From Coniochaeta sp. PMI_546 (taxonomy: Eukaryota > Ascomycota > Sordariomycetes > Coniochaetales > Coniochaetaceae): DNA of 64,000 bases. A model generated the notes under the pieces. It was not told where the DNA came from. It worked only from the letters and a program-made list of their open reading frames with translations, and made no database searches. Where the stretch lies: NCBI GenBank assembly GCA_021432605.1, contig MU271143.1, forward strand, positions 1,559,277 to 1,623,276, read 5' to 3'. Below are positions 1-64,000 of the stretch, in pieces. The stretch's first letter is position 1; the number at the start of each line of letters is the position of its first letter. Position numbers and translations under genes: made by a program.

Positions 1-2470
1 TCGAATTGGCAAGAAAGGAACCACTCTCGATATGGACCAGGGGAGGAAGCACTTCGCGGTGGAACTGTGTACCCAAGCGCCTGAACTACAGTAATACGGC
101 GGGGCAAAACTACACGAAATGCGATACGGTAGTTCTATGATGAGCCCGCGGGGGCGGATGCATGAATTACCTTAGGTAAGGTAGTGTACCGTGAGTGAAT
201 CAGGTTCTTCCCGGTTCGTTGGACGATCTTCCAATCTGTTTGTGTAGAGGTAGTACTGTATAGTATGTATTACACTTAAGATTCCCCAGAGCCAGATTCT
301 GTTGCACAACACGTGTACGTGTACGATAACTCATCTCGAGTTTCGTTAAACTGCTGCTGACTTTTGAGCTGTTGTTGTGCCAAAAACTCCACTGCAGAGT
401 TCCCGATCGTCACTTCAGTTTGATCCTCGAGTAACATGGCAGGTTTGGTCCAACAAGCTTTAGCATCACCTATGTCAGTCAGAACGTCAGACGGAATTTG
501 GGTCATGAGTGGCGACGCTCGAAATGGATACGAGAAACACTTTGTTCGAAGCTGCAAGAGACGATGTTGCCCCACCTTAGGAGCTTTGTACCGTGCGGCA
601 ATGGACTGCTAGTTGGTGGCCTTGACTTTCCTGACTTTCCATGCTTGTGGAAAAACAGACGGGTTGTCAGGAAAATTCTGGACGGACTCGACGTGATTAC
701 ACTCAGCTCACCAATGCTGCGGTCCGATACGAACGGCTTTCTTGAAATCTGACGATTCTTCAACGTAGATCGGAAAGCCTTTACACGTGTCCGTGTACAC
801 GTAGTGTAGCCCTCGCGAACGCACCATTTGTACGGCATGTGAAAGATGCGGATAAAAAAGACTGCTAGCAGTGCCACAGTCCGGAGCAAAAACGGCAAAC
901 GACGAACCATTCTTTCTTTTAATAGCCAAACACTCCACAGCTTTCGGCACTAACTCGATGGCCCCTTTTCCTAGTGTCATCTGGTTTAGAATCGATCGAT
1001 GTCGAATCACTCGCTGTAGCATCCTGAAGTCTTTTAAGCTTTTCAGCAGGTTTCAGGGGCTCTGAATTCCTGACTGAGCACCCACGCGCCAACACATATC
1101 ATCTGTTGTTGATTGTTGTGTCCAAGCATAAGGTACGTTGTACCGTATTGTGAACACTAGGTTGTCTACCGTTCGCGGCGTGTGTCTATCAATATGAGAA
1201 GTGGACGCTAGCATCTGTGGCTTCCGTTTCCCCAACATCTTGCTCCACAAAGTGCCGGTTGCTCGTCACACACGGTTCGCCCGGATGCTGTCGTTCTGTT
1301 AGATGGCACCGATGGAATTGAATGTTCTCCAGCGAGCATACACGTTGTAAACACGGTCAACTGAAAGGAGGAATGTTTCATTATACGCGTCGACACAGAC
1401 ATTGACACAGGATATCAGTGAACTCGGCCCCAATAGAGAGGTCCTCATGCCGAGTTTCGTAGATCGTTAACAGACAATTGGCACCCCTTTTAATGCCGGA
1501 CATTCCATTTCCCATGCAGTGCCCGATGTTGTCATCGCCCGTCTTCCTTACACTATTATTATTTTGGACAGGGGTATAGGAGCGCGCCTGCATAACATGG
1601 CAGGAATGAAAATCTCTTGATCTCACGCGTGGCATGATGCATGCACCATTGGGTTCAGACAGCGATGAGATAGGCACCCAGGCAGGCATTCAGAAAATAT
1701 GCTACTCGTAAAGTAAAAAGAGCAGAGACGAGATCAAATGGTGAGAACGGAGGAAAGTAGCCAAGGTACCCGACCTTATGCAGATAGACGATCCCTGAGA
1801 TGGAACCGTCCGGATTCTGTCATAGGAAACGGGGCGGAGCTAAGACCCGTTTTTTTCTGACGGCCCGGTACCTCGGGTGGAGCGGCAAGCTAGGAGCGAC
1901 CATTGAGCCAGTCAGAAGTCTCGTAAGTGAAAGAGATTTGCACTGTTGGGCTCGTGTCGCTCTCCGTACCGGATTGAAAGGTCAACACACTAAACTCTCA
2001 CGCGCCAGAGGAAAACAGTGCCGTGCCTCGACTGTACCATAGTAGTGTACTGGGCCGGTGGCCACCCCCCTGCTTGCCATGACAAGCAGCCGGGCCAACC
2101 CTGACCCCAGTCGCTCTCTTTTCGTAGCGCCCGTGTTTGCACTCGCTTGTGCAATTGTAAAGCAAAATAGGAAGAATAGCATTCCGCAACTCTCTTCCTC
2201 TTGGCCATTCCGCTTTCTGGCCAACATTCGTTAATTGCTGTTGTAATAGTTCCCTTCGAAAACTCGTTATTCTCGACATTCGTTACAGGTCATTCGCTTC
2301 TTGGGTTGGGGTGTGTTTGGGCCAAGAACACAGCTCAAAACATTATAGGGGCTGCTGGGACGAGACCAGACCAATCTTGCTGTCAACCTGACCACTTTGG
2401 ACCTCGAAAACAGGACTGCTTCACGACGCGCACTACTCTCGTGCCAGCTCTGGCAGAGCTTTGATCCAAC
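1..2470. other. Intergenic region upstream of chsV; no gene recognised
   Basis: Only short open frames on both strands, none with recognisable domains. The region holds the promoter and leader of the chitin synthase gene. At 168-183 there is a perfect 7-bp inverted repeat (TACCTTA, 2-base spacer, TAAGGTA). CA/GT-rich ACGTGTACGTGTAC-like tracts lie near 308 and 784. In many ascomycetes a class VI/VII chitin synthase lies head to head with the class V gene; none is seen in these 2.47 kb, though it could begin left of the window. Confidence 0.5.
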
Positions 2471-5400
2471 ATGGCTCTTAGCCTACCGCCGATGGGTGGA
2501 AACGGAGGGGCCCATACTCAACCTTCTCTGCCTTCTTTACCAGCACATCTACAGTCCGACACTCACCTGACGGCACACCTCGCCAGCCGCTTCCACGTAT
2601 CCCTTCCGACTGCGAGGCTATCCTCCCACGCATTAATAGCCCTAAACACATATACTTCGTCAACAAAGGGTATCGATGGCGGCAAGGAAGGCAGCGCCAT
2701 GGCCGGCGCTGAGGATATGGCTGACCGTGCCTATACTCGACTCGGCCACCGCTCAGAGAACCAAGCGATCCTCTTCTTGTGCGTATATCAGCCTTGCTGA
2801 TTTCATCCTGTCTGCCGTGCTTATCGTGAGTTGGCAAAGCTAATCGAGAGTTCTAGGGGTGAATCTGGGTCTGGCAAGACCACAGTCCGTTCCCACCTCC
2901 TGACGGCACTGCTCAACAAGTCGTCCACCCCGCTATCGACCAAGGCCTCTCTCGCAGCGTACGTCTTTGACACACTGACTACCACCAAGACAGCTACAAC
3001 GCCTACCGCCTCCAAGGCTGGCTTGTTCTACGAGCTTCAGTTCGATACAGCCTCAAGCACGAGTCCGATCCTTATCGGTGGCAAGCTTTTGGACCACAGG
3101 TTAGAACGCAGTCGAATTACGGATGTTCCAACCGGCGAACGCAATTTCCACGTTTTATACTACCTCCTTGCTGGTACAAGTGCGGCGGAGAAGTCGCATC
3201 TCGGCTTTGACGACCCGCATGGCTCATCACAGAGGCGGTGGAGGTATCTGGGTCACCCGACTCAACTCAAAGTTGGCATCAATGACGCCGAAGGCTTTCA
3301 GCTCTTCAAAACAGCTCTACGAAAGCTTGAGTTCCCCAGGAGCGAGATTGCCGAGATTTGCCAGGTCCTAGCCTGTATCCTCCATATCGGCCAGCTGGAT
3401 TTCGAGACATCATCGAGCACGACCGTGGCCGGCGATGACAGCGGCGGTTTCTCTCACGAGGGTAGTCAGACTGTGACCGCTGTGAAGAACAAGGAGGTTC
3501 TGGCCATTATCGCTGCTTTCCTTGGAGTCAGCGCAGCGGACCTTCAGACTACTCTTGGGTATAAGACGAGGGTGATCCACAAGGAGCGGGTGACGGTCAT
3601 GCTCGACCCTACTGGCGCCCGAGCAAATGCCAACGAGTTGGCGAGGACGTTATACTCCTTACTTGTCGCCTATGTGATCGAGACCATCAACCAGAAGATT
3701 TGCGCACCGGAAGAGACCATTGCCAACACGATCTCGATTATTGACTTCCCAGGGTTCTCGCAAGTCTCCTCGACCCATTCTGCTTTAGATCAGCTTCTCA
3801 ACAACGCCGCCTGTGAGTCTCTGTACAACTTGACGCTGCAGAACTTCTTCGACCGCAAGGCAGACATGCTCGAAAGCGAGGAGGTCAGTGTCGCCGCCAC
3901 CAGCTACTTCGACAACTCGGATGCCGTAAGGGGCCTCCTCAAGCCCGGAAATGGTCTGCTCAGTATTCTCGACGACCAGACGAGGCGAAACCGGACAGAC
4001 ATGCAGCTGCTTGAGAGTTTGCGTAAGCGCTTCGAGGGCAAGAATCCCGCAATCCATGTAGGATCTGCTACCGCCAAGCTTCCCGGCAGTAACTTTCTCT
4101 CCGAGAACACTGCAGCGACCTTCACGGTCAAGCACTATGCAGGTGAAGTTGACTACCCGGTCAAGGGTCTCGTGGAGGAGAACGGCGAGGTCATCTCAGG
4201 CGATCTCCTAAACCTGATCAACTCTACCAAGAGTGACTTCGTCGCTCGTCTCTTCGGCCAAGAAGCCTTGCAGACTGTCGTTCACCCGCAAGAGCGGACG
4301 ACTGTGATGCAAGCGACCGTTGCCTCCAAGCCCATGCGCCAGCCTAGCGTCATGTCCCGGAAGCCTGTGCGGCCAATGACGGCCCGTACGACGCGGACGA
4401 TGCCATCGCAACCGGAACGCGAGATGTCTCTCGACAACGCCAGCGAAGCTGGAGACATGAGGAGAGGATCGCGGCCAAGCGAGCAGGGCGCGTCGGGGCA
4501 ATTCCTAGCGTCCATTGACAACCTCACCAAGGCTTTTACTGCCCCGAATACGAATTGCTACTTCGTGTTCTGCCTGAAACCCAACGACCGACGCATCGCC
4601 AATCAGTTCGACAGCAAGTGCGTGCGGACCCAAGTTCAAACGTTTGGCATAGCAGAAATCAGCCAGCGCTTAAGGTCTGCTGATTTCAGCGTGTTCTTGC
4701 CCTTCAGCGAGTTCTTGGGTCTGGCAGACTCTGAGACCATGTTGGTGGGCAGCGAGCGGGAGAAGGTCGAGCTACTCGTCGAGGAGAAGAGATGGCCCGT
4801 CAACGAGGTTCAGATCGGTTCAACAGGAGTTTTTCTCAGCGAGAGATGCTGGCTGGAAGTCGCACAATTAGGCGACGTGGGTTCAGTTTCCGGCAGATTT
4901 GGGATGCCGTCCGAAACCGATGGGATGACTCCTCCTGATCCCTTTGGTGCTTCGAAAGAGCGGCTTCTTTCGGCCAATAATACGCCCGGTGCCTACAACG
5001 ACAAGAAAGCCGGTTATTTCGGAAGCCAGGACGTCGACACGCGCTCGGAGATGGGCGTGTCCGCCTTCGGCGGCGGTGATATGTTCAAGAATCTCGATAC
5101 CCGAGAGCAAATGGCCGAGAGAGGTAACGAGAAGAAGATGGTCGAGGTCGAGGAGTACAAGGACAGCCCCAGCCGGAAACGATGGGTGATCGTCACCTAT
5201 CTTCTGACTTGGTTCATTCCCGACTTCCTTATTCGATGGGTCGGCCGCATGCCCCGCAAGGATATTCGCATGGCCTGGAGAGAGAAGCTGGCTATCAACA
5301 TGATCATCTGGTTCTCCTGTCTCGTGGCTGCGTTCTTTCTCGTCGTCTTCCCAATGCTCATCTGCCCTAAGCAGTATGTCTACAGTGCCGAGGAACTGGC

Positions 5401-8246
5401 GGCATACGACGGAAAGTCTGGGAGCAAAGGCGCCTACGCGGCGATCCGCGGCCAAGTGTTCGATATCGGCGCATACGCTCCTCAGCATTATCCCAAGTTC
5501 ATAGGGACAAAGCCGCTCACTAATTATGGCGGCATGGATATCACCAACCTCTTCCCCGTTCAAGTCTCGGCGCTCTGCGTGGGCAAGAATGGGCCTATCG
5601 ATCCTTCTGTCACTCTCGACTACAAGTCTACGAACGTCACCGGTGCGGCAAACGTGGTCAACAGTCTCGATCTGAATGCCAAATATCACGATTTCCGGTA
5701 CTACACGGATGACTACCGCCCTGACTGGTTCCAGGAGCAGATGATCATGCTCAAGTCAAGCTACAAAAAGGGCAATATCGGCTACTCTGCCCAATACGTC
5801 GGAACCCTGGCACAGAAGCAGAACTCTATTGCCATTCTGTATGGTCGTGTATATGACCTGACGAAATACCTCACCGGCGGTCGGCGGCAGGTGGTTCCGG
5901 AAGGTGCCTCGCCACCGACTGACCCCGACGCGATCAACTTTATGGAGCCGCTCGTCGTGGATCTGTTTCAGCAGAAGTCTGGCCAGGATGTCACGAAATA
6001 CTGGGAATCCCTGGCCCTCACCAATGAGCAAAAGACCAACATGAAGACTTGCCTGGATAACCTGTTCTACGTTGCCGATGTCGACACGAGAAACTCGGTT
6101 AAATGCCAGTTTGCCGATTATCTCCTCTTGGCTATCTCCATTCTTCTCACCTCGGTCATTGGCTTCAAGTTCTTCGCTGCGCTCCAGTTCGGTTCAAAGA
6201 ACATGCCAGAGAACCTGGACAAATTCGTCATGTGCCAGATCCCCGCCTACACGGAAGATGAAGAGTCGCTGCGCCGTGCCATTGATTCCGCTGCTCGCAT
6301 GCGCTACGATGACAAGCGCAAACTGCTCGTCGTCGTCTGTGACGGCATGATTATCGGCCAAGGCAACGACAGGCCGACGCCCAGAATCGTTCTAGACATT
6401 CTTGGTGTCTCCGAGACCGTCGATCCTGAACCCCTAAGCTTCGAATCGCTGGGCGAGGGTCTCAAGCAGCACAACATGGGCAAGGTCTACTCTGGTCTCT
6501 ACGAAGTTCAGGGCCATATCGTGCCCTTCTTGGTCATCGTGAAGGTCGGGAAACCCTCTGAAGTCTCTCGTCCCGGCAATCGTGGCAAGCGAGACTCGCA
6601 GATGATCGTCATGCGTTTCCTCAACCGCGTCCACTACAACCTCGCCATGAGCCCCCTGGAATTGGAGATGTACCATCAAATCCGCAACATCATCGGTGTT
6701 AACCCAACCTTCTACGAATTCATGCTCCAGATCGACGCCGATACTGTTGTCGCTCCAGACTCCGCCACTCGTATGGTCTCTGCCTTCTTGGACGACACTC
6801 GCCTCATTGCCGTGTGCGGTGAGACCGCTCTGACCAACGCCAAGTCGTCGTTCGTCACCATGATCCAGGTCTACGAGTACTACATCTCGCACAACCTGTC
6901 CAAGGCCTTCGAAAGCTTGTTCGGCTCCGTCACCTGTCTCCCTGGCTGTTTCTCCATGTATCGCATCCGCGCCGCCGAGACTGGCAAGCCCCTGTTCGTC
7001 AGCCGCGAGGTTGTCGAGTCCTACTCGACCATCCGCGTCGATACGCTGCATATGAAGAACTTGCTGCACCTCGGCGAGGATCGGTATCTGACCACTCTCC
7101 TCCTCAAGTACCACAACAAGTACAAGACCAAGTACATCTTCGACGCGCACGCATGGACCATCGCCCCCGACAGCTGGGCCGTCTTCCTCTCCCAGCGTCG
7201 CCGCTGGATCAATTCGACAGTGCACAACCTGATGGAGCTCATTCCCCTCAACCAGCTCTGCGGATTCTGCTGCTTCAGCATGCGCTTCATAGTCTTCATC
7301 GACCTCATGTCCACCGTCGTCCAGCCCGTCACAATCGCCTACATCGTCTACCTCATCGTCACGGTCGTCATGAAGGCGACCGTCGTGCCCATCACGGCCT
7401 TTATCATGCTCGGTGCCATCTACGGCCTGCAGGCCATCATCTTCATCCTGCGCCGCAAGTGGGAGATGATCGGCTGGATGATCCTCTACGTCCTCGCGGT
7501 CCCGGTGTTCTCCTTCGCCCTCCCGCTCTACGCCTTCTGGCACATGGACGACTTCAACTGGGGCAACACGCGTGTCGTGGCCGGCGAGAGCGGCAAGAAG
7601 ATCGTCATCTCCGACGAGGGCAAGTTCGACCCGGCCTCGATCCCGCGCAAGAAGTGGGAAGAGTACCAGGCCGAGCTCTGGGATGCGCAGACGTCCCGCG
7701 GGGCGGGCGACGACGCCCGCTCCGAGATGTCGGGCTTCAGCTACGCCACCAAGGCCCCCGTCGCGGTGTCCGAATACGGGTACCCTAGCCGGCCCGGCTC
7801 GATTAGCGGATACCCTCTCGGCGGCGTCTACACGGACAAGATGGCGGCCGTCAGCCACGTCAGCCAGATACCGCCGATGCCGACCAACGCGAGCCGCATG
7901 TCCTTTGCCACCGAGCTCGGCGGGAACCGCATGTCGCAGTTCGGCGGCAGCCAGTTCTTCCACAACGGGTCGCAGCAGGAGCTCGAGATGGCGAATCTGG
8001 CCGGCATGCCGAGCGATGATGCCTTGCTTGCCGAGATTCGCGAGATTCTGCGGACGGCGGATCTGATGACTGTCACTAAGAAGGGGATCAAGCAGGAGCT
8101 CGAGCGCAGGTTTGGTGTTAGCCTCGACTCGAAGAGGCCTTATATTAACAACGGTATGTTCCAAATCACCTCTAATGATAGCTTGAAGAATGTTTGCTAA
8201 CTCTTCTGCCACAGCTACGGAAGCCTTGTTGTCTGGTCAGCTATAA
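2471..8246 (+). CDS. chsV: Class V chitin synthase with myosin motor-like domain
   Basis: Integral plasma-membrane enzyme that polymerises UDP-GlcNAc into chitin for the hyphal wall and tip; the family is also called CsmA type. I read three exons (introns 2779-2856 and 8154-8214) giving 1878 residues. Splicing at 2778/2857 rebuilds the P-loop GESGSGKT near residue 105, and the last exon restores the usual ending [10 protein letters not shown]. Order of parts: myosin-like head (P-loop, switch-like [17 protein letters not shown] near 380), two membrane segments near 890-960, cytochrome b5-like region near 965, another membrane segment near 1200, chitin synthase catalytic core (QIDADT, EDRYL, QRRRW near 1548), C-terminal membrane cluster, and a DEK-C domain at the end. 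The intact P-loop separates it from class VI/VII relatives. Length is normal for the class. The first ATG, at 2471, fits the family N-terminus. Confidence 0.97.
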
Positions 8247-8717
8247 GCGATGCATTTCGGTCTCTTGCTGGGTCACACGGTTATGCCATTTAACTTAATC
8301 TAATGCATATATGGGAGGGGACTCCAAAATCTACGCCTTCCAAAAAGGTCTTGCAGGTGTGGAGGTGAACAGTGTAAAAGGTCTTATACTCTTGGGTTTC
8401 CTTTCGGGGTTTGGTTGTTATAAGGATGTAAAACAGCATGTAAATTGCCATTTTGAATGGATGATCGCTCCTTTGCATTATAGGAACATACTATTGACAT
8501 CTTATATGGCTGATGTTTGCGCAAGTAGATGAGTAAACAAGTCAAGCAGTGTGACTGACACAGAGGATCAGTAATCGCATAAACATCCCCCTAGCCACAT
8601 TACTTGCTTGCTATTGTTCTTCAACCTATCCTAAACCTAATTTCGACTTCGGGCCATCCCTCTAGGCATATCTTGTTATCATCAATCAGATACCTGGTCT
8701 CCCAACCACAGACCTAC
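8247..8717. other. Convergent 3' intergenic region
   Basis: Lies between the stop codons of chsV (+) and the glutathione transferase (-). It is relatively AT-rich with no coding signal and should hold both 3' untranslated regions and polyadenylation sites. Confidence 0.5.
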
Positions 8718-10122
8718 TCAGGCCTTGAAAGCCTTAACGGCAGCAACCTCCTCCTCCAGCGGCAAGATATCCGGCAGCGGGCCGACGGGCGTGATGGCGT
8801 ATTGGTTGATCTGCGCATGGCTCTTGGTGTAGTGATTCTTGATGTGCAGGAAGTTGGTCGTCTCCTTGAACGCGGGGACGTTCCAGTACAGGTGCCTCAG
8901 CCACCTGTGCGTGGCCGGGTAGCCGGACCTGATGTCGCGGATGTTGCACTTGAAGTGCTGCACGTAGACGGGGTCGAAGCGGATGATGGTCGGGTAGAGG
9001 CGCACGTCGACCTCGGTGATGCTCTCGCCGAACCAGTAGGGTCCCGGCTTGGTGGCCAGGTGCTCCTCGACCCTGTCCAGGGCCTCGAAGAGGGCGATGA
9101 CGTTGCGCTCGTAGGCCTCCTGCGTGGTGGCGAAGCCGGACTTGTAGACGCCGTTGTTAATCTTGTCGTACTGCCACTCGTGGGTGGCGTCGATCTCCTC
9201 CCGCAGGGCGGCGGGGTACAGGTCCACCGAGCGGTACTCCGGGGCAATGATGTCGTCGAACTCGGTCTCGAACATACGCAGGATCTCGCTGCTTTCGTTG
9301 TTGACGATCTTTTGCTGGATCTTGTCATACAGGACGGGGACCGTGAACCGGCCGCTGTAGTCCGGGTCGCTCTGGAAGTACAGGTTGCGCAGGTGCGTGA
9401 AGGACTCGTGGCCCTGGACCGGGTCAGGGACGACGTTCTCGCCTGCTGCGTCGGTGTCTTCCGGGGTTGCGAAACGCCATCCTGTGGTGCTTGTTAGTAA
9501 GGGGTGCCTCTTTGTTCGAGTGGGACAAGAGTTTACTCACCCTTCTCGCCCATGTGCCAGTGCACTGATGAGAAGGAAATGATGTCCTCCAGCCCTTTCA
9601 GCTTGCGGGCGATGATGGTTCGAGTGGCCTACAGTGTAGTGCGATATTAGCACATTGCTTGAGTTTGGTCTTATTGGGACTCGGCCAACTTACCCAGGGA
9701 CAAGCATAGCTGATGTACAGATGGTACCTTCCCTTCTCGGCCGGGAACTCGGCCCCTGGCTTCTTGGAGACAAAGTTCCGGAACGAGCTCTGCTGACGCT
9801 TGAACTCGCCAGACTTGTCGCCAGGCTTCACCCAGTCGGTGATCTTGTTCGCAACTGACGTCTGAAGTCACGGTTCTTAGTGGCATGGACGACGTTGAGT
9901 AGCATGGGGCTAACCTACCATTGTTGAGTACGGAACTCTGAAGCTTATACTTGATGGCTGAGGGCTTGCTTCAGCAGCTCGAGTGAGTGAGGATAATTGG
10001 AGTTTTGCAAGGGTCGCTTGTGACGAGATGTGTCTAGCGCTGCCAGGTGCTCCGTATAACAATGGAATACGTCTGGAAATGGAGATGGTCGTGGAAAACG
10101 ACTTCAGGCCCGTGGATCGCAT
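8718..10122 (-). CDS. Xi-class glutathione S-transferase (glutathionyl-hydroquinone reductase, ECM4/GTO-like)
   Basis: Predicted to reduce glutathionyl-hydroquinones and related glutathione conjugates through a catalytic cysteine. Exons on the minus strand: 10122-9919, 9861-9694, 9628-9541 and 9481-8718, joining in frame to 407 residues. Splicing at 9694/9628 makes the Xi-class motif CPWAT. The N-terminal thioredoxin-like domain is followed by an all-helical C-terminal domain with YWFGESITEVDVRLYPT. Two starts are possible. The ATG at 9921 gives a cytosolic 340-residue form beginning MTSVANKITDW. The upstream in-frame ATG at 10122 adds 67 residues rich in Ser and Arg with almost no acidic residues, which looks like a mitochondrial presequence. 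The second ATG is immediately followed by a GTAGGT intron donor. Function is certain at family level; targeting is inference. Confidence 0.93.
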
Positions 10123-10993
10123 TTAGTTGTAGGGCTCATGTCATAGACAGGAGTTGTTGCGCCTTATATAGTGGCTGAGTGTGTTGCCTCATTAGCTGTA
10201 CAGCCTGCAGGTAGAGCTCGGCTCGATCTAGCTCGGCATGAGCTTTCTAAGAGGAATTGTCATATTGACAAAGCAGCCTACTGACGTAAAGGATATCGGG
10301 AATTTGAAATGGCCCCTACCATCGCCTCTGGCACGCAAACAGATTCCTGTCTGCCTTTACCGCACTTACCAATGATTACCTTACCCTGCTTGATCTACCT
10401 CACTGACACTTCAAACTCTCATATTCTTTAGAGCATGTCAACAACCTCAGATCCATCAAGCCGACCTGTAACTGTTCACTTGTTTGTGCCCATTCTTCGG
10501 GCGAGCAGCTTGGCGGGGGAGGGACATGACGCTGATTAAGCGACGCTTTACCAAAGAGGGTCCTCGCCTCGAGTGCCAACGTAGGTACAACTCAGATTGA
10601 CACATGGATGCTATTCACGGGATGTACCACATAGTCAGCAAGCCCGCTAGACCTACTGGTACCACGCTGGTCAGGTCAAGGCATATCGACCGCAAACGAC
10701 AAGTCGGCACTTAGTAAGTGTCCAGCCTCTGCATAGACTAGACTAGACTACTTGATCTGCGACGTTGAGATTATCTGGCAACCAAGCGCGAGACAATGAG
10801 GAGGCAAATCATAACAAACTCAGACTACTTTATCGATAGGCTGTAAAATACCAACTCCGATAGAGGAGATCTATCTCACATATTTACCACATGACTGTAC
10901 CAAATCGAGAACTGTCCATGCATGAGCAAGGCAATCATACCGTCTAGAGAGTCAACTAACCGACCACCCCAATCATGCGTTCTCACAGGTCAT
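10123..10993. other. Intergenic region between the transferase start and the UBA1 stop
   Basis: About 870 bases without a coding signal. It holds the promoter of the glutathione transferase gene and the 3' end of UBA1. A short direct repeat (TAGAC, three copies) lies near 10734-10750. Confidence 0.4.
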
Positions 10994-13900
10994 CTACCGA
11001 ACATTGACCTTCAGATAAGGAACCTCGACATCCTCGCCGTCAACGTCCTCCGTTACAACCTCGAAGATGACCTCCTTCTGGTGTTCCGGAATCTTCTTCT
11101 TGGAGATGAATTCCACCAGCTCGCTGAGCTTCATTCCATACCGCTCCTTGACCTTCGCCGGAGGGAAAAACGAGGCGTACAGCAAGCTCACGCCCGAGCT
11201 CAGCATCGAGATCGTCAGGCCGCGCTTCTCAAAGTCGTCGATGAGCTCCCTCAGGGTGATGTCGTTCAGCTCGAATCGATCCCAGATCTTGTCCAGCGTC
11301 ACCTTGCCGTTTGGCCCTTTGTACTCCACCTTGGGGCTCGCAATGGGCTCGCTGAAACCAAAGAACGGCAGAGCGAGGTTGATGAAACCGTTCTTGTACT
11401 GCTCGATGTCCGTCTTGCCATCGATAATCTTGTACAGCTCGAGGATGACCAGACCTGTGACCAGGGCCGTTGTCGTCGCGATCGCAGGAATGATCTTCCC
11501 GGCGATGAACTTCGTCCGGTGCCTATCAGCCTGCTCGATCTTGTAGTTCTCCGCCCGCAGGTTGCTGGCTGCAGTGATGAAGTCGATGTGATGGTTGGTG
11601 TCATCATCCTTCTCGAACTCGACCGGCGTAAGCTTAAAGCCTGCCAATGACTTGGGATCAGGCAGTTCATTCGCGAGGTTCCTCAGCTCTGTCTCATCAT
11701 CGAATGCGCTGTTGTTCGCATTTGGATCCTACCGTTATTAGAAGATGCATCCACTATAGGTATTCAGGGGTTACTCACTGGATCCTTGTCATCAGCCTGG
11801 ATCTTCACATTGGCGTCCGGCGAGAAATCGGGGATGATCATGGAGTCGAGAGCACGGAGATAGTCATCCCGCCCTTTGTCCTTGACGTTGATGTTGTAGT
11901 TGAATGCGTGCAAGTTCGTGGCAGCCACGAGGAAGCCGAAATGAGTAGGGTTCTCCGGGTCGAACTTGAGCGGGTCGGGGGCTCGCTTGGGTCCAGACCA
12001 GAAGGGTGTGCCGGTGGAGGAAACAGAGTCCTTGGGGAAGTTGTACAACAGTTGCTGGATAGCATTGTTGTACTGCTTCTCAAAAAGCATGCGAGCCCAC
12101 TGGACACAGTCCTCGAAGGTTAGGGCCCGCTCGTTCTTGAGGAAATCAACGAGCATCTCCAGAGTGGCCTTCTCATTGCCGCCTTGCTTCAGAGTGGTTT
12201 CTAGGTAGTTTGGCTGTGTCAAGTATAAGTTCGCGGTCTCGGCCGGTTTGACAAATGAGGACTCGAACAACTCCCGCGCCCACGCAATGGTGTGTTCGAT
12301 CTTGTTGGGGAAGCTCCGCAGCGTACACATGGGGAACGACTGCTCTGGGGGATCCTGAGAGGAGGAGTAGGACTCGGTTATGTTGGGTAGGACAACCTGA
12401 GTATTGCCCTTGGTGCCCAAAGTCCCACTCTCCAGGAGCGGCTTGTGGAAGAAGACGCAGCGGCGGTCAACGTAGGTCCGAGCTTCCACGTTGTCCAGGG
12501 CATTCGTGACACCATCCAAGTCGTTCCAGAAGTCTTCATTGAAGATGTGCTCGGTTTCGGGGCTCACGCGTTCCTTAAGAGTCACAATATGACCGATAAG
12601 ATCGGGGTTCATCGCTTGAACCGCCTTCGCGGCGGAGTCGCTCTTCATTTGACCCACATCCTTGGGTCTGAACAAGAACTGCCTGTTCAAGTTGCTCTTC
12701 TCGATAGAGTCCATGTCCGTGATGGTGATCTTGCCCCTGGGTCCAGTGCCCAGTCCAATCATAGCCCAATTCTTCAACATCTCGCAGCCTATGGCTCCGG
12801 CACCGACGAGAAACTGCTTCATGTTCGAGACTTTCTCCTGGAATTCTGTGCCAAAGACAGCGATCTGCCCATCGTAACGACTTCCGAGGGGTTTGCATAG
12901 CTCTTCTGACCTCCTGGTGCTAGTGGGCAGTGACTCCAGGGAATCGAAGTACATCCACTGCTTCACAGGATGGAACTTTCCGGAAACGGCCTTGAGGACT
13001 TCTTGTGCAGTCAGTCCTCCAAAGAATGCAGCCATCGGGTTAAGGTCGCCCTGGGCCTGGTAGCTGAGCTCTCTGAGGAGTTTGTCGTCAATCTCAACGT
13101 CGAGACCCTGCGCTTGGGCAAAAGCCTTGGCAGACTCGACAAGCACTGTCGCGTTTTCCTCATTCATGGGCTTAGGGAGATGGCCGTGGGTCTGAACGAA
13201 ACCGTGAAGAGCCTGGAAGCCGATATGAAGCTGCTGCGGTCGGTCGAACTTGGCAAAGTCAGATATAACGAACTCGGGATCCTTGGCAGACTCGGAAATC
13301 TTCTTGAAATCGACAAACTTGGGCATCTTGACTTGTTGGTACAGGCCTCCCTTTTTGTAGGTCCCGAGTCCTGTGACATCACCGATCGAGAATGTATAGG
13401 GACCCTTGACCGTCACTTTGCGCGGTTCGCAACCGTTGAGTGCCTCCATTCCCTCGACCTCTGAGAATGTAACATAATCGCCGTCCTCAAGGCCATGCCT
13501 CGTCTCGTCTAGTGCAGAGACAAGGCCTTCCTCGTCAATATCGGCAACAATACCATTGACAGGACTCTCGCCGGTAGGATCAATAATGGTGAAGTTCTTG
13601 CCGAAGTCACAGAAGATCTCACCGAACAGCCCAAAGATATCTGCGACAATGAAGTAGATGCCCTTCTCATGGCAGTAGTCTCCGATCAGAAGCTGGTCCT
13701 TCCACGGAGTGTTTGTGAGGACGACAACTTCGTACTTGTCAAACTGGGAAAGGTTCTCTGTAAGGCTCGCAGACTGATGGACGTGCACCGGCGTGTAGGC
13801 GTTCAACTCAGCAACCCGGGGAGCGGTGACTTGGTCCCGAGGCTTCCCGACGTCGTCGGGCCGCAGAAAGAACTGCGAAGAGAGATCGGCGATGGCGGCA

Positions 13901-14221
13901 GGTGCCGGATCATAGAGTGTGAGGCTCTTCACACCGGCAAGAGCGATATTCTTTGCGATCTCGACACCTAGGCCCTTGAGTCCGACGATCAATACGTTGG
14001 AAGCACTCATACGCTTCATAGCCTCGTGGCCCAACACATAGAGCTGTCGACTGTAGAGAGACTCGTCGATCTCGGTAGGGCCAACCACGGACTCGTCGAC
14101 CTGCATACGGGTGACCAAGTCAACCTCGCCTGGCTTGTTCCCCTGCTTGGTGGGATATGTCAGCGCAAAGCAACAGGCTGAGCTCGCGAGAGATGATGGA
14201 GGGGCTTGCACTTACAGCCAT
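10994..14221 (-). CDS. UBA1: Ubiquitin-activating enzyme E1
   Basis: ATP-dependent enzyme that adenylates ubiquitin, carries it as a thioester and passes it to E2 enzymes; cytosol and nucleus. Main exons on the minus strand are 14142-11779 and 11728-10994 (intron 11729-11778). The repeated adenylation (ThiF) domains are visible: [16 protein letters not shown] near the N-terminus and [18 protein letters not shown] in the middle. The active-site Cys lies in [16 protein letters not shown], and the C-terminal ubiquitin-fold domain occupies the last exon. The start is uncertain. A six-base coding exon (ATGGCT, 14221-14216) with a GTAAGT donor splices in frame at 14142 and gives 1034 residues. Alternatives are the in-frame ATG at 14106 (MQVDESVVG) or an upstream ATG at 14332 that would add a basic 37-residue extension. 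Length matches fungal E1 enzymes. Confidence 0.95.
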
Positions 14222-15092
14222 GACTTTTTTACGGGTTATGGTTGATTCCCCAGCGGAATACTTGCGCTTCCCCAGCTTGGCGATGATCTCGGCGCACAAG
14301 GTGCGGATATCACGGATGGTAACTTGAGGCACGGGAGTCGTCCGTTCGTAGCGCGCAGAAGAGGTTGGTGAGACGAACTTGAGGTCAGTACCTGACTTGA
14401 CCCCGCGAAGCTGTCAGGAAGGCGGGGACGGAAGCTCAGCTGTTGCTTTGCGGAAACACGAAGTAGGTAAGGTAGAATGTGAAAGAGGCTGCAAAGTCAA
14501 GTTGTTGGATAGCGCTACCTAAAATTCGCTAGGAAGGTACGAGTTGGAAGTGCAACGAGGTTTTGTATGACGGGAACAAGTAAATCGAGGGGCAACAATG
14601 ATGTCGAAGCCACCAGGCCGTGATTTCTAAACAGCGCTACGGCCAGGCTGAGTAAACCCGCTTGTCTGCCTGATTGCACGACGGAAGCCACTCGTGTCTC
14701 AGAAGTACCGTTTCGTACATGCCGAGCAGAAAAGGTACTTGCAGGAGGAGAGCCCTAATTCTGCCGAAGTTTCGCCAGACGCTCCCAGGCGACTCAAAGA
14801 TCCACCCGAAGAAGCGGTTGGGTCACAGCTTCCTCAGCTTTCTGCATTTGCTCACCTCAGGCAGCTACCTGTGACAGCTACGTGTACTCACGCGTCGAGA
14901 AGCAAAATAAGGTACCTTTAGTCTGGAACATATGATACTGAGAACGGGTTGATACTGAGGTATATCAGTTATATCATCTAGCTGAGGTACCTAAGGTAGC
15001 TAGCTAATTGGTCTTCGGATTACTCAACCAACGCATTCCGCTTGTCCATGCCAACATGGCAAACCCCCTATACGTACTACTCCGTGAGATGT
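14222..15092. other. Intergenic region between UBA1 and FKBP12
   Basis: Contains the UBA1 promoter and the 3' end of the FKBP gene. GGTAAGGTA/GGTACCTT-type motifs occur at 14464-14475, 14911-14918 and 14985-15000. No gene recognised. Confidence 0.4.
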
Positions 15093-15761
15093 CTACTGGA
15101 CCTTCTTGAGGTGGACGTCGCTGTTTCAAATGGTCAACCGAGAAGTGTCACAGTTGAGTCACCGCGAAGCGAGAAAACTTACAAGATGAGATCAGCTCGG
15201 GGAGGGATATGGCCGGTGAATCCCCTGTGATCAATGTCAGCATATCAGTGTGGCCGGCGCATAGCCTCGTGGCAACGAGGATGTATCGGGTCGGGGGTTT
15301 CCTACTTGTCGCCATAGCCATAGTCACTGGATATTGGGGTTAGTAGACGGTTCATATATGTAGATGGGCGTTCTGGAGTCTTACCTTGTCATGTCAAGGG
15401 TGGCCTTCTCGCCGACCTTCATGGTCGTCACGCCCTCGTCCCAGCCTGGAATCTTATGAGCCTCCATCACTCAATACCACCAAATATGTTTCACAAGACT
15501 CTACCTTTGATGACCTGGCCGACACCGATGGTCGTAACAAGGTCGCCTCGGCCGACAGAGGAGTCGAACCTAAACAGCAAGAGTCCGATCAGCAACTGCT
15601 TTGGCACTGACGTCATGATGGTTGGACTCCACTAACTGCTTGCCCTTGTTGTCGGGCTTGCTAGTGTCCTTGAGCCAGCCGGTGTACTCAATGGAGACTT
15701 TTTGGCCCTTCTGAGCCACGGGGCCGGTGCCCTCTTGGATGATGGTCTTCTGGACACCCAT
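15093..15761 (-). CDS. FPR1: FKBP12-type peptidyl-prolyl cis-trans isomerase
   Basis: Small proline isomerase, the family target of FK506 and rapamycin. The gene is unusually finely split: exons 15761-15637, 15569-15505, 15445-15385, 15326-15306 (21 nt), 15224-15183 (42 nt) and 15120-15093 (28 nt). All junctions keep frame and give 113 residues, close to the canonical 108-112. Family motifs appear only after splicing: FDSSVGRGD, VIKGWDEGV, SDYGYGDKGF, GHIPPRADLIFDV and the C-terminal HLKKVQ. An apparent TAG after YGYGDK lies inside intron 4 (GTAGGA donor) and is not a defect. An in-frame ATG at 15842 would add 27 residues rich in Arg and lacking acids, a possible mitochondrial presequence. 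Divergent from nothing close; the long gene-poor stretch lies upstream. Confidence 0.95.
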
Positions 15762-18460
15762 TTTGCTGTGAGAGTATTGGAAGCGGCGGATGGTTTGGTA
15801 GGGTGCGGGTGCTCGGTTGACCGCTTTGAGGATAGGGCGCATGTAAAAGGGTTGGAATATTGAGTGAGTGAGAGGGGGGAGATTCACTTGGCGAGGAAGA
15901 ATTCGGTAAGAAAAAAAGATGAAGATCCAAGGCGGGAGTGCAGTTCTATTTGAAGCCAGCCCGTACACAGGAGGGCATGGAGCGACCCAGTCAGTCGAAA
16001 GATGGCCCCGTTCTTACCATTCATTACTGGACCTCTGCTGTCTCCATTAAGGTTTTGGGGAGCGCGAATCAGCATCGATTCCAGGCCTTCCGTCAACTGA
16101 AGTGCTTCTCATCTTCCCGTACAGGTACCGGCTCGTAGAATGTAACCGATCCATGATGTTTGCACCCTGATCCGAGCTTGGCAGTCGTGCTGCACCTACA
16201 CCGTTCTACATCTTCAGCTACCTTCCCTGTCCTCCTGCGAAGCATGCAAAGCTAAAGCTCACCTCGCATGTTCGATCCATTATCGGCTGGCAGGCCTGGC
16301 TTCAATGCACGAAGCATTGACTAATTAAGGCAACTCGGGTTATCTAGATCAGTTCCACTGCCGCTTTCTGCCACTGTGAACTTGTTGGGGATGGAGTGTG
16401 GCAATTGCATCGAGGGGTCAGATCTGACGCGGGGTCTAGGCGTGGGGTTGCTATTTCGAAGCACACCTTCTGTTGGGCAGATGCATAATCACGGAGGGGT
16501 CCGCTTGAGCTCATCCACCCCTCCTCCAACGTCAACCAACAGATCCTACACAATGACAGCTCACGACAGCGATCGGCAATGCCCATACGTACGCTGCAAC
16601 TGGCCTAAGCTGCAAGATGCACACCAGATCACCTTTCACCGCATCGTGGACTTGCAGCTTGGCTCGATTGTGTAGGCAATCATGCGTCAACTCTCAAGTC
16701 AAGTTACCTCGCGGCGTCAACCGGGGCTGGCTCCCAGTGGAGCCCGTCTGAGACGTCGAGTTTCCCTCGAGCCCGGCACGGCCTTCCCTCGTTTGCTTGC
16801 TCAAAGACCTTTGTCGTGCGACGTTACCCGATCTTGGAGAAGATGTCGTGCTCGTAGGACAGAGATACAGCAAGCTTCGCGTCATGCCAGCGTTGCGGGC
16901 GTGGCACCGTGCCGCTACGGCTTGCCGTTCCAGAGGCCCTCCTTCTTCTGGCGAACCGTCCTGGCTCGTATTCTTCCTCGACCTTGACTCGGAGCTCCCA
17001 ACTTGCCTCTTGTGTCTTGTCCACTGTTTTCGAGAAACTCTCGCCAAGATTGATCAGTGGGCGTAGCACTCATGACCAGCGTTTCTTTTCAACTAGCCCA
17101 GTGACAGTAACGCATCTATCATCTCACAGCTCGTGACGCTTCTTCAGCTGGCAGGATAGATCAGATCTGAAGGGGTGTAACGACGGACGACGACAAGCAG
17201 ACCGGGTGATGGCCCGATTACTTGCCTATCGCAGGAGATTGCATCTTGGGCCCGCTCCAGCGGTCATGTCCTCCATGTTGAGTCAATTCATTCTTAGTCC
17301 ATGAGCGCATATCGTGATCACATTCGGGAGGAATCTTGAGGAACCTAAGTTGGAGCATCTGGATCAATATGTCTCGTCACGGAGCGTATGGACTTCAGAT
17401 TGCCAATACAAATGCTCCCATAACCGCGATGCGGATGCGCATAATCTTACGGCTCGCCATTTTCTGTGTCGTGTGTCTGCTTCTTCATCGGCTGGTGCTC
17501 TCGGCTGCTGCTCAGCCATGACGTCCTTTCCCGCCGTATGACTTCCGGTGCGCCCTTTCCCCTTGCTTCTGTTGATGCCGGCCAGTAGTAGCTGAACAAT
17601 AGCCTGGGCATCTGTATGCGACACAAGCAAGTGCCCTGCATAACGAGACGGAGCAGAAGGCACGCTTGGAGAGCAACAAAGACACTGTATCGCCGTACAC
17701 AGTGCAGTACGAGTGTCCTGCCGTGCAAGAGGCCATGGCAGCTCTTCCTCGTGATGGTATCGAGGTTCGCTTCACGCGTCGTGTTAGTTTCCCTCAAGTG
17801 TCTGTCCTATCACCAACATACGAGCCTGAAATAATATCTTTGGCTCCACGCATCAGAGGATGGGCGAGGTGAGGAGATTCAGTGTTCGGCACATTGACTC
17901 GGCCCCAAAGAGCCCTATGTTGGCTTGTCGTTGCTGGTGACAGCCAGTGCTCTGCTTAGTTGCGCCTTACCACGAAAACAATTTTATCCCCCTGTTTGCT
18001 CGACGACTCGATCTCCATGTCCCCGTGCAAACGTCGTCATCTGAATGTTAGATGGGGTATAATTGGGTATAGAGAGAGTTGCATCAGTTAATGGGGCCTC
18101 CCATGGCTGTGACCGCATACCCACGCCTCAAGGAAGGGTGCGCACGCTGGCACGGAGAGCGGCTGTGGGCAATGGTTCGAGGTTGGATCGTCAATCTCAT
18201 GATGCCGTCCACATGCCTTCGCATTAGCTCGATCAGTGTGCTCATGCGTATCAAGTCTCGATTCGAAGGAGTCATATCACACGTAAATTTCGACCCAGTA
18301 GGGGACTCTTCAGAAGCTCCGTGTTCCAGAGCTACTGGCATTGGAAGAGAAGAGCAGCGACACAAGACTGAAAGATTTGTCCTCCGGCTGTACTTCCGAG
18401 ATTATTGGCGGTAGTCGTATGGAGCTTAAGTAAAACGGTACAAGGCACCGCACGTACCGT

Positions 18461-18944
18461 TCATCCAAACTCGACAAACTCTGTCCGCTGATACCAGCCA
18501 CCGGTGTTGACGACTCGGATATGCTCCACAGGGGACGACCACCGCCAAGGTGTCAGTTCAAGGATGATATCACCTCCTGGCTGCCGTCCTGACGATAAAC
18601 CTCGACAAATCCAGCTGTACAAGTGCCAGTAGCCGTCCTGGACACCCGGACAACAAAAGAAATAGAGACGCGCTTGCGGAACACATCTTGATCGCCCAAT
18701 GACACGAGGAAAAGCCCATGTGATCAGTGTTCGTACCTGATATTCTACTGGAAGTCCGGCAAGAGCCCAAGCAGAGCACGAAGAATTGTACAACATGCAC
18801 GACGTGAGTCCCCTCGTTCATTACAGCACAGTCGTCATGCGAACATGATCCAGAGTACTCACGCGCAAGCAATGATAAAACTACCAGCCAAAGCCAACCT
18901 CGACGTTTCGCGAGGTACTGGGATCGAAAGCATGTTCGTTGCAT
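18461..18944 (-). CDS. Possible small secreted Cys-containing protein (unrecognised)
   Basis: Tentative. An ATG at 18944 starts a 27-residue segment with a basic front and a WLWLVVLSLLA core that resembles a signal peptide. It ends at a GTGAGT donor (18862). Splicing to the AG at 18748 continues in frame to a TGA at 18461, for 122 residues with four cysteines in the mature part (C, CC, C) and many aromatic residues. No family is recognised, the branch point is weak, and another frame through 18560-18680 also looks protein-like. The model may be wrong or the locus may be a relic. Confidence 0.15.
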
Positions 18945-21900
18945 GGTACCATGTGCCTCCTTCCACGACCCCAATGAAATCACATGCAAGTCGCGCAAAA
19001 GGCTTAGGTCGGTAGTTACAATCCATAGCGGGAAGCATACAATCGGATCCCATAGTTCGGTGAGTGGCAGTCGGCATAGGGTTCTCTACCACGAGGAAGA
19101 TCCTGAGTGGTATATCCAGGGAGGATGATCTTAGTCTCGAGGGTAAGGATCTGTCCTTGTAGCACAACGGCCTCCTGAGGACCTCCCAGCCTCCACGTAC
19201 GTATGGTCACTTGTGCAACCCATCACGAGGACACGCCTACTACCGTTGGATTTCAGTGACTATGCTTTGTTCGGGAAGTCGGGTGCATAACAACCGTGTT
19301 CGACCTTTCTTTGTTGACGAATTCCCCAGTTTAGAGTTATTTATAGCTTCTTTGTCCGCGGTATCAGTCACATCACTCCTCTGCTGTGAACTGACTCTCC
19401 CCCGTGCATTGATGTCGTATTAAATATTGGCGTGGACGCTTGCGGTCTACTAGACTCATGCAGTTGATAGTCCGTTCATGTCTGGCCGCATCAGAGTAGA
19501 GCGCCTCGCAATGACTTGGCAAATGATATAGCCAACCATTGACGGAGTGCTCGTAATGGGTATGCTTTGAAGACCGAGTGGGTTTCCTAGGTCGATAACA
19601 TGTATAGGAGTCCCGATCGATAACTCCGGTGATCACAAGGGCAACTTGATACCCAGTCCAGGCTTGTTCACACACAATTGCACTTCGTGGGGAGAAACTC
19701 TGACTCCATCCAATCTTACCAGCTAAGATAGAGGGCTTGCTTTCAGATATGGGCCATTCCTATGCGCGTCAGTGCAACGTCCTCCCAATCACAAGGCCTT
19801 TGACCCTGCGTAGTTGGAAATAGCCTAGTTCCTTCTCCATCCCAGTGTCCGAGAGTATCCTGGTTCAAAAGTACACGTTCTCGAGAGAGATAATATGCTA
19901 GTTGAGGGTGTAGCCCGCCCGGTAGACCTGCACATACGTCTCCTGAGCCGTTGAGTGCCTTCAGATCTCCAGGCATCTGCTTTGACATCTTCAAAGAACA
20001 TCCTGGTTAAACAAGGTGTGGTGTATATTGCTCGTTAATGTCTGGCACACATCGCTACTTCTAGACAGTATAACCACATATGCCGAGATCCATACGCCTT
20101 CGCCAACTTGAGACTCCCAGCCCCCGAAAGTGAAAAGATCACAAGGGTATAGATGATGCGGCTCATTCCTCAGGTGTGGCCTCCTCCTCCACAACAGCAC
20201 GAGGGAAATGAGGCCAGGGACTTGACTCGTATCCATTCACATACCATTTGTAGTGTTTCGAAGCTTTACTAGAGTATACATACGAGTTCCACAGCGGCAG
20301 CAAAACGCTCCTGCTGAGCGGGCCGCCATCCAAGACAGAGTAGTCCACACGCCAGCGCGTCGAAACACCACTGGAATGCCGAGGGTCCGGTCATGTAATA
20401 TTCGTGTACACGCAATGAGGAGCCATGATGTCATTTACAAACGTGCCGGCTAAGCGCCTGAAGGGATGCCAACTTTCGTGACCGAAGCGGCGCTCACTCC
20501 AATAAAGCAATATCAGCGTGACGCCCATTGCTACCGAACAAAGAGAGGCGAACAGCCTAGGTGGTGACCATCCAAAGGTCAAATCGGACTGGCAAGTCAG
20601 TGACCTGCTTGCATTGAAAGTTTATGGAAGCACCACGTGAGCCGTGTGGTCCGGTTGTTGGAATGCAGTTTGTTTCCTGGGTCATCCCATACCGGCAGCA
20701 ACGGTGGGCGGGAAGGTCGGTGGTTTCATCTGGCATAGAAGGTTGCGGCTGAACGAAACATGCGTGTTCCCACGTACATTCCGCCTGCAGACTTGTCCGG
20801 CATGGGTCAGGGAAGCATCTGAACATCACGAGAAGTGCGGAGGAGAGTAAAGACGAGACTTCCGTAAAGTGCGTCAGTTGTGCAACCGTCACGGGGCCGC
20901 AAGCGAAAAGCATCCTCACCTATCACTCAATCGGTATCTTTTGGTTGCCGAGTCGTGCTTGAAGAATGAAACACGCCGTTCAATTCCAGCGTGCGACCCC
21001 AAAGGCAGTTTATTGCCGTCCCGCCCAATATGCCCTCCCACTAATGGTGTCGTACGTGCTTGGCAGCCTCTCAATACCTGCAGGCAATCAAGGTTGATAT
21101 TAATTTATATTGAGAGCGATCGGCGTGGCCAGCATGTGGAATCTCCCTGCGATTCCCAGTTGGCTAGAATTATTGTGTGCAGACAATCCTACCGTAGCTT
21201 CAGAATACGGATTTTTGCTTTTGTTCCCGACCACGGGTAGCAAGCAGAGGAAAGATAGGAGACAGGGCAGCACCGTACACGATGAGCGCAGACCATTTGT
21301 TGTTCGCTGCGTCGCTCGAAGGTGGCTGTGCAGAGCGTGCTTTTCGTGCTTGTCCCTTGATCATGATACAAACATACGCAAGCACACACCATCATAGACC
21401 AGGGCTTGCGACAAAATGCTGCTTGCCAACCCCGTGAATGAACACTGGCCCGGAACTTGCATCGTGAGCTCGCAGTTCCCCAGCGGAAGACTATTCAATG
21501 ACGGCGGTCGTCGGTCCAGGAGCTTGCCCCAATTCAAGCATGCCGGACACCCGGCCACCATGCTTACGAACTGTCTACCGAGCCCACAGACAGGATAACT
21601 CAAGAAGAAACTACATGGACACCAATGTTTCATGGCAAAACCCAGCGGCATTGTCAAAAGAAAATATATAGTGTACGGAGCCGTACTGCTGTGTATATGA
21701 GAAAGGCGGACGTGATTCTCGACCGAAGGTTGGTCCCATGTACGCGTAAATTTGGAGCCGTAGCCAGACCTCCCGTCGTTGCTGCGAAAAGAAAAACGTG
21801 GAGGATTTTCGTCAAAGTGGAGCCAGGGCTCGAAGAGTCGAAACCGATCCTTTCCCCTTCCGTGCTAGCGTGCAAGGGTCTCGGCGATGGGAAATTTGGG

Positions 21901-22789
21901 ACAATTGCCCGCAGCGGCAGCCATTTTGTGATCCGGCCAATGATGGAGTCCATTCTCTAGCGGAGTCGCTTGGTAGTGGAGCCGGCCCTTAATGTTTCAA
22001 TAAGAACCTCAGCCTCCCTTGCCAGGAACCTCGACGCAACGTGCTGAGCGGGTGCAATTGGCATGTACCGCGAGTCGTTCTCGTAAGTTCCCCCATTTTT
22101 AGCCCGGACCTAGCCAAGCCGCCCCGTCGCGCCACCACCCGCCATCAGGAGCCAGACTTCCCCATTTTAGGCAAGGCGTCGCAATCTCACAGGTGCGCTG
22201 CCCTCCATCACGAGAAATCAGCAGGCAATCAAATGCAGGAGTAAAACGCAGGGCAACGAAGGGGAGAATACCACTGCAGGGACTGCCACACGGTCCTCAT
22301 TACGGCAGATGTTTTGGTGCAACTGTTAAGGAAGAAAGACGCCGGAATGTTGGAGTTCGGCCATGTCAACATTGAGATATGAGATCTCTGCGATCGTGCC
22401 AGTTATGATGTTGATCTGAACATGATGGGTTGGGTTTGACGCGTAACCTGGGTTCCTGGGTCCAACTGGACATTGTGTCGTTTGAACCGTCAGTCTACAC
22501 ATGTAACGACTTGGGACAGATCCTGCAGCAGTAGCAAGGAAAGTACCGATCTCATAGAAACTGGCGTGACATGTACCCAGTTCACTAGCAGGATCGGCTT
22601 CTCATCAGACACAGCACTAACAGACGGGGTCCTTACGGGTCAGCACCTGGTCAGGTACCAGCGCCTTGCAACCCACCCCCTAGACAAGAGGCTAGCTAGG
22701 GTCATCCGGGCTTACTGCGTACTGGAGTATGGTACACGTGTAGGTACTACCAGGTAGGTACAACGTACCGTACCTTCCAACATCCAGCG

Positions 22790-23711
22790 TGCCCACCCAT
22801 TCATTCCTGCTCTTGGCTGGCACCCTCTCTTGCGCCTGCCCTTTGTGTCCGCATCTCCTCTTCTCCCTGCCTTCCCTCCTTTCACTTCACCTACCCTCCG
22901 CCAACCGCACCTCACCTTCCTTTCACTCGTTTCCCTTGCGACGACTTTCGACTTCCTACTCCTCCATTTCGACTTGGTCCTTTCGAAGCGGAGTCGAGTT
23001 TCACTGCGTCGATTTCTCTCCTTGCCTTCTCGCCCCCTTTTACGACCTGACGATTGCGAAAGGAAAGGCCCCGGGAGGTCCACGCGAATCCAAATGCCAA
23101 TTTTCTTATGATTCCGTCGATTCAACAATCCGACATCCAGCCGTGAAAGCAGATCATCTCCAGAAGGCATCTTATTTCTGACGAGTCTCTCGTCAAGTCA
23201 CTCATTTTCAATCAATCTCAACAAACAAGCCGTTCCCTGGCGTAAACTCGCACATAGTCAGACTACGCGTCTACATCATTACTACTAAACGTGAGCACCC
23301 TGATTTCCGGCTTCCTGGACGCGCATGAACCAAAGCGGTCCTTCAGGTCTGCAAAAGCAGGAGTGGAGAGAAGAACGGAAGAAGAACTTGTCATTGTGCC
23401 CTGGTCATCTTCCGTTTTCCAAAGCCGATCTTGGAGATCATTCATGCGACGGGGCCCGCCGCCGCCCGTTGGCTCCTGCTGACTTCATCATCTCGATACA
23501 GAGTCCACTCATTGACATTATTGTCAAGTACATTCGTTACAAATTCGTTCTTGCGAAGTGAGTTTGTCTCCTGTCGCGGTCGCCTGTCCGGCGCTGACCA
23601 CGGTAGATATACACTCGTAGCGCCCAACCGCTTCCGATCTCTACCTTGACCTCGATCAGCAAAACGACTCAAACCACGCGTATGACGAGATAGGTTCCCA
23701 GACCAAAGAAA
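22790..23711 (+). promoter_or_regulatory. Pyrimidine-rich promoter/leader of MSB2
   Basis: About 250 bases from 22.79 kb are strongly C/T-rich on the plus strand, typical of fungal core promoters just before the transcription start. The leader up to the ATG at 23712 carries several short upstream open frames. It may also hold a 5' UTR intron: a GTGAGT donor lies near 23559 and a CCCAG acceptor ends near 23702. Start site and splicing are inference. Confidence 0.35.
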
Positions 23712-26267
23712 ATGCGCACAAACTCGGTCCTCGTGGCCGCTTTGGCGGCCGCAGCGTCCGTCGTCAGCGCAGCCGAAGGACAGCGACCCAAGATCTACTT
23801 TCCTCGTCACCTGAAGCGGCAATACAGTAACGTGAGCATCACCACCGAGTCTCCAGTCTCGCAGTCAACACCATTCGAAGATGCACCGGAAACCACCAAA
23901 CGGGACTCGATAAGTGACCTCTTGGCGAGCTTGAATAAGCCTACCTTCACAGACAAGCCCACATTCATCAGCACCAGCTCCGATGCCAGCAGTTCCGCAG
24001 ACACTACTGACTTCGGAGATTCAAGCTCGGGCTCCGTCGCGCAGGTAACCACTATCGTCGTCGAGAGCACGATCGTTGTCCCGCCTTCGACGGATCCGAC
24101 GCCCGTCAGCTCAGTCGGTAGTCCGGTCACCGCCTCGGCCCCGAGTAGTGAGAGCTCCAATGATGCGGCTGGCGTGGCTTCTACCGGAGGCATTCCTGCG
24201 ACCATCATACTTCCGACGAGCTCCGACCCCGTTGTTCCCGTGTCGGCTTCCCCAACGGACACGGCAACGGACGCAGTAGCCCCAACCGCGTCTACCGTTG
24301 TTTCGGATGCCGCTTCATCTGACACAGCCAGCCCATCGGCTGACCCTACCTCGTCCGGTCTGTTTTCCTCGGCAGAGTCGTCTGTCGAGTCCACGAGCAC
24401 AACTGCCATACTCCTTGCTCCGACTGGTATTGTGACCAGCACCAGCGATCCTTCTCCGACGTTGAGCAATCCTCTCGCGCCAATCAGTTCGATACTCAGC
24501 AGTGTTGTTTCTGAAGTCACAAGCGCCATCCTCCCCTCGCCAAACGTCACGGACACTGCGGCACCCGAGCCTACTACATCGACCCCGACGTCGGAAGACC
24601 CAGCATCGCCCTCTGCTGAACCCACTGTTACGCCCTCGGCGTCTGCACAGCCTACCGACCCGTCTGCTTCCGCTTCCCCGACAACTCCTGAGACCGAGCA
24701 ACCAACAGCGACTGCCACACAAGACCCGACGACGGCATTGCCAGAGCCAACCTCCTCGGACATTGGTATCAGCCTCTCATTGACGCTTCTCCCTCCCGGG
24801 ACAGGCAGCTCGACCGTCGCCGACACGACCCCACCAGCCACAGAGGAACCCACTGGCCAGCCGACAACTGTCATTCCACCACCGGCCTCCAACACGACAG
24901 ATACCAGTATTCCTACTGTGACCTCACCTTCGAGCGAGCCTACTGGTACCGCGATCGACACGACCACTACGCCTGACCCTACCAACACTGCCATCGAGCC
25001 TACCAGTCCTCCCGGGAGCGGCAACGCGACAGCTACGGAACCGTCCCAGACACTGTCCACGCCGGAAACCACGATCCCAGGCACGACTGTCTCGGACGTC
25101 ACGGTACCACCAACGACAGAGCCCACGTTGCTGCCAACAGTCAGCCCGATCTTGCCGAATGTCACCAGCAGCGATAACACAACCATTCCGGACACGGTAA
25201 CGCAATTGCCGCCGCCACCAACAACATCCTCGTCACCTACCAGCATCGACACGGCTAGTGGCGTGACCAGCATAGCGGCCACAGCAACTCTCAGCGGTGC
25301 CAACACGAATACCTGGCTCCCCACTACGATCGTGGTGGATCAGCCGCCGACCGGGAGTACCACGCAGATCCTGGCCCCGACAAGCGCTACGGCCCTCCCC
25401 TCTGCCCTCCCCAAAGCTATCACGCCGGACTCGGGCAATACTGACACCCCTGTTGACACGACAATCATTGGTATCGGCTTCAAGTATACATTGAACTACG
25501 AGTTTGTCGTGGGCAACTCGAAGGCTGCTGCCCAGATTTTCGAATATCTCCCTCCGGCCGTCAGAAGTACGGGAGACTTCCCTGCCGAGAAGGTGATCCT
25601 GAAGAAGCTCGTCCCGTTGGATACCGTGGGTACCCTCGGCTACTGGACTACGATCGCGTTGATGACTTACCCTTCCAACATGATCGATCAACTACGGCTG
25701 GACGTCAGGACGCCTAATTCCCCGCTGTACAATCAAGATTCAGAGATAGTCTCCAATCTGACGGCGCAGATCAATACGGCAATCGACATCATCTATGGCC
25801 TAGGCCTCAATGACGACGGCACGACGGCCAGTGGAGCCGGCTCCCCAGCAGCTACTTCTAGCGGAGGCGCGCAGGCGGATCCATTCGGCAACACAGGCTC
25901 GGGCGATGGAACCTCGAAGCCTGGTCAGCAAGGAACCACAGCGGGTATTGCTCTTGGAGTCATCGGTGTTGCTGGTGCATACGGCGCGGCCATGTTCATC
26001 ATCGCTCGGCGATACAAGAGGAAGAGGCAAGCGCACCGCCGCACTAGCTCCCTGACCGACCCCTCTGAGATGCGAAGTGCCGCCGGTAGCCCGCACCTTA
26101 TGGGCGGAGCGTTGCTGAGCAGAGACTTCTCTTCGTATGGGGGAGTGGCCGGCGGGCGTGACAGCCATGGCACTCAAGGCAGCGGCAGAAGCGGGGCCAA
26201 CAACTCGGCGCGGACAGCATATATATCTGGGCCGATGTCAGCAGAGAACTCTCTCGGCTGGAACTGA
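23712..26267 (+). CDS. MSB2: Signalling mucin Msb2
   Basis: Single-exon gene, 851 residues. A plasma-membrane sensor that acts upstream of Cdc42/Ste11 and the invasive-growth MAP kinase cascade in fungi, and that senses surfaces in plant pathogens. Residues 1-20 form a signal peptide (hydrophobic run ending VVSA). Residues about 60-580 are a Ser/Thr/Pro-rich mucin region suited to heavy O-glycosylation. Residues about 585-700 form the conserved Hkr1-Msb2 homology domain (FKYTLNYEFVVGNSKAAAQI, then LDTVGTLGYWTTIALMTYP). A membrane segment near 740-765 precedes a basic stop-transfer ARRYKRKRQ. The cytoplasmic tail of about 85 residues ends in AENSLGWN, as in Msb2 homologues of filamentous fungi. 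The mucin region has imperfect, non-uniform repeats. Long antisense open frames over this gene result from codon bias. Confidence 0.95.
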   Translation: MRTNSVLVAALAAAASVVSAAEGQRPKIYFPRHLKRQYSNVSITTESPVSQSTPFEDAPETTKRDSISDLLASLNKPTFTDKPTFISTSSDASSSADTTDFGDSSSGSVAQVTTIVVESTIVVPPSTDPTPVSSVGSPVTASAPSSESSNDAAGVASTGGIPATIILPTSSDPVVPVSASPTDTATDAVAPTASTVVSDAASSDTASPSADPTSSGLFSSAESSVESTSTTAILLAPTGIVTSTSDPSPTLSNPLAPISSILSSVVSEVTSAILPSPNVTDTAAPEPTTSTPTSEDPASPSAEPTVTPSASAQPTDPSASASPTTPETEQPTATATQDPTTALPEPTSSDIGISLSLTLLPPGTGSSTVADTTPPATEEPTGQPTTVIPPPASNTTDTSIPTVTSPSSEPTGTAIDTTTTPDPTNTAIEPTSPPGSGNATATEPSQTLSTPETTIPGTTVSDVTVPPTTEPTLLPTVSPILPNVTSSDNTTIPDTVTQLPPPPTTSSSPTSIDTASGVTSIAATATLSGANTNTWLPTTIVVDQPPTGSTTQILAPTSATALPSALPKAITPDSGNTDTPVDTTIIGIGFKYTLNYEFVVGNSKAAAQIFEYLPPAVRSTGDFPAEKVILKKLVPLDTVGTLGYWTTIALMTYPSNMIDQLRLDVRTPNSPLYNQDSEIVSNLTAQINTAIDIIYGLGLNDDGTTASGAGSPAATSSGGAQADPFGNTGSGDGTSKPGQQGTTAGIALGVIGVAGAYGAAMFIIARRYKRKRQAHRRTSSLTDPSEMRSAAGSPHLMGGALLSRDFSSYGGVAGGRDSHGTQGSGRSGANNSARTAYISGPMSAENSLGWN

Positions 26268-27425
26268 TCTCAGACATATAGCAAGCCATCTCGTCCGACT
26301 TACCGACCACTCGACAACAAACACTCTTCTTTTTTACGCTTCGATACCCTTCGGATGGTTCATGTCCCGTACGGATTAACGATATAGTTTCCACGGCTCA
26401 GACCACCGAAATCGATAGAACACCACATGGCTAGAGCCCTTTTGCCTCGTCCATGTCGGTTTCCCCTTTCTTGTGTGTGTTTTTGTGGCATCTAAGATTC
26501 TCTGACGGTAGTGGGCTGCTGTATATTGCCCCTCCGTCCCGATACCTACTGGACTCTGGTACCATCAGGGCTGGAGCCCACCTTTTTGCTGGCTCCAGTC
26601 TGGTACCGGAGATTTTATTCTTAATGCTTTTGTTTGCGACTGCGGGCGTGGATTCGGCGAAGGAGCGTCGGCGCAGCGGGGAAAAACTGAGGGCTGCACG
26701 TTGTGTACGGTGGAGGGGGGGGGGGGCTCGTGTGTGTATAGGTGGTGCTGGCAGGAGATGAGAGGGGGGCGAGTGAAAGAGAAGGCGATGAGCCATCAAG
26801 ACCGGATCGCCGAAGGCGCAGGTACATGCTTTGCACTGCTCACGTGTTCATCCCACGCGGGTGTCCGCACACCGGACTCCATCCTTTCGAGGATGGACGC
26901 GCGCATATCTTGGCAGCTAGAGGCACCGCTTCTATGGAATCCATGGAACTTTGGGCAGGAGGCACTTCGCATTATCAATCTTAATCGTCCGGGGTCGGAT
27001 TTCGATTGCAATGTTTTGATAATCTGCCAACAACCAGAACAACAAAACAATAGACAAAAATTCAAATCAACTTCCTGATCCATCAGTCTGTGCTATACCA
27101 TAGTAAATCAACAATATCTGTTCTTGCATTATACACAAGTAAACTCGACCGTGTCTCCATTGGCTGTGGTGGCCTGCTTACCCCTGGACCCAGCAGGGCT
27201 GCCGGCGTGGGTGGGCTGACTTAGTGCAGGCTCGTGGTTGCCATCGAAGCGCGTCATTGGTTGGACGTACTGTAACCTTGATTTGGGCCGCCGTGAACCG
27301 GGGGCTGACCGGCAGCATTCCCAACGTCATCCATCTTCTCAATAGCATCGACGCCTTGCAGTGTCTACGAGCTTATGTGTTTGCGCTTGAGTTACACAGG
27401 TAAACAATAGCATGCAAACACTAAC
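26268..27425. other. Intergenic region between MSB2 and the MFS gene
   Basis: 3' region of MSB2 and promoter of the transporter gene. It contains a run of 12 G (26715-26726) in a G-rich stretch and AT-rich DNA near 27.0-27.1 kb. No gene recognised. Confidence 0.4.
26715..26726 (+). repeat. Poly-G tract
   Basis: Twelve consecutive G bases in the MSB2-MFS intergenic region. Probably slippage-prone; no function implied. Confidence 0.6.
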
Positions 27426-29342
27426 ATGACAGCAAGTCAGGCCGCTCGGCCACCGACGGCCGGCCCTAGCAGACACCTGGACGAATCGAGGTGGCAGCAG
27501 CAGCAGCAGCATGGCCCTTCTTCGAGCACGCCTGTGTCGTCGACGGCCACAAGCGATCAGTTGACTCCCGAGAGCGACTCCGACGACGACGACGCGGCTA
27601 TTCATCCCAATGTCGGCCTACTTGGCCAGGGACACGGTGACAGCACTGAGGTGTACGAATTGAAAGACCGGCGCGAACAGTCCGGTCCTGACGATGAGGG
27701 CCACTATGCGTCTGACGATGACGAGAAAGACGACAGTCACGGAGGAAGCAGGCTCGGGAGGGGGAGGAGAGCTGGCAGCACCAGCACAGCGGCCAGCTTC
27801 ACCCTGTACACACCCGACGAAGAGCGCGCCGTGGTGCGGAAGTTCGACCGAAAGCTCGTCGTCTTCGTGGCGCTGCTGTACATGCTCAGTTTCCTCGACA
27901 GATCAAGTAAGCTTGTCCCCCATTCTTCCTCCGGTTACTTATTCTCATCTCAAAATTACTTCAGTCTGACATTTTCCCCTTCTCTCTCGTGCACAGATAT
28001 AGGCAACGCCCGCATAGCAGGCATGGACGACGACCTGCAGTCCATCCCTCCCCAAGAAGACATGTACGAATGGGCATTGACGGCATTCTATATCGCCTAC
28101 ATACTGTTTGAGTGGATGTCGCTGCTGTGGAAGGTCATCCCCGCGCACATCTACGTCAGCGTCATCGTGCTGAGCTGGGGTTGTATCGCGAGCATACAGG
28201 CAGTGAGCGTGAACTACCCCATGCTCATCTTCCTCCGGACACTGCTCGGCATCGGCGAGGCCGCCTTCACCGGCGTGCCGTTCTATCTGTCCTTCTTCTT
28301 CCGGAGAGACGAGCTAGCCTTCAGGACAGCCATGTTCATATCCGCCGCCCCGCTTGCGACCTCATTCGCGAGCTCCCTGTCGTGGCTGATCATCAAACTG
28401 GGCGAAAAGGGCCCCATAGCCCCGTGGCGGCTGCTGTTCCTGATAGAAGGGTTTCCGTCCGTCCTCGTGGCCGTGGTGGCGTGGAACGTCATCCCGGACT
28501 CGCCCGAGACGGCGCACTACCTCACTCCGCGTGAGAAGCGCGTCGCGAGGCTGAGGCTTAGACACGAGCAGCCGCGGCGCTCTCGGACCTCGAGCAATCC
28601 CGATCCCGAGTCCAAGTCCGGGCCCGGCGGGCTGGACGCGGCCAAGATCCTGTCCGTGCTCTCGGACCCGGCCGCCTGGCTGACCGGCCTCATCTTCTTC
28701 CTGGCCAACATGGCCTACTCCTCCCTGCCCGTCTTCCTCCCCACCATCCTGACGCGCATGGGCCACAGCGCCCTGTCCTCGCAGCTGCTCGCGGCCCCGC
28801 CCTACCTGTCGTCCTTCTTCATCGTCCTGGCCACGGCCCACATGTCGGACAAGATGCGCGCCCGCGGGCCCCTCCTCATAGCCGCCGCCCTGGCCTCGGC
28901 GGCCGGCTACGCCGTCCTGGCCCTCTCCAGCACCCTGGGCCTGAAGGCCGAGAGCACCATCCGCTACCTGGCCGTGTACCCCGCCGCGGCGGGCTTCTTC
29001 ACCGTCGTCGTGCTGACGATCAGCTGGAGCATCAACAACCAGGCCGACGAGAGCCGGCGCGGGGGCGGGTTCGCGCTCCTGCAGGTGCTGGGCCAGTGCG
29101 GGCCGCTGGTGGGCGCGAGGCTGTACCCTGTTCGGGCCGGGCCGTTCTACACGGGCGGCATGGCTGTTTGTGCCGGGGCGATGACGGGGGTCGCGGTTCT
29201 GGCTCTGGGGCTGAGGTGGTATCTTTCGAGGTTGAATAAGAGGTTGGATGTGGACGAGGGGGTGGATGATAGAGGAGACGGGGAGGGTATTGGGCTTGTG
29301 GGAGGGAGGGGGGCTGGGAGGAGGTTCAGGTATATGCTGTAG
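27426..29342 (+). CDS. Major facilitator superfamily transporter (anion:cation symporter, Dal5/Tna1-like)
   Basis: Twelve-helix plasma-membrane carrier of the family that takes up allantoate, nicotinate, pantothenate and other organic anions; the substrate here is unknown. Two exons with the intron at 27907-27996 (GTAAGC...GCACAG). Splicing restores the family motif DRSNIGNARIAGMDDDL in helix 1. Other signatures are FYIAYILFE, RTLLGIGEAAFTGVPFYLS and GFPSVLVAVVAW, followed by an Arg-rich central loop and six more helices. The protein is about 608 residues, longer than the usual 480-550, because of a hydrophilic acidic N-terminal extension of roughly 130 residues rich in Ser, Gln and Asp. The 3' half is strongly GC-rich. 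It sits next to MSB2 with no evident functional link. Confidence 0.9.
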   Translation: MTASQAARPPTAGPSRHLDESRWQQQQQHGPSSSTPVSSTATSDQLTPESDSDDDDAAIHPNVGLLGQGHGDSTEVYELKDRREQSGPDDEGHYASDDDEKDDSHGGSRLGRGRRAGSTSTAASFTLYTPDEERAVVRKFDRKLVVFVALLYMLSFLDRSSKLVPHSSSGYLFSSQNYFSLTFSPSLSCTDIGNARIAGMDDDLQSIPPQEDMYEWALTAFYIAYILFEWMSLLWKVIPAHIYVSVIVLSWGCIASIQAVSVNYPMLIFLRTLLGIGEAAFTGVPFYLSFFFRRDELAFRTAMFISAAPLATSFASSLSWLIIKLGEKGPIAPWRLLFLIEGFPSVLVAVVAWNVIPDSPETAHYLTPREKRVARLRLRHEQPRRSRTSSNPDPESKSGPGGLDAAKILSVLSDPAAWLTGLIFFLANMAYSSLPVFLPTILTRMGHSALSSQLLAAPPYLSSFFIVLATAHMSDKMRARGPLLIAAALASAAGYAVLALSSTLGLKAESTIRYLAVYPAAAGFFTVVVLTISWSINNQADESRRGGGFALLQVLGQCGPLVGARLYPVRAGPFYTGGMAVCAGAMTGVAVLALGLRWYLSRLNKRLDVDEGVDDRGDGEGIGLVGGRGAGRRFRYML

Positions 29343-29577
29343 GCTTCGTTTGATATTCGTGTCATAACATGTGCCGTTTGTCTGAAGAAGTAGACGGAGT
29401 TCTGGGTCTAATGAAAATCTATTCGCATCTAGCCGTTTGTGGCGAAACTCTGCTGAGCTTTTTAAGTGAGTCTGGTTTCATGCTTCGTCCGTGTCCCTAT
29501 TGCCTCCTTTGCCCATGATTTCCCATCTAATCAATAATCTGCCCTCCCACTTGCCCAAGCCAGTCATGAACGAAAGC

Positions 29578-31512
29578 TCATACAGCAGCCTTCATCTCGC
29601 TTTTCATCTCCCTGAGCAGGAACCGGGTCAAGTCGACAGAATCTCTCACGGAACCTGTCTGCTCCTTGAACCATGCCGCGGCCCTCCTTCCGATGGTGTC
29701 ATGCTTCACCACCGCCGGTGGCGTGCCCTTGCTAGGCGCCATCACCCTCCCGCTCGGCAGTAGCACTACGTCAGCCTTGTCATCTTCAGCCTGGATCCCG
29801 ACGGCCTCCGTCTCGCCCACTGCCGTGTTCTTTTCGTCACCCATACCCACACCGTCCATCCTCTCCATACGAGTGTGCATCATCAGCAAGTCGACCTGCC
29901 TCGCCTTCACCATATCGCTGTTGTACTTCTTCTTCCTGATCTTCCCGTTGACGATCCGGTCAGCCCGCTCGATACGCTTGAGGTTCGCTTCGGTGAGCTC
30001 CTGCCCCATGAGCGCCGGCTTCTGGCGACGGTGCCTGACACGGCGGAGGCGCTTGGTCAGCCACTTTGCGAACTTGACCTTGCGCACGCGGCGGCTGAGA
30101 AGCACGGCTACTGTGGGCTTGCGGCCCCTGGCGCCCGATAGCAGCTCGTCTCCGGCACCCGACAGCAATCCGTTTTGCTGCGTCGAGGTCCGGCTGATGA
30201 TCGGGACGCAGTGGCGGTCGAATGATCCTACCCACGGATCGGATTCGTCTGCCACGCGTTGCCCGAGCCGCTCGAGGTTGCGCTTGGACGGGAGCATGAT
30301 GTGCGAGCCGGAGTCGGCGGCCGGTGGCTCGTCAGTAATGGCAGCGGCAGGTGCAAAGCTGTCAACTACCTCTGGCCTGTTGATAACTTCATTAAGCACA
30401 GAGGCCTCCTCCTTCAGGGGCTTCGACACTTCAGGGGTATCGGAAGATGGCATGACGACGGTGTTGGTGCTGACACTGGCCTCGGGAATCAACACCACTG
30501 GATCTTGAACATGGTGTATCGCAGCAGTTTCACCAATGTCAACCCCAGGATCAACCTTATCCGGCCCCCCGGTCTTATTCCAACCGTCAGCCTTTACATT
30601 GTCAGTGCCTGGTTCGACAGGCTTCGGCTCGTCGGTGACTGAGCTGGGCAATGGATCCGGCTGGTCGTCAACCACCACTGCGTCAAGAGGTTGACGGTAA
30701 CCCTCTGTGCTATCAAGTTCGGCTTTCGTCGACGAGGCAGACGAGAACAGTCGTGAGAGCCGAGTATTGGATTTGCTGTAGCGGCCGATGCTGAAGAAGT
30801 TGCGAGTCCTGAACGTACCTGGCGGCGAATTCGCGAGTTCGGGCGTCCGGATGCCTTGGCTCGGATACGACGAAGAGGTGCTGCGGTAATGGTCCGACAC
30901 CTTTCGAGACTCGACTGGAACCGGGATTGCGGAACGCTTCTCTTTCGCTGGTAGAGCGTCCCGCTTGTCCAGGGCAGAGAAAGGGCGCAGGTAGAACGGT
31001 GTGGCGAGCTTTTCGAATGGAAGCTCGGGACCATCAGGTGGGCGGGGGATGGACGAGTACTTGTCATGATTTTCGTTGCTAGGTTCCTTGTCTGTGGTCC
31101 ATGGATTCACACCACTTGGAGCTGAATCAGTAGTAGGATACCCGGTCTTCTTCCCCTTTGAACCTGAGGATTTGAACGGATGGCGGAGGCGGTCACTCGT
31201 TCTACGAGAGGCGTCTTCTGCCGTTGTCTGCTGCTGGTTGTTGATGGGCACAAGCGGAGCATTGGATCCTGAGCTGGAATCCTGTCTGTCTCGAGCCTTT
31301 GGGTCCTCGTCCTAGAGGCCCGAGAAGGCATCAAGAACCCTGGGTCTCCGAAGTCGAGCTTGTCGTCTTGGGTCGTTATGACCGGACGAGATGGTATTGC
31401 TGGTGATGTTGTTCTCTTTAGCCTGCTCCTTGATGTGGCCCTCGCTGCTCTCCTCTGACGAGGTCGGACGCATCATGGAGCGCGAGGGCATGGAGACAAC
31501 GGAGAAGGCCAT
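29578..31512 (-). CDS. Orphan hydrophilic protein, frame crossed by one in-frame UAG (candidate edited mRNA)
   Basis: A 645-codon frame on the minus strand, from ATG at 31512 to a stop at 29578. It is open except for a single TAG at codon 67 (31314-31312). The protein sequence on both sides reads as one polypeptide (RRPRVLDAFSGL before, DEDPKARDRQD after), so a Trp codon (TGG) is the natural expectation. No recognised domain. The N-terminal third is Ser/Thr/Pro-rich and disordered. The C-terminal third (about 480-560) is strongly basic (RRVRKVKFAKWLTKRLRRVRH), followed by an ATG-rich helix and a conserved-looking ending (RAAAWFKEQTGSVRDSVDL). The UAG lies in a six-base RNA hairpin loop; see the separate hairpin entry. 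Alternatives: a short non-consensus intron ending at the TAG, translation from a downstream start, a genuine nonsense allele, or a sequence error. Confidence 0.6.
31295..31329 (-). promoter_or_regulatory. RNA hairpin presenting the in-frame UAG in its loop
   Basis: On the minus-strand transcript, GGGCCUC pairs with GAGG-A-CCC (seven pairs, one bulged A) around the six-base loop UAGGAC. Outside an internal loop, GCCUU pairs with AAGGC. The A of the stop codon is the second loop base and follows U. This matches the loop position and -1 U preference reported for A-to-I mRNA editing in Fusarium and Neurospora. Pairing is seen directly; editing is inference. Confidence 0.5.
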
Positions 31513-32184
31513 TGTGAATAAGCTAATGGAGTTGTACTCCTAAATGAAACCCCTGAGCTGATTTGAAAAGATGATTATCTGGTCTTCCGTTATCCAAGAG
31601 ACTTGTCGAGGTAAACAGTTTGTTGAAGTAAACAAAGTCGTGAGAATAGAATGGAAGGTTAACTTTGGTCGTATGATTTGAGGGTCCGACTGAATTTGCC
31701 CTTTATTTGCCCTTTACAACCTGGCCTCATCCAGTAGTAGCTCCTACTCTTCCCATCGGGTAGTCCTGAGGGAAGGTGATGCCATTTCAACTTTGCACTT
31801 GCCGCTCGTTGGAGCATCTACCTACACCAAGAGCAATTCCACCCGTGACTGTGATTAAGTGATATTGCTTCAGACTTTGTGTGCATATCGGTAGGCTACC
31901 TTACCTCGAGGTGTTTAGACGACAATTTCTTGGGTGTTGGGGTTATTTCACTATCACATCTCCTGTCCGGCGGTGCTCGTCGGGTCAGATGATGATGATG
32001 CTGCTAAAAGCAACACTATGTGGATCGTACCACTTCAATGCTACGATCGTGACGTCCCATCAAACCAACCAAGACGCGCCTTGAAGCCAAAATTACATTC
32101 AGATAAGCTGAAAATCCTCCCGGTTCGACATATACAAACTTCATCCAGTGAACTTGGATCTTAAAGTTGAGCTTTACCTTCGAA
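31513..32184. other. Divergent promoter region: orphan gene / ribokinase
   Basis: Shared upstream region of two outward-facing genes. It has a TACCTTACC motif at 31897-31905 and a small ATG repeat (GATGATGATGATG) near 31989. No gene recognised. Confidence 0.4.
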
Positions 32185-33165
32185 ATGGCCAACCCCACAA
32201 CCCCGCGCATCACCGTCCTCGGCTCGCTCAACATCGATCTGGTGTCCTACGTGCCTCACCACCCCTTACCGGGCGAGACACTGACAGCATCCTCCTTTGC
32301 CGTCTCCCCCGGCGGCAAGGGCGCCAACCAAGCTGTCGCGTGCGCTAAACTGTCGGTCAACCGCAAAACCGGCACCTCGAGCGCGAAAGTGTACATGGTA
32401 GGCAGCGTGGGCGACGACAGCTACGGCGCTCTACTCAGGGACAACCTGTCGCGCCACGGCGTCATCGTGGACGACGGCGTAGCTGTGAAGAAGGGACTGA
32501 AGACGGGGATAGCGATCATTGTGGTTGACGAGCCGACGGGCCAGAACAGAATTATCCTCAGCCCTGAGGCCAATCACTCGCTGCGGCCGGATGACTTCAC
32601 GGTTGAGAAGTTCGACGAGAGCCTAGGTGCGGGAGCGAAGCCTGATCTTTTGATCTTGCAGCTTGAGATCCCGCTCGAGACGGTGTTGAGGGTGATAGAG
32701 ACGGCGAAGGCGAAGGGTGTCAAGGTTTTGCTCAACCCGGCGCCGGCGGTCAAACTGCCGGACTGGGTGTATGACGGCCTAGAGCACCTGGTCGTGAACG
32801 AGACGGAGGCGTCCGTTCTGGGCGGGGTGGAGGAGAGCGTTCTGGACTCTGAAGAGGGAATGGAGAAGGTCTCGAGAGGGTTTGTGGAGAAGGGCGCCAG
32901 GAACGTCATCATCACGCTGGGCGGCCGGGGTGTGTACTACATGAGCTCATCTGGAGCGAAGGGGCTGGTTCCAGCTCAGAAGGCAAAAGTTGTTGATACG
33001 ACGGCTGCCGGGGACACTGCTGTTGGACAGTACGCCCTCGAGGCCGTCCAGAAAGGCGAGTTTGATATCGAGGCTGCTGTCAAGAAGGCCAATCGGGCCG
33101 GAGCAAAGACCGTAGAGAGAATGGGAGCTCAGGACTCCATCCCTTACGGGGATGAGCTTGAGTAG
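32185..33165 (+). CDS. RBK1: Ribokinase (pfkB family)
   Basis: Cytosolic kinase that phosphorylates D-ribose to ribose-5-phosphate for the pentose phosphate and nucleotide pathways. Single exon, 326 residues, start at the ATG at 32185. The N-terminal signature GSLNIDLVSYVP and the glycine-rich substrate motif GGKGANQAV (near residue 46) are present. NPAP and NETEA motifs follow in the middle, and the C-terminal pfkB signature DTTAAGDTAVGQY (near 277) carries the catalytic Asp. Length is typical (about 300-350). The TAAGD form replaces the commoner TGAGD and is also seen in bacterial ribokinases. It converges on the GFA-domain gene, with 251 bases between stop codons. Confidence 0.95.
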   Translation: MANPTTPRITVLGSLNIDLVSYVPHHPLPGETLTASSFAVSPGGKGANQAVACAKLSVNRKTGTSSAKVYMVGSVGDDSYGALLRDNLSRHGVIVDDGVAVKKGLKTGIAIIVVDEPTGQNRIILSPEANHSLRPDDFTVEKFDESLGAGAKPDLLILQLEIPLETVLRVIETAKAKGVKVLLNPAPAVKLPDWVYDGLEHLVVNETEASVLGGVEESVLDSEEGMEKVSRGFVEKGARNVIITLGGRGVYYMSSSGAKGLVPAQKAKVVDTTAAGDTAVGQYALEAVQKGEFDIEAAVKKANRAGAKTVERMGAQDSIPYGDELE

Positions 33166-33416
33166 AATTCTTACAGGGATGATTTCTTGGTCTATAAGCC
33201 ATGAAGACCACCGGCTAAGCGGCAGCATGACTGAAGCGAGATCTCGCATAGGGGAAAGTGTGGCATGTTGGTTTTTCTGTGACATTCTGCTACTTGTACC
33301 ATACCGAAAAGTTCAGACATATGAGCCACCGGGCCATCTTTTGCTATCACAGGACGCATTCAAAAGCCGTTCGAGAACCTAAGAGCCCTTCATAGTGCAA
33401 CTCACATGCGTCAATC

Positions 33417-34469
33417 TCAAGGATTGACATACCCTGGCTTAGCCATGTTCCACCCGTCAAGGCGCTGCACCTTATCCTTGATTGCGTCGAAATCGAAGTT
33501 GTTCAAGATGCGAATATTGATAGGCATCCAGTCAAGCTTCCCTTCACGGAACGCCTTGGCCGAGGCAGGCAACGCCTCTACTTGCTCCGGCGTCAGAGGG
33601 TTGGGCTCATTCATGATCTGGACACCGCATGTCTTGCAGAAGCCCTTGCGCCAAACCCCGGTACCAAAGACGTAGTAGGATAGGTTTTCGCGGCCTTGGA
33701 TCACGACCTGGTCTTTCTTAGGGTAGATCCACATGTACGCGGCCTGTTGTCAAATGGTAAGCCGCCATGGTCTACCTGACACATCGAACACACGACAGAG
33801 GCGAGATTGCTTACTCGTTGGCAGTTGCTGCAATTGCACTCGGCAATGCGGTCTGGGAAGGTGGTGTCTAGCGGTTTTGTCTTGATGCAAGCCGTGACGG
33901 CACCGCAGTGGCAACTGCCCGTGTACAACTTCGCGCCTTCAACTTCGGCGGTAGGCTCAGGGCCTTCGTATACCGGAGGAGTGTACGGGGTGCCATAGTC
34001 CTTCCCTTCGAACCTAGCGACCGCATCAGATGATGGACACATGTAATAGCGATCTACTTTCTCTTACACCTTGATCTCGAGTTTGGAGATGTCCATGTCC
34101 TGGATGGTCCTGACATTGATCGCTGTGTTCTTTCCGGGGGGGAAGTTGGCATTGTAGGCCATGACTGGGGTGCCACAGGTAGGGCAGAACTAGGTCCAGT
34201 GAGTCTCATCCCGGGGAGGCAGTGTGTGTTATCACACCACGTACTCTGTGCTTCGTGTTGCCCTCATTGAAGGTGTACTCCTTGAGAGACCCCTCGCCCT
34301 TGACAATAGTCACGCCATCTCCAGGGAAGGTGAATAGGTAACCCTTCTTCTTGCACACGCTGCAGTTGCACTCGTTGGCTAGCTTGATCTCAGGTACCTT
34401 CAACTCGAAAATGAACGCCCCACAATGGCAGTTGCCTCGATAGGACTTGAGGGGCTCTGTCTCGGCCAT
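33417..34469 (-). CDS. Tandem GFA (CENP-V/glutathione-dependent formaldehyde-activating) domain protein
   Basis: Exons 34469-34245, 34189-34068, 34013-33815 and 33743-33417 give 290 residues with two complete zinc-binding GFA folds. Copy 1 has CHCGA, CNCSVC and CPTCG; copy 2 has CHCGA, CNCSNC and CKTCG. The two copies could be misread as separate genes because a TAA at 34066-34064 is followed 21 bases later by an ATG. However, a 54-nt intron with a GTAAGA donor at 34067 and a CTAG acceptor at 34014 joins them in frame (LEIKVFEGKDYG). GFA proteins bind Zn through these cysteines. The founding bacterial member promotes glutathione-formaldehyde adduct formation, but most fungal members have no proven reaction. 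No targeting signal is visible. The two-gene reading remains possible. Confidence 0.82.
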
Positions 34470-36053
34470 GATTTTTGTCAAAATGGGGGAGGTTATATGA
34501 AGGTATCACGAGGGCGTGGAGACCTGAGGGTAAAAAGGATGGAGGTTGGAAGGAAAGAAGAAAAGTCAGAGCCTGAAACATTTGACGGCAGGTGTTTATT
34601 ATACCTCGCGGAACGCTCAGTCTATCCGATTCTTACGATCCTTCAGCAAGCCACTGACCCATAGACTGTGACCTGAGGGGAAACTAACAGCAATGGTCAC
34701 CGACTTTGTGGGCGCTACCCCAACGTCGTTACTGGCAAATTGTTGAGTCCTCTCATGATTGTGCCGCATTGACCCCCCCAGGCAGCTGTGCATAGTCTGC
34801 ATCAGCTTGTCTCAGGGTCACCCACGCGAGTTTACGCGAGGGGTTTCTGGGCATGGGCGAGGCGCGGGGGAGATTCACCGCGTTATCAGGTGACTTGGCG
34901 GCCGAGTCTGAGCGAAAGGCACGCTCCGAGCGGACCTCCGAGACATACTGTAGTAGAAATAGTTTCGTGGAGAGAGGTCTTGGCCCGATGGTGATGCTTC
35001 CAGCTTTTTCATTTGGGCTGCAAGGTACCTACATGAGGTAAACTATAGATCGAAACATAATGCATCTGCCACATATGGATAGGTAAAAGGCATCCATATT
35101 CCCTGAGGTTGTCGATTGTCAGTGGGCCAGCCAACGATTAGTGAACACTGGGCTTCCTTCGACCTGGATGTCAACAAAGGCATCTTAGCTCGTTTGGGTC
35201 ATCAACTAAATCCTCAACAAAAAGCGTTGATACATTGCAATCTAGAAGTCGGTGAAGCTGTATATTTCTCGAGTTTGTGATGAGGAGTTGGCCGGTAGCT
35301 TGGAACCCGTCCATGCTACGGCGCAGCAAAGGAGGTCATCTCGACATAACTACGACATCTACAGCTCTTATGTATTAATCTCATCCGTCTACTTACAGCC
35401 GATCTTGTCAATTCAGGGTTATTTTTTCTCTAGATATCGGTTCAGAAGCTGCTTGTGAGAAGGAGAAGGAGGAGGAGGAGGGCAGATCGCGGTCCCCGGC
35501 AATCTGGGTGTAAACAGCCTCTTTCGCTGCGCTAATTGAATTGAGCGTTGATTGCCTTGTGTACGAGTCACTTCTTGAAGAAGAACAATGAAAAATGAAC
35601 TTTGTAACTGAGGTCAAGGGAGACTTGAGTCTTGGGTAAAAATAGGATACTGAGGTATCACAGGCACCGGTACACGTAGAGGTAAGGTACGGTATTGTTC
35701 AGCTGGCGGCAGTTGTTTTCCAAACAATTGGCACGAACCCCACCTTTTGTCCCATCACCCAGTGACTGCGCCAAGACTTCCTTTCATCAATCTCCAATCG
35801 ACGTTTCCACACAGCGACCAGCTGTACGACGCCCAACCTAACCGCGACTTCACCTGGCTACCGCTTCTCTCTGTTCGCTGTTTATCCTGTGCTTACTGCA
35901 GAAAAGTGAAAGCCCCCCGGCTACATACTTTCCAGCCCTTTGCATAGCCGTCGTACTCGATCTACACATTTTCAGCCGAGCTTACAAGCCGTTGGCCGGC
36001 AAACGACCGACCATTGTGCGCTGGACACTCCGCAACTACGAACTTCTGACATC
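34470..36053. other. Divergent intergenic region: GFA gene / Ran-binding protein
   Basis: About 1.6 kb without a recognisable gene. GGTAC-type motifs occur at 35021-35030 (CAAGGTACCT) and 35681-35690 (GGTAAGGTAC), and a purine-rich GAAGGAGAAGGAGGAGG run near 35459. The last 200 bases before the ATG are C/T-rich and look like a leader. Confidence 0.4.
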
Positions 36054-37769
36054 ATGGCTGACGATCCTCAACGAGGCGACTCCGAACCTGTCGCCGCCAA
36101 ACCTGCCAAGGAGGACGCCGAAACCACTGCCGCCAGGAGAGAACTCAAGCAGACATCCATTTCTGATGGAGGAGACAAGCCAGCGCAGCCATCACAGGAC
36201 AGCAGCGAGCCGTCCGAAGACGAGGCTGAGCAGGCGAAGACGCCCGACTCAAACAAGAACGATGCCCTACATGACGACTTGAAAGAACAAGTCTCGTCTC
36301 CCAAGAAGAAGCGAGCACACGATCAGGTCGATGAGCAGAGGGACGACGCCGAGGATGGTCCTGCCGTTGACCCAACTGCAGATAAGGCCAATGGCAATGC
36401 AACGCTCAGCCGGCGAGATCGATCAGAGCCCCAGAAGAAGCGGGCCCGCGACGAGAACAGCGGGGATGAGGTATGTCGCCTGCGTTATATCCAAGTTGGC
36501 TGTTGCGATTGCGTTGCTAACAATAACAGCTCTCTCGCCCAGCAAGCTCATCTGGCGAAGGTGCTACAGATGAAACGTCCAACCCCAAGACCACAGCCCC
36601 CTCCGCGACATCAGGTAAAAAAGATGAAAGGCCACAACAGACTTCAGCTTCGGCCTTTGCTAGCTCCGGATTCGCTAAACTTGCTTCCTCCACTACATCA
36701 CCTTTCGGAACCGTTGGTGCAGCCGGGAAGAGCGTCTTCGGCGGCGGAGCTTCTCAGTCAGGTTTTGGTGGCTTCGGTGGAGGAGCAGCTCCCTCTCCTT
36801 TCTCGACCGCTGGCCCTCCGAAGTTGAGTTTTGCCTCCGGTGGCGGCAACGGCACTTCAGCAGGGGCCACATCGCCCTTCGGCGGACTCAACGGCGGACA
36901 ATCTAGCGGGTTCGGCAGCGTGCTGGGGGCAGGTGGTTCGTTCGGCAGTCTACTTTCTGGTCCCAAACTCGGGGGGTTTGGAAAGCCTGGTGAGGTCCTT
37001 AAGAGCGACAAGCCAGCTAAGCCATTTGGCGCACCCGACAGTGACGCTGAGGACGGAAGTGAGGATGATGAAGATGGTGACGATGGTAGTGCTGATGAAG
37101 AGGGTGTGGAGAACGATGAGGACAAGCAAAAGGAGAAGGATGAGGAGCATAAGGCACCCTCTGACGACAAGAAGAAGCCCAAACTGCAAAAGGGTAAGCC
37201 CTTACTACTATTTCCACGTATATTGGGTCTGCCTGCTAACTGTATGCCAGTTGTCGTCGATGACGGTGAAGCCGGTGAAGTCACTTTACTGCAAGTCCGG
37301 GCGAAGATGTTCCTGATGGAGAAGGGTGTCGGCTGGAAAGAGAGGGGGGCCGGCATGCTCAAAGTCAATGTCCCTCAGTCGAGCGTCGAATACGACGAGT
37401 ACGGGGCCCCGAGGCCGGAGACGTTCGACGCTTCAGTAATTGACGAGGACCCGATGCCGGACGGATCCAAGGGCCGGAAGAGTGTGCGTCTGATTATGCG
37501 TCAAGACCACACTCTCCGCGTCATTCTCAACACGGTTATACTCCCAGCTATGGACTTCCAACTGAACCAGAAACTGAAGGCCTCTCTTGTGCTCTTCATG
37601 GCGTTCGATGGTCCACAGGTTCAGCAAGTCCAGATGAAGGTCAGTCACACTACATGCTCCAGCCTCTCTTTAGCTCATGCTAACCCCCTCGCCACAGATG
37701 AGTGAAGTCAATGCGATACACTTCACAAACCTGATGAAGACTATACAGCATGAGTTGCGGGATGCTTAG
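36054..37769 (+). CDS. YRB2: RanBP3/Yrb2-like Ran-binding protein with FG repeats
   Basis: Nuclear protein expected to bind Ran-GTP and the exportin Crm1 and to help nuclear protein export. Exons 36054-36470, 36530-37193, 37251-37639 and 37698-37769 give 513 residues; all introns carry good signals, and intron 3 has a CTAAC branch. The N-terminal 140 residues are acidic and lysine-rich with basic clusters such as SPKKKRAHD and PQKKRARDE, likely nuclear localisation signals. Residues about 195-305 contain FG-type repeats (SPFGT, SGFGGFGGG, SSGFGSV, GSFGS). A highly acidic Asp/Glu run follows. The C-terminal RanBP1 domain starts near 375, with VRAKMFLMEKGVGWKERGAG and QDHTLRVILNTVI. This order fits Yrb2/Hba1 better than Nup2, which is longer. 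The symbol is by homology class. Confidence 0.85.
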
Positions 37770-38443
37770 AAGAATTACGGCAACTCTTGACACGTTGACA
37801 CTTTGCTGGTATGCGTTTGAATACACGATGATGAGTGAAATCCGCATGCCGTTCGCTCTCTTGGTAGATTTGTCTTTGACATTAGAGACTTGGAACGAGG
37901 AGTTTGGTATCAAGCATTTTTTGGAAGGAGGCCGCGTGGCATTCTACGGGCATTTACGTTGGTACAACGGCGGCCTGGATTAGGTGAGCACGAGGAACCG
38001 ACGATGAAGGACATGCAAGTTAAGGATAGGGTGGTCAGGGCAGGTCTATATACCCAACTGGCAGCGGGTACGTTTCTCGTATTTCCCTAGAGACGAGGTT
38101 GAAGGAATTGGCTGAGGGAAGGATAACTGAGGGCGGCGCACTTTGTTGCTTGTCTGCTGCGCAACACTCGATGATCCGCTAGGAACAATTCCATGATTTC
38201 AGGATATTCTAGGGTCTGGGCGTCGGACTGTTTGACTGAAGATGAATAAAGCCAATGTGTGCATTGTCTCTCACCAAATAGGGGGACCCTTGACCGGGCC
38301 ACGTGATCCGTGCCATTCTCGCGTTAAGTGATTCGCCACGACGTCACCAAGCCGCGTCTCGCTCTTTCGATACATCTCGTCCATCCCACACCTAAAAAAA
38401 ACCTACCCAAGGAATCGCTCCCGCTATATCCAATGTCATTGAT
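37770..38443. other. Intergenic region between the Ran-binding protein and HRQ1
   Basis: 3' end of one gene and promoter of the next, both on the plus strand. Short open frames here look like UTR. No other feature seen. Confidence 0.4.
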
Positions 38444-41400
38444 ATGTCAGATACGTCTCAGCAGGTGATGCCTGCGTCAGGCTCTCATCTAGGAAAGCGA
38501 AGGAGAGGTACGAAAACTCCTGCTGAGGATATCGCCTCCCGCGACTCTAGCCCTTCAGTGGCTGGGTCCACCCCGGTACCAGGGGTCGACAATCAAGATG
38601 AACCCTCGACTTCTCGGCGGACGAAGGCCAAGAAAAGCAGAGTAGCTGGGGTGAAGCGCTCCGAGACAGCCATAAAGCCAGTCGAATGCGCCGTTGAGTG
38701 GCCCGAGTGGTTCAAAACCCTCGAGAAGACACATCGAGCGCTAAACCTAGTTTTCACGTTTTGCTGCACGCGGAAGCATCTGGTAACTACCTTTGATACC
38801 ATTCGCTCTGCTGTCGAGGCAAACACAAAGCGAGATCTCCTTATCGAAGATGTCGCCGCTATCGTATGCCTGCGTGCAGACGCAATCAATTTCGCGTATG
38901 TGGACGAGGTCATGCTACAGATCGACGTCCAAGGAGCCGAGAAAGACGATACTTTCAAAACAGGCAAATTTCGGGGCAAAGGCTCGCAAGCATTTGCGCC
39001 GGACGCATCTGTGGGCGGCTTCACCGGCAGGGAAGGGTTGACCACCCATCCGGATGATATCGAACTAAGTGGCAAAGAGGTTCTTTACTTCGAGTTCGTC
39101 GATGAGGACCTCAAGCGTCAGGTCCAGTGTAAGAAGACCGGCGAAGCAACGAAGCCGACGCGGAAGCTTAGGGACGAAGACGTCAAGCTACCAGTCTACA
39201 GTCAGAAGCAGATGACGACGCTCATCGAGAAGAGGAATGTCAAGTTCACAAATGCGATAAATGAGTTCCTGAACAGGTGTGTGGCAGAAAATATCGACCC
39301 GGAAATGGCTTTGAGAAGCCAGGCTGAGGCATATATACCGCACATGTCGACTCCCAGAGAGACGTCACCTAAACCTGATCTGAGCTCTACATTGCCTGAC
39401 ACCATACCGAAAGAACGAAAGAGCATACCGGATATCGTGCAGGAGCTCAAGGACAGTCCGTGGTACACCGGCCAGATTGTGCCAGACGGCCACCGTGTCT
39501 TCGATGCGCAAGACCCTGTGTACGGAGATCTAAACTTCCTTCTGAGCCAGGAGATGGTAAATGCACTCTACAACGCGAAAGGCATCACACAGTTCTACGC
39601 ACATCAAGCGGAAGCGATCAACGCTCTACAAGATGGCCTTAACGTCATCGTGTCAACCTCTACCAGCTCCGGGAAGTCGCTGATCTATCAACTTCCTGTA
39701 CTGCACGCTCTGGAGCAGGACCCAAACACCAGAGCCATGTACATCTTTCCCACCAAAGCCCTTGCCCAGGACCAGAAACGGAGTTTAAAAGAGATGTTAG
39801 GCTATCTCCCAGGCCTCGAAGAAGTCATGGTCGAAACATTCGACGGAGACACCCCTTTCAAGGAAAGGAACACAATCCGTGACGAGGCACGTATAATCTT
39901 TACGAACCCGGATATGTTGCACATCACAATCCTGCCTCAGGAGGAGAGGTGGAGAACCTTTCTCAAGAACCTCAAGTATGTCGTCGTTGACGAGATACAT
40001 TACTATAACGGACTCATGGGCTCGCACGTGGCCTTCATCATGAGACGTCTAAGGCGGATCTGCGCCGCAGTCGGAAACCGGCGCGTCAAGTTTATCTCCT
40101 GCTCTGCGACTGTGGCGAACCCGGAGGAGCACTTCAAGACCATCTTCGGCCTTGACAATGTGCGGCTGGTGGACTTTGACGGGTCACCCTCCGGCCGAAA
40201 GGAATTTCTCTGCTGGAACACCCCGTACAAGGACCCTGGTGATCCGTCCAGCGGGCGTGGGAATGCCATGTTTGAATGCGCGAGGCTATTTTGCCAGCTC
40301 ATTCTGCGTGGTGTCCGGGTCATCGCCTTCACAAGAGTCCGTGAGCAGTGTGAGAAGTTGGTTGGTGCCATCAAGCAGGAGCTAGAGAACCTGGAGCGGG
40401 GGGAGTGCATTGGCAGAGTTATGGGCTATCGTGGTGGGTACACCGCCCAAGACCGTCGTGGTATTGAAAGAGACATGTTTGAGGGGAAACTCCTGGGTAT
40501 CGTTGCAACCACGGCTCTGGAGCTCGGTGTCGATATCGGCTCCCTTGACTGCGTGCTTACCTGGGGGTTTCCGTACACCATCTCCAATCTCAGGCAGCAA
40601 AGTGGACGGGCAGGACGGCGGAACAAAGACTCACTGTCCATACTGGTTGGCGATGGTTTTGCAACAGACCAACACTACATGCAAAACCCAGATGAGCTCT
40701 TCACGAAGCCCCACTGCGAGCTGCAAGTGGACCTGGAGAACATGTTGGTACGAGAAGGCCACATCCAGTGCGCCGCCTACGAGATGCCGATCCGGCCAGT
40801 CGAGGACGCCAAGTACTTCGGTGCCGACTTACAGAAGCTATGCGACGAGCGCCTCATCAAAGACGAGCTAGGGTTCTTCCACTGCCACGACAGGTTCCGC
40901 CCCCTACCCTCAAAGTTTGTCTCCATCCGCGACACGGAAGAGGACCACTTCGCCATAGTCGACATCACAAACGGGCGTAACGTTGTCCTCGAGGAACTCG
41001 AAGCCTCCCGAGCCACCTTTACCATCTACGACGGCGCCATCTTTCTTCACCAAGGCATCACCTACCTAGTCCGCGACTTCAACCCTGACAAGGGCATGGC
41101 GCGCGTCGAAAAAGTCAAGGTCGACTGGACGACTGAGCAGAGGGACTACACCGACATCGACCCCGTCGAGACTGAAGCCATCAAGCGCATTCCGGGCTCG
41201 TTGTCGAGCGCGTATCACGGCGCGATAAGGATTACCCAGGTTGTATTCGGGTACTTCAAGGTAGACAGGCGCAACCGCATCTTGGACGCTATCCAGGTGG
41301 ACAACCCGCCCGTCATACGGCACAGCAAAGGGATGTGGCTCGACGTCCCCCGCAAAGCGCTCGAGATCCTGGTCGATCGACGCCTGCACGTCGGCGGCGC

Positions 41401-41956
41401 GATCCACGCGGCCGAGCACGCTGTCATGAGCCTCATGCCCAACTTCGTGGTCAGCATGCCCGGCGATGTGCGGACGGAGTGCAAGAACTCGCTCAAGGAA
41501 TTCGCCAAGCGGGAGACGCGCCGCAAGAGGCCGGCCAGACTGACCTTCTACGACGCGAAGGGCGGTGCCGGGGGTAGCGGGATCAACACCAAGGCGTTTG
41601 AGTTTATCGACCTGTTGCTCAGGCAGGCGCTGGATCGGGTGGTGGCTTGTCGGTGTGAGAGGGGATGTATTGAGTGCGTGTGCAGCGAGCTGTGCAAGGA
41701 GAGTAATGAGGTTATGAGCAAGGTTGGTGGGGAGGTCATACTACGGAGTCTACTGGGTGAGACGATTGATGTAGACGCGCTACCCATGGGGCCGGAGGAG
41801 TTTAGCCCTGCGGGGATTGAGACGGTCATACTGGCTAAGCCCGTGCCGCCAAGGGATAGGGGGATGCTGCAGTTGGTCGGTGTCGTGAAGGAGGAGGAGG
41901 ACGACGACGATGTGATTGTCCTTGATCAGGTTGCGGAAGCTGGACCTGCAACTTAG
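38444..41956 (+). CDS. HRQ1: ATP-dependent 3'-5' DNA helicase Hrq1 (RecQ4-like)
   Basis: Single-exon gene, 1170 residues. A nuclear helicase of the RecQ4/Hrq1 group involved in interstrand crosslink repair and telomere upkeep. Visible superfamily-2 motifs: FYAHQAEAI (Q-like) near 386, Walker A STSTSSGKS near 404, FPTKALAQDQ near 430, DEIH box (VVVDEIHYYNG) near 516, SCSATVANP near 551 and QQSGRAGRR near 722. The C-terminal DUF1998/Zn region carries a dense cysteine cluster near 1067 (CRCERGCIECVCSELC). The first 60 residues are basic and disordered with GKRRRGTK, a likely nuclear signal. The protein lacks the RQC and HRDC domains of classical RecQ. Length and architecture are normal for the fungal family. 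Confidence 0.93.
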   Translation: MSDTSQQVMPASGSHLGKRRRGTKTPAEDIASRDSSPSVAGSTPVPGVDNQDEPSTSRRTKAKKSRVAGVKRSETAIKPVECAVEWPEWFKTLEKTHRALNLVFTFCCTRKHLVTTFDTIRSAVEANTKRDLLIEDVAAIVCLRADAINFAYVDEVMLQIDVQGAEKDDTFKTGKFRGKGSQAFAPDASVGGFTGREGLTTHPDDIELSGKEVLYFEFVDEDLKRQVQCKKTGEATKPTRKLRDEDVKLPVYSQKQMTTLIEKRNVKFTNAINEFLNRCVAENIDPEMALRSQAEAYIPHMSTPRETSPKPDLSSTLPDTIPKERKSIPDIVQELKDSPWYTGQIVPDGHRVFDAQDPVYGDLNFLLSQEMVNALYNAKGITQFYAHQAEAINALQDGLNVIVSTSTSSGKSLIYQLPVLHALEQDPNTRAMYIFPTKALAQDQKRSLKEMLGYLPGLEEVMVETFDGDTPFKERNTIRDEARIIFTNPDMLHITILPQEERWRTFLKNLKYVVVDEIHYYNGLMGSHVAFIMRRLRRICAAVGNRRVKFISCSATVANPEEHFKTIFGLDNVRLVDFDGSPSGRKEFLCWNTPYKDPGDPSSGRGNAMFECARLFCQLILRGVRVIAFTRVREQCEKLVGAIKQELENLERGECIGRVMGYRGGYTAQDRRGIERDMFEGKLLGIVATTALELGVDIGSLDCVLTWGFPYTISNLRQQSGRAGRRNKDSLSILVGDGFATDQHYMQNPDELFTKPHCELQVDLENMLVREGHIQCAAYEMPIRPVEDAKYFGADLQKLCDERLIKDELGFFHCHDRFRPLPSKFVSIRDTEEDHFAIVDITNGRNVVLEELEASRATFTIYDGAIFLHQGITYLVRDFNPDKGMARVEKVKVDWTTEQRDYTDIDPVETEAIKRIPGSLSSAYHGAIRITQVVFGYFKVDRRNRILDAIQVDNPPVIRHSKGMWLDVPRKALEILVDRRLHVGGAIHAAEHAVMSLMPNFVVSMPGDVRTECKNSLKEFAKRETRRKRPARLTFYDAKGGAGGSGINTKAFEFIDLLLRQALDRVVACRCERGCIECVCSELCKESNEVMSKVGGEVILRSLLGETIDVDALPMGPEEFSPAGIETVILAKPVPPRDRGMLQLVGVVKEEEDDDDVIVLDQVAEAGPAT

Positions 41957-43087
41957 AACAACTCATGGTAACTTTTTCGATAACATGTGTTGGAAAAGAG
42001 GTTGAGCACACCCTAGACTAGTGCCTATAGACCCTGTGGCTTAAAGACTTTTGTCTGCCTGTAAATGGCTTAGTGGTACACGTTGTGCTCAGGATTTGCG
42101 GGACTAGTGTATTCAATGCTGGAAATGCTCATTTACCGATGAATCGAGCCCACTGAGGGTATGGGTACACGTACACGACTACACGTGCAAGGGAATGGTT
42201 ATACAGCCAAAGCTTCATGTCAACGTGCCTTGTTGACTTGACTTGATTCCGGATTCAGGCCTCCCCATTTCCCCTTCGCGTGTACAGTGTACGTTCTGCT
42301 GTTCCACAGAAATTCCAAGAAAAGAGGATAGGACAAGCTTTGGCCCAGCATTTCTGATCCGAGTGACGCAACGGCTTCAATGCTTGTCTCTTGATTGTCT
42401 CTGTCCAAGAACCGAGCTCCCACCAATGGGAAACCCCCTGATCCATCATCAGCCCGTCAGGGTTCAGTGGTCCCGCTGCTTGGCATCTCCCCGTCCAGCA
42501 GGCCCAGTCTGGCCTGTTCGATAGCTCCCTGCAGACGCCACGGCTGGTCCAACAGTCCAATTCTCATCCTGAAACCACTCAGGAGCGACCCGCTGGCTGA
42601 CCATTTCTCTTGGCGATGACAGCACAGCGCAGGGAAAGCAATGGGCAATTGGGCATCGTGGGACTTCCACCAGGTTTTCCGGAGCCAAGACACGCCAGCG
42701 AGGATGATTTATTGCTTCGTATTTCCCTTTCCCTGTTAGTGAGGTAACCGATTCAGCCATGTCTTGACTGAAATTTGAGCGTTGTACCTGCCTCGATCTC
42801 TGTGATTCCCTTGACTCTGGATCGCCGTGAAGGTGAAGCATTAACAAAGACGGGCGCGCCTGTTTCCAAGACCTGCTTGTGCCGTCCGCGCCTTCTCAAG
42901 TCAATTACAACAGGAAGTCTCGTCGTTTTATCAGTGGCTTCGTTTCTCAATCATTCTCTTCCCTTTTCGGGCTCTGGCACGATTGGTCACTATCGATCGG
43001 TGGTGAAGCTTCAGCAGTTTTCTGAGGCAAAAAGTCAGAACACAGAACGCACCGTTCTCTGTAACCTTGTAAGATAGGTAGCCGACA
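41957..43087. other. Intergenic region between HRQ1 and the exchanger gene
   Basis: 3' region of HRQ1 and promoter/leader of the exchanger gene. No coding signal. A GTACACGTACACGACTACACGTG stretch lies near 42160-42190. Confidence 0.35.
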
Positions 43088-44606
43088 ATGGCCTCACCCC
43101 GAGACGGAGTCATGTCGACCGAGAAGCGGCGCACCTCGCGGACCTCGCAGAACGGCCTGCCCGTCCACCAGAACGACGTCGACACATCCAACGGCGTCAC
43201 CAAGCGCATCAAGCCGGCGGGCGAGAGCGGCCGGTCGGGCATCGATCCGCTGCACTTCCTGCGCATCATTTTCCGGTCTTCGAGCAAGGCTTCGCGGCTC
43301 TGCAATCTCCTCTGGCCCGTGGTGCCCGCCGCCATCGCAGTCCGGTATGCGCTCCCGGACAACAAGACCTCTCACTTGATCACCTTTGTGCTGGCTTACC
43401 TAGCCATGATTCCGTGTGCGAACTTGATCGGGTTTGCGGGCCAGGAGCTGGCGAGGAAGACGCCTCATGTGTGGGGTGTGTTGATCGAGACTACGTATGT
43501 TGTCCGCGGCCCGTCCACCGTTAAGCTGTCAGACTGACAACGTGAACCATAGGGTCGGATCAGTGGTCGAGATCATCCTCTTCATGGTGCTCATAAGCAG
43601 AGTCGACGAGGCGGCAGTCGCTGAGGGAGGAGTGGACTACATTGAGGTCATCAAGGCCGCCATCCTCGGCTCCATCCTCGCAACAATGCTTCTGTGTCTG
43701 GGCCTCTGCTTCATTGCCGGAGGGATTAGGAGGGACGAGCAGACATTCAGCGAGTCGGTCAGCGAAGCCGGTAGCGGTTTACTCCTGACAGCGTGAGTTG
43801 CCTGCATCTCTTTGGAAACAGCTTGTACAAGTTTATGATTTATCTAACACAACCCAAGTGGCTTCGGCCTGGCCATCCCAACAGCTTTCCAGGCTTCTCT
43901 CGTCGGCGGGGCGTTCTCCGACGAGGATATAAAGACCAAGACAATCAACATCTCCCGCGTCACCGCAGTTCTCCTCATGATCGCCTACTTCGTCTTTGTC
44001 TACTTCCAGGCGCGCAGCCACCACGGCATCTACGACGCCATCTTCGAGGCCGACGAGGAGAGGGACCGCGACCGGAATAAGGACCTGAAGAAGGAGAAGC
44101 TGACCCTCACGGAGTGCGTGTTGAGCCTAGTCGTCTCGGTCGCGCTGGTGACGGTCATTGCCATCGCACTGGTAGACCAGATCCACTCCATCGTCGAGGA
44201 TCGCGGAGTATCAGACTCGTTCATGGGTTTGATCTTGGTGCCGCTCGTCGAGAAAGCAGCCGAGCACCTGACTGCTATCGACGAGGCATACGATAACCAG
44301 ATGAACTTTGCACTGTCGCACGTCCTGGGCGCCACCCTACAGACGGCGCTCTTCAACGCTCCGCTGGTCGTTATTGTGGGATGGGGATTGGACAGGGGTA
44401 TGGGACTCAACTTCGAAGTCTTCAACCTGGTTGTGTTGTTGCTCGCTATCATCACTGTTGGAAACTTCCTCAGGGATCAGAAGAGCAACTACCTCGAGGG
44501 GTTCCTGTGCGTCATTGTCTATGTCGCTATCGCGGTTGCGGCGGCGTATTACCCGAACCCTGTTCATGGCGCCGGCACTGAGAGTAGCGGCGGCGAGGGA
44601 CACTGA
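43088..44606 (+). CDS. Divergent Ca2+/cation:proton antiporter (CaCA/CAX-like exchanger)
   Basis: Predicted vacuolar or endomembrane exchanger with about eleven membrane helices. Exons 43088-43494, 43553-43792 and 43859-44606 join in frame to 464 residues. The two halves of the CaCA fold each have an alpha-repeat-like region: GSVVEIILFMVLISR near residue 137, and EKAAEHLTAIDEAYDNQ near 346 followed by LNAPLVVIVGW-like sequence. The acidic central loop (EADEERDRDRN) lies near 290. Standard CAX proteins carry GNxxE in both repeats. Here the ion-binding Glu remains but Gly-Asn is Gly-Ser in the first repeat and Glu-Lys in the second. This looks like a fungal subgroup with changed ion selectivity rather than decay, since the frame and membrane pattern are intact. 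The N-terminal 70 residues are hydrophilic and basic. Confidence 0.8.
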
Positions 44607-45113
44607 TGGCGCCACCAACCCATCGCTGTATGTTTTGCTCTTGTTTTTTCGATATTGCTTTGCGTCAGGAAAACCACTTGATAAGATGCGGAACAGCATG
44701 GTGTTATAGGGGCTTACGTCAAGGAAAGCAAAATTGTTAAAGACTGCGGTCATCCTTTGAAGCATAGAATTTATCTGGACGTTACGGATCTGGAGTTTGT
44801 TTTGAGCACAGCATTCTTATAGCGTTTCGCATCATGAGGAGGGCGACCTGTTTCTTTGCAATGCTGAGGCGGACACTTACGTGGACATGACAAGTAGCTT
44901 TATGACTTAGATGATTTCTTCGTTAAACTGTCCTATTCACCAAGCTTCGCATTTGCCCCGAACGGTTGGAACTCCAGGCTATCCCGATACAAGTACAAGG
45001 CTCTGAAGGCGCCAAATCAATGCTTTCCATACTGCAGAGAGAAAAGTTACTATCTCCCGTCATCCTACTCCCTCAAGGGCTGCTCCGTAGCACTATTTGA
45101 TCGGTCCCGCGGC
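44607..45113. other. Convergent 3' intergenic region
   Basis: Between the stop codons of the exchanger (+) and the Yip1 protein (-). No coding signal; expected to contain both 3' UTRs. Confidence 0.4.
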
Positions 45114-46160
45114 TCAGCTAATGAAACACAAGCACCCGAGCCCGAGGTAGAAGACAAACAGCGGGTAGACCGCCAGTCCGACCCTGTTCTTCACCACACC
45201 ACTGCCTCCCAGGATACTCACGCCTGCAGCCAGTGACCAGGCCACAAGCACAAGGTACACCGGGATTCGCGCGATCTGAGGCAGATGCAGAGCCGACAAC
45301 AGCGCCGCAATTACGAGCGGGAAGAGGGTATATCCGATGACGCACACGCTCTGGGCAAAGGAACTGTATGGCTGTGTCAGCGGACTCCGTCTCTCGCATA
45401 GCATTATCAGCACCGCCAGTCAGAAGAGGGTGAGTACTCACATGTTCCCTCCCAGTAACTTGATCTGAAGCGTCACCACCGCCTCCCCGATCCAGACCAG
45501 CGCAAAGACCCCGCTGAACACCACATCCTTCTGGTCCGCCTTGGCCGTGAAGCTGAGCAGCACGCTCAGCAGCAGACAGAAGATAAGCGGGCCCCAGAGG
45601 TCCCAATCCCTTATCCCGGGGGGCACGTTGCCGCCCTCCAGCAGCGCCTCGGTGTCCATCACCCTGCCCGCCAGGTCGCGCAGCCCGGCGCCGCCTCCGG
45701 ACCGGAGGTTGGCGTACGCGCCCCTGAGCCCGTCGACGTTCTCGAAGGCCGTCCCGTAGAAGAGGTGCCGGGGCCAGAGGACCTCGCGCATCTTGTCCCA
45801 GACGGCGATGAGATCGCGGCGGAGCGTGTCCCAGACGGACTCGTCGATTGTGTTCGTCGGGGCGCGGCGGTCCTCGCCCGGGATGCGATTCGTCCAGCCT
45901 TGGGAGGAGGAAGGGGTTGGGCCCCCCGCGCCGGAGGAGGAGGAGGATCCGATTGCGCCTGTTAGGGGCGTGCGGGAGGATTGGAGGGGGTCGTCGAAGG
46001 TGTTGAGGTCGGCTAAAACATGACACATGATGGTTAGCTCGAAGTGCTGCTAAGGGGGTCAAAAGGGGGAAGGAGGAATCTTACCATCATCGGGATCTAT
46101 CAGGTCCTCGTCATCGTCCAGGGTGGGATTCTGGTAGTCTCTCCGGCTTGTCGAAGCCAT
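45114..46160 (-). CDS. Yip1-domain Golgi/ER membrane protein (YIPF6/Yip4-like)
   Basis: Polytopic membrane protein of the family that binds Rab GTPases and supports ER-Golgi traffic. Exons 46160-46085, 46012-45442 and 45363-45114 give 298 residues. Splicing at 45442/45363 makes the family motif GGNISFAQSVCVIGYTLFP, close to the YIPF6 signature. The N-terminal 140 residues are hydrophilic with a Ser/Gly/Pro linker, and DLWGPLIFCLLLSVLLSF begins the membrane domain, which has about five helices. The first exon is acidic (DDDEDLIDPDD). The subfamily is assigned from the motif only. Rab GDI, a partner in the same pathway, lies 12 kb away, but this is probably chance. Confidence 0.85.
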
Positions 46161-47130
46161 TGTGGTGATAGCTCAACACGCAGTGGCCGGTCAATGTCCT
46201 GCGCTCTGGGTGGAGTTCAGGTTGTCTGTATTCAAATGAAGAAGAGCAGATGTTGTGGCGATTGTTGTGCTCAAAACTGCTCAGTTGATGTGGGTGTTGG
46301 GCGAAGCAGGCAGTGATGTTCAAGTTCCACGGTATCCTCAAAGGGTCCACCAAGGGAGGTTGACGTTGCACCTGGTCCAAGCTCCCTCGTACAGCACATT
46401 ATGTGTACATTACTGCATAGTTATACTGTGCCAATCACATGCCAAGTTTTGTGCAATACACATGCACAATTGTGCAGCATAAAGCTTCAGCAGGCAAATC
46501 TCCATCAAGCAGCAAGACCATGAAAGGAGGTAGAGTGCAAGGTAAGGTACATAGGTCTTGACACTATATGACCCGTCTTCATCACTTGCTGAAATAAGGA
46601 GCAATACTAAACTTCGTTCCTGGGTATCTCTCGCCGTCCTTTTTCCCAATCCTGAGCGCCAGTCATTTCTAGTAAAACGATGTTTGCGACTCCGGACTCC
46701 CAAGCTCTTTTCCCATGTCCCTCCTAGCCCAGCTCCATCACTATTCAGAACTGGCATGCGCCATTGCGAGACCCCGATGAAGGCAACTTCACTCTCTTCA
46801 ACATTCTTCGAGCCCTTCTCTGGTTTTTTTTGCCAACCATACTCGGCCCTCCGAGAGGTAGATATATCGTGCCTTGGGCATGTGGACACCCCGTAGCAGT
46901 GGGATCCATTTCGCAGCCCCAAATATGGATTATTGCAGTCTTTGTACAGAGAAAACGAAAAGCCAGTGGATAAACAGTGAAACTCCAAAGATCAGTATCG
47001 TCCGTCCGAAATGCAGCACCAAGCGAATAAAAAACAACAACAATATAACCAGCCATTAGGTGTTGGTCGATTAAACAACTTAAATAAATGGTCTCATGTG
47101 CGGAAGACAAAGACAAAGCCTCGTGATAAG
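46161..47130. other. Intergenic region between the Yip1 and PAS genes
   Basis: About 970 bases with no coding signal. It holds the Yip1 promoter and the PAS gene 3' end. A GGTAAGGTAC motif lies at 46541-46550 and a TGTGCA-rich AT stretch at 46395-46480. Confidence 0.4.
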
Positions 47131-49282
47131 TTACTGCCACAGATATCTCAATGTGTTTATGCTCGCGCCTTGAGCTGGCGTCGAGTCTGACGGGACAGGC
47201 GCAGAGGCTTGTTGATACGCCTGTGACGCCTGCGTCTCGGTGCCCGACTGCTGAAGCTGATTCTGAAACGGCGCAAGATCGCGGTTACCTGGTGCGTAAG
47301 ACGGCGCGGGCTGATATGTCTGAGGCTGCGGCTCCCGCCCTGAATGCTGGGAATGCAGAGGAGGCAACACCGCTGGACCGGGACTAAAGGGGTCATGCCG
47401 GCTGCGGTAGGTGGTTTGTTCGTAGACTTCTCTTCCATAATGCGAGCTGGCTTGCCTAGGCTGCGACCACGATGAAAAACCGCCGTAAGTATAGTGGTCC
47501 AGGTCGGAAGGCTGCAGTGGCGTGTAGGTGTGTCGCTGAGGAGTTGGCTCTAGAGGTCGGAGGGAAGAATTACCGGTGTAGTGCATGCTTGGAGCCGCGT
47601 GCGGTTGGCCATCTTTCACAGGTATCTTTCCCCGTTGACGAGCAGCCAGGTTCTCCGGCCCCTCGTAGTCCGTGTTACCGGCCTCCGGATCCCAGACAGG
47701 TAGCACGTCTGGCTGAGCTCTGTCCCTTGGAAGGCCGCGGCCGTAGGTCGCGAGGTTACCGTTGATACCGACTAATGCCCATGCAAAGACCGCCACGTCT
47801 CGGATCGACCTCATCAAGTGATCGGATGGAGGTCCTCCGGCGGCCTTTACACTCTCCCGTAGCGGCATGTGCTCCGGCAGAAGTGGTGGCCGAAACGTGT
47901 ACAACAGTTCGGGTGGCAGTTGAGGACGAATCGGATTCTGACCCCAAGGAGCAGCGAAGAGTCCATTCTCGTAGTTCAAGGCCGGCACCAGCGGTGGATG
48001 CGGCGCTGGAATAGGAGGCCGAGCTCTGCGCAGAACGACGACGAGACCATCTGAAGTGCAAGATACAACAGCTTCCAGTTCAAGCGGCTCCGGGCCTGCT
48101 CGCCTTCTGTTCCTTCTTGATTGAGGAGAAGGGCTGTTCCCCACTCGCATTGTGGTCCCCGAGCCACGCGATGTACCAGGAGTATGATAGATCTGTCTCC
48201 TGCGATGATCTGAGAAAGCGGCGGAAGGAGCGGCGTCAGACAACGAGCTGCTCGTATGGGCAGATAGCCCGGACCTTGAAACACTTTCGGTGTATTCGCT
48301 TCTGTCCATAATCTCAAATGGGGAGACAGAACTGTCAATGTCCATCGCCTCGTCAAGTACTGCGCCGCCACCTTCCGAGTCGGTGGTTGCTTCTGTGTCA
48401 TCTTCTTCGTCTTCCTCCTCCGAATCGTCCTGCTCATGCTCTTCGCCGACACGCGGATCTCTAAACCAGAAACGGAGGTATGCTATGGATTCGTTCGCCT
48501 TAGCACTTTCCAAGCATCGAATTGCATCCTGAAGGCAGTTCTCCTGGATACAATCGTAGAATGGCTTGTCCTTTATTTCGTCCGGCCGGAGCCCGAGGAT
48601 CGTCGACACAGCGTTGGTTGCGAACATGATGCTTAGGTTTCGTGTGAATCGGTTCAGTATCAAGGCTGCGCGAGGTTCTCGCTCCATGGGAGGCATCTTG
48701 AACTTGGGCGAAAGGTACTCCAGCATGTGGTACCGCGGGTCTCTCGGGGAGCATGAGAAAATGCGGCGTATCTGAGGAGCTTCGAGGGCTCGCCTCTCAC
48801 TCTTCTCCCCCCGCAGATAGATGCTGGTACACGCTACCAGCACATCATGGACAACCGTGAAGCAACATTCGCAGCTCACCCAGCGTCCGTCTCGTGCCCG
48901 GATGCGCGCATAGTGGAGGACGGCGGCTTTGTCTAACAGCACTCCTCGGTTGTGGACGGAGCGGGCGAAAGGGACCTCTTCAGGGTGGAAGTAGTCGAAA
49001 CATGATTTTCCCTGTATTTCATACGGCTGGTATCCCAAGATGTCGTAGACCGAATCGGATGCAAAAAGTATCGTGGCCTCTGGCGTGAGGTCTATGGCAG
49101 AATGCGCAGTTAGCTGACTTGTCGTGAAAAGCGTCCGGACTCAATTCCGAACCCCGCACAATGTGTCATTCGCTTGTTTCTAGGGCTCTTTGCACGCCAT
49201 ACTTTGCATATCCAAGAGCCATTGCGAAACGAGATTTAGACTCACTATGTATGGTCATAAACGTCTGGTCTTGGGGATCCAT
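47131..49282 (-). CDS. PAS-domain protein (two PAS folds), putative sensor/regulator
   Basis: Exon 1 is 49282-49246, with 37 coding bases (MDPQDQTFMTIH) and a GTGAGT donor. Exon 2 is 49091-47131, after a CTAAC branch and CATAG acceptor. Together they give 665 residues. Splicing rebuilds the family N-terminus TIHNLTPEATILFASDSV. PAS-A covers about residues 5-115 (YDILGYQPYEIQGKSCFDYF, then WVSCECCFTVVHDVLVACTSIY). A second PAS-like fold covers about 150-240 (FATNAVSTILGLRPDEI). An acidic run (DDSEEEDEEDD) and a long disordered Gln/Pro/Tyr-rich tail follow. The LOV cysteine motif GRNCRFLQ is absent and there is no GATA zinc finger, so it is not a White Collar photoreceptor. Such proteins are common in Pezizomycotina and mostly uncharacterised; a transcription-regulatory role is a guess. 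Confidence 0.8.
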
Positions 49283-52050
49283 GGGGATATGGTTGTGGCC
49301 AATATCGGTCTCGCACTGGCTGGTTATCTTCGTAGTAGCTCACTAGCGAAAAGGTCCCCTGCACGGACGAAGGGTGGTGGAACTCTGTCTAGAGAATCGT
49401 CATCAACTCCCGAGGGCGGACGACTAAGAAGACAGGACAAAGCTCAGAGACAGTCTCTTATGTCTATGGTTTCGTGGCGACCTAGCAGCCGGTGTAGTGC
49501 AAATACAAAACGGCTGTCTTTGGCGAGGTCGTCCACCAGATATGAGAATCACAGGAGAGACGTCTGGTTTGCCCGACGGAGGACTGTGGCACACAGATCC
49601 CACCGTCAACCTGGAACGGTGGATGCAAGTTTCACGAGGATTTCCAGAGACCAGGTTTGCCGAGCGGGCGAAGACACATGGAACAGCGGCAAGGTGCAGA
49701 CCTGGCTGAAGGACCGAGAGTCGGCGTGCTCGAAAGCGTGGGGTGCCTCGTCTGAGAAGGATTGCTGTCCTTTGGAAGGTTCCACGACCGGCTCTGCGTT
49801 CTCGGGTCAATGCAGCGCCAGCCAAAAGGCGAGAGATGGCTGGACCCAGAAGGACGGTCGGCGGAAGACAGGCGCCACCACCGAGACAGTCGGGAAGTCA
49901 GAGTAGAGAGAAAAGAAGAGCGGAACCTGCTGTGTTGGTACGGATCAATAAACAGCTGCCTATCTAGCAAGATTCGTGCACAAGCGAGGCCAGAAGTTGC
50001 AACGTCGATAGCAAAGGACTCGAGTGTCAGAACGAGGGACAATTGGAAAAGGTTGTCGGCTCCAGGCTGGGTAGGTTATCACTGGAGGCAGATCAAACGG
50101 ACAGCCTACGCGCACAACACGTTCGCTTTCCCTCTCATAAGGGAAGTTGTACTTCGTGGTAGCTGAAACTCCAGGAAATGCAGTCGAGGAAGAGACGGTA
50201 TGGGATGAAAGGTGCGACTGGAACGAGCCGGACTGATCTTCAGTCCAAGCTTGGCTGGGCTCAATCAACTCCACAAATGGGAACATGCCTGTCCTGTCAG
50301 GGCTGTCCAGCATGTGCTACACCAATATAGTTTAGCTTGTCGGTACAGGCTTTGCTCCGCAGTCCCCAATGCTACGAAATGTGTAAACGTGTACTGGCAG
50401 ACTGGGTAGACAGCAACCTCTCCACCTTGTTGCTTCACACCTCGAGAGTGAGCTCTTGGAATTGTTGAGGGAAAGCTGCATAACCGGGCCGGTTAATTGC
50501 AAGGCACTGAAGCCGGAACATGCACTGTCATTGGCTTTGCAGCAGCCAATTCCATGCCTGCCACGCACGATCCACCATCCATCATGTACGGTGCGTGGCA
50601 GGCGTGGTTCGAATTTACGCTCCAGTGTCTGCGGGATAAGAATGCAGGTCGAGTTGACGTTGATTTTCCCTCCCCTCTCCGTGAGGCCCGAGGATTTGAC
50701 ACTCAAGCCTCTCGCGGCCGCAGGCTTCAACTTCTTGCGTCCTAGCTGTAGCTGCATACGTATTGTCGGTACGAAGGAGCAAGGTTCGGATGGCATCGTC
50801 CGTTCGCACGACAGAGATGAGTTAATACCCTTTTGGCAGAGCTTGCGAGACTCGCAGAGCTATGTTCCGGAGGAGACTCGCTTGTGAATGAACCAAATCA
50901 AGTGCCGGCAAAGGTTGCAATTTCAGCTTCCTGGGGCCCATGTCCGCCGTCCTTGCCGTCAAACCAGGTTCCTGGGATGCGCTACTGGGCTGGCACAGTT
51001 AGCCACACAGGTTTAGTGGCAAAGCTAGCAGCTTGCAAGTGGCACGCTTCGAGCAAACAACAACAGAGAGGGCACATGTAATGTATACGATGTGTCAAAC
51101 CCAAGAGGCAAGCTGCTACAGTCTTTGTCAAGTATGTCTAGTCAATTACCCGCCATTGTATCGGCCATGTATCTAAGCCAGGCGCTGTAACTCGTTTGAG
51201 TTTCCTGACGGGGGAGAACGAGGGTATGCATCCAGGTTCTGAATTCTGAGGGGCCAAAAGACCGTTGCAGTCTTGCCTACGTCCGTAGGCGATTGACCAA
51301 CCAGAAGACGCAGAGCAGCCGTCTCCAGCCGTTACCACGACCGGTGATCGTGGACGTGGACGAGCATGCACCTGGTATGTACATCTTGAGTCAACAACGG
51401 CGGTGAGCCAGCAAGAGGTTGTGTTCTGAGGAACAATTACCGGCAGATTCCTGTACAATCGCATTTTCAGCAGTGCGCACCATGCTTGTTATGCGAACGG
51501 ACCGCTCTATCGTGGTACAGGACGGTACCGTTGTTTGCTTAGGCCGCGCAACCCCAAAAGTGATCACTGGTGGCTATTCATATGACACTGGTTGAGCAGT
51601 GCGCTCAATTGCCTTCGCACCCGTCTGCCGTCGTTAGCAGCTTGTGATCACGCGATTCCCAATGGCCTCACAAGCCAATCTTCCCCTTTTCCCTGATGCA
51701 AAGTGTTGGAGGTTTTTGTCGTCACTTGTAACTTGGAGTTGCCCAGATTCAAACACGTTGCCACGTGACACCGCGTAAATGGAAGTTGCACCCTCAGCCC
51801 TCTTCGGCCGCGTTATGAAAGTGCTTTTGACAGCCCCTTGCATCAACCATCATCTCGTCGGCAATCGAGTCAGAACCTCGACAGTCACAGTCACACACTA
51901 ATTATATACCTCGTCACAATGATCCTGGCGTAAATCTCTCGGAGGTCTGCTCCCTTGAGGCGTTTGGGGCCCATCATTCATGTGGCCCATCTTCCACTCG
52001 TTCTCCGCTGTTTCGATCTTCAACATCACCTGCGCCGGGTTGGCATATCA
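49283..52050. other. Long divergent region between the PAS and EED genes
   Basis: About 2.8 kb without a supported gene. A 238-codon open frame at 49190-49906 (+) overlaps the PAS first exon on the opposite strand and has no domain, so I treat it as chance within a long PAS leader. A strong inverted repeat lies at 50552-50607. The last 150 bases before EED look like a leader (CA/TC-rich). Confidence 0.45.
50552..50607. repeat. Perfect 13-bp inverted repeat (17-bp arms with one mismatch)
   Basis: GCCTGCCACGCAC at 50556-50568 is the exact reverse complement of 50591-50603, with a 22-base spacer. Flanking CCA/TGG extend the arms to 17 bp with one T/G mismatch. It is GC-rich in otherwise mixed sequence and could be a transcript hairpin or a dimeric protein site. 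Confidence 0.7.
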
Positions 52051-54094
52051 ATGAAGATGCCACGGGGGCCGGAAAGTGTGGGCGCATGGGAGCTTCCCAA
52101 GCTGCGTGCCTCCTTTGGAATGGAGGTAAGTCATATTGTCACCTTACATAGTCATAATCTCGTACTCATATGCGATCTGTGTTCTTAGGACCAAGCGGGA
52201 TGTGAGTTTCATCACGACGAATCACTGGATCGCCTTTAAAATAAGCTAACAGGGAAACACAGACGCAGGAGAGTTCTATGATGTCAAGTTCTACCCTTAC
52301 AGTCCACCCGGAGCCAGTCCGATTTTCGCCATAGTTAGCCAAAAACAAGTCGGTCTCTCATCCCCTGACGTCTCGTGTCACAGAAGCTGACCGCAGCCCT
52401 GAACGCAGGTTCTGGTCGGCCGAGTGATTCAGACAAAGGACCACCCGGTCGAAATCATTCGGATAATATCCGATGATGACGTGTGTCAACCCGACTGATG
52501 TCCTTTAATCTTACCAGCCACTTCTGCTGACCCTATGCCTAGCCGTCGACCTATTGGATTGGATGCTGTTGGGCGAAGGACCCCGAAACAGAGAAGCCGC
52601 GTCTATGTGTGGTAGGCACCGACTGCAACATCAGGATCTTTGACGTGAAAGAGGGGACACTAGTCGACGTAAGTTCGTCTTGGCCTTTTCTTCGGGGCAT
52701 CGTCAGGCTAATAGGAACCTGTTAAGACATTTATAGGGCACGGTGATGTAGGTCACCTTCCAACAATACTTAAATACTCCCGAATAGTTGCTAATCTGGC
52801 TTTTTCAAGGGCATAAACGACGTGGCGACAAACCCTAGCGACCCGTCGATCATCGCCTCGGCAGCCGACGACACTACAGTCAGGGTATGGAGTCTTGCCG
52901 CTGTTCATAGAAAACAGCCCTGTGTCGCGCTTCTCGCCGGCGAGGGTCACTCTTGGAATCTGCTGAGTGTGGTATGCACACCTTTGACTCCGAGATTCGC
53001 ATTTTGTCCCTCTTCTTTCCAAGTCCCTTGACGACTAACCGATGCCAGGCATGGCACTCGACTGGGCGGTACCTGTTGTCCGCTGGGCACGATCAAGTGA
53101 TCAATCTGGTGAGTCCGTTGTCTACTCCGGAGAAGTATAATTAGGCCATATTCAAACTGATCGTGTCCTGAAAGTGGACACTCCCAGACATTTCAAACGA
53201 GCACATGGAAGTCCCTATCGTCGTTCACTATCCCCATTTCTCGACTTGGGCTGTTCACAGCAACTTGATCGACTGGTAAGTGCTCAATACCAGGTCCAAC
53301 GAAATAGTACATCTGACTGCTACAGCATTGCCTTTCTCGGCGACTACATCCTCTCAAGAGCCTGCTACGAGGACACAATTGTTATGTGGCGCATCGAGGG
53401 CTTCAACTCACAAAATCCGCCCCCTTCGCCCTTAGACGCACCGACAAATTACGACCCCAAAAAGATCACCCGCTCAGCCTTTGCATCAGCCACCCCCTCG
53501 TCGTATCCTGCCGAATACACACGTCTTCTCGAGTTCTCGGTCCCCGAATGCGGCCAGCAGTTCTTTATGCGGTTCAATGTGTTCCAGGCTCCCGGGAAAC
53601 ACCCAGTCCTTGCGTTCTGCAATGCCAAATCCAAAGTCCTTTTCTGGGATCTGGCCAGACTGACAGCATACCAGGAGTTCATGACGGCCCTGAAAGACCC
53701 GAAGAGGGACAAGACGGTGCCGATTGAGAGGCCGTCCTGGCTCCCGACAAAAGCACCCAAAAAGGCCGACGCAACAAGCAGATTGCGTGAGCCAGGTGAT
53801 CATGACTCCGCAGCGTCAGAGGCCGCGACTCCGGACCCAGACACATCTGGGCCGGCAATGGAATATGGTGCGGACGTCGTCGCGAATTGGGAGAGTATGT
53901 ACGGCGTGTCGCGAGCACCCGAGATCCCGCTCAAGGCGCATAAAACGCACGCTGTCCATAAGGATCTCCACCGGGAGGCGGTGTTCATCGGGCGACAAGT
54001 TGCATGGAGCCCAGACGGTGACTGGTGTATTGTATCTGGGAATTCGAATCGGGCACTGTTCTTCCAAAGATGGGCCAAGGATAAAGGTGCTTGA
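52051..54094 (+). CDS. eed: Polycomb PRC2 subunit EED (WD40 protein)
   Basis: WD40 propeller that binds H3K27me3 and stimulates the SET-domain methyltransferase of PRC2, so the organism should make facultative H3K27me3 heterochromatin. Ten exons: 52051-52125, 52189-52201 (13 nt), 52263-52348, 52409-52480, 52543-52668, 52727-52747 (21 nt), 52810-52971, 53049-53108, 53175-53275 and 53326-54094. All are in frame, for 494 residues. The family sequence emerges only after splicing: GEFYDVKFYPYSPPG, CCWAKDPETEKPRLCVVG, IGHGDGINDVATNPSDPSII, SAADDTTVRVWSL, LAGEGHSWNLLSVAWHSTGR, ILSRACYEDTIVMWRIEGF and FIGRQVAWSPDGDWC. A 60-residue Asp/Ala-rich insert lies near 400-440, as in other fungal EEDs. The start is the first ATG of the exon; an alternative lies two codons later. 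Confidence 0.93.
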
Positions 54095-54136
54095 GCATGG
54101 GCTGAGTTAGTCAGATGTGCATAGCTGAACTTTGTA

Positions 54137-55429
54137 CTATCTAATGGGAAGCGATGAGAACTTTGGAAGTAATTCTGGTGAACCTCCTTCCTCGTCTGAA
54201 TCCCCTTCCTCGTCGTCCTCCTTGTCGTGCTCTGTCACAAGCCTCCGTATCCATGGCTCAACTTCACCACCTCCCGCCATCACCTTCTTGAACAACGTGA
54301 TCGCTCGATCCCGTTCTGTATCCCTCTTTCTCATCCACTCCTCCTCGTCGTCTTCATTCCGCGGAGGCGCTGGTACTTCCAAGTCGCCCATAAACAGCGC
54401 AATCATGGCTCGTAGACGTAGCATCTCCAAGCTCTTAGAGAACGGTAGAACCAACATCATCTCATCCATACGGGCAGCCACGCCTCTCATCACTTCGAGA
54501 GCCCCCTCTCTCAGCTCGTCCTTGTTGGCTTTCACTCTTCTTTCCCGTGTGTCATCGTCGTCCTGTATCTCACTGTCGTCCTCGTTTTCCTCCTCCACCC
54601 TGTGCAACGCCATCTCCAGCTCGACATGCACGTTATACATTTCGCAGCTGAACAAGACTGGGTAGAAGTCTAGTGCACTGATTGACTCAGGATGCAAGCG
54701 GTTATAAGGATGCAGCTGGATCAGATCCTCGAAGAATCTCCTCACAAGCGCCATGTTCTGCACAGAACCCCACCTCCTCTTCATCTCCCCTGCCCCCTTT
54801 CCTCCTCCTTCTGCGTCTAATGCAGTCTCTCCCTCTCTCATCAGGATCTCAGCCCCAAGACCCCAGTATCCTTCACTCCTCAGGTCTACCGGCCGTCCAT
54901 CGATCTTCGCCCGGACAAGTAATCCAAACGCCCGCTTGGCGCGTGCAATGTCCCCCGCGGCAACGCACCGCCGTAATATACCGACGAGCACGCCGATATT
55001 CCGCTCACGTTCTCGCCGCTCTCGCCGTATCCCTGCCAAACGCGTCTGGGCCGTCTTTCGCCTCCCAATCTCGGTGTCTAACTCCGCGTCCGTGCCTGTA
55101 TCGGTTGCTGTCTCTCTCCCACTCTGGTCTTGGTCACTCTCATCATCGTCATCGTCATCATGGAGCTCATCATCCTCTCCCTCGCCAGCCTGCTCCTGGT
55201 AATTCCTCGGAAGGGGGCGGTGCGGAAAATTCGGTACTGCGGGTAACCTCTCCGTCTCTGGCAGACCGGCCGCTCTGAACTGCTTAAGTAGATTCGGACG
55301 GTGCGAGTGCGGGTTGATGGTCTCTGGCGGGAGGTCCCGCTGGCGCGATGATGAGGCGGCCGAGGCGGAGCGCTTGCGCTTATGTCTGGATTTGCGGATA
55401 TGGCTTTGACTGGGTATCGAAGTTGACAT
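54137..55429 (-). CDS. RRN11: Probable RNA polymerase I core factor subunit Rrn11
   Basis: Single exon, 430 residues. The central part resembles the Rrn11 family: ERNIGVLVGILRRCVAAGDI, ARAKRAFGLLVRAK, DLRSEGYWGLGAEILMREG and LIQLHPYNR, a TPR-like helical repeat region. The subunit acts in the nucleolus with Rrn6 and Rrn7 to recruit Pol I to rDNA promoters. The N-terminus is strongly basic (RKSRHKRKRS), a likely nuclear or nucleolar signal. Acidic runs lie near 95-115, and a very acidic C-terminus (EHDKEDDEEGDSDEEGG) follows a helical MRKRDTERDRAITLFKK segment. Identification rests on the helical core, not on a catalytic motif. Its stop codon is only 42 bases from that of EED, so the two transcripts probably overlap. 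Confidence 0.7.
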   Translation of the reverse strand: MSTSIPSQSHIRKSRHKRKRSASAASSSRQRDLPPETINPHSHRPNLLKQFRAAGLPETERLPAVPNFPHRPLPRNYQEQAGEGEDDELHDDDDDDESDQDQSGRETATDTGTDAELDTEIGRRKTAQTRLAGIRRERRERERNIGVLVGILRRCVAAGDIARAKRAFGLLVRAKIDGRPVDLRSEGYWGLGAEILMREGETALDAEGGGKGAGEMKRRWGSVQNMALVRRFFEDLIQLHPYNRLHPESISALDFYPVLFSCEMYNVHVELEMALHRVEEENEDDSEIQDDDDTRERRVKANKDELREGALEVMRGVAARMDEMMLVLPFSKSLEMLRLRAMIALFMGDLEVPAPPRNEDDEEEWMRKRDTERDRAITLFKKVMAGGGEVEPWIRRLVTEHDKEDDEEGDSDEEGGSPELLPKFSSLPIR

Positions 55430-56068
55430 TTCTCTCCTTCACGTCTAGATTGATATATGGCACAGGCGTGGTATTCATAAGGTACCTTAGTTGTGGAGGA
55501 TTGGAAAAGTGTGGTGGTGCCAAGGCAATGAAACCGGCCCTGGCTCTCTCGCTCTACCGCTCTCAGAGAAAGACAAAGTCGTGATTTGTACTTCTTTCAA
55601 GTTAGGTGCGGGATTGCTAAAATGCACATCTGGCTTATGGTATGAGGAATTGGGATGAGAAATGTTTTGCAAGACGTAGAAAAAGTCGAAAAATCTCAAG
55701 AGGTCAAATAAGAGACATAACATGACCAAATGAATCGTGGAATCGACAATTTGCAAATCGTCTTCCTAGTCGCCTTACTTCGTAGCTCATCCGCACCGCC
55801 GAATGCCGGATCATCAAATTCTACCTGTCGAAAGAGCTTGATCGTCTGCTATTCGTAGCTTTACCATCAACATAACTCAGCATACGTAGCGAACACTCCC
55901 ATCATACAGCCTTGCAGAGTGCATGGTCACGGTAAATGTCAGCTCGATATTCTATTGCTTGCCACATGCACCCCTAAAATATGTACATTCCGCCTGTGGT
56001 CATCGTGTTGTTATACACTGCCCCATCATACTACGAACCGCCGTCTCCCTCCAGGTGCGTCATGTAGC
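55430..56068. other. Intergenic region between RRN11 and NDUFA5
   Basis: RRN11 promoter and NDUFA5 3' region; AT-richer than its neighbours. GGTACCTTAG motif at 55481-55490. No gene recognised. Confidence 0.35.
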
Positions 56069-56880
56069 CTACGATGTCCGTTCAAAGTAGTTCCATTGGC
56101 CCTCTGCTGGTGCCTCCTCCAGATCCTCCCAGCTACAGAAGAATATCAGCGATGGTCCGTAAGGACGTGATGCGATTGGGAACAACTTACACCTTAGCCT
56201 TCACCATCGTGTCAACGAGTTTGAGCTCTCCCTCTGCCACCTGGACAACCTCCTCGATCAAGCCAGCGCCGATCTTGTGTTCCAGCTCCGAGATCCTGCG
56301 CTTGGTTAGCCACTTTGTCCAGTATAGCCCATATATTCCGTGCCACTTACTGATCGGCCGTCAACTGCGGCTCAGGTTCCCACTTGACCTGCCTTGAATC
56401 CAGCAAATCCTTCTGTTGAGCAAGGCCCTCGGGACCCGAGCCAGTATCAATCTCTCCATCCCACTCCTGGTCCCTGGGATCCACCTCCGTCACAACATCC
56501 CGAACAATGAAGATCTGCCCGTCTCTCTCGATCTTAGCCGCGGCAGCACCGTCGACCGAACCCGAGGCCTCCTCGAGAACGTTGAACTGCTCCGGGTGGT
56601 CGGCGACCAGTTTCTGCGCCGTCTTGGCCCATTCCGCGTATCCGGGGGGAACAGCCTGCTCGACGATGGAGAGCCGGTGCTTCGTGAGGGCCTCGACGGA
56701 CTGGCGGTAGACCGAGTGCTCGGGCACAGCCTTTAGCTTGTCGAGGGTCGTTGTGTAGAGGTAGAGGAGCGTCGCACGAGGCGAGCTGTGAGTGAGGAGG
56801 CCGGTTATGCCTGTCGGCGCGTTTGGCTCGAGGTAGCGCGCCGGCTTGACGGCCGCGAGACGGAAGAGTGTCCGGCGCAT
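56069..56880 (-). CDS. Mitochondrial complex I subunit NDUFA5 (29.9 kDa/B13 type)
   Basis: Accessory subunit of NADH:ubiquinone oxidoreductase in the peripheral arm, mitochondrial matrix side. Exons 56880-56351, 56295-56191 and 56132-56069 give 232 residues. The start is a short basic mitochondrial-type N-terminus (MRRTLFRLAAVKPARYL). The NDUFA5 core follows: LYTTTLDKLKAVPEHSVYRQ, TKHRLSIVEQAVPPGY and then WAKTAQKLVADHPEQF. The fungal C-terminal extension runs WDGEIDTGSGPEGLAQQKD and ISELEHKIGAGLIEEV, ending WEDLEEAPAEGQWNYF. Length matches the Neurospora 29.9-kDa subunit class. In-frame codons upstream of the chosen ATG lack family resemblance and are taken as leader. Confidence 0.93.
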
Positions 56881-58128
56881 TTTGGTAGCTGCCAATGGCT
56901 TGGTGGTGTCCTGGAGTGGATAGGCAAAGAGGAATTGATTCGAGGTCGGCTGCGTTGCCGTCGGTGTCGAGATATGTGGGACGTCACAGCTGCCAAGCGC
57001 GAATTTCGAGCTCTGGGATTGGGCAATGATACATGCACGTGACGATGAATTGAAGAGAGTATTGTCCAGGGTTAGGGTTATAGAAACAAGGAGATACATA
57101 ATATGGTACGGAGAACCAAGACCACGACCGACAATCTACGGCGAGTCGGCACAGGAGATTTAATGTGCAGAGCTTCAGAAGCATGACCAAAGACAGAATC
57201 CCACACGACGTGACAGCCGCCACCTCAAGTACAGATGCAGGTGCAGAGAATCACGTCGCGGACCCTGAAACTCCAACACCGTCTTCCTCACGTCCAGGGC
57301 AAGCCCAGGAGTGCAATGAAGATATTCGCGTCGCCTGGAAGCAGTGATACAAGGGACATAAATGGAGTCCGACCATGAGCATGCCCAAAGGGAAGATCTC
57401 CTATCGACAGAAATTGCTATGATCATTTGCTACCCGAATATGGCGAACAAGAGATTAAACTCGATAAGAACCCGGTGACTGTTAGCTGAGATCTTCCGCA
57501 GACAACGATGAGAGGCGTAGTTAGCGACGACGATCATGCCGCGAACACGACGGCCAGGATAGGGTTGATCTGTGTTACTCACAGATACTACGCTTGATCT
57601 AAGCCAAAGAGGCAAAGAGAGTTAAAGAAGAAAAGACCGAAAGGTACTGGAAATGGAGGGAGGACGCCGTGGTATATATATGGGATATACGTGGCCTGTG
57701 CAGACTTGCTTTCATTGCAAACCATGGTGTGATATTACCTTTGCAGCTGTCTCAGGAAGTAAGTTCTATATTCATCACGTAGATTGCCAAAGCAACGGAT
57801 TTAAAATTGCAAGCTGGGCTAGCGGTCCTGCTGTCTAGACTTTCGACTTGGAGAGAACCTATAGCTCCTAGATCTGAGGCATGATTGACTTGAGACCAGT
57901 CGGCCCTGCAACTTGATACCGCCAGTTTAAAGCTGCCGAATCACAGGTGACCACAGGCATTAGCATGACGGTCCCTCCTCGCTTCCCCCACCACGACGTA
58001 ACTCGGCAACCTTGCAACTCTCGAGTCTAATATCCCGTCATCCCCTTATACCTTCGCCCAGCAGCAACACATAACCTCTCCGTCGATTCTCCTTCTAGAC
58101 TTCCATACCCTCAAACGAAGCGACCGCC
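56881..58128. other. Divergent region: NDUFA5 / Rab GDI
   Basis: About 1.25 kb without a supported gene; promoters of two housekeeping genes. It contains a two-copy TTAGGG-type element at 57068-57080. The last 100 bases before GDI are C/T-rich. Confidence 0.4.
57068..57080 (+). repeat. Short telomere-like TTAGGG element
   Basis: AGGGTTAGGGTTA, about two units of the fungal telomere repeat, roughly 190 bases upstream of the NDUFA5 ATG. Could be a telobox-type promoter element or chance. Confidence 0.4.
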
Positions 58129-59935
58129 ATGGATGAGATTGCAAAGGAGTACGATGTCATCGTGCTGGGCACTGGTAAGTACCCCGCATGTGGGGTTGTA
58201 GCTGTCTTGGTCTCTGACCGCATTGTTGCCATTGTCGGTCGCTAACTGCTGGAGCCAGGCCTCACCGAGTGTATTCTCTCTGGGTAACGATGATCCAATA
58301 TACTCTGCCCGAGTTCGGCTCATGGGTGCTGACCGAAGCTTCATAACAGTGTTCTAAGTGTCAAGGGCAAGAAGGTCCTCCACATTGACCGCAACGATCA
58401 CTATGGAGGGTAAGTTGGGTACCTTTTCCAGATGGTTTCCTATCTTCCACGACTGACATGTGTTGTCCAACAGCGAGGCCGCTTCGGTGAACCTTGAGAC
58501 GGTATTGTACCTTCGTGTCTCCATGGAAGATCTTCTCTAACACCACCACCACCAACAATAGCTCTTCAAGAAATATGGCAACTACGCGAAAGGCACCGAG
58601 CCATGGAAACAGTATGGACGCCTGAACGATTGGAACATCGACCTCGTACCCAAGTTCCTTATGTCCTCCGGCGAGCTCACAAACATCCTCGTCTCCACCG
58701 ATGTCACAAGATATCTCGAGTTCAAGCAGGTGGCAGGCAGCTTTGTTCAGCAAGGGTCCGGGCCGAGGGCAACGGTTGCCAAGGTGCCTTCGGACGCGGG
58801 TGAGGCCCTCCGGTCACCGCTGATGGGCATCTTTGAGAAACGTCGAATGAAGGGCTTTATCGAGTGGGTTGGCCAATTCGACCCCAAGGATCCCGCCACA
58901 CACAAAGGTGAGCCCCTCTGCGCTCTGCCACTGAAGAATAATGAATTGGAAGCCGGATCTAACCCATTGTCAGGTCTCGATATGACACAATGCACCATGA
59001 AGGAAGTATACGACAAGTTCGGCCTCGAGGCTACAACCAAAGACTTCATCGGCCATGCCATGGCTCTGTATCACGACGATTCGTACCTCAACGACAAGGG
59101 CCGCGCCCCCGAGGCCATCGAACGCATCCGCCTCTACGGCAACAGTGTCGCCCGCTACGGGAAGTCGCCATACATCTACCCCCTCTACGGACTCGGCGAG
59201 CTACCCCAGGGCTTCGCCCGTCTGAGCGCCATCTACGGCGGCACTTACATGCTCAACACCAAGATTGAGGACATCCAGTACGAGAACGGCAAGGCGGTTG
59301 GTATCAAGGCCACCATGACCGGCGTTGAGCCTCCTATGGCGTTCGAGACGAAGGCTAAGATGATCATCGGCGACCCAAGCTATTTCCCGGACAAGGTCAA
59401 GGTCACAGGCCATGTGCTGCGGGCCATCTGCATCCTGAAGCACCCGCTCGAAAAGACCAACGATGCCGATTCCTGCCAGATCATCATCCCGCAGTCGCAG
59501 GTTGGTCGTAAGCACGACATTTACATTGCTTGTGTCTCGTCGGCGCACAATGTGTGCCCCAAGGGTTACTGGATCGCCATTGTATCGACCATTGCCGAGA
59601 CGTCTGCTAACCACCACCTGGAACTTCAACCGGGTCTGGAGCGTCTGGGCAAGATCGAGGAGCAATTCATGGTAAGCTCTTCACCGATCTTCTCTTCCCA
59701 GAGTACCATATCCTCTGAGCTAACCGCGTCTCTTCGTGTCTAGGGTCCTCCAGTTCCCCTGTATGAGCCACTCGAGGACGGCACCAAGGACAACATCTTC
59801 ATCTCCAGGAGCTACGACGCCAGCAGCCACTTCGAGTCGACCACGGTGGATGTCCGGGATATCTATCGCCGCGCGACCGGCGAGGAGCTCGTGATCGAGG
59901 GTTTAAGGGAAGGGATCCAGGTTGCTGAAGAGTGA
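58129..59935 (+). CDS. GDI1: Rab GDP dissociation inhibitor
   Basis: Cytosolic chaperone that extracts GDP-bound, prenylated Rab proteins from membranes and recycles them in vesicle traffic. Seven exons: 58129-58174, 58259-58283 (25 nt), 58350-58409, 58474-58501 (28 nt), 58562-58907, 58974-59671 and 59744-59935, giving 464 residues. The FAD-fold-like N-terminus is VIVLGTGLTECILSGVLS with DRNDHYGG. GDI signatures: DWNIDLVPKFLMSSGELT, TRYLEFKQV, MTQCTMKEVYDKFGLE, and YIYPLYGLGELPQGFARL. The last exon carries GPPVPLYEPLEDGTKDNIFI. All splice junctions are consensus. Length is normal (fungal GDI 440-470). The intron pattern, dense at the 5' end, is typical of highly expressed genes in filamentous ascomycetes. 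Confidence 0.97.
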
Positions 59936-60354
59936 GGAGTGACCGGAGCTGGAAATAACAGAGGGGCCAAGTGTTTGGTACCTTCATCGAAACCTTGGAG
60001 TCCTGTGGAATTGAATATGCTGGTTAGTCTAGCCGACGATTGCTCCACTGGTTCATAAGTCTCTACAGCAACCGGACCTGAGATCTGTTTCACGGCGTAG
60101 GCGAAGGGATAGTATCTCGATCACAAATACATCAAACTTACTTTGCACAGCGAAGCCAGCTTCAGTACTGAATGATCACGGCGTGCATTGGGCATCAAAT
60201 GTGAAATGTGGCATGTGTCGTTCGTTACCTATCTTTGGATATCTCACGACAAGAATATTGACATCAACATTACCAGGACCATTCTTTTCTCTCCCTTCGC
60301 CAAAACGCCTTTTGCAATGAAACCGCAAGCCAGAGAAGAAACCCCCACACAGGT
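59936..60354. other. Convergent 3' region between GDI1 and NOG1
   Basis: No coding signal; 3' UTRs of both genes. Confidence 0.4.
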
Positions 60355-62451
60355 TTAACGACGAGACGTCTTTCCCATTCCACGCTTGCCAGCAAACTGT
60401 AAAATATCGTCAGCACTACGCACCTGAACATGTATAGGCTCAAGCGCAAACTTACCAAATGCTTCGGCATAGGGGTACCGATATGTCTATCAGCCTCACC
60501 GGCCTTAGCCATACGATTCCTCTTGCGCTGTGCGAGCTTGGCCACCCGCTCGGCGGTAGTCCGCTTCGTCTCGTCCACGACACCGTCCTCGCGACGATTT
60601 GTGGAAGGAGCCCTGCTGCGGGACCGCAGACGCTCCTTTGCGCTCCTTGGCTCGTCGAGGTCCATGCCGTCCGACATCTCGGTGCCCATGCGGCTCCTCG
60701 TGAGCGAGCGGCCACGGGACATGGCATCTGCTTGGTCTCTGGCACGCGCCACGATGGGCCTCGTGTCGACGCCGAGCTGGTCGAGGTGGTCATCGAGCTG
60801 CGAGAGGGGCTTCTTCTGCATCTTTCTCGGGATTATGGCCCTGTTCTTGAGCGACTTCTTCATCCTTGCCTCGTTGCGGATCAGTGCGTGCTTCTCGCGG
60901 ATGATCTCGGCCTTCTGCAGAATCTCCTGCTCCTCCTCGTCGCCAAGGTCGGAGTCGGAGTCGTAGTAGCCTTCGGCCTGCAGCTTCTCCTCCTCCTCCT
61001 CGAGGGCCTGAAGCCTGGCATCGATGTCGGGGTCGACGTAGTCGGCAACGTTCATGCCGTCCATGATCTCCGGTACCCTGTCGTACTTCCACTCGGGGTT
61101 GGCGAGCAGGTAGTCCGCGCGCAGGTCAACGCTGAAAACACCGGCACCACCGTTCTCTGCTTCCACGTCTCTTGCCAGCTTCCTCCGCTCCGGATCGTTC
61201 TTGTCGTACTTCTTCAAGTGCTTGACAGCCTCCGGGATAAAGGTCTCGCGGACGACACCATTCATGGGCGTAGCCACGTGAATGCGGCCCATCACCTCCG
61301 CTAGACGACCACCCACACCACCAGAACTGGTGGTACCGGCCTTCAGCTTCTGCGCCACGCGCTCCGACAACAGACGCTCGCAGGCAGCGTTCTTGACCGC
61401 TTGCACACCCTCCTGCGTGTTGCAAGAGAGCTGCAGCATCTCGACCTCGTCGCCCTTCAATAGCTCCTGCAGTTCGGCTTGTGTCTCGGGATCAAGATCC
61501 TCTGGCCTCTTAACATCGATCTTGTTGATAACGATAAAGACAAGCTTGTTGGCGAACAACGGCTTGATCGACTTGTACAGATGAATCTGTGCCTGCACTG
61601 TGTAGCCGCACTGCTCGCTGAGATCCATGAAATAGAGGATTGCCGACCGCAAATGGGCAATAGCTGTGATACTCTGCATCTCGATAGTGTTCATCTCGTC
61701 AAGGGGGTGATCGAGAATTCCAGGGGTGTCGATGCACTGGAACTTCAGGTACTTGTAGTCCAGATGACCAACGTACAGACTCTTCGTCGTGAAAGCGTAC
61801 GGCTGCACCTCGACATCGGCGCGGGTAACGCTTCTCAAGAATGAACTCTTGCCGACGTTGGGGTATCCGCAGATGAGCAGAGTCCGGGTATTGGGGTCGA
61901 TCGAGGGCAGACGGCCCAGATGCTGCCGCACCTGGTCCAGGTACAGGAGCGGATCCTTCAACCTCTTCAACAGAGTAGCCATGCGACCGAGGGCAGCCCG
62001 CTTCAACTGCTTGCACTGGAAGAGCGACTGGGCATACTTGAGCAGCCGCACGTAGTCGCGGGAGATGGACTCGATCAGATGTTTTGCCGTCGAGATTTGG
62101 CCGAGAGCGACCTTGAAATGATCCGCATCGTAGAGGGTGTTGAGCAGATCTCGGTGGAACGGATGGATATCATTGAGCATGGGGAACGACTGCTGAATCT
62201 GGCCGAGCTTCTCGCTGAAAGTCTCTTGTGTGAACTTGACTTTCCTGGTGTAGAAGGCCCTGATTCTGCTGATCTTGAATCCGGCTCTAATCTGTGTTGG
62301 CAACCGACGCTGCGTGCGACTAAGGACGATATCGAGGAACTCCTGTGCCGTGGGCACCGGAGGGATGTCCTGAACGTAATGTTAGCATACAGTGGTGCCC
62401 CCGTCCATGGCAAGCGAAGTAACATACCTTCCATGTTGTCTTGGCCGGCAT
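60355..62451 (-). CDS. NOG1: Nucleolar GTP-binding protein 1
   Basis: Essential GTPase for 60S ribosomal subunit assembly, in the nucleolus. Exons 62451-62428 (24 nt, MPAKTTWK), 62369-60456 and 60396-60355 give 659 residues. The Nog1 N-terminal helical domain contains [13 protein letters not shown] and [17 protein letters not shown]. The GTPase motifs follow: G1 [10 protein letters not shown] near 175, G3 [10 protein letters not shown] near 220 and G4 [11 protein letters not shown] near 285. The C-terminal NOGCT region is basic and acidic by turns, and the last exon restores the conserved end [15 protein letters not shown]. Length fits the family (about 650). Divergent from URA5 across a 583-base promoter region. 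Confidence 0.97.
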
Positions 62452-63034
62452 CTTGACTGATTTGTGGTGATTCCTGGAGGTCAACGTCGACTATGCGATG
62501 TTGGCTGTGTCCTACAGCAGAAGAGTGGCGGGCAGAATTTCGATTTTGGGCACTTGAATTTTTTTGGTCTCCACTCGCCAGCAAAAGTCGGTGTCGGGGG
62601 CTCGGCAGGCTTGGCACCGATCTTGTGCCTTCGAGGTTTCAGGGACCAATGCGGGGTTGATGGCGATAAGATAGAAGAAACCCCCACTTACAAAAAGTCT
62701 CGTGTGCCCCTCAACAAGCTTCCTCCAATGCTGTGTCAAACTTCAACAACAACCGAAGAATGACTCGGGAAGCTGTATCAGTCAAGTGTGTCTGTTAAGG
62801 AAAGGCCTTCCGGGTGCTGTGGAGAATCAGTGACTCGACGACGATATGTATTGCTGTATTAGGTAGAGAAAGCAATGAGACTATGTTTGTCAGAAAGTAT
62901 TGCTTGACTTCGACAGCTCGTGGCCCCACCGCCCTCGAGAAAATGATGCAAATTCTTCCAACTTCACAAGCAACGGGCATAAGGTATCGTTTGAACACAG
63001 TCCCTTCCAAATCATACAGCAACACCGCGTCAAA
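62452..63034. other. Divergent promoter region: NOG1 / URA5
   Basis: Shared upstream DNA of two growth-related genes facing away from each other. Short open frames only. The sequence just before the URA5 ATG (CCGCGTCAAAATG) is a good fungal start context with A at -3. Confidence 0.45.
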
Positions 63035-63736
63035 ATGTCCGATCTCGCCCCCTACAAAGCCGAGTTCCTCAAGGCCGCCATAGACGGCGGCGTGCTCAAG
63101 TTCGGCAGCTTTGAGCTCAAGTCGAAGCGGGTATCGCCCTACTTCTTCAACGCCGGCGACTTCTACCGCGCCGACCTGCTGCGCGCCATCTCGACCGCCT
63201 ACGCCAAAGCCATCATCGAGGCCCGCGAGCAGGACGGACTTGACTTCGACATTGTCTTCGGCCCCGCCTACAAGGGCATCCCGCTGGCCACAGCGACAAC
63301 TGACAAGCTAGCCGAGCTGAAGCCCGAGGTGTACGGGCGCATCTGCTACTCGTTCGACCGCAAGGAGGCCAAGGACCACGGCGAGGGCGGCAACATCGTC
63401 GGCGCGCCCTTGAAGGGGAAGAAGGTGCTCATCGTGGACGACGTCATCACGGCCGGCACGGCGAAGCGCGAGGCCATCGCCAAGATCAGGAAGGAGGGCG
63501 GCACGGTCGTTGGCATTGTTGTCGCGCTCGACCGCATGGAGAAGCTCCCCTCGCCCGACGGCGACGACAGCAAGCCGATGCCCAGCGCCCTCGGCGAGAT
63601 AAGGAAGGAGTACGGCATCCCCATCATCGCTATCCTGACGCTGGACAACATCATCGCTGGCATGAAAGGGTTCGCTACCGGGGACGATGTCAGGAGGACA
63701 GAGGCCTATCGCGCACAGTACAAGGCGAGCGACTGA
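63035..63736 (+). CDS. URA5: Orotate phosphoribosyltransferase
   Basis: Fifth step of de novo pyrimidine synthesis: orotate plus PRPP to orotidine-5'-phosphate, in the cytosol. Single exon, 233 residues, the usual length. The PRPP-binding signature [13 protein letters not shown] lies near 137-149 and the flexible-loop segment [12 protein letters not shown] near 113-124. The N-terminal [21 protein letters not shown] and [11 protein letters not shown] are typical. The start at 63035 is chosen because homologues begin with [12 protein letters not shown]; the open frame extends further upstream without family resemblance. Loss of this enzyme confers 5-fluoroorotic acid resistance in fungi. Confidence 0.98.
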
Positions 63737-64000
63737 GGTTGGAGGTGTGAAGAGATTGCGCCGTCTATACCCTAGTCCTGTCTATGCGAAAGTCTATCCC
63801 AGTCTATCCCGCGAGAAAGCAACGTTCGTGCGACTTAAAGCAAAAAGAAAAGAGGTGAAAAAAAATGTCCAACCACATTTGTCCATGATACTGGCACGCC
63901 TGGTTGCCCGTTCCGAAACAGGCTGTTATCAAGTACTCCGCGTGACGCCGCCAGCGGCAGTCTGCAAATTTAGCCCAGCTTCGGCGCCCAGCTTCAGGCG
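63737..64000. other. URA5 3' flank to window end
   Basis: No gene seen. It contains a short AGTCTATCCC direct repeat near 63790-63810 and an A-rich run near 63840-63866, probably in the 3' UTR. Confidence 0.35.

Follow-up and report, generated by a model that had tools for sequence, protein, structure and literature searches.

An in-frame TAG in a conserved Coniochaeta gene as a candidate for stop-correcting A-to-I mRNA editing

In Coniochaeta sp. PMI_546 (genome of 33.5 Mb in 24 contigs) a long reading frame, conserved in related species on both sides of the interruption, is broken by a single in-frame TAG, and our analysis of the sequence and of its relatives indicates that correction of this stop by A-to-I mRNA editing is probably the best explanation for it. 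All positions without a contig label refer to the window, that is, the whole stretch of 64,000 nucleotides that was analysed. According to this model, the TAG would truly be a premature stop, within a coding exon of a gene so far known from Coniochaeta, and deamination of the A at 31313 would let UAG be read as UGG, introducing a Trp. The editor would presumably be the tRNA deaminase pair Tad2-Tad3 acting with Ame1, mainly in sexual fruiting bodies if the stage follows that of other fungi. The unedited mRNA would yield only a 66-residue peptide, and the full-length protein would be the one needed.

The interrupted frame and its protein

The frame and its parts are located as follows.

29578..31512, minus strand: frame of a predicted disordered, basic protein, 645 codons counting stops (translation, relatives, structure)
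31315..31512, minus strand: 66 codons before the stop (alignment to relatives' proteins)
31312..31314, minus strand: in-frame TAG, codon 67 (translation)
29578..31311, minus strand: 577 open codons after the stop and the terminal TGA (69% identical to C. ligniaria P0001)

A preliminary description of this DNA had reported a 645-codon gene that is open except for a TAG at codon 67, and translation of the minus strand from 31512 to 29578 agrees with it: besides the terminal TGA there is a single stop, at 31314-31312, which places the candidate edited A at 31313. At the base composition of the window, the chance of zero stops across 644 random codons is about 3e-12. Single stops between open stretches are common in the window. 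Requiring 100 or more codons on both sides leaves 16 of them, and requiring 60 or more leaves 83, the codon-67 TAG (open stretches of 75 and 577 codons) being one of the latter. Unless the protein is conserved, a frame broken in this way therefore says little. In this regard, both flanks of the TAG are conserved in relatives' proteins, which bears out the earlier view that the two sides make up one protein. An in-frame UAG inside a conserved coding frame, which a PUK1-like edited gene requires, is therefore present.

Conservation also bears on three simpler explanations. A recent nonsense mutation, which would make the gene a pseudogene or a loss-of-function allele in this strain, would leave a 66-codon product lacking almost all of the protein, and an unexplained TGA in a kinase-like match (L050, described below) indicates that broken genes may occur in this genome; however, the 577 codons after the stop have remained open at 69% identity to C. 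ligniaria and the same place is avoided in the gene models of three relatives, which suggests an old feature and makes such a mutation improbable. A sequencing or assembly error in a genome that truly reads TGG would take one base only, but the relatives' models skip exactly at the TAG, and one error in one assembly leaves this skip unexplained; we regard this origin as very improbable. Equally slight is the chance that the UAG is read through in translation with no editing: the same full-length frame would result, but the UAG is followed here by GAC, which is not UGA CUA, the context known for fungal readthrough.

The gene was described earlier as an orphan, which is not strictly so, since two protein searches found nine relatives, leaving aside P0008, recorded as the window's own product. 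Annotated proteins of Coniochaeta ligniaria NRRL 30616 (CONLIGDRAFT_641527) and Coniochaeta sp. 2T2.1 (GE09DRAFT_1282782 and GE09DRAFT_1216660) account for three, and the other six come from sources labelled lgn, jgi or ena; the best named relatives are all from these two Coniochaeta. The two productive searches scored the best 7992 and 7995 candidates by shared words, so distant relatives may be missed. P0007-P0010 were added by a profile search, and because none of these four extends to the N-terminus they provide no test of the stop. By alignment, the six lgn, jgi or ena proteins start downstream of the stop, with the first two residues of P0006 placed further upstream; such starts are compatible with an edited stop, yet test nothing. 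Additionally, a protein search with the 66 codons before the stop (plus the T of the TAG) for uncut metagenome frames gave no candidate, and six pattern matches in viral contigs included zero relatives.

The last 557 codons matched no Pfam family. The AlphaFold2 model of the 577 residues after the stop has a mean pLDDT of 43.6, with 454 residues below 50 and helices mainly near the C-terminus, and the last 160 residues have a pI of 10.3. The protein is thus predicted to be disordered. The following neighbours were recognised in the window by Pfam.

27426-29342, plus strand: MFS transporter
38444-41956, plus strand: Hrq1-type helicase
54137-55429, minus strand: Rrn11-like factor
60270-62357, minus strand: NOG1 GTPase

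Two further features were observed in the window. A match to the U2 spliceosomal RNA (57319-57625, minus strand, 56.4 bits) covers 307 nt against a model of 192 positions and so contains extra sequence, and a TAG at 63310 on the minus strand lies between open stretches of 157 and 170 codons of a single frame.

Gene models of the relatives and the intron alternative

Alignment of the relatives' proteins at the stop was the check put forward in the preliminary description, and three models do skip the place. Three stretches are relevant to how they do so.

31312..31338, minus strand: 27-nt core, codons 59-67, missing from every one of the three models of relatives that extend to the N-terminus
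31312..31359, minus strand: 48-nt GC...TAG stretch, codons 52-67, corresponding to the skip of the C. ligniaria model, frame kept, rival intron
31282..31338, minus strand: 57-nt GT-AG stretch (GTTCTT...ACAG), codons 59-77, near the P0003 skip, frame kept, second rival intron

Codons 1-51 align gap-free to P0001 of C. ligniaria and the alignment resumes directly at codon 68, P0001 being without exactly codons 52-67, which correspond to 48 nt ending with the TAG. In the two 2T2.1 proteins, P0003 and P0004, codons 1-58 align with gaps; P0003 resumes at about codon 77 and P0004 further on. All three models have a common start Met and skip the stop by differing stretches: P0001 encodes a part that P0003 skips (DED.K.RDR), while P0003 encodes a part that P0001 skips (RL.RP). 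Owing to this difference, the sequence on either side of the stop is represented as coding in one model or another, and codons 59-67 alone form a gap common to the three. This shared gap of 27 nt compares with 51-76 nt for the 15 introns that we mapped in this genome.

Passages of the report on 2T2.1 describe this strain as a likely allopolyploid and its annotation as based on RNA pooled from nine cultures (PMC6757388), so the P0003 and P0004 models may be RNA-supported. Similar annotation patterns are described for edited stops elsewhere: in F. graminearum, 69 genes besides PUK1 have edited UAGs that were misannotated as intronic, according to sections of the PUK1 study (PMC4817773), and orthologs of Fusarium CHE1 were annotated with small false introns, truncated models or late starts, as given in sections of that study (PMC11169179). 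By analogy, the skip pattern in the Coniochaeta models appears to match the one reported for edited stops, and the protein models suggest that the relatives share the TAG in their DNA. The same models can be read as evidence of a real intron too.

The main rival is that the TAG lies inside, or at the 3' end of, a real short non-canonical intron in an otherwise ordinary gene, a reading that we consider rather unlikely but deserving serious attention. As a reference for splicing in this genome, we used 20 exon gaps between neighbouring pieces of one domain, 19 of them in kinase genes and one in a DUF726 gene; locus L036 was left out of this set, and L037 was used for the kinase stop described below. 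An in-frame GT-AG intron with a GTRNG donor, a CTNAY motif and a length of 51-76 nt was found in 15 of the 20 gaps, the rows for these introns having been picked by our own score with only GT donors considered; the other five gaps were left without an assigned intron. Three fixed rules of decreasing strictness, all of which took GT donors only, were then applied to the TAG. The strict rule (GTRNG donor, CTRAY 8-45 nt from the end, YAG acceptor, 45-150 nt, frame kept) gave no intron removing the TAG, and passed 13 of the 20 exon gaps, failing in the other 7, and 45 of 893 control codons. Neither did the medium rule give an intron removing the TAG, with 13/20 exon gaps and 182/893 control codons passed. 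The loosest rule (any GT, CTNAN) gave two candidates at the TAG, of 105 and 108 nt with a GTTCTT donor, and also passed 15/20 exon gaps and 356/893 control codons.

Besides the skip in three relatives' models, several observations favour the intron. Both the 48-nt (GC...CTCTAG) and the 57-nt (GTTCTT...ACAG) stretches preserve the frame, CTCTAG is acceptable as a 3' splice site, and the 48-nt stretch, taken from the C. ligniaria model, would explain the stop without editing if that model is transcript-supported. Furthermore, a coding-type codon bias is missing from the 15 codons that precede the stop. They score -0.5 bits, whereas about 3 bits would be expected if they were biased like codons 1-51, the 51 codons before them, which score +11.1 bits; this points rather to an intron, or else to a short stretch with little bias. 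On the other hand, zero candidates at the TAG passed the strict or medium rule, GTTCTT is absent from the donors of the 15 mapped introns (all GT donors, in rows scored by us), and the relatives' models disagree on both boundaries. A spliced intron over the TAG had been named at the outset among the findings that would speak against editing; this objection loses ground for GT-AG introns under the strict and medium rules and keeps its force for the two non-canonical stretches that maintain the frame.

RNA structure and possible signs of editing elsewhere in the genome

Stop-correcting editing, our preferred reading, predicts a suitable RNA context around the A, and folding gave the structure below.

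31301..31321, minus strand: hairpin GGGCCUC-UAGGAC-GAGG(A)CCC, with the candidate A in its loop (folding)

Folding agrees with the UAGGAC loop closed by GGGCCUC/GAGG(A)CCC, with the A following a U, that had been described from the sequence. With each of the six flank lengths, from 15 to 60 nt, the A was the second base of a hairpin loop of 6 nt, and the fold energy was -24.8 kcal/mol with a 30 nt flank. Its context is U at -1, G at +1 and A at +3, the same as the preference that passages of two studies give, together with a hairpin loop, for editing in F. graminearum (PMC11156358; also PMC4817773). The site has every element of this sequence and structure preference, namely U at -1, A or G at +1 and +3, and a hairpin loop. 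Among the UAGs of both strands of the window, 349 of 1069 have their A in a predicted hairpin loop, so a loop by itself carries little weight; in 3 of 1069, counting the site, the A lies in a hairpin loop that is at least as stable. For ten mechanical open frames, taken on their coding strands and not including the site, the corresponding numbers were 35 of 79 and 1 of 79. Dinucleotide shuffles folded as well in 24/200 cases for 33 nt, 15/200 for 81 nt and 6/200 for 148 nt. These shuffles together with the window counts indicate that the structure fits editing and is not extraordinary.

Signs of editing were also sought in the rest of the genome, in the first place among protein kinases. In a kinase-domain scan, 123 of 201 candidates were scored and at least 141 matches were obtained, 21 of which had stops inside and were all inspected by eye. 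TAG was the sole stop type in eight: in one (L011) the motif that holds it is uninterrupted, two (L006 and L009) contain an intron-like insert, and in the remaining five the TAG is at most 6 residues from the edge. Nine matches had stops other than TAG, among which L050 has a TGA without obvious insert and the other eight are insert-like or have the stop at most 10 residues from the edge, as do the four matches with mixed stops. The two uninterrupted cases and the Ame1-family genes discussed below are located as follows.

G000:C2:1760382-1761062: Cbk1-like kinase (loci L011 and L037), TAG at 1760964-1760966, then TGG
G000:C5:157435-157923, minus strand: divergent kinase-like match (L050), TGA at residue 28 of 163
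G000:C11:79431-80548, C7:1744175-1745215 and C2:732335-733397: three DUF726 (Ame1-family) genes (L014-L017)

The Cbk1-like kinase, whose best solved match is CBK1, reads CD[TAG]WSIG where Cbk1 has CDWWSLG, so the motif is uninterrupted and the stop stands in place of a conserved Trp. Folding put the A of that TAG in a hairpin loop with flanks of 15, 20 and 30 nt, and not with 40 or 60 nt. As stated in parts of the PUK1 study, the stops of PUK1 lie in kinase subdomain IX, and UAGUGG of N. crassa NCU03242 is edited to UGGUGG (PMC4817773). Judging by position, codons and context, this kinase is probably the PUK1/stk-21 counterpart with its premature stop. The TGA of L050, possibly a pseudogene, serves as a control and indicates that stops other than TAG can also stand unspliced within a domain, so the case for the Cbk1-like kinase rests on the position within CDWWS and not on the count.

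At one column, which is one residue off the published numbering, one of the three DUF726 genes carries MV, one KN and one LD. Passages of a study of Ame1 describe MV at 500-501 as needed for Ame1-Tad3 binding and editing and KN as ancestral (PMC11087585). Deaminase-domain matches in the genome number nine. The MV in an Ame1-family gene and the PUK1-type stop are signs that this lineage may edit. In addition, a DNA methylase scan gave four matches with zero internal stops, which is no test of the FgRID site itself, and an MFS scan found no stop in the best 9 of 428 candidates and is uninformative. One text search of the literature that combined Coniochaeta with A-to-I and RNA editing gave no paper.

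The editing proposal of the preliminary description is thus supported in part. In its favour are the -1 U, +1 G and +3 A in a stable hairpin loop, the failure of canonical GT-AG introns to remove the TAG, the skip in three models, the MV and the PUK1-type stop, while the intron reading remains beside it.

Relation to known edited stops

The closest known parallel is PUK1 of F. graminearum and its N. crassa counterpart NCU03242 (stk-21), which share with the Coniochaeta gene an in-frame UAG in an otherwise open conserved gene, the U at -1 and a stop skipped by automated gene models. Unlike them, the gene studied here encodes a disordered protein instead of a kinase, has named relatives only in Coniochaeta and is so far a predicted case of editing. 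As far as parts of the CHE1 study describe it (PMC11169179), the Fusarium gene is also conserved among close species, in some of which the annotation places a small intron across the stop; CHE1 differs in being edited in hyphae and in encoding a zinc-finger protein. The stop may sit in a spliceable stretch, as in FgBUD14, for which sections of the published work (PMC11156358) show both editing and alternative splicing.

An edited stop here would be a further case of a known phenomenon. More tentatively, we find it quite conceivable, with somewhat less confidence than would be needed to call it probable, that the UAG was already there before this species, C. ligniaria and 2T2.1 diverged and has been kept, that the full-length protein can be made only with editing in fruiting bodies, that editing and splicing possibly compete at this site, and that this would, judging by the text search, be the first edited gene described in Coniochaeta. 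The correction of premature stops has so far been detailed in Fusarium and Neurospora. In published gene models of Coniochaeta, false introns may conceal edited stops. If the reading proposed here is true, it would bring Coniochaeta within the range of the phenomenon and would suggest that young genes, too, retain premature stops.
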